Of a DNA stretch of 54,187 bases, positions 1-54,187 are shown piece after piece. The translations under genes and the position numbers were made by a program. This DNA is from Planctomycetia bacterium. Its GTDB lineage: Bacteria > Planctomycetota > Planctomycetia > Pirellulales > JALHLM01. The notes under the pieces are model-generated. The model saw only the letters and a program-made list of their open reading frames with translations, was not told where the DNA came from and did no database searches. Positions within the stretch are counted from its first letter, which is position 1. Every line of letters begins with the position of its first letter. Location: positions 1-54,187 of the forward strand of contig JAWXBP010000445.1 in assembly GCA_034440135.1 (NCBI GenBank). The letters are read 5' to 3'.

Positions 1-71
1 CTCCTTGGCTGCCCATACAATGACCCCGTCAGGCCAAACCACCAACCCCAATTCCTAGATTGGACGAAGCA

Positions 72-1457
72 CTAGTATTCCCGGCTCGTCTTGATGCCTG
101 GCTCCGGGATGGGGTATCGACCGCCTTGGTCTGGCATCAGCGGGGAGTCGGAGTTCATCGCCAGTTGGTCGATGTCCGGGCCGAACTCGTGTTCGCAGGC
201 CAGCATGTCTTCGAAGGTGACGACCTGGCCGGTGTGGGCCGACATGCGTCCCATCGACGTGGTCAAGCTGGCTTCGGTGCCGCGCTTGGCTTCGTTGTAC
301 GGCAGGTTCTCGCGGATCGCCGTGACGAGATCGTCCCATTCCAACTGGTACGGGTTCGGCTCGTCTTGCGGGCAGCGCCAGGCGATTTCGCTGCGGCCCA
401 TCTTCTGAGCTTTGAAGATGCGGCAGCGGGACGGGGCGTGGCCGGCGGTGGAGATAATCGCCGCCGCCTTCGAGCCATGCGCGTAGCTGGCGAACTCGTT
501 ATGGCAGCCGTCGACGCCGCGCCCTTCCATGTAGAACTTCGTGCCGTCGGCGAAGGTGAATTCCGTCGCGTAGTTGTCGAAGTTCTGATCGATCGCGTCG
601 CCGCGATAATGCCGGCCGCCGATCGATTGGGCTTGCACCGGCCAGGCGTCCTTCATCCAGCAGCATTCGTCGATGTTGTGGATCAGGAAGTCGCTGTACG
701 ATCCGCCGGAGAGCCACAGGAACGAGTGGAACCGCTTGATCTGGTTGAACAGCGGGCTCAGCGAGCCATCCAACATGCTGGGAGTCGTGAAATCACTCGC
801 GGTCGGTCCCGATTGGCGGTAGGCCCGCATCAGGAGGATCTCGCCGATTTCGCCGTTGCGGATGCGGTCGAACAACTCGCCGCGCGAGCGGCAGTGCCGG
901 CACATCAGGCCGACGCCGACCTTCAGGCCCTTCTTTTCCGACTCCGCGGCCAAGGCCAGCATCTTTCGGCTGCCGGGACCGTCGACGGAGACCGGCTTCT
1001 CCATGAAGACGTTCAGGTTCTTTTCGATCGCGTACCCGAAATGCACCCAGCGGAAGGCCGGCGGCGTGGCGAAGATGGCGATGTCGCCGGGGCGGAGGCA
1101 ATCGAGCGCTTTCTTGTAGCCGTCGAAGCCCACGAACTGGCGTTCGGTCGGCACGTCGACCTTGTCCTTGAAGTTGGTGCTCAACTCCTTGAAGCTATTT
1201 TGCAGGTTGCTCTCGAACACGTCGGCGATGGCCACGAGTTTCGTGGGGCCGGCCGTCGTGGAGAGGGCGTTCGCCGCGGCACCGGTGCCGCGCCCGCCGC
1301 AACCCACCAGCGCGACTTGAATCGTTTCGCTCTCGGCGTTTTCGGCCGCGTGGACCTTGGGCAGGACGAGCCCGGCAAGCGCGGTGCCGGCGGCAATGGC
1401 ACCAGAGGATTTCAACAGCTCGCGGCGCGAGAAGCCGCCAAGATCGGGAATGTTCAC
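72..1457 (-). CDS. Tat-exported Gfo/Idh/MocA-family oxidoreductase
   Basis: Predicted NAD(P)-dependent sugar or inositol-type dehydrogenase exported in folded form. A GTG start at 1457 is preferred over the upstream ATG at 1562: it has an AGGGGAGA ribosome-binding site about 8 nt upstream and puts the twin-arginine motif SRRELLK near residue 10, followed by a hydrophobic stretch ending in KVHA. The Rossmann segment VALVGCGGRGTG follows the signal, and the family motif EKP (FMEKPVS) lies near residue 165. Planctomycetes usually encode many such exported paralogues; the substrate cannot be told from sequence. It stands alone on the minus strand, divergent from the next gene. Confidence 0.88.
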   Translation of the reverse strand: MNIPDLGGFSRRELLKSSGAIAAGTALAGLVLPKVHAAENAESETIQVALVGCGGRGTGAAANALSTTAGPTKLVAIADVFESNLQNSFKELSTNFKDKVDVPTERQFVGFDGYKKALDCLRPGDIAIFATPPAFRWVHFGYAIEKNLNVFMEKPVSVDGPGSRKMLALAAESEKKGLKVGVGLMCRHCRSRGELFDRIRNGEIGEILLMRAYRQSGPTASDFTTPSMLDGSLSPLFNQIKRFHSFLWLSGGSYSDFLIHNIDECCWMKDAWPVQAQSIGGRHYRGDAIDQNFDNYATEFTFADGTKFYMEGRGVDGCHNEFASYAHGSKAAAIISTAGHAPSRCRIFKAQKMGRSEIAWRCPQDEPNPYQLEWDDLVTAIRENLPYNEAKRGTEASLTTSMGRMSAHTGQVVTFEDMLACEHEFGPDIDQLAMNSDSPLMPDQGGRYPIPEPGIKTSREY

Positions 1458-1726
1458 GAGAAAGGTCTCCCCTGAAAGGTGGGTGCGAATTTTCGGGAGG
1501 GCGGGAAGCGAACTTCGAGAAGTAACCGCACCTAGTTTCACTGATGCCGCGCCAAATTTCAACTACAACCACGAATTAACCTTTCCTGCGGCTGCGAACA
1601 AACCCAGGGAAGACCCTCCAGATCGTTTCTTAAATCCGAGTTTTCGGACTGTCTTCCCTGGGCTTGGGGGCGATTCCGCTTTTCTGTCGTTCATCGTTCC
1701 GCCGTGATCGCGCATACTTGCACTCA

Positions 1727-2656
1727 ATGTGGCTCCAAGGACAAATCGATTGGTTCGTTATCCTGATCGCGGTCTGGCTCTGTTCGGTCGGCGGGGTGAT
1801 CGGCAGTTTTTTGAACGTCGTGATTTATCGCCTGCCGCTGGGGATGAGCCTGGTGCGGCCGGCGTCGCGCTGCCCGGCCTGCCTGACGCCGATCCTGTGG
1901 TACGACAACCTGCCGGTCTTCGGTTGGCTCTGGCTACGGGGACGTTGCCGGGAATGCGGTGCGGCGATCTCGCCGCGCTATCCGGCCGTGGAAGCGCTCG
2001 TCGCGTGTTTTTTCGTAGCGTTGGCCGCGAGCGAATTCTGCTTTGGCGGCGAACGTGATCCGTTCTCGGCCGCCGCAGCTGGCTTTCATCTGCCTTGGGC
2101 CAGCGACCTCTCCGCCACGGGCATCTGGATGCGGTATTGGGCGCAAGTGCTGCTGGCGGTCACGCTGCTTGCCGCGGGTTTGATGGAGCGCGACGGTAGT
2201 GCAGTACCGTTTCGACTCTGTCGGCCCACGCTGCTGTTCGCAATCGCAATGCCTTTTGTCTGGCGCGAAGTGCGTCCGTTTCCCTACGACTACCAGCTAG
2301 TGCAGCGCATGCCCAGCGGCGATACCGCATTTCAACAGCCACTTGATTTGCTGTTCGGCGCTTGGGCGGGGTTAATCATCGCGTTGCTGGCCTGGTCGTT
2401 AATTAATCGCGATCAGCGCGGCTCGCGCCCGATGAAGGCGGCGCTGCTGGCGATCGGCGTGACGCTCGGTTGGCAATTGACTGCCATGATTGGCGTCTTC
2501 TGGCTGACTTGGCTGGGGCTTCGCACGGCGTTCGCAGGCTCCGCCGAACGCCGCGGCGGACTATTGCCGCTGGCAATCGTCGCCTGTTTCACGCTGTTGG
2601 CATGGCGGCCGCTGCTGTCCGCAGCGCTCGCCGTTGCAGCGCGGTCATGGGAATAG
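1727..2656 (+). CDS. prepilin peptidase-like (A24/PilD N-terminal domain) membrane protein, peptidase motifs not recognisable
   Basis: About 309 residues with several hydrophobic segments. The N-terminal part matches the bacterial prepilin peptidase N-terminal (methylase-side) domain: GSFLNVVIYRLP near residue 26, then the paired cysteine motifs CPAC (about 49-52) and CREC (about 74-77). The C-terminal half is hydrophobic, but I cannot find the family's two catalytic aspartate motifs; LMERDGSAVP near residue 155 may be a degenerate first site and there is no GXGD. It may be a divergent or inactive prepilin peptidase, or a methyl-transfer-only relative. An ATG at 1664 would add 21 residues; 1727 places the first membrane segment at the N-terminus. 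No pilin genes are adjacent. Confidence 0.75.
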   Translation: MWLQGQIDWFVILIAVWLCSVGGVIGSFLNVVIYRLPLGMSLVRPASRCPACLTPILWYDNLPVFGWLWLRGRCRECGAAISPRYPAVEALVACFFVALAASEFCFGGERDPFSAAAAGFHLPWASDLSATGIWMRYWAQVLLAVTLLAAGLMERDGSAVPFRLCRPTLLFAIAMPFVWREVRPFPYDYQLVQRMPSGDTAFQQPLDLLFGAWAGLIIALLAWSLINRDQRGSRPMKAALLAIGVTLGWQLTAMIGVFWLTWLGLRTAFAGSAERRGGLLPLAIVACFTLLAWRPLLSAALAVAARSWE

Positions 2657-2668
2657 GTGCGGCACAGA

Positions 2669-2717
2669 CTCCTTTCGCGCCGCGAAAGGTCCGGAGCCTT
2701 TCGCGAAGCGAAAGGAG
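2669..2717. repeat. double-hairpin palindrome between convergent genes
   Basis: Two 19 nt perfect or near-perfect hairpins (2671-2689 and 2697-2715), each with CCTTTCGCG/CGAAAGG arms, flank a central TCCGGA. The whole block can also pair end to end (CTCCTTTCGC with GCGAAAGGAG). It fills almost all the space between two convergent stop codons and may act as a bidirectional terminator. No T-tract follows. Confidence 0.6.
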
Positions 2718-2725
2718 ACGATTTG

Positions 2726-4513
2726 TTACTCGGCGGAAAGGTGGGCGGTGGCTGCGAAATCGCCTGGCTCCACACGACAAGCGGCGACGATTGTGTCGGC
2801 CAAGCCGAGCAGCCCGCGGAGTTCGCTGAGACCGCGTTTGGCTTCCGCTTCCGGCACTTCGTCATGCTTCATTACGTGATGGGCGAAGCCTTCGTGCCGG
2901 GCCAGTAGTTCGCATAGCCCGCGCAGATCGATGTAAAGCACCTGGCTGGGCGTCGCCCAGTGATCGGCGAGTACGCGCGTGACCCGTTCGCTGCGCGCCA
3001 GGGAGTCGGCCGGCGCGATGGTGGCGACTTGCGCCACGGCTCGCTGTGACGTGCCGACGAGCAGTCCGTCGGCGGTCATTGTGTACGTGGGCTGAACGTC
3101 GCCGAGTTCCTTGATGCCGCGTAGCGTCGTCAGGGGGACACCGTCCACGCGTTCGGTGTGTAATTCGGCCGGCGCCTGGGGATGATCGTGGTTGTAGAGC
3201 ACGGTGAGCATGGCGAGCGCGCCGCGCAGCGATTGATCGACCGTGTCGGTGGCGGTGTTCGCCAGTTCGCGGGGCAACCGCGAGCGGGTTTCCACGCCGA
3301 ATGCCAACTCGATCGGTAGTTTGTCGGCGGCCTTATCGGGAGCGCCGACCACAAACGCGCCGCAATCCGGTCCGAGCCGCTCCAGCAGCTGCATGATGAC
3401 GTCGGCCGCGCCGGTGGCCGCCCGTGAAGGTTCAACGATTGCGTCGCCGGCTGCGAGCTCGCCCCAAACCAAACGCGCGAGGCGTCCCCATTGGGCGCGC
3501 CCCGCCACGGCGATCAAGGCATTGTTCGGCACCAACTCCATGAAGCCTGCGCGCCCGCTGACGGCGTCGGCGACTTCCAGAGCTTCCGTGGGAAGTTGAT
3601 CCGCGCGGGCGTGCCAAGCGCCCTCGAATCGCACTTCTTCGCTGAGCGCCACGCCGCCGACCAGGTAGTCCGTACCACGCCAGGCCTGCAGCCACTTGCC
3701 GTGTTCGGCGCGGGTAGTGTCATCGTCGTCGGCGTCCTGCACGGCGGCGTCGAACGAGGCGTCCCATGAGCGCGGATTGACGAACAGCGCCACGGTGTTC
3801 TCCGCGGGCAGGCGGCCCAGCGCCGCGTGGTAGCTCGGCAATTGAGCGAGGGCGTCGGTGCTTTGCGAGGCGGCCGCGCGCGCATGGAGTTCCAGCACTT
3901 TGACGGCCAACGTCGACGAGTTGCTGAGGATGCCGACGTCGCCGATCGTCGCCAGGTAAAGGCGACTTTCGTCTTGTTCCGGGGCGATGACCTGTAGCTG
4001 GTACTTCGCCCCGGCAGCGGTCACTTGCTCGGGCGCGAGGAGTTTGCCGGCTTTCTTTTGTTCGTCGACCAAGGCCTGCATCGCTCGCTTCAGAACATCC
4101 GAGTTGCGCGCGCGAACGAGCAGCAGCGCCGGACCTTTGCCTCGGCCCGGCATCTCGTCGGGCCAGATGCCCAGGAGGATTTCTTCGCCAGCCACGCCGT
4201 CGCAGAGCTCGGCAAGAGGCATTTGGAAGTGCGTTTCCAAATCGTGGTGCAGTTTTTTCAGATCAGCGCTATGTTCGGCGCGCCACTCTTGGACAACATG
4301 ATGCGCGAGCAACCGCTGGCCGATTGGCCCCGCGAGAAAAGTGCGGGCGCGCGTGGTAAACTCGCGGGCCTGGACGCAGATGCCAACGTCGGAGGGTACG
4401 AAATCAGCCAAGCCAGCGCCATACGCCGTCGCATAGCACCCGAGCGCCAGGATCAGTGCGGCGCTGACGCCTCTCCAGGGCAGCGCACGACGAAACTCTC
4501 CGCCACGACGCAT
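2726..4513 (-). CDS. exported DUF3352-like hypothetical protein, third gene of sigma/anti-sigma operon
   Basis: 595 residues with an N-terminal signal peptide (basic MRRGGEFRR, hydrophobic ALILALGCYATAYG). The mature part begins with FVPSDVGICVQA, of the kind seen in planctomycete exported proteins related to DUF3352. Repeated alternating strands and segments such as LFVNPRSW and ALIAVAGRAQWG fit a large periplasmic fold, but no catalytic motif is visible. The start overlaps the stop of the upstream anti-sigma gene by one base (TAATG), so the two are probably translationally coupled. I infer that it belongs to the regulon or sensing branch of the sigma system; the function is unknown. Confidence 0.8.
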   Translation of the reverse strand: MRRGGEFRRALPWRGVSAALILALGCYATAYGAGLADFVPSDVGICVQAREFTTRARTFLAGPIGQRLLAHHVVQEWRAEHSADLKKLHHDLETHFQMPLAELCDGVAGEEILLGIWPDEMPGRGKGPALLLVRARNSDVLKRAMQALVDEQKKAGKLLAPEQVTAAGAKYQLQVIAPEQDESRLYLATIGDVGILSNSSTLAVKVLELHARAAASQSTDALAQLPSYHAALGRLPAENTVALFVNPRSWDASFDAAVQDADDDDTTRAEHGKWLQAWRGTDYLVGGVALSEEVRFEGAWHARADQLPTEALEVADAVSGRAGFMELVPNNALIAVAGRAQWGRLARLVWGELAAGDAIVEPSRAATGAADVIMQLLERLGPDCGAFVVGAPDKAADKLPIELAFGVETRSRLPRELANTATDTVDQSLRGALAMLTVLYNHDHPQAPAELHTERVDGVPLTTLRGIKELGDVQPTYTMTADGLLVGTSQRAVAQVATIAPADSLARSERVTRVLADHWATPSQVLYIDLRGLCELLARHEGFAHHVMKHDEVPEAEAKRGLSELRGLLGLADTIVAACRVEPGDFAATAHLSAE

Positions 4514-5172
4514 TAGTATCCTTCCTGCTTGTCGCTGTCCGTTCCGGGCACGGCACGCATCAGCGAGTACACCGCGCCGCTCGCCGAATTCGAGAGCGGC
4601 CGCAAGTTGTTCGGCACGGAGCGCAGCCAGTTTGAATCCTCTGGGGTCGCGGGTTCTGTTGTGGCCGCTTTGCGCCGATTCGGTTGCACAACGCTCAGCG
4701 CGGACGAGAAGCTGGCTTCCGTATTGGCGGCCAGGCTGCGGTAGTTTAGCGCCGCCTGCCGCGTGAGGCGATTCAAATCCGGCGCGTCAGCGATTGGCGA
4801 TTGCGCGACCGTCGCCGAGTTCTCACTCGGCTTGTCAACCAATTGATTTGCACCTCGATCTTGTGCGAGGAAGGCAATCGAGGTGGCGATCACCAGCGTG
4901 GCGGCCACGGCGGCCAGCGGCGCGAGCCAACTTGGCATCGCCGGACGCAACGGCGTCGGCAACTGCTTCCATTCGCTGAGGACGCGCTCGGTCAGGTCGC
5001 CGCGCAAGGCGGGAACGGAACGCGGCGCGCTGGCCAACAATTCGTAGGCCGTCAGTAAAGCTCGCAGCTCAGGCTGCTCGTCCGCGGCGCGCACCAACTC
5101 TACATCCGACGCGGGCGAGCGCCGCGCGTCGAGCAGGTCCTGCAGCCGGTTTTCAAACGCCTCGCGATTCAT
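4513..5172 (-). CDS. probable anti-sigma factor, single-pass membrane protein
   Basis: 219 residues. The N-terminal about 75 residues are cytoplasmic-looking (DLLDARRSPASDVELVRAA), followed by one transmembrane helix at about 82-103 (PLAAVAATLVIATSIAFLA) and a low-complexity outer part. The topology, and the overlap of its first 20 nt with the end of the ECF sigma gene, are the classic sigma/anti-sigma arrangement. No zinc-binding HXXXCXXC motif is present, so it is not a ZAS-type factor. Role assigned from context. Confidence 0.75.
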   Translation of the reverse strand: MNREAFENRLQDLLDARRSPASDVELVRAADEQPELRALLTAYELLASAPRSVPALRGDLTERVLSEWKQLPTPLRPAMPSWLAPLAAVAATLVIATSIAFLAQDRGANQLVDKPSENSATVAQSPIADAPDLNRLTRQAALNYRSLAANTEASFSSALSVVQPNRRKAATTEPATPEDSNWLRSVPNNLRPLSNSASGAVYSLMRAVPGTDSDKQEGY

Positions 5173-5758
5173 GCCGTTGCTCCTCGACCACGCCGCGCTG
5201 GATCAGCGCGGCAGCCAGTTCCTTCCGCGCCCGATGCACCCAGGTTTTGACCGTCCCGACCGGGCAACCCAGTGCCTCGCCGATTTCGGCGTAGCTGAGC
5301 TGCTCCTGATGAAACAAGGAAAACGCCTGGCGGTATTCCTCTCGAAGCTGAGATAGTGCCAATTCCACTTCCTCGCCAAGATGCTTGGCTTCCTCAACGC
5401 CCGGCAGGTGTTCCTCGACTCCTTCGGCCGGCATGGCCATCGGCGGCCGGCGTTTCCGCGTGGACAGCATCGTCCGGCAGCGGTTTCCGGCAATGGCCAA
5501 CAGCCACGGCTTAAAATCCCGCGTCAGATCGAAGCCGGCCAAGCTGCGCAAGGCCCGCACGAACGACTCTTGGGTGACGTCTTCGGCGTCCTGACGGTGA
5601 CCGAGCATGCGATAGCAGAGCCCGAACACCGCCCCGCGAAAGGCGTCGACCAAGGCCGTCGCGGCGGCTTGCTCGCCCGCCAGACAACGGCGCACCAGCT
5701 CTAGCTCGTCGTCTCGCAAGTTAACTCGTTCCCGGGAGCGCTCGCCGAGCAGGTGCAA
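5153..5758 (-). CDS. ECF-type RNA polymerase sigma factor
   Basis: 201 residues. Sigma region 2 lies at about residues 50-98 (GLCYRMLGHRQDAEDVTQE, then FKPWLLAIAGNRC) and region 4 at about 140-185 (LSYAEIGEALGCPVGTVKTW, HRARKELA), giving the helix-turn-helix that reads the -35 element. The start codon is TTG at 5758; a TAG three codons upstream rules out further extension. It is the first gene of a three-gene minus-strand operon with its anti-sigma factor and an exported protein. ECF genes often regulate themselves, but I could not identify a clear autoregulated promoter. Confidence 0.93.
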   Translation of the reverse strand: MHLLGERSRERVNLRDDELELVRRCLAGEQAAATALVDAFRGAVFGLCYRMLGHRQDAEDVTQESFVRALRSLAGFDLTRDFKPWLLAIAGNRCRTMLSTRKRRPPMAMPAEGVEEHLPGVEEAKHLGEEVELALSQLREEYRQAFSLFHQEQLSYAEIGEALGCPVGTVKTWVHRARKELAAALIQRGVVEEQRHESRGV

Positions 5759-5890
5759 AGGGTGCTACCCGGCAATCACGAGGTCGGTTTCAATCCAGCT
5801 ACCGGAAGGTTCGCGGCCGGGGCCCGATTCTTGCCCCCAAACCGCACGGCGCCACCTGCCCGTACAATCGTCGCGAACCGCCAGCTCGGC

Positions 5891-6136
5891 CTATTCCAGC
5901 GTCTCGCGCAACATGTCGCCCAGCTCCCGCGGGGGGACGTCGCCGATCCGCCGCCCTGATTTACGGAGCTTTTCGTTGAGCTTAATCGTTGTCTCCTGCA
6001 TCTTGCTATGCGTTTCCTCCGACCCGCCGCAGAGCATGAAGTCGTCTCCGCGCGTTAAACGCGTATGGCCGTCTGCGCCGTCCAATCCCAGGCCGAGGAG
6101 TTTGGTGCGTGATGGGTCTCGATCGGCGGATTTCAA
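5891..6136 (-). CDS. small conserved planctomycete-type protein of unknown function
   Basis: 81 residues, soluble. The stretch LLGLGLDGADGHTRLTRGDD, then LCGGSEETHSKMQE and KLNEKLRKSGRRI, looks like a family I recall from planctomycete genomes without an assigned function. It precedes the sigma operon on the same strand by about 130 nt. The charged C-terminal half is probably helical. An intrinsic ORF in this GC-rich DNA could be chance, but the composition and strand context favour a real gene. Confidence 0.6.
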   Translation of the reverse strand: MKSADRDPSRTKLLGLGLDGADGHTRLTRGDDFMLCGGSEETHSKMQETTIKLNEKLRKSGRRIGDVPPRELGDMLRETLE

Positions 6137-6193
6137 GGCAGCCTCGCACCTGGAAGTGGGGTGGGAAGTGAATTGACCTCAGGCGAACGGCGG

Positions 6194-6403
6194 CTAACCG
6201 GAACTCCCTTTGAGCGCCTCGCGCGCCGTCTGCCGTGCGAGTTTAAAGGCGTTGACCAGCACTTGGGCTCGGGTCTCCAATTGTTCCGACGTGTACATCC
6301 GGTTGCCCTCGCTCTGTGGCAGCCCGGCGATGGCGATCGTGAGCGGCATCAGATCCAGGAATTCGCGGTAGCGCCGCTTAATGGCTTCTTCGTCGTTCGA
6401 CAC
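6194..6403 (-). CDS. small helical hypothetical protein
   Basis: 69 residues: an acidic and basic N-terminus (NDEEAIKRRYREFLDLMPL), then LTIAIAGLPQSEGNRMYTSE and a helical tail with repeated Ala/Arg/Lys. It has no signal peptide or cysteine. It is co-oriented with the two neighbours on either side. I believe it is a conserved planctomycete orphan; no function can be proposed. Confidence 0.55.
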   Translation of the reverse strand: MSNDEEAIKRRYREFLDLMPLTIAIAGLPQSEGNRMYTSEQLETRAQVLVNAFKLARQTAREALKGSSG

Positions 6404-6571
6404 GGTCTCGCTCGCTTTCGTCGTTCGCCCACTGAAGTGTCCGCAGGCCCCACCTGGTTGGCAAGCGACCTACGGCTTCATTTTAGCCGGACCGGGGGCG
6501 CAAGCAAAAGTCCGGGCGGGCATTGATTTGGCCGGCGCGGACTGGAATTTCAATTGGGAAGCGGCGGTGGC

Positions 6572-7192
6572 CTAGCGTCGCTTGAAGAACTGGCGTAGCG
6601 CCTTGTCCGCGGCGGCTCGGCTATCGACCGTTGCTCGCTTGGCTGGCTGGCCCTTGCCGGCCATCGTCTGGGCATCGGCGTTGGAAACCGATTCATCGCT
6701 CGCTCCGCCATTGGGCGCGGGCATCGAGTGCTCGGTATCCTGCATGACGATCTTACGGGTATCCGCGCTCGATTGGGCGGCCGCGCCGTCATCCAGGAAT
6801 TGGTTCAGATCGAATTCGCCGGCCGTGGCGGATTCCACAGTGCGTTCGACGACGGCCTGAACCGACTCCACCTTCGGACGTTTCCCAGCGCCGACCGTGG
6901 CCTTGATGCAGAGCTCAAATTCCAGCGGTCCGACCTTGAGCAGGTCGCCGGGCTTGAGCTCGCATTCGCCAATCAAACGCTCGTCGTTCACATACGTGAA
7001 GTTCTTGCTGCCGAAGTCCCGGACCGTCACCAGTCCGTCTTCGCTCATGATCACGCAGTGATAGCGGCTGATCAGGTCGCTGCGCGGGCGCAACTGACAG
7101 TCCTCGGCCCTGCCGATGAGGAACTTGGGGCCGGGAACCGGGATTTGCTGCCCTGCATTACTTCCTGAGGTGACTTTGAGGGTTACTTCCAT
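6572..7192 (-). CDS. FHA-domain protein
   Basis: 206 residues. An N-terminal forkhead-associated domain spans about residues 1-95 with the usual phosphothreonine-site landmarks: IGR at 26-28, SRYHC at 42-46 and GSKNFTYVN at 61-69 (in place of the common GSXNGT). The C-terminal 100 residues are polar and low in complexity (Ala/Ser/Asp-rich), ending in a basic KALRQFFKRR. FHA domains bind phosphothreonine peptides, so a role in Ser/Thr kinase signalling is likely, though no kinase lies nearby. Cytoplasmic, no membrane segment. Confidence 0.88.
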   Translation of the reverse strand: MEVTLKVTSGSNAGQQIPVPGPKFLIGRAEDCQLRPRSDLISRYHCVIMSEDGLVTVRDFGSKNFTYVNDERLIGECELKPGDLLKVGPLEFELCIKATVGAGKRPKVESVQAVVERTVESATAGEFDLNQFLDDGAAAQSSADTRKIVMQDTEHSMPAPNGGASDESVSNADAQTMAGKGQPAKRATVDSRAAADKALRQFFKRR

Positions 7193-7510
7193 GGCTGAAA
7201 GTTGCTCCGCAGAGGTTCTGGAACAACACGAACAAAGGATAAGGGCGAATCGACCCCTCTGCTGAATCTTCTACCTTGAAGTAACCAATAAGCCATGCAT
7301 ATGGCGTGCCGTAAGTGCTGGCCCGGCGTTGCCCGTAGATTCCATCGGCATCCGACGCAGCCAGCGCTGATGAGATTCCTCGCACTATAACAGCGATGGC
7401 TTCGCGCAGCAACTATTTCTTGGCGTTGCAGGCCCACGGAATTGATGAAAAACCGTTCAGAATGGCGTTTGCGTAAAGATTGCCTTGAGCTCCGAGTTGG
7501 CCGACATCCC
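7193..7510. other. 318 bp intergenic region without recognised gene
   Basis: Between the FHA start and the stop of the lipoate-ligase-like gene. Open frames here are short and look like chance. It contains ACTATAACAGCGATGG at 7385-7400, which resembles ACTATAACAGCCGATGG at 10297-10313 upstream of the FG-GAP gene; I could not pair it with a -35 element. No tRNA or terminator was seen. Confidence 0.4.
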
Positions 7511-8248
7511 TTAACGTTTTGCAGTCCAATCGAGGGAGGCGTACTTACTTTGGCGGGTGCGATCTGCCGTGGCGAGTTCGGCGTCCGTGAGGCTCTGATT
7601 GGCTGCATCGAAACCAAGCCGCCGCGATAGTTCTCGCACCAGCGCGCTTGCCACATCTTGCGCGGATACCGCTCGCCCGCTTAACTCCTGCAGGCCTGGC
7701 AGTTCCGGCGCACAAGGCGACGCGGCCAACAGCAGGCTGCCATGTTGCACGACGGCGCCGGCATGGCGGCGCTGCGCGCTGCCGCAGACTTTGACGCCCT
7801 GTAACAGCAAGTCTCCCTCGGCCTGGCGTTGGAAACAGAGGAACGGTTCGGACGAATCGGCGGTTGTTTTTTCGCGCAGCTCGACTGTGATTTTTTCCGC
7901 TGCCAACACCGCTCGCAAAGATTCATGCACGATTCGATAAAGCTGTTGCGCTTGACGGGCAACCGGGGAATCGGCTGGTAAGACCAGACAATAGGTCAGT
8001 TCCTGGTCATGCAGAATCGCGCCGCCGCCGCTCGGCCGCCGTACCACTGGGCAAGCCGCGCTGGCGGCATGTTGGGAGCGATCGACGAGGCGTTGGAAGT
8101 AGCCCAACGACAACGTCGCGGGATGCCAGCCGTAGAGTCGCAGCGTTGGCGTTCCCCCGTGAGATACGCTCTCGACGAGCGCTTCGTCGACCGCCATGTT
8201 CCAGTCGCCGGCGGCCGGAACGTCGTGGATGACTCGTAACGTCGGCAT
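7511..8248 (-). CDS. lipoate-protein ligase A family protein (LplA/BPL fold)
   Basis: About 245 residues from the ATG at 8248; an upstream start at 8302 would overlap the neighbouring MotB gene. It shows the ligase landmarks: NMAVDEALVE near residue 17, SLGYFQ near 47, the loop RRPSGGGAILH at about 70-80 and the lysine of GVKVCGSAQRR (K153) followed by QHGSLLL. The family attaches lipoate or octanoate to E2 and H proteins. A glycine cleavage H protein is encoded 9 kb away in this window, a plausible substrate. Whether it is a ligase or an octanoyltransferase of the LipM type cannot be settled here. Confidence 0.85.
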   Translation of the reverse strand: MPTLRVIHDVPAAGDWNMAVDEALVESVSHGGTPTLRLYGWHPATLSLGYFQRLVDRSQHAASAACPVVRRPSGGGAILHDQELTYCLVLPADSPVARQAQQLYRIVHESLRAVLAAEKITVELREKTTADSSEPFLCFQRQAEGDLLLQGVKVCGSAQRRHAGAVVQHGSLLLAASPCAPELPGLQELSGRAVSAQDVASALVRELSRRLGFDAANQSLTDAELATADRTRQSKYASLDWTAKR

Positions 8249-8271
8249 GACTGGAAGGCGTGCGTCCAAAT

Positions 8272-9030
8272 CTATTCCGCGCCGGCTTGATCGTCCGACC
8301 AACTCGCCGGCGCTGCCGGTTCGCCGGCTCGGCGGTCTTCGATCATCTCGTCCAACAGGAAGACTTCAACCCGAGACGCCGCGGCGGGGCTCGCAGTCCC
8401 ATCGCCGGTGGAACGCTCATTCTGCCCCGCGGCGGAAAGGCGGATCCGCTCGGTTTCGATGCCGGTCTGCAGCACCAGAAACTGCATCGTCGCGTAACTG
8501 CGTTGAAATGCCAAGTCCCAGGCGTCGCGGTAGTGGTCGCTGGCTTGCGGCGGCCGGCCAGAAGCATGGCCGCGGATTTCGATCTTCTGCCGTTTGCCGC
8601 GGACTTGATCGGCGAACTTTTTTAGCTCCGTTCGATCCGCGTCGACTAGCGCGGCGGACGCTTCCGAAAACCGTAACACGACGCCGAGGTGGGCATCGGA
8701 ATTCGATGGCATCGTGAGCCGCGAGTTTGGATCCGTCGCGCCGGCAGGCCGATGTCCATTGCTCCCGCCGCCGGTCTCCGCGGAGCCCGCATTCGTTTCC
8801 TGAATCCGCGGCCCAAACGTTCGATGCGTCCCCGGAAACCAGGTACTTGGATCGCCTGTGAAACCAAACTGGCGCTTCATAGCTTCGGCGAACTGATCGA
8901 AATCCGCTTCCTTCTTCGTGCCCGCCAGTGCGTAAAGCAATATGAAAAAGCCCAGCAATAGCGACATCATGTCGCCATAGGAAACGCACCAAAGCGGCGC
9001 ACCGCGCGGCGGTTCTTCAGGACGCAGCAT
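8272..9030 (-). CDS. motB: MotB-type stator protein with OmpA-like peptidoglycan-binding domain
   Basis: 252 residues. After a short cytoplasmic N-terminus comes one membrane helix carrying SYGDMMSLLLGFFILLYAL; Asp20 corresponds to the ion-translocating aspartate of MotB/PomB. A plug/linker rich in Gly/Asn follows, then an OmpA-family domain at about residues 120-235 (KIEIRGHASG, FQRSYATMQFLV, RIRLSAAGQNE, RVEVFLLDE). It lies downstream of the MotA gene with a repeat-filled gap of about 180 bp. No other flagellar gene is nearby, so it may power flagella encoded elsewhere or another MotAB-like machine. Confidence 0.9.
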   Translation of the reverse strand: MLRPEEPPRGAPLWCVSYGDMMSLLLGFFILLYALAGTKKEADFDQFAEAMKRQFGFTGDPSTWFPGTHRTFGPRIQETNAGSAETGGGSNGHRPAGATDPNSRLTMPSNSDAHLGVVLRFSEASAALVDADRTELKKFADQVRGKRQKIEIRGHASGRPPQASDHYRDAWDLAFQRSYATMQFLVLQTGIETERIRLSAAGQNERSTGDGTASPAAASRVEVFLLDEMIEDRRAGEPAAPASWSDDQAGAE

Positions 9031-9060
9031 AGCGGGGAGTAAAGGAGTAAAGGAGGGCTC

Positions 9061-9155
9061 GGACGTGTCGCCCCGTTGGGGCTCTGGTGGTTTTCAGCGA
9101 ATCAGTTCCAGGGGTTGCCACCCCTGGCTATTATCGGTCGCCCCTTTGGGGCTAA
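9061..9155. repeat. 95 bp hairpin-rich dispersed repeat, copy 1 (between motA and motB)
   Basis: Starts GGACGTGTCGCCCCGTTGGG and contains three palindromes: GCCCCGTTGGGGC, CCAGGGGTTGCCACCCCTGG and GCCCCTTTGGGGC. A second copy is at 17176-17269 and shares the ends and the central hairpin while the spacers differ. Both copies are flanked by short runs of ACTCC/TTACT-type sequence. Confidence 0.85.
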
Positions 9156-9214
9156 GAAACGACTTCATTCCTCAATTCCTACTTTACTCCATTACTCAAC
9201 CTCCTCCTCCCTCG

Positions 9215-9970
9215 TCACGCCGCGCGCTGATACTTCGTATACGGCGTCAACTGCTGCTCCACCTTGCGCGGGCCGTCGCCGTTTTGGATTGCGAGGATGC
9301 CGTAGATCACCACTTCAATGCACAACGATTCATGCCGGAGGTTGTAATTCAACTTCTCCACGAGCGGCAGCGCGAATATGTTCGCGATTACCGCGCCGTA
9401 GAGCGTGGTCATCATCGCCACGGCCATGCCGGGACCGAGCGCGTCGGGATTGGTCAGGTTGCCGAGCATCAGGATCAAGCCCAGCAGCGTGCCGATCAAC
9501 CCGAAGGCCGGGCCCATTGCGCCGAGCTGTTGCAAAAAGCCTTTGAAATCGCGATAGCGTCCGTGCAGGGCGTCCAACTCGCTTTGCATCACGCGCTCGA
9601 CGATCTCGGGCGACGCGTTATCGACGACCATTTGAACGCCGATGGTGATGTACGGATTATTGATCTCCGGCAACCGCCGCTCGAGTTCCAGGACGCCGTC
9701 GCGCCGCGCCAATTCGGAGAGCTCCACCATCTGCCGCACGATCCGCGGCAAATCGGTCCGCCGGTGAAAAAAGAGCTTGAGCAGGTTCTGCGGAAACGCC
9801 AGCAGCACTCGCAACGGAAACATCATCGCCGTCACGGCGAAGCTGCCGCCGACGGTGATGATCACGGACGGCGCGTCATAAAACGCGGTCGGCGTGCCGC
9901 CGCTGAGCACAATCGAGGCCAGCATAAACACGCAGGCCATCATCAGGCCCAACGTCGCGGCGATATCCAT
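9215..9970 (-). CDS. motA: MotA/PomA-type stator protein
   Basis: About 251 residues from the ATG at 9970 (MDIAATLGLMMACVF); a start at 10009 would add 13 residues not typical of the family. Four membrane segments are visible: two at the N-terminus, then a cytoplasmic loop with ELARRDGVLELE (the conserved Arg/Glu torque region), then GPAFGLIGTLLGLILML and YGAVIANIFALPLVEKL, which carry the two family prolines. It forms with MotB the ion-driven stator. It is the upstream gene of the pair. Confidence 0.92.
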   Translation of the reverse strand: MDIAATLGLMMACVFMLASIVLSGGTPTAFYDAPSVIITVGGSFAVTAMMFPLRVLLAFPQNLLKLFFHRRTDLPRIVRQMVELSELARRDGVLELERRLPEINNPYITIGVQMVVDNASPEIVERVMQSELDALHGRYRDFKGFLQQLGAMGPAFGLIGTLLGLILMLGNLTNPDALGPGMAVAMMTTLYGAVIANIFALPLVEKLNYNLRHESLCIEVVIYGILAIQNGDGPRKVEQQLTPYTKYQRAA

Positions 9971-10391
9971 AGTCGAAACGTCCCAGACGGCAAAACCCGC
10001 GCCGCCCATCCGCGCGGAGCCAGCGCAATCCGTCAGAAACTATCGGCTTGAAAGTCACCGTTTCAAGAAAACTGGGCAAGGAATAGCGATTGAGTGCGGG
10101 TAAACGATGAGTACGAAAAAATCGAATGCACCGATGGCAGGCGAGCGGGCACCAGCCACCGCGGTCCGGGCGTCAACGCGGGTGGTAGATTTGCGACCGC
10201 GACTCTCAATGGCGAGGCATGTGTTGTCAGCGAGTTAGTTCGCTGTGAGGAACTCTCCGCGAATGGCGGGCGACTTGAAGTGCCCATATTAGCCAACTAT
10301 AACAGCCGATGGTGCTCGGACGGCCGTCACAGTTTGCGACAAACGTAGGCTCAAACAACTCTGGCTGAATTCCCCAAAAGAGGCGACTGCG
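9971..10391. other. 421 bp divergent intergenic region
   Basis: Lies between the divergently read motA and the FG-GAP gene. Short frames are not convincing as genes. It holds the promoter candidate listed at 10275-10303; I see no clear promoter for motA and no RNA gene. Confidence 0.4.
10275..10303 (+). promoter_or_regulatory. sigma-70-like promoter candidate for the FG-GAP gene
   Basis: TTGAAG (10275-10280), 17 nt spacer, TATAAC (10298-10303). The implied transcript would have a leader of about 80 nt before the ATG at 10392. Pattern match only. Confidence 0.45.
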
Positions 10392-13300
10392 ATGCAAAGA
10401 TTGACTCGACTCCTTTGGCAGCCAAGTGTTCGTCACTCCCACCTCTGTGTCGCGTTCCTGGCGATTGTGCTCGCGGGCATCGACGCCTGGGGAGCGGAAG
10501 TAAGTGACAAAGCGAAGCTCGCTCCCGATCCCATGGCCGCCGGGTCGGGTGCGCGGGTTGCCGCCTCGTTGAAACCGGGCGAGCAGCGCAGTTCGGTTCT
10601 GACTCCAAGTACGCAGGACGGAGCGACGCTGTACGCCACGATCTCCGCTCAGCAGTCGGGCATCGATTTCGTGAATGAGCTGGACGACGAAAACGTCTGG
10701 ACGGGCGACTACCGAAGCACCCTCAACGGCTCGATCGGCTCCGGGACGTGTATTGGCGACATCGACAACGACGGTTGGCCGGATCTTTACCTGGTCGCAC
10801 GCGATGGGCGCAATCGACTGTATCGCCGCACTGAAGATTTCCGGTATGAGGATATCACCAACGCAGCCGGAGTCGACGGCGGAGATGGTCGCAAAACCGG
10901 CGCGGCGATGGTCGACATCGACAATGACGGCGATTTAGATATCTACGTTTGCCGACTCGAGCAGCCGAACCTGTTGTACCTGAATCAAGGCCAGGGAAAG
11001 TTCCGCGAATGCGCCGCGGAGCGCGGTTTGGCGTTTGCGGGGGCCAGCGTGATGGCGACGTTTTCTGATTACGATCGGGACGGCGACCTGGACATGTACC
11101 TGGTCACGAACCGCAAGTTCGTCAGCGACGATGAAATGGAGAGCGCCAAGAAACGATTGCAAGCGCGCCCCAACGAAATCAGTCTGAAGGACGGCAAAGT
11201 CGTGATTCCGGCCGAGTTCGAGGAGCTGTTTTACTTCTTGCCTAAGCCGTCCGGCCCCGGCGAAATGGGGTTCAATGCGATCCCGTCAGGGCAACGAGAT
11301 CACTTGTATGCGAACGATGGCTCCGGCGCTTTCTCCGAAGTGAAGGGAAGCAATCTGGATGGATGTTACCGCGGGCATTGCGCCGTCTGGTGGGACTACG
11401 ACGGCGACCGCTGGCCCGACCTCTACGTCTCCAATGACTTCTACGATCCTGACCAACTATTTCGAAATAATCGCGACGGCACGTTCACCGATGTCACCCG
11501 GGAAGCGCTCTCGCACACGCCATGGTTTTCCATGGGCTGCGACTTTGCCGACGTCAACAACGACGGCCGATTTGATTTGATGACCACCGATATGTCGGCG
11601 ACGAATCATTTCAAGGCAAAAGTCAACATGGGGAACATGGACGACGTTGGTTGGTTCCTCGAGTCCGCCGAACCACGCCAATACATGCGCAACGCCCTGT
11701 TCCTCAACACGGGCGCCGGCCGTTTCCTCGAGTGCGCGTTCATGGCCGGAGTGGCCAGCAGCGATTGGACCTGGTCCACGCGATTCTGTGACATGGACAA
11801 CGACGGCTGGAGCGATCTGTTCTTCGCCACCGGGATGATTCGCAACGTCATGGATTCCGATTTGCAGGTGCGGGGAGTTCGACTGGGGGCTCAGAAGAAC
11901 CCGCAGATCATGGGGGAATTGCTGCGTTTGAGCGATCCGCTTCGCGAGAAGACTTTCGCGTTCCGTAACCGCGGCGGCTGGGAATTCGAGAACGTCTCGG
12001 ACGCCTGGGGGCTCGGCAACGAAGGCATTAGCACGAGCGCCGCCTATGGCGACATGGACCGTGACGGTGATATGGACCTGGTGGTGAACAATTACAACGA
12101 GCCCGTCGCCATCTACCGTAATCAAGGCGAGCGCGGACAGGGGATTCTCGTGCGATTGGTCGGCAATGCCAGCAACCGATTTGGCGTCGGCGCCATCGTG
12201 ACCGCCAAATCAGGCGCCGTCACGCAGACCAAATGTTTGACTGGCACGAGCGGCTACATGAGCTCTGACGAGCCGCTACTGCATTTCGGCTTGGCGGATC
12301 AGGAAGAAGTCTCCGAGCTGCGGATCGAATGGCCTTCCGGAAGAAGTCAGACGCTTCGTACTCTGGCCGCCAATCGCTTCTATGTCGTAGCGGAGCCAGA
12401 TTCGTCGACGGATGCGCCGGTTGAGAGCACCGCGAACAAGACGGTATTCGAAGAAGTTGCTGGGCCAAGCGGTCTCACTTTTAAGCACGTGGAGAAATCC
12501 TTCGACGATTTCCGCCAGCAACCGCTGCTGCCGAATCGCTTGTCGCAGCTCGGTCCAGGAATGGCCTGGGGAGACGCGGACGGCGACGGCGATGACGACG
12601 TGTATTTGGGCGGCGCGGCCGGCCAATCAGGTGTGCTCTACTTGAACCAGGATGGCCATGGCCGCTTCGTGGAGCAGCCGGGACCGTGGCAGAAGGACGC
12701 CGCTTGTGAAGACATGGCCGCGCTTTGGCTCGATTCCGATAGCGACGGCGATCTGGATTTGTTCGTCGTGTCTGGCGGCGTGGAAGCCGGCGCCAATACG
12801 GATTTGTTGCGCGATCGGCTCTACATCAACGACGGCTCGCAAGGTTTTGCCAAGAGTGAGGATCTGCTTCCGGATTTGCGCCAAAGCGGCGGTTCTGCCG
12901 CCGCCGCCGATTTTGATCGCGACGGCGATCTGGACATCTTTGTTGGCGGTCGAGTTGTGCCCGGAAAATACCCGACGTCGCCGGAGAGTGTCCTGCTTCG
13001 TAACGACGAAGGAACGTTCAGCGATGTCACCGATCAGGTCGCCCCGGAACTGCGCCGCATTGGGATGGTTACGGGCGCGCTCTGGTCCGACGCGGATGCG
13101 GACGGTTATTTAGATCTGTTGACCACCGCCGAATGGGGACCGGTCAGTTTGTTCCACAACGAGGATGGGGCCGGGCTCAAGAATCTCACCGCAGAGGCGG
13201 GGCTTTCCAGCCGGACAGGATGGTGGAACGGAATTACCGGCGGCGACCTGGACGGCGACGGCGACATCGACTACGTCGTCACCAACACCGGAACGAACAC

Positions 13301-14210
13301 CAAATACCACGCGAGTGCGGAGCGTCCCGCCCGAGTCTATTACGGCGTGTTTGATAAATCCAAAGGCGCGACGGTCGTCGAGGCCTGTTTCGAAGGAGAA
13401 CATCACTATCCGGTCCGCGGGCGCAGTTGCAGCGCCGCGGCAATGCCTATGATCGCGCAAAGGTTTCCGACCTTTCGCAGTTTTGCCGCGGCCGAAATCG
13501 ACGACATCTTCGCCGCGGCCGACCTTGCCGCGGCAGAACGGTTCGACGCCAACGAATTGAGAAGTCTGATGCTCATAAATCAGGGCGACGCTCGATTCGA
13601 AGCCCGCTACCTTCCCACAATCGCCCAAGTATCGCCCGGATTCGGCGCAACGATTTGCGATGTCGACGCCGACGGGCTTGCGGATATCTATCTGGTGCAA
13701 AACACCTACTCGCCACAGCCTGAAACGGGACGCATGGATGGCGGGCTCAGCGTGTTGCTCAAGAATCTCGGCAAAGGCGAGTTTGTCCCGCAAGAGTCCG
13801 TGATGACGGGGCTCCTTGTCCCCGGTGACGCTAAAGCGCTGGCGCTCACGGATATCGATCACAATGGCCAACCTGATTTCGCCGTGACCAACAACAATAG
13901 CCGACCGCAGCTCTTCCAGCAGCGCAACCCGACTCATGGAGCAGCGTTTGCCGTGCGGTTGAAGGGCGATAAGGGGAATCCAAGCGCGATCGGCGCCATA
14001 CTAAGATTGCGCGACGGGAAGAAGAACAGCATGCAGTCGGTAGAACTCTACGCGGGCAGCGGCTACCTCACGCAATCCGCCCCGATCGCGTTCTTCGCGC
14101 GCCCCGCGGAGGGGCTGGCCACGATCGAAGTGCAATGGCCAAACGGCGACGTATCGAAACACGACGTATCGCCAGGCGAGCAAGTAGTAATGCTGACGAA
14201 ACGGCAGTGA
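10392..14210 (+). CDS. exported FG-GAP/VCBS repeat protein with two ASPIC/UnbV-type domains (CRTAC1-like)
   Basis: 1272 residues with a signal peptide (hydrophobic LCVAFLAIVLAG, cleavage near DAWGAE). The chain carries at least ten calcium-binding-type loops such as DIDNDGWPDLYL, DYDRDGDLDMYL, DVNNDGRFDLM and DADGDGDDDVYLGG, as in seven-bladed FG-GAP propellers. Around residues 575-660 is an ASPIC/UnbV domain (NRFGVGAIVTAKSG, GTSGYMSSDEPLLHFGL, IEWPSGRSQTL). A second set of repeats follows and the protein ends with another ASPIC-like segment (IGAILRLRDG, GSGYLTQS, VQWPNGDVSKHD), so the gene looks like a fused duplication. Probably cell-surface or secreted; partner and function unknown. Confidence 0.88.
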   Translation: MQRLTRLLWQPSVRHSHLCVAFLAIVLAGIDAWGAEVSDKAKLAPDPMAAGSGARVAASLKPGEQRSSVLTPSTQDGATLYATISAQQSGIDFVNELDDENVWTGDYRSTLNGSIGSGTCIGDIDNDGWPDLYLVARDGRNRLYRRTEDFRYEDITNAAGVDGGDGRKTGAAMVDIDNDGDLDIYVCRLEQPNLLYLNQGQGKFRECAAERGLAFAGASVMATFSDYDRDGDLDMYLVTNRKFVSDDEMESAKKRLQARPNEISLKDGKVVIPAEFEELFYFLPKPSGPGEMGFNAIPSGQRDHLYANDGSGAFSEVKGSNLDGCYRGHCAVWWDYDGDRWPDLYVSNDFYDPDQLFRNNRDGTFTDVTREALSHTPWFSMGCDFADVNNDGRFDLMTTDMSATNHFKAKVNMGNMDDVGWFLESAEPRQYMRNALFLNTGAGRFLECAFMAGVASSDWTWSTRFCDMDNDGWSDLFFATGMIRNVMDSDLQVRGVRLGAQKNPQIMGELLRLSDPLREKTFAFRNRGGWEFENVSDAWGLGNEGISTSAAYGDMDRDGDMDLVVNNYNEPVAIYRNQGERGQGILVRLVGNASNRFGVGAIVTAKSGAVTQTKCLTGTSGYMSSDEPLLHFGLADQEEVSELRIEWPSGRSQTLRTLAANRFYVVAEPDSSTDAPVESTANKTVFEEVAGPSGLTFKHVEKSFDDFRQQPLLPNRLSQLGPGMAWGDADGDGDDDVYLGGAAGQSGVLYLNQDGHGRFVEQPGPWQKDAACEDMAALWLDSDSDGDLDLFVVSGGVEAGANTDLLRDRLYINDGSQGFAKSEDLLPDLRQSGGSAAAADFDRDGDLDIFVGGRVVPGKYPTSPESVLLRNDEGTFSDVTDQVAPELRRIGMVTGALWSDADADGYLDLLTTAEWGPVSLFHNEDGAGLKNLTAEAGLSSRTGWWNGITGGDLDGDGDIDYVVTNTGTNTKYHASAERPARVYYGVFDKSKGATVVEACFEGEHHYPVRGRSCSAAAMPMIAQRFPTFRSFAAAEIDDIFAAADLAAAERFDANELRSLMLINQGDARFEARYLPTIAQVSPGFGATICDVDADGLADIYLVQNTYSPQPETGRMDGGLSVLLKNLGKGEFVPQESVMTGLLVPGDAKALALTDIDHNGQPDFAVTNNNSRPQLFQQRNPTHGAAFAVRLKGDKGNPSAIGAILRLRDGKKNSMQSVELYAGSGYLTQSAPIAFFARPAEGLATIEVQWPNGDVSKHDVSPGEQVVMLTKRQ

Positions 14211-14236
14211 ACGGACCGCGCACTACGACCAGTATC

Positions 14237-15721
14237 TCACTTGCCCGTGCCAGTACCATCGGCTTTTTCCTCTAACCACCGCACCGCAGGATTTCGCGCC
14301 GCTTTCACCTCGTCCGGGCGGCTGATTACCGTCGTGTGCGGGGCGGCGTGCAGCAGCTCGGCGGGTTCGTCGATGATCTTGCGGAGGGCTGCCGCGAAGG
14401 CGTCGAGGGTTTCTTTGCTTTCGGTTTCCGTCGGTTCGATCATCATCGCTTCGCGGACGATTGGCGGGAAATAGACCGTGGGGGCGTGAAAACCGTAGTC
14501 GAGGAGGCGCTTGGCGATGTCCATCGCTGAGACGCCGCGTTCGCCTTTGACCTTCGTGGCCGAGGCGATGAACTCGTGCATGCAGCGGTCGCCCTGGGGG
14601 ACCGGCAGGAACGACTTCACCTGGCTCAACAGGTAGTTGGCGTTCAGTACCGCCTCTTCCGACACGCGCCGGAGACCGTCGGGGCCGTGCGTCCGGATGT
14701 AACAGTACGCCCGCACCAACACGCCGACGTTACCGAAAAACGCGCGCACACGGCCGATTGATTTTGGGCGATCGTAGTCGAGACGATAAGCGCCGGAAGC
14801 GTCGCGCGCCACGAGCGGCGCCGGTAAGTAAACACCCAAGCGCTCCGTGACTGCGATCGGTCCCGCGCCGGGGCCGCCGCCGCCATGCGGGCCGCTGAAG
14901 GTTTTGTGTGGATTGAAATGCATCATGTCCGCGCCGAAATCGCCCGGGCGCGTGATGCCCAGAATCGCGTTCATGTTCGCGCCGTCAAGATAAATGAGCG
15001 CGCCGACTTCATGCACGCGCCGCGCGATCTCGCGGATCTGCCCGTCGAACATGCCCAGCGTGTTCGGATTGGTGATCATGAACACGGCCGTCTCTTGATC
15101 GAGCTTCGCGGAGAGGTCATTGAGATCGACCGTGCCGTCCGGATTGCTTTTTACCGAGAGCGTATCGAAACCGGCCATCGCGGCGCTGGCCGGGTTGGTG
15201 CCATGCGCACTGTCCGGCGCGAGCACCTTGGTGCGGCGCTGGCCGAGATCGCGAAAATACGCCGCGGCGACGAACAGCGCCGTCATTTCGCCGTGGGCGC
15301 CGGCGGCCGGTTGCAAAGACACCACGGGCAAACCGGCAATTTCGCCGAGCATTTCCTGCATTTCGTAGAGCAGCCGTAACATGCCTTGCAGCGTTTCTTC
15401 GCGCTGGTAGGGATGCAGATCGGCCATGCCCGGCAAGGCGACGAGACGTTCGTTGCGCTTCGAGTTGTACTTCATCGTGCAGGAGCCGAGCGGATAGAAA
15501 TGCGTGTCGACCGACATGTTCAAGGTCGACAAGTTCGTGAAATGCCGCACGACGTCCGGTTCAGCCAATTCCGCCAATGGGGGGGGCACGTCGGCCACCG
15601 CCGACTTTGGCAACAGCGACTCCAGCGGTTGCTCCGGCACGTCGCAGGCCGGCAGCAGCGCGCCGCGCCGGCCGGGCTTTGACAAGGTGAATAGCGATTG
15701 CGTCGCTCGAGTGTTACGCAT
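14237..15721 (-). CDS. gcvPB: glycine dehydrogenase (decarboxylating) subunit 2
   Basis: 494 residues, the PLP-binding half of the two-subunit P-protein of the glycine cleavage system. The cofactor lysine lies in HFNPHKTFSGPHGGGGPG; upstream are STHFYPLGSCTMKYN-like residues (DTHFYPLGSCTMKYN) and QPAAGAHGEMTAL, both strong family marks. With GcvPA it decarboxylates glycine and loads the aminomethyl group onto the lipoyl arm of GcvH. Its first 8 nt overlap the end of gcvPA, so the two subunits are probably co-translated. Confidence 0.97.
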   Translation of the reverse strand: MRNTRATQSLFTLSKPGRRGALLPACDVPEQPLESLLPKSAVADVPPPLAELAEPDVVRHFTNLSTLNMSVDTHFYPLGSCTMKYNSKRNERLVALPGMADLHPYQREETLQGMLRLLYEMQEMLGEIAGLPVVSLQPAAGAHGEMTALFVAAAYFRDLGQRRTKVLAPDSAHGTNPASAAMAGFDTLSVKSNPDGTVDLNDLSAKLDQETAVFMITNPNTLGMFDGQIREIARRVHEVGALIYLDGANMNAILGITRPGDFGADMMHFNPHKTFSGPHGGGGPGAGPIAVTERLGVYLPAPLVARDASGAYRLDYDRPKSIGRVRAFFGNVGVLVRAYCYIRTHGPDGLRRVSEEAVLNANYLLSQVKSFLPVPQGDRCMHEFIASATKVKGERGVSAMDIAKRLLDYGFHAPTVYFPPIVREAMMIEPTETESKETLDAFAAALRKIIDEPAELLHAAPHTTVISRPDEVKAARNPAVRWLEEKADGTGTGK

Positions 15722-17084
15722 GGGCCACCTCCCTTTGGCTGTTGACGCGGGTCAGGCAGTGGGCCCAACGGTCGATGTCGTCCTTGGTACGTTTCTCGGT
15801 GACCGCGACCAGGAAGCAATCGGACCATTCCGGGTACCATTCGCCGAGCGGCACGCCCGCCATGATGCCTTGGTCCATCGCCTCCGCGAGCAACGTTTCC
15901 ACCTGGCCGTCGGCGTCGCGGACGACGAATTCTTTGAAATAGGGTCGATCGCACGCCATCGAGAATCGCGCGGCGCGGGTTAACTGATTCGCCGCGTAAT
16001 GCGATTTTTGCAAGCAGAGGTGCGCCGCCTCGCGCATGCCTTGCGGCCCCATCAGCGACAGATAAATCGTGGCCCGCAGCGCGTAGAGACCTTGATTCGT
16101 GCAGATATTACTGGTCGCCTTTTCGCGGCGAATGTGCTGCTCGCGGGTTTGCAGCGTGAGCACCAGGCAGGCGCGGCCGTCGCGATCGGTCGTTTGACCG
16201 ACGATGCGTCCCGGCATGCGGCGGGCGAAATCCTCGCGGCAGGCCATGATACCGAGGTACGGTCCGCCGTAAGCCATGGGGTTGCCGAGCGACTGTCCTT
16301 CGGCGATGACGATATCGGCGCCGTATTCGCCGGGACGTTTGAGCAAGCCGAGGCTGATTGGGTCGACGGAGACGACGAACATCGCGCCGCGCTCATGCGC
16401 CGCGCGGCCGATCGCCTCCACGTCTTCCAAGCAACCGAAGAAGTTCGGCTGCTGCACCAGCACGCAGGCAGTCTCGTCGTCGACGGCCTTGGCCAGTTCG
16501 TCGACTGACACCGTTCCGTCCGGCGCGCCGACGGTGATCAACTCCGTTCCCAAGTTGATGAGATATGTTTCGAGAATTCGGCGATACTCCGGATGCACGC
16601 TCGCGGCCACCACGACGCGTCGCTGCCGCTTCGTGGCGTGCATGCTCATTAGCACCGCTTCGGCCACGGCGCTGCCGCCGTCGTACAGGCTGGCGTTGGA
16701 GACTTCCATGCCGGTCAGCCGGCAGATCAGCGATTGATATTCGAAGAAGGCTTGCAGATTGCCTTGGCTGGCTTCTGGCTGATACGGCGTGTAGGAAGTG
16801 TAAAACTCGCCGCGCGAGCTGAGCGCATCCACCACGGCCGGGATGAAATGGTCGTAGCTGCCGCCGCCAAGGAAGCAAAGCGCGTCGCTCGCGGACGTAT
16901 TCGCCGCGGCCAATTGCTGCATGTGCGCGGTGAGTTCCAACTCGGTCATTGCCGCGGGCAGCGCAAGCGGCCGCGCCAGCCGCAACTCCGCCGGCACCAT
17001 AGCGAACAGCTCATCCACGCTCCCGGCGCCAATCGCCGCGAGCATCGCTTGTCGATCTTCAGGAGTGTTGAAGAAGTAGGCCAT
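15714..17084 (-). CDS. gcvPA: glycine dehydrogenase (decarboxylating) subunit 1
   Basis: 456 residues, close to the usual length of subunit 1. Family landmarks: FLGGGSYDHFIPAVVD near residue 70, FYTSYTPYQPEASQG near 95, NASLYDGGSAVAEAVLM near 130, and the C-terminal ICTNQGLYALRATIYLSLMG. This half lacks the PLP lysine, as expected. It lies downstream of gcvH after a 210 bp gap with a dispersed repeat and a hairpin; it may nevertheless be in the same transcript. Confidence 0.97.
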   Translation of the reverse strand: MAYFFNTPEDRQAMLAAIGAGSVDELFAMVPAELRLARPLALPAAMTELELTAHMQQLAAANTSASDALCFLGGGSYDHFIPAVVDALSSRGEFYTSYTPYQPEASQGNLQAFFEYQSLICRLTGMEVSNASLYDGGSAVAEAVLMSMHATKRQRRVVVAASVHPEYRRILETYLINLGTELITVGAPDGTVSVDELAKAVDDETACVLVQQPNFFGCLEDVEAIGRAAHERGAMFVVSVDPISLGLLKRPGEYGADIVIAEGQSLGNPMAYGGPYLGIMACREDFARRMPGRIVGQTTDRDGRACLVLTLQTREQHIRREKATSNICTNQGLYALRATIYLSLMGPQGMREAAHLCLQKSHYAANQLTRAARFSMACDRPYFKEFVVRDADGQVETLLAEAMDQGIMAGVPLGEWYPEWSDCFLVAVTEKRTKDDIDRWAHCLTRVNSQREVAHA

Positions 17085-17137
17085 GGAGGGGAACGGTGAG
17101 GAGTAAGGGAGTAAGGGGTAGTTTGTGGCGGGTAGTT

Positions 17138-17165
17138 TGTGGCACGGTCGGGAGACCGTGCCACA
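17138..17165. repeat. 12-bp-arm hairpin of the GGCACGGTC family
   Basis: TGTGGCACGGTC, loop GGGA, GACCGTGCCACA. The same palindrome occurs at 29240-29265 and, as separated arms, at the two ends of the composite repeat at 29311-29566 and at the start of its second copy at 54023. Confidence 0.85.
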
Positions 17166-17175
17166 ACAGACGCAG

Positions 17176-17269
17176 GGACGTGTCGCCCCGTTGGGGCTCT
17201 ATTTGTTTCTTGTGTATTCACTCCAGGGGTTGCCACCCCTGGCTATTATCTGCCGCCACTCGGGGCTAA
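17176..17269. repeat. 94 bp hairpin-rich dispersed repeat, copy 2 (between gcvH and gcvPA)
   Basis: Same family as 9061-9155: it begins GGACGTGTCGCCCCGTTGGG, has the central hairpin CCAGGGGTTGCCACCCCTGG followed by CTATTAT, and ends GGGGCTAA. The spacers between palindromes are unrelated in the two copies, so the hairpins are what is conserved. Confidence 0.85.
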
Positions 17270-17294
17270 TGGCCCTTACTCCATTTACTAATTA

Positions 17295-17687
17295 CTAATG
17301 TGCATCCTCGCTGCATTGCTTCTCGTAATCTGCTGCGTTCAAGAGTTTTGACAACGAAGACTCGTCCACCAAGCGGACTTTGATCATCCAGCCTTTGGTG
17401 TAGGGGTCTTCGTTCAGCACGCCGAGATCGCTGGCCAGGCCGCTGTTGACTTCGATCACTTCACCCGTGACGGGGCTGTAGAGATCGCTGACTGCTTTCA
17501 CGGATTCGATTTCGCCGAATGGTTCGCCGGCCTTGACGGTTTTGCCGACCGCGGGGAGTTCGATGTAGACCAGGTCCGTCAACGCTTCGACGGCAAAGGC
17601 CGAGACGCCGATCGTGGCGACCTTCGCGGCGTTGTCCACCTTGACCCACTCGTGCGTTTTGGCGTACAGCAAATCGTTGGGAGTCAC
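17295..17687 (-). CDS. gcvH: glycine cleavage system H protein
   Basis: 130 residues, the lipoyl carrier that shuttles the aminomethyl group between the P, T and L proteins. Lys64 in GEIESVKAVSDLYSP is the lipoylation site; YAKTHEWVKV at the N-terminus and TDLVYIELPAVG are conserved. Start codon is GTG at 17687, only 12 nt after gcvT, so the two are one operon. The LplA-like protein encoded at 7511-8248 could be its lipoylating enzyme. Confidence 0.97.
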   Translation of the reverse strand: MTPNDLLYAKTHEWVKVDNAAKVATIGVSAFAVEALTDLVYIELPAVGKTVKAGEPFGEIESVKAVSDLYSPVTGEVIEVNSGLASDLGVLNEDPYTKGWMIKVRLVDESSLSKLLNAADYEKQCSEDAH

Positions 17688-17699
17688 GGCGCGGTTTCC

Positions 17700-18803
17700 T
17701 TACTTCTTGCGGCGATAAAAGGGAAGTTTCACGACTCGGGCCGGCTCTCCTCGGCCGCGAATGTCAACGAACAATTCGGTATCCAGCGCGGCGTGCGCGC
17801 GGTCGACGTAAGCCATCGCAATGGGCATCTCGAGCGTCGGCGAAAACGTGCCGCTGCTGATTTCACCGACGGTGGCGCCGTCTTTCTGCACGGCGAAATG
17901 TTCGCGCGGCACGCGTTTGCCGGAAAGTGTCAAGCCGACGCGTGTTCGCGACGCGGGGTGTTCGCTCAACTTCGCGAGAGCCTCGCATCCGGTGAAGTCG
18001 CGGCCATCGAGATCAACGGCGAACGCCAGGTCGGCGGTGTAAGGATCGATCGCCTCGGTCAGCTCGTGGCCGTAGAGTGGCATGGCCGCTTCGAGTCGCA
18101 GCGTGTCCCGGCAGCCGAGACCGCAAGCAATTCCCCCGGCGGCGACCAAGCGCTCCCAGACTTCGGCGGCTTGGCCAGAATCCAGCATCAGTTCGACGCC
18201 GTCTTCGCCCGTGTAGCCGGTGCGGCTGACGATCCCCGCATGCCCGGCGATCCGCATGGCGACGCCCGTGTAGTATTTCAACTGGGCCGGGTCGACTTCC
18301 AAGAGAGGTCGCGCACATTCGAGCGCCCGCGGACCTTGCACGGCGATCATGGCCCAGGCGCGCGTCAGGTCCGTCATCGTGACGTCGCGGGCGTCGGCCA
18401 AGCGTGGAGCGAGCCAGTTAAGAATCTTCTCGCGGTTCCCGGCGTTCACCACCAGGCAGTGGTAGTCGCCGCCGCTGGCGTCTGGCAGCCGATACGTGAG
18501 AACGTCGTCAAGTACGCCGCCTTGTTCGTTGACGACCAGGCCGTAGCGAATGCGGCCGGGCGTCATGTCGGTGACGCGGCGGGTGACGAGTTGATCGAGA
18601 AACGCCGCTGCGCCAGGTCCGTCGAAGCGCAAGCGACCCATGTGGGAGATATCGAACAGGCCGGTTTGAGTGCGCGTGGCCTGATGTTCCGAGACGATCG
18701 ACGTGTACTGCACCGGCATCGACCAGCCGGCGAAATCGACCATGCGCCCCCCGTGCGCAGCGTGCCAGTCATGAAGCGGAGTGCGAGCCAGCTCTGTCGT
18801 CAT
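17700..18803 (-). CDS. gcvT: glycine cleavage system T protein (aminomethyltransferase)
   Basis: About 367 residues from the ATG at 18803 (MTTELARTPLHDWHAAHG), with AAGG about 11 nt upstream; the frame stays open to 18950 but the extra 49 residues do not fit the family. Landmarks: GRMVDFAGWSMPVQY, FDISHMGRL, GLVVNEQGGVLDDVL, ARTGYTGEDGVEL-like (SRTGYTGEDGVELML) and the C-terminal AMAYVDRAH. It transfers the one-carbon unit to tetrahydrofolate with release of ammonia. First gene of the gcv cluster. Confidence 0.96.
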   Translation of the reverse strand: MTTELARTPLHDWHAAHGGRMVDFAGWSMPVQYTSIVSEHQATRTQTGLFDISHMGRLRFDGPGAAAFLDQLVTRRVTDMTPGRIRYGLVVNEQGGVLDDVLTYRLPDASGGDYHCLVVNAGNREKILNWLAPRLADARDVTMTDLTRAWAMIAVQGPRALECARPLLEVDPAQLKYYTGVAMRIAGHAGIVSRTGYTGEDGVELMLDSGQAAEVWERLVAAGGIACGLGCRDTLRLEAAMPLYGHELTEAIDPYTADLAFAVDLDGRDFTGCEALAKLSEHPASRTRVGLTLSGKRVPREHFAVQKDGATVGEISSGTFSPTLEMPIAMAYVDRAHAALDTELFVDIRGRGEPARVVKLPFYRRKK

Positions 18804-18898
18804 GCACGAGCCTTGCGGGGACCGACGCGATATTTCAAAGACCTGGCGTGCGAGCATGGCCGGCAAATCAACGCCGGCAACCCTCAATCGCCTTGCGC

Positions 18899-18927
18899 AT
18901 TCTAGCGGGCCGAACACCGGCTGCCAG
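18899..18927 (-). promoter_or_regulatory. possible promoter for the gcv operon
   Basis: On the minus strand CTGGCA (18927-18922), 17 nt, TAGAAT (18904-18899), about 95 nt before the gcvT start. The -35 is weak (4 of 6). I looked for a glycine riboswitch in 18804-18977 and did not see its conserved core. Confidence 0.35.
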
Positions 18928-18977
18928 GGGCGCGCATTCCGGACCGGCACGAGGCGACTCCGACGCCGCCCCAGCTG

Positions 18978-21965
18978 TTACGCGCTCGTGTTCTCACCGG
19001 CCGAATCGCCCGGCTGTTCCGGCGGGATTTTCGCCTGATTGAAGAACTGCATCAGGTCGCCGAAGGTGCGCATGGGCTCATTTCCATCGCGCATTTTTTC
19101 GGTGATGGGCACCAGCGGACGTGGTTTGGGCGGTGGCGGCGGCACATAGTCCTGCTGCCGGCGCTGGGGCTTGCGATTCCCCCCCTGAGGCGGTCCTCCG
19201 CGCGCACGGCGTTGAGCCGGCGGTCCGCCCGCGCCTGCACCGACGGGCGCGGGCCGTTGCGACTGCTGGCCTCCGCGTCGTTGCTGCTGCTGGGGGCCAC
19301 GTCCGTCGCGCGGCGGGCGACTTTCGTCGGATCGAGGACGCGGCTCGGGATGCTGCCTCTGTGTGCCCGGCGCGATCATCGTCAACGAAACGCGGCGCCG
19401 CTCTTTGTCGACTTCCAGGACCCAGACGCGGACAATATCGCCAACGGACACCACCTGATGCGGCGTCTGGATATAACGATCGGCCATCTGGCTTACGTGG
19501 ACCAGGCCCGTGTCCTTGAGGCCGACGTCGACGAACGCGCCGAAGTCCACCACGTTGAGCACAGTGCCGGCGAGTTCCAAGCCGGGCGCAAGGTCGTCTA
19601 GCTTGAGCACGCCCTTCTTGAAGATCGGTTGCGGCAATTCTTCGCGGGGATCGCGGCCAGGACGTTTGAATTGGGCGACGATGTCTTGCAACAGCCGCAA
19701 GCCGACCTGCAATTCCGCGGCCAGGGCGGCCAGGTCGAGTTTGTCGGCAGCCCCTGCCAGCTCGCTCAGCTTTTGCTTGTCCGATAGATCGGCGGTGGCG
19801 CCGCCGAGGCGTTCCAACACCTGCGTCGCGACGGCGTAACTTTCGGGATGAATCCAAGTGGTATCGAGCGGATTGTCGCCGCCGGCGATTTTCAGGAAGC
19901 CTGCCGACTGGATAAACGCCGCGTCCCCGAAGCCGGCGACGGCCTTCAAATCCTCGCGGGATTTGAACGGGCCATGTTGCGCGCGGTGATCGTAAACGCG
20001 TCGCGCCGTGAGTTGATTCAAGCCGGAGACGTAACGCAACAGCGCCGGGCTCGCGGAGTTGACGTCGACGCCGACAAAGTTCACGCACGATTCCACGACA
20101 CCGTCCAGGGAGTCGCGCAAATGCTTCGCCTTAACGTCATGCTGGTACATCCCGACACCGATATTCGCCGCGTCGATTTTCACCAACTCGCTAAGCGGAT
20201 CCTGCAAGCGGCGGCCGATCGAGATCGCGCCGCGGAGCGTGGCGTCGTAATTCGGAAATTCTTCACGGCCAATGGGGCTCGTGGAATAAACGCTGGCGCC
20301 GGCTTCGTTGACGATCACGTACGCCGCGCCGGCCTCGGTCAGTTCGCCGGTGAGCATCTCGGCAACCATCTCTTCGGTCTCGCGGCAGCCGGTGCCGTTG
20401 CCGATCGCAATCACCGACAAATGATGTTCGGCAATCATCTCCAACATCTTGGCCTTGGCCGCGGCACGGCGATCTTCCTTGCCGACCAAATGCACCACCG
20501 CGTGGGCGAGCAAATGGCCGAATTCGTCGATCGCCGCCAATTTGCAGCCGCTCTTGAATCCGGGGTCGACTGCTAAGAGCCGGCGATCCCGCACGGGCGA
20601 TTGCAGCAACAGGCTCCGCAGGTTGCGAGCGAAGACGTCGACGGCATGTGATTCCGCTTCGTCGGTAAGCTCGCGCCGCACCTCGCGTTCCAGACTCGGA
20701 TAGATCAACCGCTGCAACGCGTCCATCGCGCAGCCGCAAAGTAAGTCCGCGTGCGGATGATTCTCCTGAATGAGCGCCTCGAAAGCAGCCTGCTCAATCG
20801 CTTGGAAATCCGAATCGACGCGCACGCGCAGCACATGCGCCCGTTCGCCGCGATTGATCGCCAGGATGCGGTGGGGCGGCACCTTGCTGATCGCCTCGCC
20901 GAAATCGAAGTAGTCGCGAAAGGCCTTCGCCTGATGTTTTTCTTTTAGTTCGCGTTCGCGCTCTTTGGCTTTTTGGCGAGCCGCGGCCTTGGCGTTCGCA
21001 CTTTGTTTCGCGTGCGCGGCCGCGGCAGGCGCCGTCGTGGGGGCTGGTTCGACCGCCGTCACGGCTTCTGTGGCAGCATCTGAAGCCGCTTCGACTGACT
21101 CGCCAAGCTCGGTAGGCGGCTCATCCGGCGAACTCTCGGCCGATTCCTCGGCGTGCTCTCCTTCAGCGGTCGCTTCCGCCGGCGAAGATTGCTCCTCGAC
21201 GTGCGACGCTTCGTTGGATTCCGGCTCGGGCGCGTCGGCAGCCAATTCCGGCTCGCCCTCGATGGCGACGCTTTCGAGTGGGGCGTGATCTTCGGATTCA
21301 GCGGTGGCGACCGGCGCTGGCGCTTCGGCCTTTGGAGACGGAGTTGACGCGGCGCCACGTTCCGGATCGATCGCCACGCTGATCAAGCGGCCGGTCCGCG
21401 CGACGATTTCGCGCAGTTTGCCGCGCAGGTCGGCGCGTTCGCTAAACCATTCGGCGAGGATGTGTCCGGCGCCGAGCAAGGCGTCGGCAACGGTAGCGAC
21501 TTTGCGATCGGTGTTGATGAAATCCGCAGCGCGGCGATCCAGGTCCAAGCAGGCTGGATCGGCGGTCAGGATTTCCTCCGCCAGCTTTTCCAGCCCGCGC
21601 TCCCGGGCTTGCGTGGCAAGCGTCTGCTTGCGTGGCTTGAAGGGCAAGTAGAGGTCTTCGAGACGCTTCGTCGAGTCGGCGTCCTGAATTGCTTGCGCCA
21701 GCTCGGGCGTAAGTTTTCCTTGGGACTCGATGGAGCGCAGAATTGTCTGCTTGCGTTCCGCCAGTAAACGAAGCCGCGCGAGTCGCGACTCGATGAGTCG
21801 GATTTGCTCTTCGTCCAGACCGCCGGTCTGGTCTTTGCGATACCGGGTGATGAACGGGATCGTATTCCCCGCGTCCAGCAATTCCACGGTGCTTTCGATT
21901 TGCCCGAGCGGCAAACCAACGGAGGCGGCGATCTCCCCCAAGCTAACACTAATTCTGGCAGACAT
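18978..21965 (-). CDS. tex: Tex-family RNA-binding transcription accessory protein with large acidic insert
   Basis: About 995 residues from the ATG at 21965; the frame is open to 22202 but the extension is arginine-rich and lies over the promoter candidate. Tex order is complete: N-terminal helical part (GNTIPFITRYRKDQTGGLDE), YqgF-like core (LLAVDPGFKSGCKLAAID, VIAIGNGTGCRETE), helix-hairpin-helix segments (LNQLTARRVYDHR, LKAVAGFGDAAF) and a C-terminal S1 domain (GTVLNVVDFGAFVDVGL). Two additions are unusual: an acidic Ala/Glu/Pro-rich insert at about residues 202-345 just before FRDYFDF, and a basic Arg/Gly/Gln/Pro-rich tail of about 130 residues after the S1 domain. Typical Tex is near 770 residues. 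Confidence 0.93.
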   Translation of the reverse strand: MSARISVSLGEIAASVGLPLGQIESTVELLDAGNTIPFITRYRKDQTGGLDEEQIRLIESRLARLRLLAERKQTILRSIESQGKLTPELAQAIQDADSTKRLEDLYLPFKPRKQTLATQARERGLEKLAEEILTADPACLDLDRRAADFINTDRKVATVADALLGAGHILAEWFSERADLRGKLREIVARTGRLISVAIDPERGAASTPSPKAEAPAPVATAESEDHAPLESVAIEGEPELAADAPEPESNEASHVEEQSSPAEATAEGEHAEESAESSPDEPPTELGESVEAASDAATEAVTAVEPAPTTAPAAAAHAKQSANAKAAARQKAKERERELKEKHQAKAFRDYFDFGEAISKVPPHRILAINRGERAHVLRVRVDSDFQAIEQAAFEALIQENHPHADLLCGCAMDALQRLIYPSLEREVRRELTDEAESHAVDVFARNLRSLLLQSPVRDRRLLAVDPGFKSGCKLAAIDEFGHLLAHAVVHLVGKEDRRAAAKAKMLEMIAEHHLSVIAIGNGTGCRETEEMVAEMLTGELTEAGAAYVIVNEAGASVYSTSPIGREEFPNYDATLRGAISIGRRLQDPLSELVKIDAANIGVGMYQHDVKAKHLRDSLDGVVESCVNFVGVDVNSASPALLRYVSGLNQLTARRVYDHRAQHGPFKSREDLKAVAGFGDAAFIQSAGFLKIAGGDNPLDTTWIHPESYAVATQVLERLGGATADLSDKQKLSELAGAADKLDLAALAAELQVGLRLLQDIVAQFKRPGRDPREELPQPIFKKGVLKLDDLAPGLELAGTVLNVVDFGAFVDVGLKDTGLVHVSQMADRYIQTPHQVVSVGDIVRVWVLEVDKERRRVSLTMIAPGTQRQHPEPRPRSDESRPPRDGRGPQQQQRRGGQQSQRPAPVGAGAGGPPAQRRARGGPPQGGNRKPQRRQQDYVPPPPPKPRPLVPITEKMRDGNEPMRTFGDLMQFFNQAKIPPEQPGDSAGENTSA

Positions 21966-22363
21966 GTGTAACCAGCCAAACCGCTGGCTCGACGACCCCG
22001 TGGACGGCACTAAACCATTGCGCAATCTAGGGATTCGGCAATACCATGTCAAGCAGCGCAAACCAGGTCGGGAGACGCGAATGCGACGCAATCGCTTTGG
22101 CAACCCATCGCGCCTGCCGGGTCGCGGCGAGGCCCGCACCGCTTCGCGCATCGGGCCAACCCAGTTTGCCACGACAACGCACGTTGCCGTTATGGCGGCC
22201 ACAACGCAATCGACCCTTATGGTCCCGATCCTCGGATTAATCTTCTCGGTCCAATCCGCCGATACTCTTGCGCAGGTCGAAATGTGGCCGGCCGCCGTGG
22301 GGCGCTGCGCTCATGGCGGCATAGCGGTCTTACGCGAGCGGAATTCCAGGGAAGGAAGCGTCC
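21966..22363. other. 398 bp divergent intergenic region upstream of tex
   Basis: Holds the strong minus-strand promoter candidate at 22024-22052. Both strands are open over parts of it, but the translations are arginine-rich and not family-like. Nothing else was recognised. Confidence 0.4.
22024..22052 (-). promoter_or_regulatory. sigma-70 consensus-like promoter for tex
   Basis: Minus strand TTGACA (22052-22047), exactly 17 nt, TAGATT (22029-22024). The expected transcript starts near 22017, about 50 nt before the tex ATG at 21965. A perfect -35 hexamer with optimal spacing supports the shorter tex start. Confidence 0.6.
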
Positions 22364-22603
22364 ATGTCGCGAGCTCGTTTGCGCGTTTATTACGGTCCGG
22401 AGTCGCCGACCACGCACCACGCGGAGGCTCAGCGCGAGAACCAGGTTACGGTTCCCCTGGGCGAAATTCTCCCATTGCTGGCCGACGCGGTGCAGAGCAA
22501 ACGGACTTGGCTGCGCGATTTCGCCAATGATGAAGTGACGATCTCGACCGACCTCTACGAAATCATCCTCGCCTACCAGCATTGCCGCCGGCCGACGGCT
22601 TGA
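22364..22603 (+). CDS. small conserved planctomycete-type protein
   Basis: 79 residues, acidic, soluble. Segments RLRVYYGPES, VTVPLGEILPLLADAVQSKR, TWLRDFANDEVTIS and DLYEIILAYQHCRRP look like a compact conserved fold I recall from planctomycete proteomes without function. AGGGAAGG lies about 14 nt upstream of the ATG (GGAAGCGTCC before the start). It is monocistronic, divergent from tex. Confidence 0.7.
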   Translation: MSRARLRVYYGPESPTTHHAEAQRENQVTVPLGEILPLLADAVQSKRTWLRDFANDEVTISTDLYEIILAYQHCRRPTA

Positions 22604-22775
22604 GCCGCACGTGCCCAGAATCTTCTCGCTGGTAGCTCCGCGCCGTGGCGCGCGGTAAAACTTCCGCAGTCGCTCGAAGCCCCCACTTCTGACAGCGAGG
22701 CGGAACCTTTCGCCTCGCCGCGGACTCGGATACGCTCGGCCCTGCGCAACAGCATTTTAGCGCAAAGTGATTGCC

Positions 22776-23336
22776 ATGACGTTGGACCGTGACGCCGCGT
22801 TGGCCTTGGTTTTTGAATACACCGAATCGGAGAGCCTGCGCCGGCACATGCTGGCAGTCGAGGCGGCGATGGCGGCCTACGCGCGAAAGTTCGGTGAGGA
22901 TGAATTGACCTGGAGCGTCGTTGGGCTGCTGCACGACTTCGACTACGAACGCTGGCCCAATCCACCGGATCATCCGCTGCGCGGGGCGGAAATCCTGCGC
23001 GAGCGCGGCTATCCGGAGCACGTGATTTACGCGATCAAGTCGCACGCCGACTATCTGGTCGATTGCCCGCGCGTGTCGCGTTTGGACAAAGCGCTGTATG
23101 CCTGCGACGAACTGTGCGGGTTCATCACGGCCGTGGCGGTGATTCGGCCCGAAAAACTCGCTGGGCTAAAAGTATCCAGCGTGCAGAAGAAGTTGAAGGC
23201 GAAGAACTTCGCGGCCGCGGTGAATCGCGACGACATCACGCGCGGCGCGGCCGATCTCGGCGTCGACATTGCCGAACACATTCAGTTCTGCATCGACGCC
23301 ATGGCGGCGTCAGCCGCGACGCTGGGGTTGCGCTAA
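22776..23336 (+). CDS. HD-domain protein, putative metal-dependent phosphohydrolase
   Basis: 186 residues from the ATG at 22776 (a GTG three codons earlier at 22767 is also possible). The HD signature is complete: His24 (LRRHMLAVEAAM), His53-Asp54 (VVGLLHDFDYERW), His90 (AIKSHADY) and Asp111 (ALYACDELCGF). HDIG-type proteins of this length act on nucleotides or other phosphoesters; the substrate is unknown. Preceded by about 170 bp containing the hairpin GCGAGGCG/CGCCTCGC (22695-22718). Confidence 0.85.
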   Translation: MTLDRDAALALVFEYTESESLRRHMLAVEAAMAAYARKFGEDELTWSVVGLLHDFDYERWPNPPDHPLRGAEILRERGYPEHVIYAIKSHADYLVDCPRVSRLDKALYACDELCGFITAVAVIRPEKLAGLKVSSVQKKLKAKNFAAAVNRDDITRGAADLGVDIAEHIQFCIDAMAASAATLGLR

Positions 23337-23370
23337 GAGCCTATTCCAAAGCCGACGCAGCCGTTTCGGT

Positions 23371-23443
23371 GGCTGGGGTCGAATGTACTCATTCGCCCCC
23401 AGGCTATTTCACTGGGGGCGAATGAGTACATTCGACCCCAGCC
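23371..23443. repeat. 31-bp perfect inverted repeat between convergent genes
   Basis: Left arm 23371-23401 (GGCTGGGGTCGAATGTACTC and onward) and right arm 23413-23443 are exact reverse complements around an 11 nt loop. The arms themselves contain AATGTACTCATT-type sub-palindromes. It separates the HD-domain gene from the convergent gene ending at 23471 and could terminate both, though no T-tract is present. Confidence 0.85.
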
Positions 23444-23470
23444 ACCCGGAAAAATAGTCTGAGAATAACC

Positions 23471-23953
23471 CTAGAGCAGCGTGCCGGACTGCGGGTCGAT
23501 GGCGATGCCGCCGGTCATTTCGACCAGGTGGTCGAGAATCACCAACAGCGCGCTGGGGTCGAGCAGATCGTCCTCTTCTTCTTCCGCTTCGAACGTGCTG
23601 ACGTGTTCAAAGTGCATCACGTCGAGCCTCGCGCTGGCGCGATTGAGCATCCGCAGCTTTTGGCGTTCCACGTCATCGCCCGGCTTGATCTGGTCTTGCA
23701 ACTCGTTGGCCTGCTCGACGACTTCCTCGCCGTCGACGTAGCTGATGTCGAGGGCGGCGTTGTCCTCGGGCGCGACGACGGTGACCGATTCGATCAGGTT
23801 GTCGTCTTCCACCGAGGCGGCCGAAACCTTGAAATGCCCTGGCAGCTTGACGAGCATCTCCTTGAACTCGTCCAGCGTGGGTCGCTTCGCCCGCTCGAAG
23901 AGCACGAAATACGTTTCGCGCCAGCGATATTCGTGATTCTCGAACAATGACAT
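23471..23953 (-). CDS. acidic hypothetical protein
   Basis: 160 residues from the ATG at 23953 (MSLFENHEYRWRETYFVLFE). I do not recognise the family. It is soluble, strongly acidic, with a Glu/Asp cluster near residue 120 (FEAEEEEDDLLD) and a hydrophobic helix after it (PSALLVILDHLVEMTG). The N-terminal region RETYFVLFERAKRPTLDEFK looks well structured. It follows the small zinc-knuckle-like gene at 24007-24249 on the same strand, with 53 nt between them, and may share its transcript with proC. Confidence 0.75.
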   Translation of the reverse strand: MSLFENHEYRWRETYFVLFERAKRPTLDEFKEMLVKLPGHFKVSAASVEDDNLIESVTVVAPEDNAALDISYVDGEEVVEQANELQDQIKPGDDVERQKLRMLNRASARLDVMHFEHVSTFEAEEEEDDLLDPSALLVILDHLVEMTGGIAIDPQSGTLL

Positions 23954-24006
23954 CGTGGGGCAACCTTTTCCAAGATACTCAAAAGACGATCGCGCCGACG
24001 GCGGCG

Positions 24007-24249
24007 CTAATTCCACTCCGCCTCGTCATCGGGACCGGGGTCGATTTCCGCTTGCCAGGCTTCCACGGCGGCCAGCGCCGCGTCGCGCTCTTCGCGCGAA
24101 GCCCACACGGACTCGCCTTGCTCCAGGCGGATTTCGTAGTCTCCCTCTTGTTCGCACTCGGGCGCACCGCAGAAATGCGGCGTGGCCGCAATCCACATGA
24201 TGCGATAGACGGGAATGTGCTTGTCGTCGACCAGAAAGAACACCGACAT
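24007..24249 (-). CDS. small hypothetical protein with cysteine pair
   Basis: 80 residues from the ATG at 24249. Begins MSVFFLVDDKHIPVYRIMWI, then a CGAPECEQEGDYEIRLE segment whose two cysteines (CX4C) could bind metal, and an acidic tail (EIDPGPDDEAEWN). Only 5 nt separate it from the proC stop codon, so it is very probably cotranscribed. Function unknown. Confidence 0.65.
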   Translation of the reverse strand: MSVFFLVDDKHIPVYRIMWIAATPHFCGAPECEQEGDYEIRLEQGESVWASREERDAALAAVEAWQAEIDPGPDDEAEWN

Positions 24250-24254
24250 CGAAT

Positions 24255-25064
24255 TCAACCTCCTCCCAATTCCGCGCTGCGCAGCGTCGCCGCTTCCACG
24301 GCGGCCATCAGCGCTGCGCGAATTCCACCCGTTTCCAAAGCTTGTAATCCGGCGATCGTCGTGCCGCCCGGGCTGGCGACTTGATCTTTTAACACGCCGG
24401 GATGTTCCCCCGAGGTAATCAGCATCTCCGCCGCGCCGCGCAAGGTCTGGGCGGCGAGCAGCGTGGCGACGTTTCGCGGCAACCCCATGCGGACGCCGCC
24501 GTCGCTCAGCGCTTCAATCATCACGAACGCATAAGCCGGTCCCGACCCTGAAAGTCCGGTCACGGCGTCGAGCAGTTTTTCGTCGACGGGGACGCACTTA
24601 CCTACTGCGGAGAGCAGCCGTTCGACCAGCGCACCGTCCTCTGCCGTTGCGCTTCGCCCTAAACAGTAAGCGCTGGCTCCTTGGCCGACCAGGCAAGGCG
24701 TATTCGGCATCACGCGCACCAGCCGTCCGCGCGGGAGACCCGCGGCAATCGTGGCGAGCTTGATTCCGGCGGCGATGGAGATGACGAGATGGCGATCGGT
24801 GATCGCGTCGCGCACGTCGGCCAGGGCCTGGGTCATGTGCTGAGGCTTGACGGCTAGCACGACGACGTCGGATTTTGAGACGACTTCGGCGTTCGTTTCA
24901 CAAGCGCCGCCGCCGGTTGTGGAAGCGAAGGCCTCGCGTGCTGCCGGCAACGGGTCGCTGGCAATGAGACTGGAGGGACTGGTCAATCCCGCCGTGGCGA
25001 GGCCCTGCGCCAACGCCGTGGCCATGCGTCCAGCGCCCAGGAATCCGAACCGCTTATCCGCCAT
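24255..25064 (-). CDS. proC: pyrroline-5-carboxylate reductase
   Basis: About 269 residues from the ATG at 25064 (MADKRFGFLGAGRMATALAQ); the frame extends to 25202 but the N-terminal glycine-rich NAD(P) loop should start the protein. Landmarks: AVKPQHM, GLSGSGPAYAFVMIEAL, DGGVRMGLPRNVA and the C-terminal signature HPGVLKDQVASPGGTTI. Catalyses the last step of proline synthesis. First gene of a small minus-strand group with two hypothetical genes. Confidence 0.95.
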   Translation of the reverse strand: MADKRFGFLGAGRMATALAQGLATAGLTSPSSLIASDPLPAAREAFASTTGGGACETNAEVVSKSDVVVLAVKPQHMTQALADVRDAITDRHLVISIAAGIKLATIAAGLPRGRLVRVMPNTPCLVGQGASAYCLGRSATAEDGALVERLLSAVGKCVPVDEKLLDAVTGLSGSGPAYAFVMIEALSDGGVRMGLPRNVATLLAAQTLRGAAEMLITSGEHPGVLKDQVASPGGTTIAGLQALETGGIRAALMAAVEAATLRSAELGGG

Positions 25065-25554
25065 GCCTGGAACCGTGGCCAATGCGATCACCCAGCAACT
25101 GCACGTGGTTGGAACAGCCCCACGTCCGGGGCCGTCGTCCCATGCTACGCCATGACGCGGTTCGGAACAATCGGCCGGTCGTCGCCGGGGCGTTCTTGCC
25201 ACACTTCATTGCGCTTTATCGCGATCAGACCAGGAAGGCCCAAGGAGTCCACTCCGCGGACCAGGACTTTGGCGGCCTTCCCTGGGCCTTGGTAGCGAGT
25301 TCGTTGTCGGCCATGGCGTTTCCGTTCCATTCCCGGCCACTTCCCGCCCCCAACGTCGCCTTGTCCGGTTTATGCCGGTTTGCTATATTTCGAGGTTTCA
25401 CCTGGCGGCCTTTTCGTCTCCCTCTCGTGGGGTGGCGGCTGCGGGGGGTGGATGGCTTTAACTTCTCCTGAGCCGGCATTCGCCCGGCTGACTTCCCGGT
25501 CGAGCGTGTTCGACGCGGGCATTCCTGGTTCAGGCGTTGGGTGTAATTCAAAGC
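25065..25554. other. 490 bp divergent region between proC and rpsA
   Basis: No convincing gene. Contains the rpsA promoter candidate at 25361-25389 and a leader of about 160 nt with T/C-rich and G-rich runs. S1 leaders are often regulated by S1 itself; I see no definable structure here. Confidence 0.4.
25361..25389 (+). promoter_or_regulatory. promoter candidate for rpsA
   Basis: TTGTCC (25361-25366), 17 nt spacer, TATATT (25384-25389). It is the best sigma-70-like match in this otherwise GC-rich intergenic region and would give a leader of roughly 160 nt before the ATG at 25555. Confidence 0.55.
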
Positions 25555-27339
<1,785 letters not shown>

Positions 27340-27357
27340 CAGCGATGAAAAATATCA

Positions 27358-27398
27358 AGCCGCTGAGTTCCAAGTATTGGAACTCAGCGGCTTTTTTT
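27358..27398 (+). terminator. strong intrinsic terminator of rpsA
   Basis: A 16 bp perfect stem (AGCCGCTGAGTTCCAA at 27358-27373 with its complement at 27377-27392), a 3 nt loop GTA, and seven consecutive T (27392-27398, the first also closing the stem). It begins 19 nt after the rpsA stop codon. Confidence 0.95.
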
Positions 27399-27438
27399 GT
27401 TAGGCCGGCTATCTAAACACGCCGGACAAATTGATGGG

Positions 27439-27529
27439 GGGTGCCACTGGCGGCTTGTCCGCCAGTGCGAAAAGGACGTGGACAGCAACGTCAACTCCGG
27501 CACTGGCGGACAAGCCGCCAGTGGCACCC
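27439..27529. repeat. 30-bp perfect inverted repeat pair with 31 bp between arms
   Basis: Arms at 27439-27468 (GGGTGCCACTGGCGGCTTGT and onward) and 27500-27529 are exact reverse complements. Each arm is itself palindromic (CACTGGCGG/CCGCCAGTG), so it can fold as two small hairpins or one large one. Located between the rpsA terminator and the convergent nadB stop. Confidence 0.85.
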
Positions 27530-27572
27530 AATACTTTGGCGCCTGACGCAACAGATCATCTTCGACGATGCT

Positions 27573-29180
27573 CTATGCGTTTCGCTTGAAGCCCAAATGC
27601 CGGTTCCAGTTTTGGTCGTCGGTTTCGCGGTAGTCGCTGCGGAGATGAACGCCGCGGCTTTCGCGGCGTTCCAGCGCGGCGGCGGTCATGAGCCGCGCGA
27701 TGCAAAGCATGTTCTGCAGTTGCCAGCCGGCGGGGTCGTTGAATTGCCGGCGCAGCACGTAGCGGCACCATTGATCGATCGAGGTGAGCGCTTCGGCGAG
27801 CTGCTCGCCGGTGCGGCGGACGCCCACCGAGCGCCACATCAGGCTGGTAAGCGAGTTGCGGATATCAGAGAGATCGAGCGCTTCGAGGCTCTCCACTTCG
27901 ACGGGATTTTCCAGCGGGATGGCCGCGAAGGCGTCCGGCATCCGAGCCGCGGCTTTCGATGCGCCTTCGCCAGCGTGTGCGCCGTAAACAAGGCCTTCCA
28001 GGAGGCTGTTCGACGCCAGGCGATTCGCGCCATGTAGCCCAGTGGAGGTGACCTCGCCGGCGGCCCAGAGACCGTCGATGGCGGTGCGGCCGTAGAGATC
28101 GACGGTGACGCCGCCGACCATGTAGTGCGCGCCGGGACGGACCGGAATGCGATCGCGCGTGATGTCCAGCCCGAACTCCGCGCAGGTGGCCGCGATGCCG
28201 GGAAAGCGGCGGCGGATGAAATCACCATCGAGATGCGTGAGATCGAGATAGACGTTGGGGTGCCGGGTCTTTTCCATCTGTTCCACGATGGCCTGACTGA
28301 CGACGTCGCGCGGGGCGAGCTCCAAGCGCGGGTCGTAGTCGGGCATGAAGCGATGCCCGTGCCGATCGACGAGCCAGGCGCCTTCGCCGCGCATGGCCTC
28401 GGTGATCAGGCTGCGGCTGCTACCGGCGATGTAGAGCACCGTCGGGTGAAACTGCATGAACTCCATGTCGCGCAGTTCCGCCCCGGCGCGATAGGCCATG
28501 GCGTGGCCGTCGCCGGTGGCGACCGGGGGATTCGTGGTCTCGCGATAGACCTGGCCGCAACCACCGGTGCAGAGAATGGTTTGCTTGGCCCAGACGAGCG
28601 TTTTGCCGTGGTGGGCGTTCCAGACGAGCGCGCCGCGGCAGGCGCCGTCGTGCGTGAGCAAGTCGAGGGTGAAGGTGTTTTGCCAAGCGTGGACGTTTTT
28701 CAGTTTCGACGCTTGTTCGATGACCGCGCGCATCACTTCGCGGCCCGTGGCGTCGCCGAGGGCATGCACGATGCGATTCTGGCTGTGTCCGCCTTCGCGG
28801 CCGAGCGTGAGCTCGCCGTGGTCGGAATCGAAACGGGTGCCCCAGTGAATCAACTCGTTGATGCGAATCGGCGCCTCGCGGACGACGAAGTCGACGACTT
28901 CGCGATCGCAGAGACTTCCGCCGGCGGTGAGCGTGTCGGCGATGTGATCCTCGAAGCGGTCCTCGGGATCCAGCACGCCGGCGATGCCCCCTTGGGCGTA
29001 GTTGCTATTGGATTGCTGAATGCCTTCCTTGGTGATCACCACGACATTGAGCGCGGGATCGACCGCGAGCGCCGCGCGCAAGCCCGCCAGGCCGCCGCCG
29101 ATGATCAGCACATCAGTGAAATGATGCGGCTGCTTCTTGGGATGAAACGGCACCAGGTAACGCGGGACGGGGTCGGACAT
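27573..29180 (-). CDS. nadB: L-aspartate oxidase
   Basis: 535 residues, normal family length. FAD-binding dinucleotide motif VLIIGGGLAGLRAALAV at about residues 24-40, followed by SNSNYAQGGIAGVLDPED and EGGHSQNRIVHALGDATG; the C-terminal flavin-binding signature GLWAAGEVTSTGLHGANRLA is complete. It oxidises L-aspartate to iminoaspartate, the first step of de novo NAD synthesis. nadA and nadC are not in the window. The ATG at 29180 abuts an ACGGAG-type repeat. Confidence 0.96.
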   Translation of the reverse strand: MSDPVPRYLVPFHPKKQPHHFTDVLIIGGGLAGLRAALAVDPALNVVVITKEGIQQSNSNYAQGGIAGVLDPEDRFEDHIADTLTAGGSLCDREVVDFVVREAPIRINELIHWGTRFDSDHGELTLGREGGHSQNRIVHALGDATGREVMRAVIEQASKLKNVHAWQNTFTLDLLTHDGACRGALVWNAHHGKTLVWAKQTILCTGGCGQVYRETTNPPVATGDGHAMAYRAGAELRDMEFMQFHPTVLYIAGSSRSLITEAMRGEGAWLVDRHGHRFMPDYDPRLELAPRDVVSQAIVEQMEKTRHPNVYLDLTHLDGDFIRRRFPGIAATCAEFGLDITRDRIPVRPGAHYMVGGVTVDLYGRTAIDGLWAAGEVTSTGLHGANRLASNSLLEGLVYGAHAGEGASKAAARMPDAFAAIPLENPVEVESLEALDLSDIRNSLTSLMWRSVGVRRTGEQLAEALTSIDQWCRYVLRRQFNDPAGWQLQNMLCIARLMTAAALERRESRGVHLRSDYRETDDQNWNRHLGFKRNA

Positions 29181-29183
29181 TTT

Positions 29184-29222
29184 TTACCACGGAGGTCACG
29201 GAGAACATGGAGGACGCACGGG
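29184..29222. repeat. short ACGGAGG-unit repeat upstream of nadB
   Basis: TTACCACGGAGGTCACGGAG followed by AACATGGAGGACGCACGG: imperfect 9-12 nt units built on CACGGAG, starting right at the nadB start. Similar strings are frequent between genes in planctomycetes (from memory, not checked here). Confidence 0.5.
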
Positions 29223-29239
29223 GTTACGCTTTTTTCGTT

Positions 29240-29265
29240 GTGGCACGGTCTCCCGACCGTGCCAC
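29240..29265. repeat. 11-bp-arm hairpin of the GGCACGGTC family
   Basis: GTGGCACGGTC, loop TCCC, GACCGTGCCAC. The loop is the complement of that in 17138-17165, so this copy is in the opposite orientation. Confidence 0.85.
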
Positions 29266-29310
29266 CGGTTCGACCGAAGGCCTCCAATTCCAGACATCGC
29301 CAGGCCCGGC

Positions 29311-29566
29311 GTGGCACGGTCGGGAGACCATTGGCATCTACACAACTTTTTCCGGGCATCCGGAAGTAACCACGAAAAACACGAAAGGCACGAACGTCTC
29401 GTCGAGTATTGGATTGAGCTGGAAGTGCCAAAGGGACGTCGGCTAGTCGATCTGCCTTCAATTGGCCGCCGCAAGTTTGCCAAACATCCCAAACTTTCCT
29501 GCCTTTCGTGCTTTTCGTGGTTCCTTCCGAGCTGTGTAGATACCAATGGTCGGGAGACCGTGCCAC
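29311..29566. repeat. 256 bp composite inverted-repeat element, copy 1
   Basis: Outer arms GTGGCACGGTC...GACCATTGG.ATCTACACA pair imperfectly with the 3' end, and an inner 155 bp unit (29368-29522) begins AACCACGAAAAACACGAAAG and ends with the near-complement. The first 165 bp match 54023-54187 without gaps (7 differences by my count). No transposase or convincing protein gene is inside; the whole 29181-29588 interval is gene-free. Confidence 0.85.
29368..29522 (+). repeat. CACGAA inverted-repeat element, copy 1 (155 bp)
   Basis: Terminal arms of about 27 bp made of CACGAA units; core contains GGACGTCGG at offset 67-75 and GGCCGCC at offset 97-103. It aligns without gaps to the copy at 39464-39618. 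Confidence 0.85.
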
Positions 29567-29588
29567 AACAGCGTTTGCATTTTAGCAG

Positions 29589-31511
29589 TCATCGACTAGC
29601 GGCCGCCAAGCCTTGCTGTGAGGGGACTTCGAACGTGTTCCAAAGGTTTCTTACAGTTTCGAGGCATTCGTTGGTGGGAAGCTGCCGCGCGTAGAGACTA
29701 CGGGCCAGCCAGCCGGCGAGGCGGTTCGCGTCTTGGCCGAGCTCAGGGAATTGCCGCGAGGCGCGGGCGGCGAATTCGAGCGGCGTTTCGTCCGGCAGCT
29801 TCGGGGCGCCTTGCTCGTAGGACCAGGCGGCCAGGGCCGCGAAGGAGTATTTGACCAGTTCGTCCGGCGAAGCCCGTTGCGCGCGGCCGTCCCGGAAGGG
29901 GTTCGCAAAGCTGGCGAACGGACGCGAAAGCTCTTTGGGCGCGACCGCTTCTTCGACCACTTTCGCGCGCGGCGGAAAAGCAAGTTGCCAGATGCCGCGC
30001 CAGATTTCGGCGATCTCGCGGAGGAAGGCGATGATCTGATGGCGGAACACGACGGCGAGAATTAGAGCGGCGACGATAATGGCGATCCAGATGAGCGGGC
30101 GTAGTACCGAACCGAGCGCGCCCAATGGATTCGGCGGCGTCGGCGGGTGCGCAGGCGGCGTTGGTGGCGGGCTACCCTGCTGCCCGGATTGCGCGGGATT
30201 TTGCTTTGACGGAGAATTGGCGTCGTCGGAGGACTTGGACTGATCCTGATCCTGCTGCTGTTGCTGCTGTTGCTGCTGTTGCTGCTGGTCGGACGACGAG
30301 GCGTCATCCGATGAATCAGATGGTTCGTTGCCGGACTGTTGTGAGTCGGAATTGCCGCTCTGTTCGCCAGCGACTTCGCTTGATGATCCCGATGCCTCGC
30401 TTGCTTCGCTCTGTTGGTCGGTGGAGGCTTCGCCTTGCTTGTCGGGCTGGCCGCCGGGTTCTTGCGAGTTGTTTTCCGAGGGTTGTTGGTCCTCTGATTT
30501 CTCTCCCTCCGAGGTGCGCGACGCGTCGGGATCGTCGGATTCGGCGCCGTCGAACTTGACGGGCGCGACCTTCGATGCTTCGCGCTCCGGTGAGCCCAGG
30601 ACGCGGTCGCGGAACGCGACGGATAAATCGCTTTGCGCGCCGGGGAGCGGGAGCAACATGCCACCGATCAAGAGCGCCGCGATGAGCGCCGCCGAGACGC
30701 CAACCCAGGCCGAGGTCATGGCAGCGGGCATTTCTAGCGTGCGGCGGCGCAAATAGCGGCGCATGCCGAGAAAGCTGGTGATGGCCAGGAGCGCCAGGCC
30801 GGCCATCAGATAAATGGTCAGCCAGCGGAAGGCCGAAGATTGACGCCCATCATCGCGCGCCGGAATCAGCCATTGGCCAAACCCGAACAGCGGCAGCGCG
30901 GCCAGCGAGAAGTACAACACCGACAAGCCTGGCGCGTGAGCGCGGGGCTCCAGGTCGGTGATGGCGCTCCAAGCGCGCTTCCACCAGGGGGCGAGCTTGC
31001 GCCGCGCGACCGCCTCGGCGCGAAAGGTTTCTTCCGAGAGGGGATCATAGACTTTTTCCGCGGCGCTCCGCGTGCCGATACGAAGATCTTTTAAGCGCTC
31101 GTCTTGGCCGGCGGTTTCCAACAGGCCGGCGGCGCTGGGATCGATCGTTTCGTCGATGAACGTGCAGTTCCAAGTGAGCTTATGGGCGCACCACCAGACG
31201 ACGCCGATCAAGAGGCAAGCGATCAAGGCGTTGCTCACCAGCGTGATCAAGACCACGATCGTGGCGAGCGCCAGCCCCAGGCCGAGAAACGACGCGTGCG
31301 CCACGCCTTGCGTAATGCTGACGCGAGCCAGCATCACGGAGCCGAACACAAACCAGAACAGCACCCAGCGAATCACGCCGGGGAATTCGCCCGCATAGCC
31401 AACGTCGGAGAGAAAGAACACCAGGCTACCGACGAGCAGCATGATCAACACCGGGGCCACGGCGACCGCCAGATAGTCGGCCCAGGTCATTTCGTTCCGC
31501 GTGCCGCGCAT
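29589..31511 (-). CDS. DUF4129-type membrane protein with polyglutamine linker
   Basis: About 640 residues from the ATG at 31511; frame open to 31538. Several N-terminal membrane helices (about residues 12-35, 45-110, 195-215, 230-250, 265-290), then a long Ser/Glu/Asp/Gln-rich disordered stretch (about 310-465) including 12 consecutive glutamines, another helix at about 472-492 and a C-terminal domain of about 100 residues with LVKYSFAALAAWSYEQG and ETPLEFAARASRQFPELGQ, the pattern of DUF4129. In many bacteria such domains follow transglutaminase-like proteins; none is adjacent here. Function unknown. Confidence 0.8.
   Translation of the reverse strand: MRGTRNEMTWADYLAVAVAPVLIMLLVGSLVFFLSDVGYAGEFPGVIRWVLFWFVFGSVMLARVSITQGVAHASFLGLGLALATIVVLITLVSNALIACLLIGVVWWCAHKLTWNCTFIDETIDPSAAGLLETAGQDERLKDLRIGTRSAAEKVYDPLSEETFRAEAVARRKLAPWWKRAWSAITDLEPRAHAPGLSVLYFSLAALPLFGFGQWLIPARDDGRQSSAFRWLTIYLMAGLALLAITSFLGMRRYLRRRTLEMPAAMTSAWVGVSAALIAALLIGGMLLPLPGAQSDLSVAFRDRVLGSPEREASKVAPVKFDGAESDDPDASRTSEGEKSEDQQPSENNSQEPGGQPDKQGEASTDQQSEASEASGSSSEVAGEQSGNSDSQQSGNEPSDSSDDASSSDQQQQQQQQQQQQDQDQSKSSDDANSPSKQNPAQSGQQGSPPPTPPAHPPTPPNPLGALGSVLRPLIWIAIIVAALILAVVFRHQIIAFLREIAEIWRGIWQLAFPPRAKVVEEAVAPKELSRPFASFANPFRDGRAQRASPDELVKYSFAALAAWSYEQGAPKLPDETPLEFAARASRQFPELGQDANRLAGWLARSLYARQLPTNECLETVRNLWNTFEVPSQQGLAAASR
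30252..30287 (-). repeat. trinucleotide CAG/CAA tract encoding 12 glutamines
   Basis: 36 nt run of CTG CTG TTG-type triplets on the plus strand, inside the DUF4129 gene. The regular mixture (CTG CTG TTG in register) indicates slippage expansion of a 9 nt unit. Confidence 0.9.
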
Positions 31512-31553
31512 GGAGTGTTTCCAACAGCCCGATCTCAAGCCCGCCCCTACTCA

Positions 31554-31588
31554 TACTAGCCCGACGCGCCAGCGAGGGGGAGTGGACG
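31554..31588. repeat. TAGCCC...CGCCAGCGAGGG repeat, copy 1
   Basis: ACTAGCCCGACGCGCCAGCG then AGGGGGAGTGGACG. Related copies are at 47787-47822 (same strand) and at 47931-47967 and 51311-51355 (opposite strand). Confidence 0.75.
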
Positions 31589-31677
31589 AGAGAATCTCGC
31601 GTCGAAGAATTTGCACGCTGTGCCGGTTGCGGGCGCCCTCCGGGCGCTGACGCTTCCGGCTCCAATGTTGGTTGGCG

Positions 31678-31980
31678 CTATGGCGCGAGCGCCGTCGTGA
31701 GCCGGATGGCAAGGTCTTCCGCGGTGCAGTCGCGGATCAGGAATTTCTTTTCGCTGCTGGTTTCGCCGGCGATGATTTCGATTTGGCTGCGCTTAAGGTC
31801 GAGCGTTCGCGCCAGCACTTCGATGATTGCCTTGTTGGCTTTGCCTTTTTCCGGCGCGGCGGTGACGGAGACTTTGAGTTGACCATCGTGGACGCCGCGG
31901 AGGGCGTTTTCACGCGCGCCGGGGCTGGCCTTGACGGGGAGGATGACGCCTTCGGTGCGTTGCTCCAGCCGGACGTTCAT
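31678..31980 (-). CDS. DUF167 (YggU) family protein
   Basis: 100 residues, the usual length. Core VKASPGARENALRGVHDGQL, then LKVSVTAAPEKGKANKAIIE and SQIEIIAGETSSEKKFLI match the family closely. Function unknown. Its ATG overlaps the stop of the YggS-family gene (4 nt ATGA overlap), and yggS-yggU pairing is common in bacteria. Confidence 0.92.
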   Translation of the reverse strand: MNVRLEQRTEGVILPVKASPGARENALRGVHDGQLKVSVTAAPEKGKANKAIIEVLARTLDLKRSQIEIIAGETSSEKKFLIRDCTAEDLAIRLTTALAP

Positions 31981-32672
31981 GCGAGACCTTCGAAGAGGGC
32001 GGAGCCGACGCGAATCATCGTGGCGCCTTCCTCGATGGCGATTTCGTAGTCGCCGCTCATGCCCATTGAGAGTTCATTCAATGAAACTCCGGCGGGACAA
32101 TCCGGCAGCAGCGCATCGCGGAGTTGACGCAGCGCGGCGAAATCGCGGCGGGCCGCGTCGACGCCGCCTTCGAGCGACGCCATCGTCATCAGGCCGCGGA
32201 GCTCGATGCCTGGCAACGCCGCGATCGTTTCCATCGCGGCGCGAACTTCCACTGGCGGGAAGCCATGCTTCGTGACGTCGGCGGCGATTTTCACTTCCAA
32301 CAGCGCCGGGATACGCCGGCCGATCGCCACGGCCTCCGTGCTGACGCCTTGCGCGAGGGCAATACTATCGAGCGATTGCAACAGCGCAAGATACGGCAAC
32401 GTGCGGCGGACCTTGTTGCGTTGCAGGTGGCCGATCAGATGCCACCGCGCGCCGGGTATGTCTTCCGCCTTGCCCCACAAGGATTGTGGCCGGCTTTCGC
32501 CAAGATCGTGGCAGCCGAAATCGAAAAGCTGCCGCGTGAGGGCGTCGGAGACGTATTTGGTCACGCCGATTAGCGTGATTTCCGCGGCGCGGCGGCCGGA
32601 GCGCTGAGCCGCCGCGGCGATGCGTTCCTGGACTTCGTCGAGGTTTTGTTTCAGGCGCGCGGAGGAATCCAT
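31977..32672 (-). CDS. YggS/PROSC family PLP-binding homeostasis protein
   Basis: 231 residues, single-domain alanine-racemase-like barrel. Lys39 in LIGVTKYVSDA is the pyridoxal phosphate lysine; GESRPQSLWGKAEDI, WHLIGHLQRNKVRRTLP, LRGLMTMAS and SMGMSGDYEIAIEEGATMIR are family hallmarks. It helps control free PLP and amino/keto-acid balance. Translationally coupled to the DUF167 gene downstream. Confidence 0.95.
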   Translation of the reverse strand: MDSSARLKQNLDEVQERIAAAAQRSGRRAAEITLIGVTKYVSDALTRQLFDFGCHDLGESRPQSLWGKAEDIPGARWHLIGHLQRNKVRRTLPYLALLQSLDSIALAQGVSTEAVAIGRRIPALLEVKIAADVTKHGFPPVEVRAAMETIAALPGIELRGLMTMASLEGGVDAARRDFAALRQLRDALLPDCPAGVSLNELSMGMSGDYEIAIEEGATMIRVGSALFEGLA

Positions 32673-32712
32673 CGCTCCATCATACTTGCCGCGAGACCTG
32701 GCGCATGAGCCG

Positions 32713-34557
32713 CTATTCGATTTCCACGAGCGTGTCGACGAGGCCGTCGCGGTTGAATTGGGCCACCAGGTAGTCGGAGATCAGGTTGTGGCCGAGCAAC
32801 GTGCGGTTGCCTTTGTCGCCGAGCGAGCGGTAGATCAACCATTGCTTTTTGCCGATCTGCACGCGATAGCCGACGGCGCGGTCGCGCGACAGGATGACGC
32901 GGTCTTCGGCCACGGTGAGTTGCCGCCAGGTGTACGGGGCGCTTTGGCGACGGGGATCGAGGTCGATCCAGAGCGGGACGAACATGCTGGTTCCGGACGC
33001 GTGCTGGCGGAGCGTCAGTCCGCCAGAAGTCTGCGACAGTTCGTCGCCGCGGGCCGCGGTGCGCCATTCCGGCAGCGCAAGCGGAAACACTTGATAGGCC
33101 CCGCCGCGGGTGTGCAGCATGCCTTCGGTGGTTTCGCTGGCTGGCTCAAAGGCCGCATGGGGCAACAGCGGAAGCGTGGTGCTGTAGTCCCAGAGCGCAC
33201 CGGTCGTGCCCTGGATGGCGTCGGCGATCAAGAGGAAGCGGTCGTCGCGCGCGAGGAGTACTTGCCGCTGCAGTGTAACGCCCGGCGCGAGTTGCTTTTC
33301 GAGTTCGAGATAGATCGCTTCGTCGTCGCTGACCCAGCAGACCTCTTCCCATGGTTTGTCGAGTGACAGCGGTTCGCCGTCGCGGCGGATTTCGGTCTGC
33401 CACTCACCCGAGGCGATCACCTCGGACCCGAGCGAGAGTTCCATGGTGGGCGTAGGATCGTTCCACAAGATGGCGAGGCTCGCGGCGTTGCGCGACCAAT
33501 CGGCACGCAGTAGCGAGGCCTGCGACCACTCGGAATGCACGGCCGGGTCGGGCAGTTTGCCGCGTGACTTGGGTTTGGCGGCCACGTTCAATTTGTTGCG
33601 ATAGTGCGGCAGCCACAGTCCGGCGAGACGTGCATTCTTGCGCGATCCGAACAGTGCGCCGAGCCATTCCATGAATTGCGGTTCGACGCGTAACGAGCCA
33701 TTGGCATCGAGCACGGCGGAACCATCGCGCCGCGACCAGTGCAAGAGTTGCGTGTAGACGTGATGCAGCCGCTTGCCGACGTGGGGCGCCCAGAAAGAGC
33801 GATCGACGCCTTGTCCCAAGCTAAACGTGCGCGTCCAACACGCGAGTATGCGGCGCAACGACGTTAACTCGCTCGCGGCGCAGAGCCCTTGGCTATCGAG
33901 GGCGAGCCGGCAGCCTTCGTCAAGCGTCTGCCGGGATTGTTCGGCGAGCTGTCCGCTGACGGCTAATTCGGGAAACTGAAACGCCAGGGCCAAGGGCAAC
34001 TCGGCGCTGAGGAGTTGCGTGATCAAGTGGTCTTCGCCAGCCGGCGGAACCGGGGCCATCGCCAGTTCGACCAGGAATTCCCAGGCGTCCCACCACAAGC
34101 TCGGCGACGCGGTGCCGGCCAAGCGCGGCAACACCATGGTCCAGGCGATGGCTTCGAGCCCGAGCGCCACGTTGCGCGGCGCGGCGCGCGCGGCGTCGAG
34201 CCAGGTTTTCAACTCGCCTTCGACGTGACCGGCGAGACGGCCTTTCTTGCGCGCGAAGTCGTGCAGGCGGACCAGCAGCGCCGCGGTGTCCGGCCCGAGG
34301 TCGTGCGGGGCCGCGCCCCAAAGCAACGGGGATGCGCGATCTTTCCAGAGTTTGCTGAGCTTGCCGGGGCGGGTGCGATCGTGCAGATGTTCGGCCCAGG
34401 CGCGCCAGCCTTTGCCGGAGACGCGGACGTCTTCGGCGTCGCAGACGCGGCGCGGTGCGCAGAGCGACCAGGCGCGGTGTTGAGGATGTGCCGCGCCGTT
34501 ACCAATCGGGGCAGCCTTGCCGGAGCGAAGCGATACAGCCATGGATCGTACATTCAA
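32713..34557 (-). CDS. heparinase II/III-like hypothetical protein
   Basis: 614 residues. An alpha-helical N-terminal half (residues about 60-320; e.g. WWDAWEFLVELAMAP, LHHVYTQLLHWSRRDG) is followed by a beta-rich half (DWSRNAASLAILWNDPTPTM, QRQVLLARDDRFLLIADAI, WRQLTVAEDRVILSRDRAVG). This toroid-plus-sandwich layout and the phrasing of the second half suggest the heparinase II/III-like fold, but I could not place catalytic residues. No signal peptide is evident, so it may be cytoplasmic and may not be a lyase. The ATG at 34539 is an alternative start. Confidence 0.6.
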   Translation of the reverse strand: MNVRSMAVSLRSGKAAPIGNGAAHPQHRAWSLCAPRRVCDAEDVRVSGKGWRAWAEHLHDRTRPGKLSKLWKDRASPLLWGAAPHDLGPDTAALLVRLHDFARKKGRLAGHVEGELKTWLDAARAAPRNVALGLEAIAWTMVLPRLAGTASPSLWWDAWEFLVELAMAPVPPAGEDHLITQLLSAELPLALAFQFPELAVSGQLAEQSRQTLDEGCRLALDSQGLCAASELTSLRRILACWTRTFSLGQGVDRSFWAPHVGKRLHHVYTQLLHWSRRDGSAVLDANGSLRVEPQFMEWLGALFGSRKNARLAGLWLPHYRNKLNVAAKPKSRGKLPDPAVHSEWSQASLLRADWSRNAASLAILWNDPTPTMELSLGSEVIASGEWQTEIRRDGEPLSLDKPWEEVCWVSDDEAIYLELEKQLAPGVTLQRQVLLARDDRFLLIADAIQGTTGALWDYSTTLPLLPHAAFEPASETTEGMLHTRGGAYQVFPLALPEWRTAARGDELSQTSGGLTLRQHASGTSMFVPLWIDLDPRRQSAPYTWRQLTVAEDRVILSRDRAVGYRVQIGKKQWLIYRSLGDKGNRTLLGHNLISDYLVAQFNRDGLVDTLVEIE

Positions 34558-34667
34558 GGAGGGCGCCGCACTTTACCTGATGGGTGGGCCGGCGATATCT
34601 TAACACGTGCCGGACGGCATTTCGCCCCCCTGGCCGCGCCACCGCGATTCACGAAGGAACTCTCAAC

Positions 34668-35480
34668 ATGTTGCGCAGCCGAAATGTGGAAAACTTGTCG
34701 ACAGTTCCGCTGGGCCGTGCGGCTTTGGTTTTTTTGCTGCTGTGCGGTGCGGCCACCTGGGCCCAGGCGCAAGAACGCCCTGAGGAAAAGCCTGATGTGA
34801 AGAGCCTGATTTTGCCGCCCGGCGACACCGAAGGCTTGAAGCTACTGGAACCGGAAAGCCAGGTCTGGCTCGATCAGGAAAAGAAGCGGCTGGTGATGGC
34901 GGGACGGATTTGTCTGCGCGAGGGGCAATTGGAAATGTTTGCCTGCCTGGCCGGCACGAAGGAACACGAATCGGTCGTGGCCGTGGAGGCGAAGGCCTAT
35001 GTCGTGCATGCGGCGCTGTTGGCCTGCGGCGCCGAGGCCGGTAAGCCGGTGCAGTTTCAGCCAACGTTTCGGCCGGCGTCGGGGACGGAGGTGGCCATCG
35101 ACATTTATTGGCGCGACAAACAAGGAGAACTGCAGACGGCCAAAGCGCAAGACTGGGTTCGCGATATTCGTACGCAAAAGGAAATGACCCAGAACTGGGT
35201 GTTCGCCGGGAGCGGCTTCTGGACCGACGACAAGACAGGACAGAAATTCTATCTGGCCGAGGACGGCGATTTTATTTGCGTCTCCAACTTCGCGAGCGCG
35301 ATGTTGGACCTGCCGACGGAGAGTTCCCAGTCGGCGGGCTCACTGCTGTTCGAGGCGTTCAAGGATCGCATTCCGGAGCAAGGGACGCCGGTGACGATGG
35401 TGCTGACGCCGAAAGTAGAGAAGAATAAGGACGCCGCGAAGAAGCCGGTGAAGAAGCCCGTGACGAAACCGGCTTCGTAA
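34668..35480 (+). CDS. YdjY-domain exported protein
   Basis: 270 residues from the ATG at 34668, with AAGGA about 9 nt upstream; the frame is open to 34584. Signal peptide ALVFLLLCGAATWAQAQ. The mature protein has the YdjY pattern: VWLDQEKKRLVMAGRICLRE, LEMFACLAGTKEHESVVAV, VHAALLACGAEAGKPVQF, and GSGFWTDDKTGQKFYLAEDG followed by DFICVSNFASAMLDLP. Lys/Pro-rich tail. The domain is frequent in planctomycetes and found near redox proteins in some genomes; it is convergent with the multiheme cytochrome here. Confidence 0.88.
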   Translation: MLRSRNVENLSTVPLGRAALVFLLLCGAATWAQAQERPEEKPDVKSLILPPGDTEGLKLLEPESQVWLDQEKKRLVMAGRICLREGQLEMFACLAGTKEHESVVAVEAKAYVVHAALLACGAEAGKPVQFQPTFRPASGTEVAIDIYWRDKQGELQTAKAQDWVRDIRTQKEMTQNWVFAGSGFWTDDKTGQKFYLAEDGDFICVSNFASAMLDLPTESSQSAGSLLFEAFKDRIPEQGTPVTMVLTPKVEKNKDAAKKPVKKPVTKPAS

Positions 35481-35499
35481 ATAATCAAATTGCGCCTGG

Positions 35500-38400
35500 C
35501 TATCGCTTCGGTTCGAGATAGCGATACTGCGGATCGCTGGGATCGTTCACGACGGTCCAGAGTTTGCCGTTGCGGAGGTAGAGCTTTCTTTGCTCTGCGA
35601 AATTCAATGGTCGCGCACCGACGCGGCCGAAGACGGCGATTTGTTGGCCGGATTCATCCACCGCGCGATCGCGATCCACCGCTTCGGCGATGCAGAGCGC
35701 ATGTCCTTCGTGCGGCAGGCGGCGCGTGGCGACCAATGTCGGCACCGGGCGCGGGCTGAAGCCCATCATGCCGGGCGTTTCCGGCGACGTGAGTTGCACG
35801 ACGCGAAGGCCATTGCGCCCGTCGGCGAGATACGCGAATTCGCTGTTGTTAGTGATGCCTAGTTTCACGTCGTGCAGGTCGTTGATGCAGCCGTCGGCGT
35901 TGTAGAACTGCTCGACGCGGGGCGCGGCGGGGTTTTCCACATCGACGATGATCAGTCCGTGCTCGCCGCCGGAGATGTAGGCATACGTCCGTGCCACGTA
36001 GATGTTCTTGGCTTCTGGTAGCGGAAGCGTGGTAACGGGGATCGGGCGAGTGAGGTCGGTGACGTCGAACACGCGCAGGCCAACCTTATCGGTGACGAAG
36101 GCGTAACGGAACTGCACCGCCACGGCCGTGGGTTGATCGGCGAATTGCTGGTCCAGCACGGCGACGACCGTGGGGCATTGGCTATCCGCGATCGAAACCA
36201 CGACGACGCCGACATCACAGCAAATGTAGGCGTACTCGCCCGCGATGGTGATGTTCCGCGCGCCGTTGAGAATGCCGTCGGGATTGAAGGTAGATTCGCG
36301 GCGGAGGAAGTTGTTCGTGGGATTGCCGTCCAGCAGGGTGCCGACGCCGACGATGATCAGGCCCTCGTATTTGTCGGTGACATAGATGTTGCCGTAGTGG
36401 CCGGCGATCGGCGTTTCCCGATTTTCAGGATGTTGGATACGCGTGGGATCGGGGGCGATCGTCGTCGGCGCGACGACCGACGTCGCATACTGCGTGCGGA
36501 CATAGAGGCGTTGTCCTAGCGGCGAAACCGGCGCGGTGGTGATCCGTTCGGAGAAGGCCTTGTGGTCGATGAAGGCCACGTCGAATACGCGCAGGCCTCC
36601 TTCGCCGCAGGCCGCGTAGAGGAACTCGCCGCGCATTTGCAGCGCGAGGATTTCCGGCTTCGAGAGCGGGCGCAATAGCGTGTCGCCGATGTCCTTGCCG
36701 GGATGCTCGTGGGCGTGCTCCAATTCCGCGCCACGCTCGACGTGTTCTCGGTGATTGTCCGGATAGGCCATCCGGTGCAACGTGCTGCCGATCACGGCCT
36801 GGGGTTCTTCGCGTTCGGTGACGACGACGGCCTCGAAGCCGTGCTCGCCGGCGCCGACGTAACAATAGCGGCCCATGAAGTTGACGAAGTTCGTGCCTTG
36901 CATGAGGAGCTGCGCCATGATCGCGTTATTGTTGTTCTGGCGATCGAGATGGCAGTCGTTGCACAGCTTGGTTTCGCCCGCGCCGCGGACGGTGTGCGGG
37001 ACGTTCGTGCTGAAGGCGATGCCGCTCAGGCCGTCTCCAGAGATGGTTTGCTGCTGGACGTAAATCGATTCGCGATTGCCGTTGTAAGAGCCTACATGCA
37101 CCGCGCAGCTGGACCGCGCCGGGCCGATCTTGTTGCCGGTCACGTCGCCGTCCTTGGCGAGCATGTAGACTTCGTCGCGCAATGTTTGGAAGTTGTACGA
37201 CACATAGTTCCGCGCCACGTCCCCTTCGCCGTGCAGGAGCGGCGACTTGACATTCGCCTTTTGCGGCAGATGGCAGCCGTAGCAACTCGGGTTCCAAGAG
37301 CTATGGCAGGCGATGCAGTTCATCGAGTTGTTGTCGTGCGCACAATGCTCGCCGGGTTTCGGCTCGCCGTAGACCATCTGGCCTTGGGCGTCGAACCGCA
37401 CGGTCTTCGCCAAGAGCGCTTTAGCGTTGAAATCCTTGCTGCCGGGCGTGATGGTGTCGCGGACCTGGGTGATTTCCCAGGACAGTGTTTCGTCGACCAT
37501 CGAGTTTTGCACGATGACATTGCCGCGATCCTCGAAGCGCGGCTTGCCGGAGGGCGTGCGGAATTTGCGCAAATTCGTGCCCCCTTCCGGCGCAGCGGGG
37601 CCGGAAGTGATCAGGTTCGCGCGGCCGTTGACCGTGCCATGGCAATCGATGCAGGCGATTTCGATCGCGGCGCGGACCTCGCCGTAGAGCTTCGTGTTGC
37701 CATGTACATCCTGGTGGAAATGGCAATCGACGCAGTGCATGCCTTTTTCGAGGTGGATATCCATCAGATGAACCGGCACGCCGTCGCGGGCTTTGCCGCA
37801 TTGCTGTTCGACGCGCGTCGGCGGCGCCATCGCCGCTTGCAAGAGCTCCGGCTCGTGCGGCGGGACGACTTCTTCCTTGTGATCCAAGAGATTGCCGCGA
37901 CGATCTTTCTTGAACACCGCGCGGAAAATCCAGCCGTGCCCGTGGAAATCGGCGAACTGCGTGTGACGTAGTTGGGGATTCAATTCGCTCGATCGTTCAA
38001 GGAAACCGGGGTCAGACCAGTTGCCGCGCAGCGACGCTTCGTCCGGATTGTTCATCGACGCTTGGACTTGTTCCTCGGCGCTGGGGTTCTTTTGCCGCGC
38101 CGGGTACATCAATTCGCCGTCAATTTCATTGTCCCACCAGGTGAAGCCAAGGTAGCTGTTCATCACGTTCGTGCCGGGATGCACATGACAGGTAATACAC
38201 TGGCTGGTCGGGACGCCGGTTGTGAACTTGTGATCGATGGGATGGCCGCGCTCGCCTTTGGGGATCATCGGATCGGGATTGCAACTCATGCCTAAGTGCC
38301 CGGCGCGAGCATACGGCCCGGAATGGACGGGCGAGCGATCGTTGGCGTAGACCATGTGGCAGGCCGTGCAACCGCTGGAGCGATAGTCGCCGGGATGGTC

Positions 38401-39399
38401 GTTGGTGCCGAGAAAATTCAGCGTGGGATCGAGCAGCCGCGTCTTTTGCAAGCCGATGAACACGGGATCGGTGCGATTCTCCGTGCCCAGGCCACGGATA
38501 CTCAGTCGCTCGCGCGGACGCCCGGGTTCTTCGAGCCGCTCGGGCAAGCCGGTTTCGGCGCGGAAGCGCCCGCCGCGCTCGAAGATGCGCAGCACGTTGC
38601 CAGGCTGCGTAATTTCATAGCGCGGCAGCGGATCGAGATATGGGAGGATCCCCTTGCGCGCGGTTTCCTCCGGCGTCGGCGAAGGGACGGTTTGCAGCCG
38701 CTGCGCGACCCCGTTCATGCTGTAGCTTTCGCCGTAGCGCGGCCATTTGTGGGGAACTGAGCCGTTGTTGTAGAGCGCGGCGCCCCAGAGCATCGCGCCA
38801 TGTGTCATCATGCTCTTGCGCGTGGCGAGCGTTTCCTTGGGATGGCAATTCGTCGTACCGCAACTCAGGTGCGCGATTCGCAAGTCGCCGGGATTGACGA
38901 ACCGCACGAATTCCGGGCGCTCGTGATTCAGCAGCGTGTAGGAGCGGACCGGATTGCCGGACGTGACCCAGGCGTCGGGGAACAGTGGGAGCACGTGCGC
39001 GGCTGCTTTCGACGTGGCCATGGGATCGCCGCCGTGGCAGTCGATGCAGCCGAGCTTGACGGTACGCTTACTATGCGGGTCGCCCGTGTTCTCGTGACAT
39101 TGAATGCAGCCCCAGCTTTTTTCGTGTGCTTCGTCGGGAGTTTGCCGGGCGAGATCGATGCCCTGTAGCTCCGGCGGCAAGGGATAGGCTTCGCAATCTT
39201 CGAGACCCGGCGTATAGGTGGCGCGCGGGGCTGCCGGCAACCTAACAGGCGCATTGTCGCGCGACTCGAACGTCGTCGGGCGAACGCGCGGATCGCGCTG
39301 GACCGGTTCGCGTCCCCAGACGACGACGGTCGCCAGCGACGCCACGGTCGCCAACAAGGCGATGTTTCTTAGTCGAGTCGTTCTTGATGGAGCGTTCAT
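35500..39399 (-). CDS. exported multiheme cytochrome c fused to LVIVD repeat region
   Basis: 1299 residues with an N-terminal hydrophobic signal or anchor (NIALLATVASLATVVVWG). Nine CXXCH heme sites are visible at about residues 98, 118, 344, 401, 556, 583, 695, 706 and 813, plus a CX4CH (CGTTNCH) at 180-186, so up to ten hemes. From about residue 845 to the end it switches to LVIVD-type repeats (EGGLRVFDVAFID, DKYEGLIIVGVG, VGLRVFDVTDL, GEHGLIIVDVENP), expected to form a beta-propeller. This should be an extracytoplasmic electron carrier. It lies downstream of an outer-membrane barrel gene, separated by a 323 bp repeat block. Substrate or acceptor unknown. Confidence 0.92.
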   Translation of the reverse strand: MNAPSRTTRLRNIALLATVASLATVVVWGREPVQRDPRVRPTTFESRDNAPVRLPAAPRATYTPGLEDCEAYPLPPELQGIDLARQTPDEAHEKSWGCIQCHENTGDPHSKRTVKLGCIDCHGGDPMATSKAAAHVLPLFPDAWVTSGNPVRSYTLLNHERPEFVRFVNPGDLRIAHLSCGTTNCHPKETLATRKSMMTHGAMLWGAALYNNGSVPHKWPRYGESYSMNGVAQRLQTVPSPTPEETARKGILPYLDPLPRYEITQPGNVLRIFERGGRFRAETGLPERLEEPGRPRERLSIRGLGTENRTDPVFIGLQKTRLLDPTLNFLGTNDHPGDYRSSGCTACHMVYANDRSPVHSGPYARAGHLGMSCNPDPMIPKGERGHPIDHKFTTGVPTSQCITCHVHPGTNVMNSYLGFTWWDNEIDGELMYPARQKNPSAEEQVQASMNNPDEASLRGNWSDPGFLERSSELNPQLRHTQFADFHGHGWIFRAVFKKDRRGNLLDHKEEVVPPHEPELLQAAMAPPTRVEQQCGKARDGVPVHLMDIHLEKGMHCVDCHFHQDVHGNTKLYGEVRAAIEIACIDCHGTVNGRANLITSGPAAPEGGTNLRKFRTPSGKPRFEDRGNVIVQNSMVDETLSWEITQVRDTITPGSKDFNAKALLAKTVRFDAQGQMVYGEPKPGEHCAHDNNSMNCIACHSSWNPSCYGCHLPQKANVKSPLLHGEGDVARNYVSYNFQTLRDEVYMLAKDGDVTGNKIGPARSSCAVHVGSYNGNRESIYVQQQTISGDGLSGIAFSTNVPHTVRGAGETKLCNDCHLDRQNNNNAIMAQLLMQGTNFVNFMGRYCYVGAGEHGFEAVVVTEREEPQAVIGSTLHRMAYPDNHREHVERGAELEHAHEHPGKDIGDTLLRPLSKPEILALQMRGEFLYAACGEGGLRVFDVAFIDHKAFSERITTAPVSPLGQRLYVRTQYATSVVAPTTIAPDPTRIQHPENRETPIAGHYGNIYVTDKYEGLIIVGVGTLLDGNPTNNFLRRESTFNPDGILNGARNITIAGEYAYICCDVGVVVVSIADSQCPTVVAVLDQQFADQPTAVAVQFRYAFVTDKVGLRVFDVTDLTRPIPVTTLPLPEAKNIYVARTYAYISGGEHGLIIVDVENPAAPRVEQFYNADGCINDLHDVKLGITNNSEFAYLADGRNGLRVVQLTSPETPGMMGFSPRPVPTLVATRRLPHEGHALCIAEAVDRDRAVDESGQQIAVFGRVGARPLNFAEQRKLYLRNGKLWTVVNDPSDPQYRYLEPKR

Positions 39400-39403
39400 A
39401 TTT

Positions 39404-39715
39404 CTGTAGCCGACGTCTGTGACTTTGTTGTTCTACGAATCTTTTCCGTCCATGGGAGATGGCAACCACGAACGACACGAAAAGCACGAACGACTTGGAG
39501 AGAATCGAATTGCGCTTCAAGGACTTACTGGACGTCGGTTCGGCAGTTGACAAGGAAAGGGCCGCCATGGCTTTCCCAGTCAGCTCACATTTTCGTGCCT
39601 TTCGTGTTTTTCGTGGTTCCTTCTGGGATGTGTAGAGCACCGAGGTCTGTGACCTCTTCAGCGCCTGGTTGGGTGATGCATACTACGCAACCGGCCTCAC
39701 AGAGGCCGGCTACAG
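39404..39715. repeat. nested inverted repeats between barrel and cytochrome genes
   Basis: Outer arms 39404-39423 (CTGTAGCCGACGTCTGTGAC) and 39696-39715 (complement of CTGTAGCCGGCCTCTGTGAG) enclose the 155 bp CACGAA element at 39464-39618. A further GAGGTCTGTGACCTC palindrome follows the element. No gene is seen in this 323 bp gap. Confidence 0.75.
39464..39618 (+). repeat. CACGAA inverted-repeat element, copy 2 (155 bp)
   Basis: Same length and ends as 29368-29522, with a diverged core that still carries GGACGTCGG at offset 67-75. Lies inside the outer GTAGCCG arms. Confidence 0.85.
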
Positions 39716-39722
39716 AAGGCGG

Positions 39723-41867
39723 TCAATAGGTTAGCGCGATGTCCATGAAACTTGCAAAGAGTCCGTCGACATCGCCGCGCAAGGGGTTGTACAAATCCTC
39801 GAAGCCGGGGCCTGGCAGCAATCCGGAGACGCCGCCGATGATCAGGATGTTGTTGTTCAACAGCGGGCGCCATTCGAGCCCGAGGCTCAGGTCCGTGCCG
39901 ATTTCCGTATCGATGTGATCTTGAAACGTAAATTGCTGGAGGACTTCGGTTTCCTGAAACCAGAGGAAGTTCACGTTCGAGATCATCTTCAGTTTCGGCG
40001 TCAGATCGGCGTCGAAACCGAGGTTGCACAGGTACAAGCCGGGATTCACGAAATTGGCTTGTCCCTGCGTTTTGCTGGAACGCAGGTTGGGAACGATACT
40101 GAGCCGATTGACTAAGTTGACGCCGAAGAGTTGGATCGCCTGGCGGTTCCAGTAGCTGAACTCGCCGCCGGCAAAGTTGGGATTGTCGAAGATGGCGTCG
40201 AAGCCTTCCGCCTCGCCGTCAAAGACGTCGTTGTCGCCAGACGCCCAAAACGCGGACGCGCGGAAGCGGGCCCAATCGCGGTCGTAGGAGAGTTCCAGCG
40301 CCGCCATTTGCGCGTTGATGTCTTGCTTCTGGCCGGCGATGGGATTCATCGAATCTTGCCCGAGCGCCCAATAGAATGCATGGCTGACGTTGACGCGATT
40401 GATATGGCCGTTGCCGGCCCAGCCGAGGTAATAGGCGCTGACTTCGTGTTTTTGGTACACGCCGGCGGGATCGGGGCGCACGAGGAAATCGTTGTCGTCG
40501 AACTTCTCGCTCGGCTTGTCGCGGTTGTAGTGAAAGCTGAGCTGCGTGGTGTAGCCGGGCCAAATGCAGTCCTGGCGATAGTAGTTGGCGATGACGACGT
40601 TTTGATGCCGGTCGTCAAAGGTGTTGAGCTGGCTATTGGTGTCTTTTTCGGTTTCATCGAACCAGATCAGGTTGAACTGGTCGCGGTTCGACAGACGCGT
40701 GCCGAACAAGCGCACGCCGCGGTTGATATCGGAGAAGACGAAGCCGCGGAAGTCGCTGACGAATGGCTGCGAGCCGGCGCGAACCGACATGAAGTCATAG
40801 TTCGGGCTCAGGTCGGCAAGTTTGGTTTCGACGAACCATTCCTCGAGCGCCCAATCGTCGCGGCCGCGGAAGCGCCCGTTGCGGACGTCGGGGTCGGTGA
40901 CCGCGAGTTCATTGGCATCGAGATAGTTGGCGTTGAAGACCGGCGTCAGCTTGACTTGCCAGTCCATCGGCTTGAACGAGGCGTCGCCATGGAACACGCT
41001 GACCGAGAGACGCGTGTACTGCTGGAAGAAGAACTGGTTCGGGTTGCCGAAGAATTCTTCCTGAAACGGATCGTGCGTGCTCTCGAACGGCGTCGTCGCG
41101 GTCGGCACCTGGCGGCGTTCCAGCAGGGTGAGGCTGGCTGCCGTGATGTTCATGAAGGTGTGTTGACCCCAGAGCGGGTAGTCTCCCTTCATCACGTTTT
41201 GGTTGTACGGATCCCACCAGTTTCCTTCCTTGTACGGATAGTCGTCGCCGAGCGGATGCCCGCGGCCGTAGCGATCCCAAGGCATGAACCCGGCGCGCCA
41301 GCGGTCTTCGACCGGGACGAAATGGCTTGATTGTTGGTACTCGCTCGGCAACACGCCGGACGGCCCGGTATAGCCTGGGGGCAATTCGCTCGGCGTGCGG
41401 AACAGCGAGGTCTCGAAGTCGTCGACGGGGGGCGTGATCGGTTCAAGCAGCGGCGCGGCGTCCGGCGCGCGCAGCCAAGTTGGACCGCCGGGCGCTATCG
41501 ATGCGGTTGGCGGCGGCAATGCCTCGATGGCCGCGACTGGAATGACTTGAGGATCGAAGATCGGCGTGACAACCGGCAATCGCTCGACACTTTGCGACTC
41601 AGCGAGTTGCTCCGTGACTGGGACGGAGATTACTGCCGGAGTTTCCAACAATGTTGGCTCAGTGACGACCCGTTCCAGCGAGTCGGTGTTCTCCGCTTCC
41701 GATGAACTGTCGTTTTGCGTGACAAAGATGCGGTCGAGCCAGCGTCGTGACGAGGTTTCCGCCGCGGTGGCTGCGTGCTGCGTGGTCAACCACAGCGCGC
41801 AGGCGAACGCGCATCGCCAATTGGAGCGATGTGGACTAACGCCATGGTTGGTCGGTCGCGCGTTCAC
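39723..41867 (-). CDS. outer-membrane beta-barrel protein, putative porin partner of the multiheme cytochrome
   Basis: About 714 residues from a GTG at 41867; the frame extends to a TTG at 41945, but that would put 46 residues before the hydrophobic CAFACALWLTTQHAATAAE signal. After a proline-rich linker (about 40-180), the rest has alternating aromatic beta strands (FFFQQYTRLSVSVFHGD, WALEEWFVETKLADL, QFNLIWFDETEKD, LGLEWRPLLNNN) and ends in LTY, a C-terminal aromatic as in BAM-inserted barrels. It also has some likeness to alginate-export-type porins. Upstream of the cytochrome on the same strand; a porin-cytochrome pair is inferred. Confidence 0.78.
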   Translation of the reverse strand: MNARPTNHGVSPHRSNWRCAFACALWLTTQHAATAAETSSRRWLDRIFVTQNDSSSEAENTDSLERVVTEPTLLETPAVISVPVTEQLAESQSVERLPVVTPIFDPQVIPVAAIEALPPPTASIAPGGPTWLRAPDAAPLLEPITPPVDDFETSLFRTPSELPPGYTGPSGVLPSEYQQSSHFVPVEDRWRAGFMPWDRYGRGHPLGDDYPYKEGNWWDPYNQNVMKGDYPLWGQHTFMNITAASLTLLERRQVPTATTPFESTHDPFQEEFFGNPNQFFFQQYTRLSVSVFHGDASFKPMDWQVKLTPVFNANYLDANELAVTDPDVRNGRFRGRDDWALEEWFVETKLADLSPNYDFMSVRAGSQPFVSDFRGFVFSDINRGVRLFGTRLSNRDQFNLIWFDETEKDTNSQLNTFDDRHQNVVIANYYRQDCIWPGYTTQLSFHYNRDKPSEKFDDNDFLVRPDPAGVYQKHEVSAYYLGWAGNGHINRVNVSHAFYWALGQDSMNPIAGQKQDINAQMAALELSYDRDWARFRASAFWASGDNDVFDGEAEGFDAIFDNPNFAGGEFSYWNRQAIQLFGVNLVNRLSIVPNLRSSKTQGQANFVNPGLYLCNLGFDADLTPKLKMISNVNFLWFQETEVLQQFTFQDHIDTEIGTDLSLGLEWRPLLNNNILIIGGVSGLLPGPGFEDLYNPLRGDVDGLFASFMDIALTY

Positions 41868-41920
41868 TTCTTGGCTGCGCTTCCTGGTGCGCGCAGGACG
41901 CCACCCCGTCGTGACGGCAT
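41864..41920 (-). CDS. possible 18-residue leader ORF coupled to the barrel gene
   Basis: ATG at 41920, preceded by a perfect AGGAGG (41936-41931) at 10 nt. It encodes MPSRRGGVLRAPGSAAKK and its TGA overlaps the proposed GTG of the barrel gene (GTGA). It could be a translational-coupling leader; it may equally be chance, with the AGGAGG serving an unidentified start in the longer frame. Confidence 0.25.
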   Translation of the reverse strand: MPSRRGGVLRAPGSAAKK

Positions 41921-42086
41921 ACGGCACAGTCCTCCTATCGGTCAAAGTCTGCTTAAACGTAAGAGTCGCCTGGAGTTTTCCTGTCTTCGCAACCGAGAAA
42001 GACGATGTAAGCAGAACTGTTTATCCAGCTCGCCAAGTTTGCTGGAGTTCTAGGAAGACAGCGCAAAATGCGCAGAGGGCCGCAGG

Positions 42087-44840
42087 ATGTGGTCAAAACT
42101 CTGGGCGAAGCAGCGGAAACGCCTGACGACTGCGCCGCGGCCGGCGCCGGAAAAGCTGGAAGCGCGCGCTTTGCTGGCGGCGTCCAGCATCGTGGCGGTG
42201 ACAGGCGACTGGTTGGGGAACGGCGTCGACACCGCGGGACTCTATAACCAAACGACGGGCGAGTTTTTCATTGCCACGGCGAATGCCACGTCGTTCGCGC
42301 AGATCTCCGGGAGCTACGGCCCGGACGGTAATAGCTGGATTCCGTTGGCGGGCGATTGGGACGGCGATGGCGACGACACGCTGGCGCTGTTCGATCCGGC
42401 GAGCGGGCGATTCTTTATCAAGAACGACCTCAGCTCGGGCGCTGCGGACCAGGTGTTTCGCTTTGGCCCCAGCGGCGCGAACTGGCAGCCGTTCGCCGGC
42501 GATTGGGACGGCAACGGCCAGGATTCCGTCGGTTTGTACGACGCCGCCAACGGCAAGTTCTATCTGAAGAATGCGCTCAGCGCCGGCCCTGCCGATATCA
42601 CGTTTCAATTCGGGCCTAAGCCGACGAATTGGCGGCCCATTGCCGGCGACTGGGACGGGAACAATGTCGATGGCGTGGGGCTCTACGATGGCGCGCAAGG
42701 CCGCGTGTATTTGCGAAATGCGTTGAGCAATGGTCCGGCGGACACCGTGTTTTCGTTGGGGCCGAGCCCCGCGAATTGGCAGCCGCTCGCCGGGGACTGG
42801 GACGGCAACAACACGGAAACAGTCGGACTGTATAATCCGGCGTCGGATAAGTTCTTTCTCCGCAACACCAACACCAGCGGTCCGGCGGACAGCGTGTTCT
42901 ATGTGACGCCGGCGCTCAACAACATTGCGCCCGAGGCGCTGGCGCCACTGACGGCCAGCATCACGGCCGCGCAACTAACGGCGCCGGAGGTCACGCAGTT
43001 GCTCGCCCGCGCCGCGGCGGCCACGGCCAGCGAAGACTACGTCATCGCCATCGTCGATCGCCAGGGGCACATTCTGGGCGTGCGCGTTGAGCAAAATGTA
43101 TTGAATACGTTCGCTGGTCGCGACGACGAGCTGTACTTCGCGATTGATGGCGCCATCGCCAAAGCCCGCACGGCGGCATTCTTCGCGAACGGCGACGCCA
43201 CTTCCGGTAACGCCACGCCGCTAACATCAAGAACCATTCGATTTATCAGCCAGTCGACGATCACCGAACGCGAGGTCGAAGGGAATCCGAATAGCCTCGA
43301 CCCTTTGGTGCGCGGGCCAGGATTCGTCGCGCCGATCGGACTGGGCGGTCATTTTCCGCCGGAGATTCAGCACACGCCGCCGGTCGATTTGTTCGGCATC
43401 GAACACACGAATCGTGATAGCCTCGTGCATCCGGGGCCGGACGGCATCAAGGGAACCGCGGACGATATCAATCTCGCCTCGCGCTTCAATGTCGATCCCG
43501 CCTTCATCCCGACAGGGCAAGGTATCTTCGCGCCGGAGTCGTATGGATTCGTCACAGGACTGATGCCCGAAGCGCAAAGCCGGGGCATCGCCACGTTGCC
43601 GGGCGGGATTCCGATTTTCCGCGATTCCGCCGACGCGGACGCTTTCGGCGACACGCTCGTCGGCGGCATCGGCGTGTTCTTTCCCGGCGTGGATGGATAC
43701 GCCACGCACGAACAGAACTTTATTCCCGGCGTCGGGCAGACCGAGGCCCAGCGGACCAATGCGCCGCGAGTATTGGAAGCGGAGTTCATTGCACTTTCGG
43801 CGATCGGCGGTAGTCGCAAAGCGGGCGTGCGCGTGGATACGCTCGACGGCATCGCGGCGATTCCGAGCATCGACTTGCCCTTCGGGCGGATCGATCTGGT
43901 CGGCATCACGCTCGAAACCGTGGGGCCGAATCCGCAAGGCTTGGAGCAACTCGTCGCATTCGGACGCACGCTCGGCGCGGGCAGCAGTGCGAGCGGGGCG
44001 GACCAGCAGGTTAACGCCGGCGGCGATCTGGCGATCGCTGGCCAAGCGGTGCCGCAAGGATGGTTAGTGTTGCCGCGCGCCGGCGGTAATCTCTCAGCGG
44101 CCGACGTGCAAGGAATCATCGATAACGCAGTCGATGAAGCACTGCGCGTGCGCGCGGCGATTCGTTTACCGCTGGGCAGTCGCACGAAGATGGTGCTGTC
44201 GGTCACGGATACGGATGGCAATGTGCTGGGGCTGTTCCGGATGCCCGACGCGACGTATTTTTCGATTGACGTGGCGGTCGCCAAGGCCCGCAATGTTTCG
44301 TACTATTCCGATCCATTGGCGATCCTCGACATCGATCGCGTGGACGGCAACGGGGACGGGATCCCCGACGTGCCGCGCGGGACCGCGATGACGAATCGCA
44401 CGTTCCGGTTCCTGGCGGAACCGCGATTCCCGTCCGGCGTGGATGGCACTACCGCCGGGCCGTTCTCGACGCTGCTGACGCCGGGCGTAAATCCGTTGAC
44501 TGCGGAGAACGTCAATCAGGCCGCGCCGCCGGCGAACACCGCGTTCACCACGGCGTTGGGCTTCGACGCGTTCACACCAGGACGCAATTTCCACGATCCG
44601 TCGAACATTGCCAACCAGAACGGCGTCGTGTTCTTCCCGGGCAGTGCGCCGCTCTATAGCGGGTCGACGCTAGTAGGCGGCTTCGGCGTCAGCGGCGACG
44701 GCGTCGATCAAGACGACACGGTAACGGCGTTCGGCGCATTCGGCTATGGACCGCCGACGAGCGTATTCCGCGCCGATCAAGTGCTGGTCCGCGGCGTGCG
44801 GTTGCCGTATCAGAAGTTTTTGCGCAATCCAGAGGCGTAA
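42087..44840 (+). CDS. surface protein with LEARALLAA tag, five GDWDG repeats and two HbpS/GlcG-like domains
   Basis: 917 residues. N-terminus is basic and then PEKLEARALLAAS, the planctomycete-specific sorting-type tag. Residues about 35-275 hold five repeats of about 48 residues with GDWDGDGDDTLALFDP-type loops (calcium-binding-like). Two regions, about 300-395 and 670-765, match the heme-binding HbpS/GlcG fold: VIAIVDRQGHILGVRV with YFAIDGAIAKARTAAFF, and VLSVTDTDGNVLGLFRM with YFSIDVAVAKARNVSYYS. Divergent from the barrel-cytochrome genes with 140-220 bp between them. Probably extracellular; heme binding is inference from the fold. Confidence 0.85.
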   Translation: MWSKLWAKQRKRLTTAPRPAPEKLEARALLAASSIVAVTGDWLGNGVDTAGLYNQTTGEFFIATANATSFAQISGSYGPDGNSWIPLAGDWDGDGDDTLALFDPASGRFFIKNDLSSGAADQVFRFGPSGANWQPFAGDWDGNGQDSVGLYDAANGKFYLKNALSAGPADITFQFGPKPTNWRPIAGDWDGNNVDGVGLYDGAQGRVYLRNALSNGPADTVFSLGPSPANWQPLAGDWDGNNTETVGLYNPASDKFFLRNTNTSGPADSVFYVTPALNNIAPEALAPLTASITAAQLTAPEVTQLLARAAAATASEDYVIAIVDRQGHILGVRVEQNVLNTFAGRDDELYFAIDGAIAKARTAAFFANGDATSGNATPLTSRTIRFISQSTITEREVEGNPNSLDPLVRGPGFVAPIGLGGHFPPEIQHTPPVDLFGIEHTNRDSLVHPGPDGIKGTADDINLASRFNVDPAFIPTGQGIFAPESYGFVTGLMPEAQSRGIATLPGGIPIFRDSADADAFGDTLVGGIGVFFPGVDGYATHEQNFIPGVGQTEAQRTNAPRVLEAEFIALSAIGGSRKAGVRVDTLDGIAAIPSIDLPFGRIDLVGITLETVGPNPQGLEQLVAFGRTLGAGSSASGADQQVNAGGDLAIAGQAVPQGWLVLPRAGGNLSAADVQGIIDNAVDEALRVRAAIRLPLGSRTKMVLSVTDTDGNVLGLFRMPDATYFSIDVAVAKARNVSYYSDPLAILDIDRVDGNGDGIPDVPRGTAMTNRTFRFLAEPRFPSGVDGTTAGPFSTLLTPGVNPLTAENVNQAAPPANTAFTTALGFDAFTPGRNFHDPSNIANQNGVVFFPGSAPLYSGSTLVGGFGVSGDGVDQDDTVTAFGAFGYGPPTSVFRADQVLVRGVRLPYQKFLRNPEA

Positions 44841-44877
44841 AGATACGCCGCGACACGTTATTACACATCTCAGAAGG

Positions 44878-45031
44878 AACCACGAAAAGCACGAAAGACA
44901 CGAAAGAGTGGGGCGTCTCGTAGCGCCAATTTGATTAGTTCATCGCGAACTGCTGAGCTGGCCGTCCGTTGGTTCTTGCAGCCCATTCCCTGATCGAAGA
45001 ATTGTTCGTGCCTTTCGTGACTTTCGTGGTT
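44878..45031 (-). repeat. CACGAA inverted-repeat element, copy 3 (154 bp)
   Basis: AACCACGAAAAGCACGAAAG at one end and its near-complement at the other. Read on the minus strand the core aligns with the other copies (GCTGCAAGAA, GGACGGCC, GCAGTT). It fills most of the 263 bp gap between two plus-strand genes. Confidence 0.8.
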
Positions 45032-45103
45032 GTCTCCGGGCGCCCGGACAAAGATGTTCAGTGCAACGGTCCGACGGACCTTGGCTACAGGCAGGTTCTT
45101 TTG

Positions 45104-45478
45104 ATGCGACTTCCATTCATTGCGGCCCTCCTTTTTTTGTTGACGGCGGCATCGTCGCTGTGCTTCGCGCAGAAGCCGTGGAATCAGAAGCCGCGCGCCG
45201 AGAAGATTGAGGATGACTATGTTCGCGCCGGGAAGCCGTGGGAATTGCGGCGTGGGGCGCAACCGACGAACACGCCGGCGTATGACCATGGCTATGTCGG
45301 CGGCGGGGCGGCGTTTCGTTGGGGACAGCCGCGGACGTTGGAGGAAGGAACTTGGGGCCGCGACTACGTCGGCGTGCTCTATCCGCGCCGCGTGTGGCTC
45401 AACTGGTGGCACGGGACTCGCTATCAGGGCGGCACGGGCGGTTATGCGACCGACGGGCCGAAAGTGTTTGGCGAGTAG
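45104..45478 (+). CDS. small secreted hypothetical protein
   Basis: 124 residues from the ATG at 45104, though the frame is open through the repeat to 44969. Signal peptide LPFIAALLFLLTAASSLCFA, then a Trp/Tyr/Gly-rich mature part (GYVGGGAAFRWGQPRTLEEG, YPRRVWLNWWHGTRYQGG). Unrecognised family; the aromatic, glycine-rich composition suggests a small cell-envelope protein. Follows the HbpS-like gene on the same strand. Confidence 0.65.
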   Translation: MRLPFIAALLFLLTAASSLCFAQKPWNQKPRAEKIEDDYVRAGKPWELRRGAQPTNTPAYDHGYVGGGAAFRWGQPRTLEEGTWGRDYVGVLYPRRVWLNWWHGTRYQGGTGGYATDGPKVFGE

Positions 45479-45497
45479 ACGGATCGTTGAACGGCGG

Positions 45498-47717
45498 CTA
45501 TTCGTCGCTCGGCACGTTTCGCAAACATCCGATCGCGATGCGAATCTGGTCGTAGCTGACGTCGCCGCCGAGTTCGTCGAAGATTGGCTTGAGGCGTTCG
45601 GTGCCGACCTTGAGACCCGCGAGGCTGATGCGTCGAAACGTTTCCGTGTCGAGCCAGGGGCTGGCGTCGCTGATACGGTGATCTTCGATGAATTCAAAGA
45701 GATATTGCGCGGTGGTCGATAGCGCGCGGCCGGTAGCTTGCTGCACTGCTTCCAACGATTTCCCCATGGCGAACATCGCGAAGGCCGTGGCCTTGATGGG
45801 CGAAAGTTGTTTCGGCGCGGGCGCTTCCTCCGGCTCCGGCTCGACAGCTTCGACGAACTCGACATTCGCATCCAAGGCGACGCCGGTGCGTTCGCAATGC
45901 TCTACGATCGCGGCGACGAATTCCGTGCCGTAATCGGCAAGCTTCTTGTCACCGACGCCATGGACGTGGCGCATGGCCGGCAGCGTCGACGGCCGGCGGC
46001 GCGCCATGTCGCGGAGCGTGGCGTCGCCGAAGACGATGAACGGCGGGAGGCCTTTTTCGTCGGCTTTTTGACGGCGGAGTTTGCGGAGCGCGTCGAACAG
46101 TTCGCGATCGACGCCTTCCCAGGAGCCGAGATCGATCCGCCCGGCGTCCGTGGAGGAGCTACTCGAAGTGCGCGCGGTCTTTCGCGATTTGCGTTCACGG
46201 ACATGCGGCTTCGCCAACATCGGCAGGGTCTCGCCGCGCAACACTTGCCAGCCCGGCTGCGTGACCTGCAATACGTTGTATTCGCCGGCGCGGACCAGAA
46301 AACCTTGTCCCTGAAGCTGGTCGATCCACTCGCGAATATGCCGCTTGTCATGTTCGCGCAGGAGCCCGTAGGTGCTCAGGCGATCGTGGCCGCGCGTGGC
46401 GATTTTTTCGTCCGTGTCCCCGATCAAAACTTGCGACGTGTATTCCGCGCCGAACGATTCCTTTAATCGCAGCACGCAGGACAAGATTTTCTGCGCGATG
46501 ATCAGGCGATCCTCGATCAATTCCACGCCGCCGAGACAGACGTCGCAGGCGCCGCAGTTTTTTGCCTCCAGGTCTTGTCCGAAATGGCGGACTAGCAGCC
46601 GGTGCCGGCACTCGAGCGCCGAGCAATAGCGATCGATCCCTTGCAGAACTTCCATCGCAACCTGATAGGCGTCCGGCGGCAGGTCCTGCTGAATCTTGCG
46701 CCAGGTGAGGAAGTCTTGCGGCGACCAGAACAACCAGCACTCGGCCTCCAGGCCGTCGCGCCCGGCGCGGCCGCTTTCCTGCTGATAGGCTTCCAGACTT
46801 TTCGGCGACGCGGCGTGAATCACGTAGCGGACGTTGGATTTGTCGATGCCCATGCCGAAGGCGACGGTGGCGACGATGATGCGCGCGCGATCGTTGATGA
46901 AGCCGTCTTGGTTGCGGCGGCGGTCGTCGTCCCCCAAACCCGCGTGATAGGGCAGCGCCGCGTAGCCGGCCGCGCACAAGCGTGCGCAAAGTTCGTCGAC
47001 ATCCGCGCGGCGGATGCAGTAGACGATGCCGGAGTCGTCCGGAAAGCGCTCGACGACGTCGCGCAGTTGGCTGAACACGTCCTTGCGGCGCACGACGCGA
47101 TAGTTCAAGTTCGGCCGGTCGAACGAGCCGACGAGTATTTCCGGATCGCGCAGATGCAATTCCCGGGCGATGTCCTCGCGCACCCGCGGTGTGGCGGTGG
47201 CGGTGTAGGCGTGGACGCCGACTTCGGGGAATTGCTCCTTGAGCGCGCGGAGCATGCGATACTCAGGCCGGAAATCATGGCCCCAGTCGCTGATGCAATG
47301 CGCCTCGTCGATGGCGAAGAACGAGACGCGCTGGTCGTGGAGAAAATCGAGCGTCCGCTCGTTCATCAGCCGCTCGGGCGACATATAGAGCAGCTTCAAG
47401 CGGCCGGCGCGGACGTCGTTGGCGACCTGCTGACGTTCGCCGGCGGACATCGCGCTATTCACGCTGGCGGCGGCGACGCCGTTATCGCGGAGGGCGTCGA
47501 TCTGGTCCTTCATCAGCGAGATCAGCGGCGACAACACCACGGCGACGCCGTCCATCGCCAACGCTGGGGCCTGAAAGCAGAGCGATTTTCCGCCACCGGT
47601 CGGCAGCACGACGACGCTATCGCGGCCCTCGACGACGCTGCGCATGGATTCGGCCTGAAGAGGTCGAAAACTTTCGAACCCCCAGACTTGGCGCAGGATG
47701 CCGCGAAGTTGTTCCAC
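45498..47717 (-). CDS. recQ: ATP-dependent DNA helicase RecQ
   Basis: 739 residues, GTG start at 47717. Walker A VLPTGGGKSLCFQ (about 38-50), DEAH box FAIDEAHCISDWGHDFRPEY (137-140), helicase C domain with QESGRAGRDG, the RQC zinc site (CX5C and CGACDVC), an HRDC domain (LRKLRRQKADEKGLPPF, HVHGVGDKKLADYG) and a C-terminal helix-turn-helix-like segment (AMFAMGKSLEAVQQATGRAL). 3'-5' helicase in replication-fork and recombinational repair. The full domain set is typical of longer RecQ proteins. Confidence 0.97.
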   Translation of the reverse strand: MEQLRGILRQVWGFESFRPLQAESMRSVVEGRDSVVVLPTGGGKSLCFQAPALAMDGVAVVLSPLISLMKDQIDALRDNGVAAASVNSAMSAGERQQVANDVRAGRLKLLYMSPERLMNERTLDFLHDQRVSFFAIDEAHCISDWGHDFRPEYRMLRALKEQFPEVGVHAYTATATPRVREDIARELHLRDPEILVGSFDRPNLNYRVVRRKDVFSQLRDVVERFPDDSGIVYCIRRADVDELCARLCAAGYAALPYHAGLGDDDRRRNQDGFINDRARIIVATVAFGMGIDKSNVRYVIHAASPKSLEAYQQESGRAGRDGLEAECWLFWSPQDFLTWRKIQQDLPPDAYQVAMEVLQGIDRYCSALECRHRLLVRHFGQDLEAKNCGACDVCLGGVELIEDRLIIAQKILSCVLRLKESFGAEYTSQVLIGDTDEKIATRGHDRLSTYGLLREHDKRHIREWIDQLQGQGFLVRAGEYNVLQVTQPGWQVLRGETLPMLAKPHVRERKSRKTARTSSSSSTDAGRIDLGSWEGVDRELFDALRKLRRQKADEKGLPPFIVFGDATLRDMARRRPSTLPAMRHVHGVGDKKLADYGTEFVAAIVEHCERTGVALDANVEFVEAVEPEPEEAPAPKQLSPIKATAFAMFAMGKSLEAVQQATGRALSTTAQYLFEFIEDHRISDASPWLDTETFRRISLAGLKVGTERLKPIFDELGGDVSYDQIRIAIGCLRNVPSDE

Positions 47718-47786
47718 GAGGAGATGTGATGCTGGGTCGTGATGCGATTATCGTCGCATCAAATTTACAGGATGCGCGCCCACTAC

Positions 47787-47822
47787 CGATACTAGCCCGC
47801 AGCGCCAGCGAGGGAGAGGGGA
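47787..47822. repeat. TAGCCC...CGCCAGCGAGGG repeat, copy 2
   Basis: CGATACTAGCCCGCAGCGCC then AGCGAGGGAGAGGGGA. Inverted relative to 47931-47967, with 108 bp between them, upstream of recQ. Confidence 0.8.
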
Positions 47823-47930
47823 CATCGGGGATCGATCGACGTGAACGCCGGGCCGACGTTCCGATCCGCAAAAATCGCATTCGATCGCAAGTGTAGCGGT
47901 CCGCGTGGCGTATTCGTTTAGATGTTCACC

Positions 47931-47967
47931 GACGTCAACTCTCCCTCGCTGGCGCTACGGGCTAGTC
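47931..47967. repeat. TAGCCC...CGCCAGCGAGGG repeat, copy 3 (inverted)
   Basis: GACGTCAACTCTCCCTCGCT then GGCGCTACGGGCTAGTC. Nearly identical to 51311-51355, including the ACGTCAACT lead. Confidence 0.8.
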
Positions 47968-47982
47968 ATGGCAAGTCCCGCC

Positions 47983-48699
47983 TTAGGGAAAATAGTCCGG
48001 CGTTGGCGCGACGCGATTTCCGGCCAACATTTCTTCCAAGTACGCCGTAACGCGATCCTCGATGCGTTGCAGGAAGGCTGCGCCGGTGGCGGCTGTGGCC
48101 AGGGACGGTTTCTGGTCCGATTGATCGGTCCACATGTCGGTGCGGACGTTTTCCGGAAAGGCGGCTAGTGCGGTCGAGGTTTCGAATTCTTGCGCGTGGC
48201 CGGGCAGGTCGCTGGGGAGTTTGTGGCCGCCGCGCAGCAGGTCTTGGGCATCCTGTTCGTGGAGGACGTCCCAGTACGAAAGGAACTGCACGTTGACGCC
48301 GGCCAGACGTTGAAATTGATCCCAGACGCCTTGGCAGGGGGCGATGTTGCCGCCGTGGCCGTTGAGGACCAGGACGTGCTTAAAGCCGGCGCGGACCATG
48401 CTGTCGATCAGGTCGCTCACGACGGCCAGAAGCGTGCCGGGGCGCAGGCTGAGCGTACCGGGGTGCCGCATGTGGTGCTCGCTAACGCCGGCCATCACGC
48501 CGGACGCGACGATCACGCGCGGCGCGAGCCGTTCCGCCACGTGTTCGGCGACGAGCGTCACGCTCCGCCAATCGTGCTCCATCGCGAGGTGTTCAAGATG
48601 CTGCTCGATTGCGCCTAGCGGAATGATGCACGCTTGTAGTTCGCCGGACTGCATCCGTGAGCGGAATTCGCGGCGCGTGAGTTTGCCGAGTTGTGTCAA
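47983..48699 (-). CDS. creatininase-family metal-dependent hydrolase
   Basis: 238 residues, TTG start at 48699. Metal-site landmarks: PLGAIEQHLEHLAMEHD with Glu32, His34 and Asp43 in the positions of the family's ligands, LVLNGHGGN near residue 115, and PGHAQEFETSTALA near 167 with the second Glu. The family includes creatinine amidohydrolase and related amidases and formamide hydrolases; the substrate cannot be inferred. Downstream of DUF1501, separated by heptanucleotide repeats. Confidence 0.9.
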   Translation of the reverse strand: MTQLGKLTRREFRSRMQSGELQACIIPLGAIEQHLEHLAMEHDWRSVTLVAEHVAERLAPRVIVASGVMAGVSEHHMRHPGTLSLRPGTLLAVVSDLIDSMVRAGFKHVLVLNGHGGNIAPCQGVWDQFQRLAGVNVQFLSYWDVLHEQDAQDLLRGGHKLPSDLPGHAQEFETSTALAAFPENVRTDMWTDQSDQKPSLATAATGAAFLQRIEDRVTAYLEEMLAGNRVAPTPDYFP

Positions 48700-48700
48700 A

Positions 48701-48752
48701 GTTTTCAGTTTTCAGTTTTCAGTTTTCAATTCATCACTCATCACTCATCACT
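48701..48752. repeat. tandem heptanucleotide tracts
   Basis: About four units of GTTTTCA (48701-48729) followed by about three units of ATCACTC (48731-48752), ending where the DUF1501 stop lies. Simple-sequence repeat upstream of the creatininase-family gene, prone to slippage. Confidence 0.85.
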
Positions 48753-50074
48753 CACGCCCTCAGCCATTCGCGCATGACTTTTCCGCGGGATAAGGTATGC
48801 GGGCGGCTGAAGGTGTCGTGGAGTTCCAGGTCGGAGGGGATGCCGAGTTGGTGGTAGAGCGTGGCGAGGACGTCGCAAGGATGTACCGGGAGGTCGGCGA
48901 CGAAGGCGCCTTTTTTGTCGCTGGCGCCGTAGACCTGGCCGCCTTGGAGGCCGCCGCCGGCGAGGACGGTCGTGTAAGCATTTGGCCAATGATCGCGTCC
49001 GGCGTCTTTGTTGATGATGGGCGTGCGGCCGAATTCGCCGGTATTGACGACGAGCGTTTTTTCCAGCATGCCGCGGTCGGCCAGATCGGAGATCAAGGCC
49101 GCGAAGGCCTGGTCGGTGCGCGGCATAAGGTCTTCGTAACGTCCTTTCAGGCCGCCGTGCGTATCCCATTCCTGGTTGAAGGCGTTGTAAGCGACGAGTT
49201 TCACGCCGGCTTCGATCAGACGCCGCGCCAGCAACAGCGATTGGCCGATCTTGGTGTGGCCGTAGCGTTCGCGCGTGGCCTCGGGCTCGAGCGATAGATC
49301 GACCGCTTCGCGGACGCGCGGGTCGATGATCAATTCGTAGGCGCTTTGGCGGAGGCGATCGTGCGTCGTGAGTTGCGACCGTTCCAAGCGGCGCGCGGCG
49401 TCGTCCATTTGTCCCAGCAGCGACCAACGCGCCGACATCCGTTCCGCGGCGAAGCCTTCGGGCAAGGTCAACGAAAGCGGTCGGAATTCTTTTTTCTGCG
49501 GCTCGCCGGCGATCAGAAACGGATCATGCACCGGGCCCAGGAAGCCGGAGTACTGGCCCGGCATGCGATTCGAGGGTCCAGGGATGCTGAGCCAGGTCGG
49601 CAGCGAGACGCTCAACGGCACCGGCGAGGGTTCGCGCTGCAGATAGTTCAGCACGGCGCCGGGACCGGGGAAATCATCGCCCTTGGCTTCGCGATCCTGA
49701 TCGGGTTGATCGTTTGATCCGGTCAGCGTGACATACGTGCCGGCGATGTGGTTCGTGAAGCGATGCTCCATCGACCGCACGACCAGCAAGTGCTCGGCGA
49801 TGCGCGCGGCGCGCGGGACCATCTCGGTGAATTGAATGCCGGCGACGTTCGTGCTAATCGATTGAAACGGGCCGCGGACTTCCACCGGAGCGTCAGGCTT
49901 GGGATCCCAGAGGTCGAGGTGGCTCGGGCCGCCTTGCAAGAGCATGAAGATGCAATGCTCCGCGCGCGGTGCGGCGGTTTGTTCGGCCAGTGCCGCTTGC
50001 CGTGGTAGCAACGAACCCAACACGCTGACGCCGCCGATGCGCAGTAGCTCGCGACGGGAGAGGTCCGGCCTCAT
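48752..50074 (-). CDS. DUF1501 Tat-exported protein
   Basis: 440 residues. Twin-arginine signal SRRELLRIGGVSVLGSLLP at the N-terminus. Alkaline-phosphatase-like superfamily pattern: CIFMLLQGGPSHLDLWDPKP, RSMEHRFTNHIAGTYVTLTG, YNAFNQEWDTHGGLKGRYED, VVNTGEFGRTPIINKDAGRD with HWPNAYTTVLAGGGLQGG. In planctomycetes such genes usually follow a DUF1549/DUF1553 partner in cytochrome-containing operons; none is in this window. Exported folded, probably periplasmic. Confidence 0.93.
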   Translation of the reverse strand: MRPDLSRRELLRIGGVSVLGSLLPRQAALAEQTAAPRAEHCIFMLLQGGPSHLDLWDPKPDAPVEVRGPFQSISTNVAGIQFTEMVPRAARIAEHLLVVRSMEHRFTNHIAGTYVTLTGSNDQPDQDREAKGDDFPGPGAVLNYLQREPSPVPLSVSLPTWLSIPGPSNRMPGQYSGFLGPVHDPFLIAGEPQKKEFRPLSLTLPEGFAAERMSARWSLLGQMDDAARRLERSQLTTHDRLRQSAYELIIDPRVREAVDLSLEPEATRERYGHTKIGQSLLLARRLIEAGVKLVAYNAFNQEWDTHGGLKGRYEDLMPRTDQAFAALISDLADRGMLEKTLVVNTGEFGRTPIINKDAGRDHWPNAYTTVLAGGGLQGGQVYGASDKKGAFVADLPVHPCDVLATLYHQLGIPSDLELHDTFSRPHTLSRGKVMREWLRA

Positions 50075-50194
50075 GATGCGCCTCGCAGGTTGGGGAGGGG
50101 GGTCGCTTGGCCTGGCGCTCGGCGCGGCGCTGGGCGTGCGGTGGGACGCAAACCAGTGTAAACCAAGGGCTACTCGCGCGACAAGTCGCTCAGC

Positions 50195-51235
50195 CTATTT
50201 CGCGGCGCCACTGCTGGAGATCGGCTCGGCCCCTTCCCAGGGCGCTAAGTCCTTCGTGCCGGGCAGGAAATGCGGAAAATCGTCGACGTACTCGATCTTG
50301 ATGTTGGCCCGTTGTTGCTTGGCGATCTCTTCGACGATTTCCTTGGCGACGATCTGCTTGAGCTGTTCCTGGACGTCGCTCCATTGCTTGTCGCCGGGCT
50401 TTTCTTCGGTCATCTGGATCAGGTGGACGCCGAAGGGCGTGATGATCGGCTCGCTGACCTGGTCTTTTTCCAGTGCGAAGGCGGCGTCATTGAAGGCTGG
50501 CATCATCGGTCCGTTGCGGCCGATCCATCCCAAGTCGCCGCCGACGCGCCGGCTGGGCCCTTCCGAGAATTTCTTGGCCGCATCAGCGAAGGTGAGTTTC
50601 TTGTCGAGGATGTCTTGCCGAATCTGTTTGGCTTCGGCGAGCGTTGGTTGTAGGGCCTCGAGCAATTTGGGTTGGTCGACGCGGAGCAGGACGTGACTGA
50701 CGCGAAGTTGTGAGCCGTCCAGATCTCGGCGGTGGCGCGCAAAGCAGGCTTCGAGCGAGGCGTCGGTCAACGATTGAGCGAGATACTTGGCCCAACTGAG
50801 TTGCCAATTGATCTGCGCTTTCAAACCTTCGTCATCCAGGTTTTGCTGCTGCTTGAACTGTTCGAGCGAGGACTTTTGCTGAGCGAGGTTCGTTTCGAGG
50901 CGTTGGATCGCTTCTTGGATTTGCTCGTCCTTCGCGCCTTCCGTGGCCGTGAGAATGTAGCGCCGCACCAGGCGCTGATCGATGGCGGTCTCCAGAGCTT
51001 GCGCGACCGCGGGGGGCGGAGTCTTGCGCGATTCCTGGTTCTGGTAGATCGCCTGGAGAACCGTTTGGACCTCGGCCATGGCGACCGGTTCGCCGTCGAT
51101 CGTGGCGACCGTCTTCGTAGGTGGAAACTTGACGATCGTCGGCGCGGCGGGTTCTTGCGCCGACAAAGGTTGCGCGAGCAAGAACACCGCCAGCAGAATG
51201 GCGAGCGACGAACGTCGGGGCGGGCGATCCATCAT
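50195..51235 (-). CDS. periplasmic parvulin-type peptidyl-prolyl isomerase (SurA/PpiC-like)
   Basis: 346 residues with signal peptide (SLAILLAVFLLAQPLSAQ). A SurA-like helical N-terminal region (about 45-175) precedes a parvulin domain at about 178-285: LRVSHVLLRVDQ, FADAAKKFSEGPSRRVGGDL, GWIGRNGPMMPAFNDAAFAL and PFGVHLIQMTEEKPG. Acts as a chaperone/isomerase on exported proteins, possibly including the outer-membrane barrel in this window. Upstream of DUF1501 on the same strand, 120 bp apart. Confidence 0.92.
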   Translation of the reverse strand: MMDRPPRRSSLAILLAVFLLAQPLSAQEPAAPTIVKFPPTKTVATIDGEPVAMAEVQTVLQAIYQNQESRKTPPPAVAQALETAIDQRLVRRYILTATEGAKDEQIQEAIQRLETNLAQQKSSLEQFKQQQNLDDEGLKAQINWQLSWAKYLAQSLTDASLEACFARHRRDLDGSQLRVSHVLLRVDQPKLLEALQPTLAEAKQIRQDILDKKLTFADAAKKFSEGPSRRVGGDLGWIGRNGPMMPAFNDAAFALEKDQVSEPIITPFGVHLIQMTEEKPGDKQWSDVQEQLKQIVAKEIVEEIAKQQRANIKIEYVDDFPHFLPGTKDLAPWEGAEPISSSGAAK

Positions 51236-51310
51236 TAGAGTTGCTGCGCGGGCGATGCGACGAGGTGGAAGTGGTAGCGTTGTTGAGGGCTGCTGGCCGT
51301 TGTGATTTAC

Positions 51311-51355
51311 ACGTCAACTCCTCTCCCTCGCTGGCGCTACGGGCTAGTGTGCGTC
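51311..51355. repeat. TAGCCC...CGCCAGCGAGGG repeat, copy 4 (inverted)
   Basis: ACGTCAACTCCTCTCCCTCG then CTGGCGCTACGGGCTAGTGTGCGTCG, between the PPIase start and the upstream gene's stop. Confidence 0.8.
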
Positions 51356-51374
51356 GGGGTCGTGAGGGGCGGCG

Positions 51375-52682
51375 TTACGGGAGTTCCAGGTCTTTGATTT
51401 CGAAGTTCAGTTCCACTTCCGTTACCGAGGTGGGGGTGCGGTAGACGAACGTGTGGTCTGCGAGACCTTGTTCGCGGGCGAAGATGTAGGCCATGCCGAT
51501 TTCGTTTTCGTCTTCGCTCGTGGTTTCCAGGCTGTCGTAGGGGATCTCTTCGCCGTTGGGCGCGAGGAGCTTGGCTTCGTTGTTGAAGACCCAATTCAAG
51601 TGCGATTGCAGCGAGCCGGCCGCGTCTTCGAAGCGCGTCAGCACGCGGACTTCCCAGGCGTCGTTGTTTTTCCAGACTTCGTCAATGGTGACCGTCACGC
51701 CGGCCTTCGTCTGCGAGGTTTTTTTGGCTTTGTCGATTTTGGCGAAGCTGAAGGTTTCCTGGCGGCCGGGCAATAGCGCCCGGAGTTTTCCTTCGAGCGC
51801 CGCTAGTTTGCCCGCGGAGCGCGCCGGCAGGTCGAACGTGAGCGGCAAGGTGACCGTCGATTGCCCTGGGCCGACGGGGATTTCGTATTCTTGCTCGCCG
51901 CCTTGCACGCTGAGGGCGTTTCCCTGATCGTCCGTAGCGGCGAAACTATCCATCGGCAGCGACATAACAATTGGCGCCAGCCGCGGTTCCCAGGCGGCTT
52001 CGAGTTGCAGTTGAAGCGTGTTGCCGACGCCAGAGGAGAAATCTCGCGTGGCACTGATATCCAACGGGGCGATGCGAAACGCCTGGGCGTAAATGGCCAG
52101 CCCGGTGCGCGGCGCGGCCATTTCACCTCGCCGCACGAGGCCGAGGCCCTGTTGATCTCCATAGGCGTTGACGGTGAGTTGCGCCTGGTCAAGCAGGTGA
52201 TCGAGCGCTTGCCAGAAGGACTCGTCTTTGATGTCGAAGGTCAGCTTGTCGTCCGCTGTAGAGTCGTCGTCCGACAGGCTCAAGTAGACTTTGTTCCCGG
52301 ATTGCGATTCGATGGATTTGACCGCGTCCGCCAAGGTCATTTCGCCCGTCAACGTGATGTGCGTGGCTTCCTTGTGGGAATCGGCCAGCGCTTTTTCCAG
52401 TTTGCCGCGGACGCGAGCCAAGCGCTGCTTCACTTCGGCCGACATCCGCGCCGTGGCTTCCGGCAGGTGATCGAGCGCGGCGGGGCCAATATCCAGCAGG
52501 GCTTGTTCGGCGGATTCGCGCGCCGTTTTTTCGCGGGCGTCGAGTTGCGTGACCTGTTGCTTGACTTGCGCAGCCGTGTCCGGCGCTGGCGCAGCCGTCT
52601 CTGGCGCCGGCGCGGGGGCCGTGGCCGGTTCCGCCTCGGCCTGAAACATCAGACAAGCCACGACCAGCACTGCTTTCCACAT
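51375..52682 (-). CDS. exported hypothetical protein with secretin-N/STN-like domain
   Basis: 435 residues from the ATG at 52682, with GGAGG at about 9 nt; frame open to 52760. Signal peptide KAVLVVACLMFQAEAEPA, then an Ala/Pro-rich linker and a helical segment. Residues about 112-185 (ITLTGEMTLADAVKSIESQS, KLTFDIKDESFWQALDHLLD, QAQLTVNAYGDQQGLGLV) resemble the STN/secretin N domain used by TonB-type and secretin proteins. The remaining beta-rich part is unrecognised. Probably periplasmic; partner unknown. Confidence 0.78.
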   Translation of the reverse strand: MWKAVLVVACLMFQAEAEPATAPAPAPETAAPAPDTAAQVKQQVTQLDAREKTARESAEQALLDIGPAALDHLPEATARMSAEVKQRLARVRGKLEKALADSHKEATHITLTGEMTLADAVKSIESQSGNKVYLSLSDDDSTADDKLTFDIKDESFWQALDHLLDQAQLTVNAYGDQQGLGLVRRGEMAAPRTGLAIYAQAFRIAPLDISATRDFSSGVGNTLQLQLEAAWEPRLAPIVMSLPMDSFAATDDQGNALSVQGGEQEYEIPVGPGQSTVTLPLTFDLPARSAGKLAALEGKLRALLPGRQETFSFAKIDKAKKTSQTKAGVTVTIDEVWKNNDAWEVRVLTRFEDAAGSLQSHLNWVFNNEAKLLAPNGEEIPYDSLETTSEDENEIGMAYIFAREQGLADHTFVYRTPTSVTEVELNFEIKDLELP

Positions 52683-52903
52683 GGGCGAGCCTCCGCAAGT
52701 TCGCGCCGCCGCGACGCGAAACACGCGGCGCCGCCGTTGTATTCGACAGAATTGTAACACCAGTTTCGCGGGGCCGCCACGCGCCGCCGCGTTCGTCCCG
52801 CTGGCGGCCGGAACGGTGATCGCCGGCGCAGTAGGCTTTCAGGTGTCCGCGGCCCATTCAAGCGCCGATCCTTGCAGCGGCGGCCCATTCCGTGAGCGTC
52901 CCG

Positions 52904-53989
52904 ATGCGATTCGCGATTCTGGCGACGATCTTAGTGCTGGCGACCGTTCCTCGCGCCGAAGCGGCTGGCTTGGGCGCCAAAGGCTCGCTGTTCACGTTGG
53001 AACTGGATGGCCGGCGCGCCGAGGGAACGGCCCTCGAGTGGTCACAATCCGAGGTGGTTTTCCTGGAGCGCGACGGCAGGCTGATGACGTTTCATCCCGG
53101 CGAAGCGAAGAACTACCGCAAGCTGGGCGATCGCTTTCGCGGTTACTCCAGTTCCGAACTGCGCGCGGTGCTGACACGGGATTTAGGAAAAGATTTCGAG
53201 ATCAGCTCCACGGGGCACTACCTCGTCGCGCATCCGCCGGGGCAGAGCGCGCAATGGAGCCAGCGGTTTGAGGATCTCTACCGTTCCTGCGCCCATTATT
53301 TCTCGGTGCGCGGATTTCGATTGGCGGAACCGCAGTTTCCGCTCGTGGCGGTGGTATATCGGAATCAGGACGAGTTTCTGCGCCAGGCACGCGCGGAAGG
53401 GGCCAATATCGACGCCTCGGTGCTGGGTTACTATTCTCCGATGACCAACCGGATCTCGATGTTCGATATCGGCGGCGGCAAGTCCAATCGCCAGGATTGG
53501 AAAATGAACGCTGAGACGATCATTCACGAAGCGACGCACCAGACGGCGTACAACACCGGCATTCATCGCCGCTTTGGCGCGGCGCCGCGTTGGGTGGTCG
53601 AGGGACTCGGCACATTGTTTGAAGCGCCCGGCGTGTATGACTCGCGGTCGAATTCCAGTCAACCGTCGCGAGTCAATCGCGGCCGCTTCGACGATTTTCG
53701 ATCCCTCGTGGCGAGCCGCCAGCCGGGGACCATTGCCGAATTAGTCACCAATGATCGTCTGTTTCAATCGGAAGCCTCTCGCGCGTATGCGGAAGCCTGG
53801 GCGTTAACCTATTGGCTCGTGGAAACCCGTCCGCAACAGTACTCGAAGTACTTGCAATCGATGGCTGCGCGGCCGATCTTCGCCGATTACACACCGGAGC
53901 AGCGGCTGGAAGATTTTACGAAAGTCTTTGGCAGCAACTTTAAGCTGATTGAAGCTCAGTTTTTACAGTACATGACGACGGTCCGGTAG
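52904..53989 (+). CDS. DUF1570 putative secreted metalloprotease
   Basis: 361 residues from the ATG at 52904 (a GTG at 52892 is also possible). Signal peptide FAILATILVLATVPRAEA. The HEXXH zinc motif is present as HEATH (TIIHEATHQTAYN) near residue 209, followed 28 residues later by a Glu in PRWVVEGLGTLFE, the expected third ligand; this is the DUF1570 gluzincin-like arrangement. N-terminal domain LFTLELDGRRAEGTALEWSQ is of the SLA1/Hda-like exported type. Divergent from the secretin-N-like gene. Confidence 0.85.
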   Translation: MRFAILATILVLATVPRAEAAGLGAKGSLFTLELDGRRAEGTALEWSQSEVVFLERDGRLMTFHPGEAKNYRKLGDRFRGYSSSELRAVLTRDLGKDFEISSTGHYLVAHPPGQSAQWSQRFEDLYRSCAHYFSVRGFRLAEPQFPLVAVVYRNQDEFLRQARAEGANIDASVLGYYSPMTNRISMFDIGGGKSNRQDWKMNAETIIHEATHQTAYNTGIHRRFGAAPRWVVEGLGTLFEAPGVYDSRSNSSQPSRVNRGRFDDFRSLVASRQPGTIAELVTNDRLFQSEASRAYAEAWALTYWLVETRPQQYSKYLQSMAARPIFADYTPEQRLEDFTKVFGSNFKLIEAQFLQYMTTVR

Positions 53990-54022
53990 GGCGGTCTCCC
54001 TGTGCTGCGACGTTTCATTGTT

Positions 54023-54187
54023 GTGGCACGGTCGGGAGACCATTGGCATCTACACAACTTTTTCCGGGCATCCGGAAGGAACCACGAAAAACACGAAAGG
54101 CACGAAAGTCTTGTCGAGTATTGGATTGCGCTGGAAGTGCCAAAGGGACGTCGGCTAGGCGATCTGCCTTCAAATGGCCACCGCAAG
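54023..54187 (+). repeat. composite inverted-repeat element, copy 2 (truncated by window end)
   Basis: 165 bp collinear with 29311-29475, with 7 mismatches and no gaps by my count. Contains the GTGGCACGGTC outer arm and the CACGAA element's left arm and core; the 3' half lies beyond the window. Confidence 0.9.

Follow-up and report, generated by a model that had tools for sequence, protein, structure and literature searches.

The window analysed here, a stretch of 54,187 nucleotides from a Planctomycetia bacterium (contig JAWXBP010000445.1), carries on its reverse strand a gene for an outer-membrane beta-barrel protein and, 323 bp downstream, a gene for a large multiheme cytochrome with LVIVD repeats (Table 1). 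The repeat element that fills the gap between them is probably a lineage-specific insertion which lies outside the electron-transfer system. The open reading frame of the barrel (39723-41945) begins with TTG; the more likely start, an in-frame GTG directly ahead of the signal peptide, lies at 41867 and coincides with the end given in the first-pass annotation. Beyond the barrel gene, the divergent gene for an HbpS-like protein was found in 34 of the fetched loci and is adjoined in many of them by the gene for the small secreted protein. Strong orthologues of the HbpS-like protein were present in 15 of 147 genomes and, within the order, were confined to cytochrome-positive genomes.

Table 1. 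Features of the locus, with positions in the window.
Feature	Position	Strand	Basis or remark
Decaheme-LVIVD cytochrome	35500..39399	-	1299 aa; N-terminus signal-peptide-like, without lipobox
LVIVD beta-propeller of the cytochrome (residues ~843-1244)	35668..36873	-	Pfam LVIVD; model; fold match 1l0q
Ten-heme part of the cytochrome (residues 98-817)	36949..39108	-	Heme motifs; local ExtM similarity
Repeat element in the barrel-cytochrome gap	39402..39717		Nested inverted repeats
Outer-membrane beta-barrel protein, signal peptide	39723..41867	-	GTG start; model; fold matches; presence/absence same as cytochrome
18-stranded barrel proper	39729..41159	-	Model residues 201-677; AlgE 5d5d fold match
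Conserved pre-barrel segment (DRWRxGF... region)	41160..41381	-	Rich in invariant residues; modelled with low confidence
Secreted protein with HbpS/GlcG-like domains, divergent conserved neighbour	42087..44840	+	Pfam HbpS-like, E 8.1e-14
Small secreted protein	45104..45478	+	ATG at 45104 is the likely start; the called ORF begins at 44969

A motif count bore out the first-pass annotation of this DNA, which had credited the 1299-residue cytochrome with nine CXXCH sites and one CX4CH site. CXXCH occurs exactly nine times in the open reading frame (residues 98, 118, 344, 401, 556, 583, 695, 706 and 813) and CX4CH once (residue 180), with motif starts in the window at 39108, 39048, 38862 (CX4CH), 38370, 38199, 37734, 37653, 37317, 37284 and 36963. 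Shuffled versions of the protein held 0.03 CXXCH motifs on average and one at most (2000 shuffles), compared with nine in the real sequence. Throughout an alignment of 57 homologues all ten heme motifs are invariant, the third being CX2CH in part of the homologues and CX4CH in the rest. Besides these motifs, at least 12 invariant His residues represent candidate distal ligands; since this number would suffice for ten bis-His hemes, no open catalytic heme is evident. The LVIVD repeats, which had been predicted to form a propeller, matched the Pfam LVIVD model with an E-value of 1.8e-15 (56.4 bits, above the gathering score of 20.2), and residues ~754-1155 of the structure model (843-1244 of the protein, ~400 aa) are indeed predicted to fold as a beta-propeller, whose nearest fold in our search was 1l0q (Z 23.9, rmsd 2.1, 276 residues aligned). 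By both score and predicted fold the cytochrome therefore belongs to the LVIVD repeat proteins. The fold-search list for the whole cytochrome model was taken up by propeller matches, and parts of the heme domain were modelled with low confidence.

Modelling also upheld the outer-membrane barrel that had been proposed upstream on the same strand. The alignment-based model contains 18 long strands and ends in an aromatic residue. Barrels from the PDB matched it at Z 17-29, the strongest being outer-membrane barrels such as AlgE (5d5d; Z 28.6, rmsd 2.9, 360 residues aligned, 14% identity). Neither Pfam nor NCBIfam held a match to the barrel protein, and sequence searches with both alignments returned no relatives of the cytochrome or the barrel among solved structures. 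There is no CXXCH in the window's barrel protein, and the Planctomycetota barrels carry no heme of their own. In six Acidobacteriota loci, which form one clade, an orthologous barrel is fused to a tetraheme domain (Pfam Cytochrom_CIII, above cut-off) that sits upstream of the conserved pre-barrel segment.

Our comparison of multiple genomes revealed that, in two large bacterial phyla, barrel and cytochrome almost always occur together. Both genes were present in 32 of 294 sampled genomes of the Planctomycetota and in 73 of 147 genomes of one Acidobacteriota class, in each case in identical sets. In the order-level sample, 16 of the 17 positive genomes carried both genes and every genome with a barrel (16/16) had the cytochrome; the exception is a cytochrome fragment at a contig end for which no barrel was detected (G108). 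One of the 16, G127, retains decayed remnants of both genes. The barrel was also found in all 22 genomes that had been picked for the cytochrome, even where the two genes are not neighbours. In 26 of the 32 positives of the phylum sample, the barrel gene lies directly upstream of the cytochrome gene on the same strand; the other six lack close adjacency, and three of these have the genes on separate contigs. The refuting outcome named in the first-pass annotation, that homologues of the two genes are never neighbours in other genomes, was thus not observed. Tree distances of barrel and cytochrome correlate as well (r = 0.87 overall, 0.80 within Planctomycetota), which is explained by shared descent and was thus not counted as evidence for pairing.

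Planctomycetota loci moreover cluster genes for a cytochrome b, a ten-heme cytochrome, c554-like cytochromes and an Fe-S/cNMP-binding protein, often together with an adenylate cyclase; some Acidobacteriota encode cytochrome b and the Fe-S/cNMP protein as one fused protein. In the window's organism, the cytochrome and Fe-S/cNMP genes lie elsewhere: one contig (C141) ends in the c554-like 5- and 4-heme genes and an incomplete ten-heme gene, whose remainder is found with cytochrome b at the start of another (C63), and the Fe-S/cNMP protein, without its N-terminal 2Fe-2S part, is encoded on a third (C170).

We consider it likely, with a probability of roughly 60%, that the barrel and the decaheme-LVIVD protein form the outer-membrane stage of a trans-envelope electron chain and represent a new kind of porin-cytochrome system. 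As far as sequences can tell, the parts, their near-perfect co-occurrence, their clustering and the tetraheme-barrel and cytochrome b-Fe-S/cNMP fusions of Acidobacteriota are all in place; from these we infer the cell locations and the order of transfer. In the cytoplasm, an Fe-S protein that contains cNMP-binding domains would exchange electrons with the inner-membrane cytochrome b, and the periplasm would be crossed via the ten-heme cytochrome, which has a membrane-anchor-like N-terminus, and the c554-like 4- and 5-heme cytochromes. In a putative physical complex with the barrel, the decaheme domain would then take electrons to or through the outer membrane, with the propeller perhaps used for docking or substrate binding; direction and substrate of the flow are likewise parts of the model. 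With only 18 strands, the barrel is far narrower than MtrB and probably cannot enclose the whole decaheme domain in the way that MtrB encloses MtrA. That cNMP-binding and cyclase genes share these clusters suggests that electron flow is regulated, perhaps by cyclic nucleotides; to our knowledge, such regulation is not known from other conduits. Only tentatively would we extend this to a cyclic-nucleotide-gated conduit, widespread in Planctomycetota and Acidobacteriota, in which electrons pass from the Fe-S/cNMP protein via cytochrome b and the periplasmic cytochromes to the decaheme-propeller protein on an AlgE-like barrel, and in which cAMP from the neighbouring cyclase switches the flow. Besides the narrow barrel, several observations weigh against a conduit: the absence of heme from the Planctomycetota barrels, the six phylum positives without close adjacency, the lack of a recognised lipobox or surface-anchored cytochrome, the location of the other chain genes on other contigs in the window's organism and the missing 2Fe-2S part of its Fe-S/cNMP protein, the low model confidence for the pre-barrel region and parts of the heme domain, and the aerobic heterotrophic lifestyle generally attributed to the cultured carriers.

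The strongest competing explanation, which we regard as rather unlikely, is a redox enzyme: the decaheme-LVIVD protein would act on a soluble substrate in the periplasm or docked at the outer membrane, the AlgE-like barrel would serve as a selective pore for substrate or product, and electrons would stay inside the outer membrane. The barrel has an AlgE/OprD-like fold of 18 strands, a typical size for substrate pores, and matches no MtrB profile; no lipoprotein anchor was recognised in the cytochrome, the HbpS-like partner may bind a ligand, and the carriers include several cultured strains from genera usually called heterotrophs. However, the tetraheme fusion of the orthologous barrel in one Acidobacteriota clade is hard to fit to a mere substrate pore, and the spare invariant His residues leave no obvious heme open for catalysis. 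Far less probable is a barrel that acts as a non-conducting secretion or anchoring channel and places the decaheme-propeller protein on the surface as a terminal reductase or oxidase. The fold resembles that of the exporter AlgE, and docking might take place at the conserved pre-barrel segment, but a folded heme protein of ~1200 residues cannot traverse an 18-stranded barrel, heme attachment takes place in the periplasm prior to export, and the tetraheme fusion points to a redox role for the barrel. A chance neighbourhood of functionally unlinked genes, to which the six non-adjacent pairs and the lone fragment in G108 might point, is contradicted by the identical genome sets in two independent samples, and the joint decay in G127 likewise speaks against it.

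The barrel-cytochrome pair hence points to a widespread and apparently undescribed electron route across the cell envelope, based on a barrel type distinct from MtrB. If our reading is correct, this outer-membrane electron-transfer system is present in about a tenth of the Planctomycetota sampled and in half of the genomes sampled from one Acidobacteriota class, and groups often called heterotrophs could have a means of reaching minerals, humics or partner cells. Cultured strains of Singulisphaera (sp. GP187), Tautonia (T. sociabilis) and Rhodopirellula (R. maiorica), generally regarded as aerobic heterotrophs, are among the carriers, so that strains with the pair are available for testing. 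Literature searches for LVIVD combined with cytochrome returned nothing relevant, judged from titles and abstracts; none was found that links a planctomycete cytochrome with cyclic nucleotides and extracellular electron transfer, and other searches led to general conduit or metagenome papers with no description of this system.

Among known systems, MtrCAB/MtrAB and PioAB likewise combine a barrel gene with a decaheme cytochrome gene and cross the outer membrane, as proposed here. Yet the MtrB/PioB profile did not match the barrel at E-values up to 1 (NCBIfam) or 5 (Pfam), nor did the MtrA/DmsE profile match the cytochrome at up to 1, and the window's cytochrome is much larger than MtrA and carries a beta-propeller. 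The MtrB barrel has 26 strands, compared with 18 predicted here. MtrB was absent from the barrel's fold-match list, an absence which alone proves nothing, and no MtrC-type or other separate surface cytochrome was recognised in the window. The conduit reading of the first-pass annotation is thus retained in part: the barrel, its linkage to the cytochrome, the redox-protein chain in related loci and the tetraheme-barrel fusion favour it, whereas strict membership in the MtrAB type is ruled out by the missing profile matches and the 18-stranded, AlgE-like barrel. AlgE itself shares the predicted fold at only 14% identity; the Alginate_exp profile did not match the window's barrel at E-values up to 5 (one of 36 homologues matched at 0.0058), and no alginate genes were noticed nearby. 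A c-type cytochrome domain joined to the N-terminus of an outer-membrane barrel, as in Cyc2, also occurs in some Acidobacteriota relatives; however, Cyc2 is monoheme, the fused domain is a class III tetraheme domain, and the window's barrel is unfused with a separate decaheme partner and so is no Cyc2. For MtrB, 28 strands have also been predicted (PMC7096707).

The extHIJKLMNOPQS cluster of Geobacter, as far as the available part of its description goes, comprises the barrel ExtI, the multiheme proteins ExtM and ExtN, and Rieske/cytochrome b proteins ExtO and ExtP (PMC5877670), and thus resembles our loci in clustering a barrel with several multiheme cytochromes and an inner-membrane cytochrome b. 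ExtM shows local similarity to the window's heme domain around residues 546-593 (E 1.2e-17), but the score of 63.4 bits is far below the curated cut-off of 800 and does not place the cytochrome in that family. Further differences are the propeller, which that part of the description does not mention for ExtM, a barrel that matches no NCBIfam model convincingly, and the lack of any rhodanese or Rieske partner noticed here. A new porin-multiheme pair was also proposed in Verrucomicrobia of the same superphylum (He et al. 2017, PMC5615132), but the eight hemes and 20 or more transmembrane motifs reported for it set it apart by description. Under a broad definition, in which the gene of an outer-membrane barrel is linked to that of a multiheme c-type cytochrome, the genes described here constitute a porin-cytochrome pair.

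The two genes reported by the first-pass annotation, a 1299-residue multiheme cytochrome and a same-strand barrel gene beside it, were recovered by open reading frame and motif counts, and the number of heme motifs lies far above chance (shuffled protein: mean 0.03, maximum 1). The LVIVD repeats of the cytochrome, expected to form a propeller, score over the Pfam cut-off, and its C-terminal ~400 residues were modelled as a beta-propeller. Structure prediction likewise bore out the outer-membrane barrel: the model, built from a 36-sequence alignment, has 18 strands and AlgE as its top fold match; once the strands begin, pLDDT lies mostly at 70-95, with lower values in loops, and it is low across the N-terminal 190 residues. 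Profile searches of Pfam and NCBIfam gave no family match for the window's barrel.

Coordinates of features in the window and at related loci (L-numbers)
Feature	Position	Strand	Remark
Decaheme-LVIVD cytochrome	35500-39399	-	nine CXXCH, one CX4CH
Barrel gene	39723-41945 from TTG, or to 41867 from GTG	-	upstream of cytochrome gene; GTG directly before signal peptide
HbpS/GlcG-like secreted protein	42087-44840	+	divergent from barrel
YdjY-domain secreted protein	34584-35480		directly downstream of cytochrome, opposite strand; NCBIfam E 1.5e-66
Membrane protein	29589-31538		long low-complexity stretch with glutamine run; DUF4129 domain
TTCGTGCCTTTCGTGTTTTTCGTGGTT copies	29368-29522, 39464-39618, 44878-45031, 54080-54106
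Fe-S/cNMP protein	L084:14994-17546, L117:77-2428, L129:8297-10474		several 4Fe-4S clusters, three cNMP-binding domains; 2Fe-2S in some
FHA domain apparently joined to seven-heme cytochrome	L168:3-1718		one open frame, cut by locus end

The sequences establish that barrel and cytochrome are linked. Conservation of the pair among planctomycetes, which the first-pass annotation had proposed as a check, was found in our samples, which contain many MAGs: both genes occur in the identical 32 of 294 genomes of the phylum, with the barrel co-oriented and no more than 600 bp upstream in 26, on a different contig in three, and farther apart or divergent in three. Within the window's order, 17 of 147 genomes encode all or part of the cytochrome: 15 have substantial copies (some divided between contigs or frames), G127 has decayed remnants and G108 a fragment at a contig end; the barrel occurs in 16 genomes, all of these except G108, and the remaining cytochrome matches are weak, to the propeller or part of the heme domain. 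In the class to which one Acidobacteria-labelled MAG with a relative belongs, the same 73 of 147 genomes encode both proteins. All 22 genomes picked for the cytochrome contain a barrel, although many have none close to the cytochrome gene. Among named genomes, a scan located relatives in 518 stretches. The 80 loci retained from these come from cultured Singulisphaera, Tautonia, Gemmata and Rhodopirellula, from MAGs bearing the labels Acidobacteria and Rokubacteria, and from others; beyond the window's own sample, names of phyla and organisms follow the titles of the sequence records. In G127 the decayed remnants are of both genes and lie on different contigs (L017, L036), an apparent joint loss.

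Six loci from Acidobacteriota (L119, L164-L168) have a longer barrel frame, in which a signal peptide and then a tetraheme domain (Pfam Cytochrom_CIII in L164, E 6.4e-8) precede a barrel part 49% identical to that of the window. Both trees place these loci in a single clade, with support of 1.0 and 0.95, so they count as one fusion event, not six. They carry 4-, 8- and 9-heme genes after the decaheme gene, and L165-L168 also a frame matching the Fe-S/cNMP and cytochrome b profiles. At least one other Acidobacteriota barrel (L169) has a carboxypeptidase-regulatory-like domain in place of the tetraheme domain, and one Acidobacteriota genome (G436) holds two barrel-cytochrome pairs, with the tetraheme fusion in L119 and without it in L163.

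Because the tetraheme domain is fused to an orthologous barrel, the barrel is strongly suggested to be a redox partner. We infer that electrons may cross the outer membrane through the pair. The main rival reading is that the decaheme protein is an enzyme and the barrel its substrate pore. By count, the spare histidines suffice to give all ten hemes bis-His ligation; this speaks more for electron transfer than for catalysis, though an enzyme would also be compatible with it.

Many related loci also encode an adenylate cyclase, a ten-heme cytochrome, a pair of c554-like multiheme cytochromes, a putative cytochrome b membrane protein (its sole profile match, to DUF4405, is weak), and a protein that combines 2Fe-2S and 4Fe-4S domains with three domains for cNMP binding. 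The gene for this Fe-S/cNMP protein is grouped with those for cytochrome b and multiheme proteins, at several loci together with the adenylate cyclase gene, and in some Acidobacteriota it is fused to cytochrome b. Using families defined by clustering and home-made profiles of few sequences each, we found full-length Fe-S/cNMP orthologues in 11 genomes of the order, all cytochrome-positive, diverged versions in four further cytochrome-positive genomes and partial relatives in many others. Of these 11 genomes, nine give a strong match to the ten-heme protein and two a partial one; weak matches occur in several more genomes, a few of them cytochrome-negative. In the window's organism, one contig (C141) carries the c554-like pair and a ten-heme gene cut by the contig end, and another (C63) starts with a six-heme piece of that gene and cytochrome b; since the gene is split between them, the two are probably continuous. 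A third contig (C170) encodes a shorter Fe-S/cNMP protein.

The HbpS/GlcG-like gene, beside which lies a small secreted protein, has strong orthologues in 15 genomes of the order, all cytochrome-positive when the G108 fragment is counted; among the 147 genomes, the cytochrome-positive ones without such an orthologue are G076 and G127, the latter with decayed genes. The window's protein has FG-GAP-like repeats at its N-terminus (weak match) and a LEARALLA-like motif near its start, and for most orthologues the alignment begins only at residue ~290. The 27-base motif TTCGTGCCTTTCGTGTTTTTCGTGGTT occurs seven times in the window (zero expected by chance), six copies forming inverted pairs with ~100 bases between, and one pair sits inside longer inverted repeats occupying the barrel-cytochrome gap. 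The copies resemble a family of small repeats, mobile or palindromic in kind.

The MtrAB-type pairing suggested at first did not hold in the strict sense: the window proteins fail the MtrB, MtrA and ExtM profile tests, and a copy of MtrAB is disfavoured by geometry (18 versus 26 strands). Barrels of the MtrB type have 26 strands, and an 18-stranded barrel is markedly narrower, so that docking of the decaheme domain at the barrel or partial insertion is more likely than enclosure. No passage found in PMC5877670, PMC5615132, PMC10553843, PMC11976967, PMC7096707, PMC12307469 and PMC3669403 describes a decaheme-propeller protein paired with a barrel of 18 strands; an earlier description may exist outside such open-licence literature. 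The nearest known systems to the barrel-cytochrome pair are the Geobacter ext clusters and MtrCAB.
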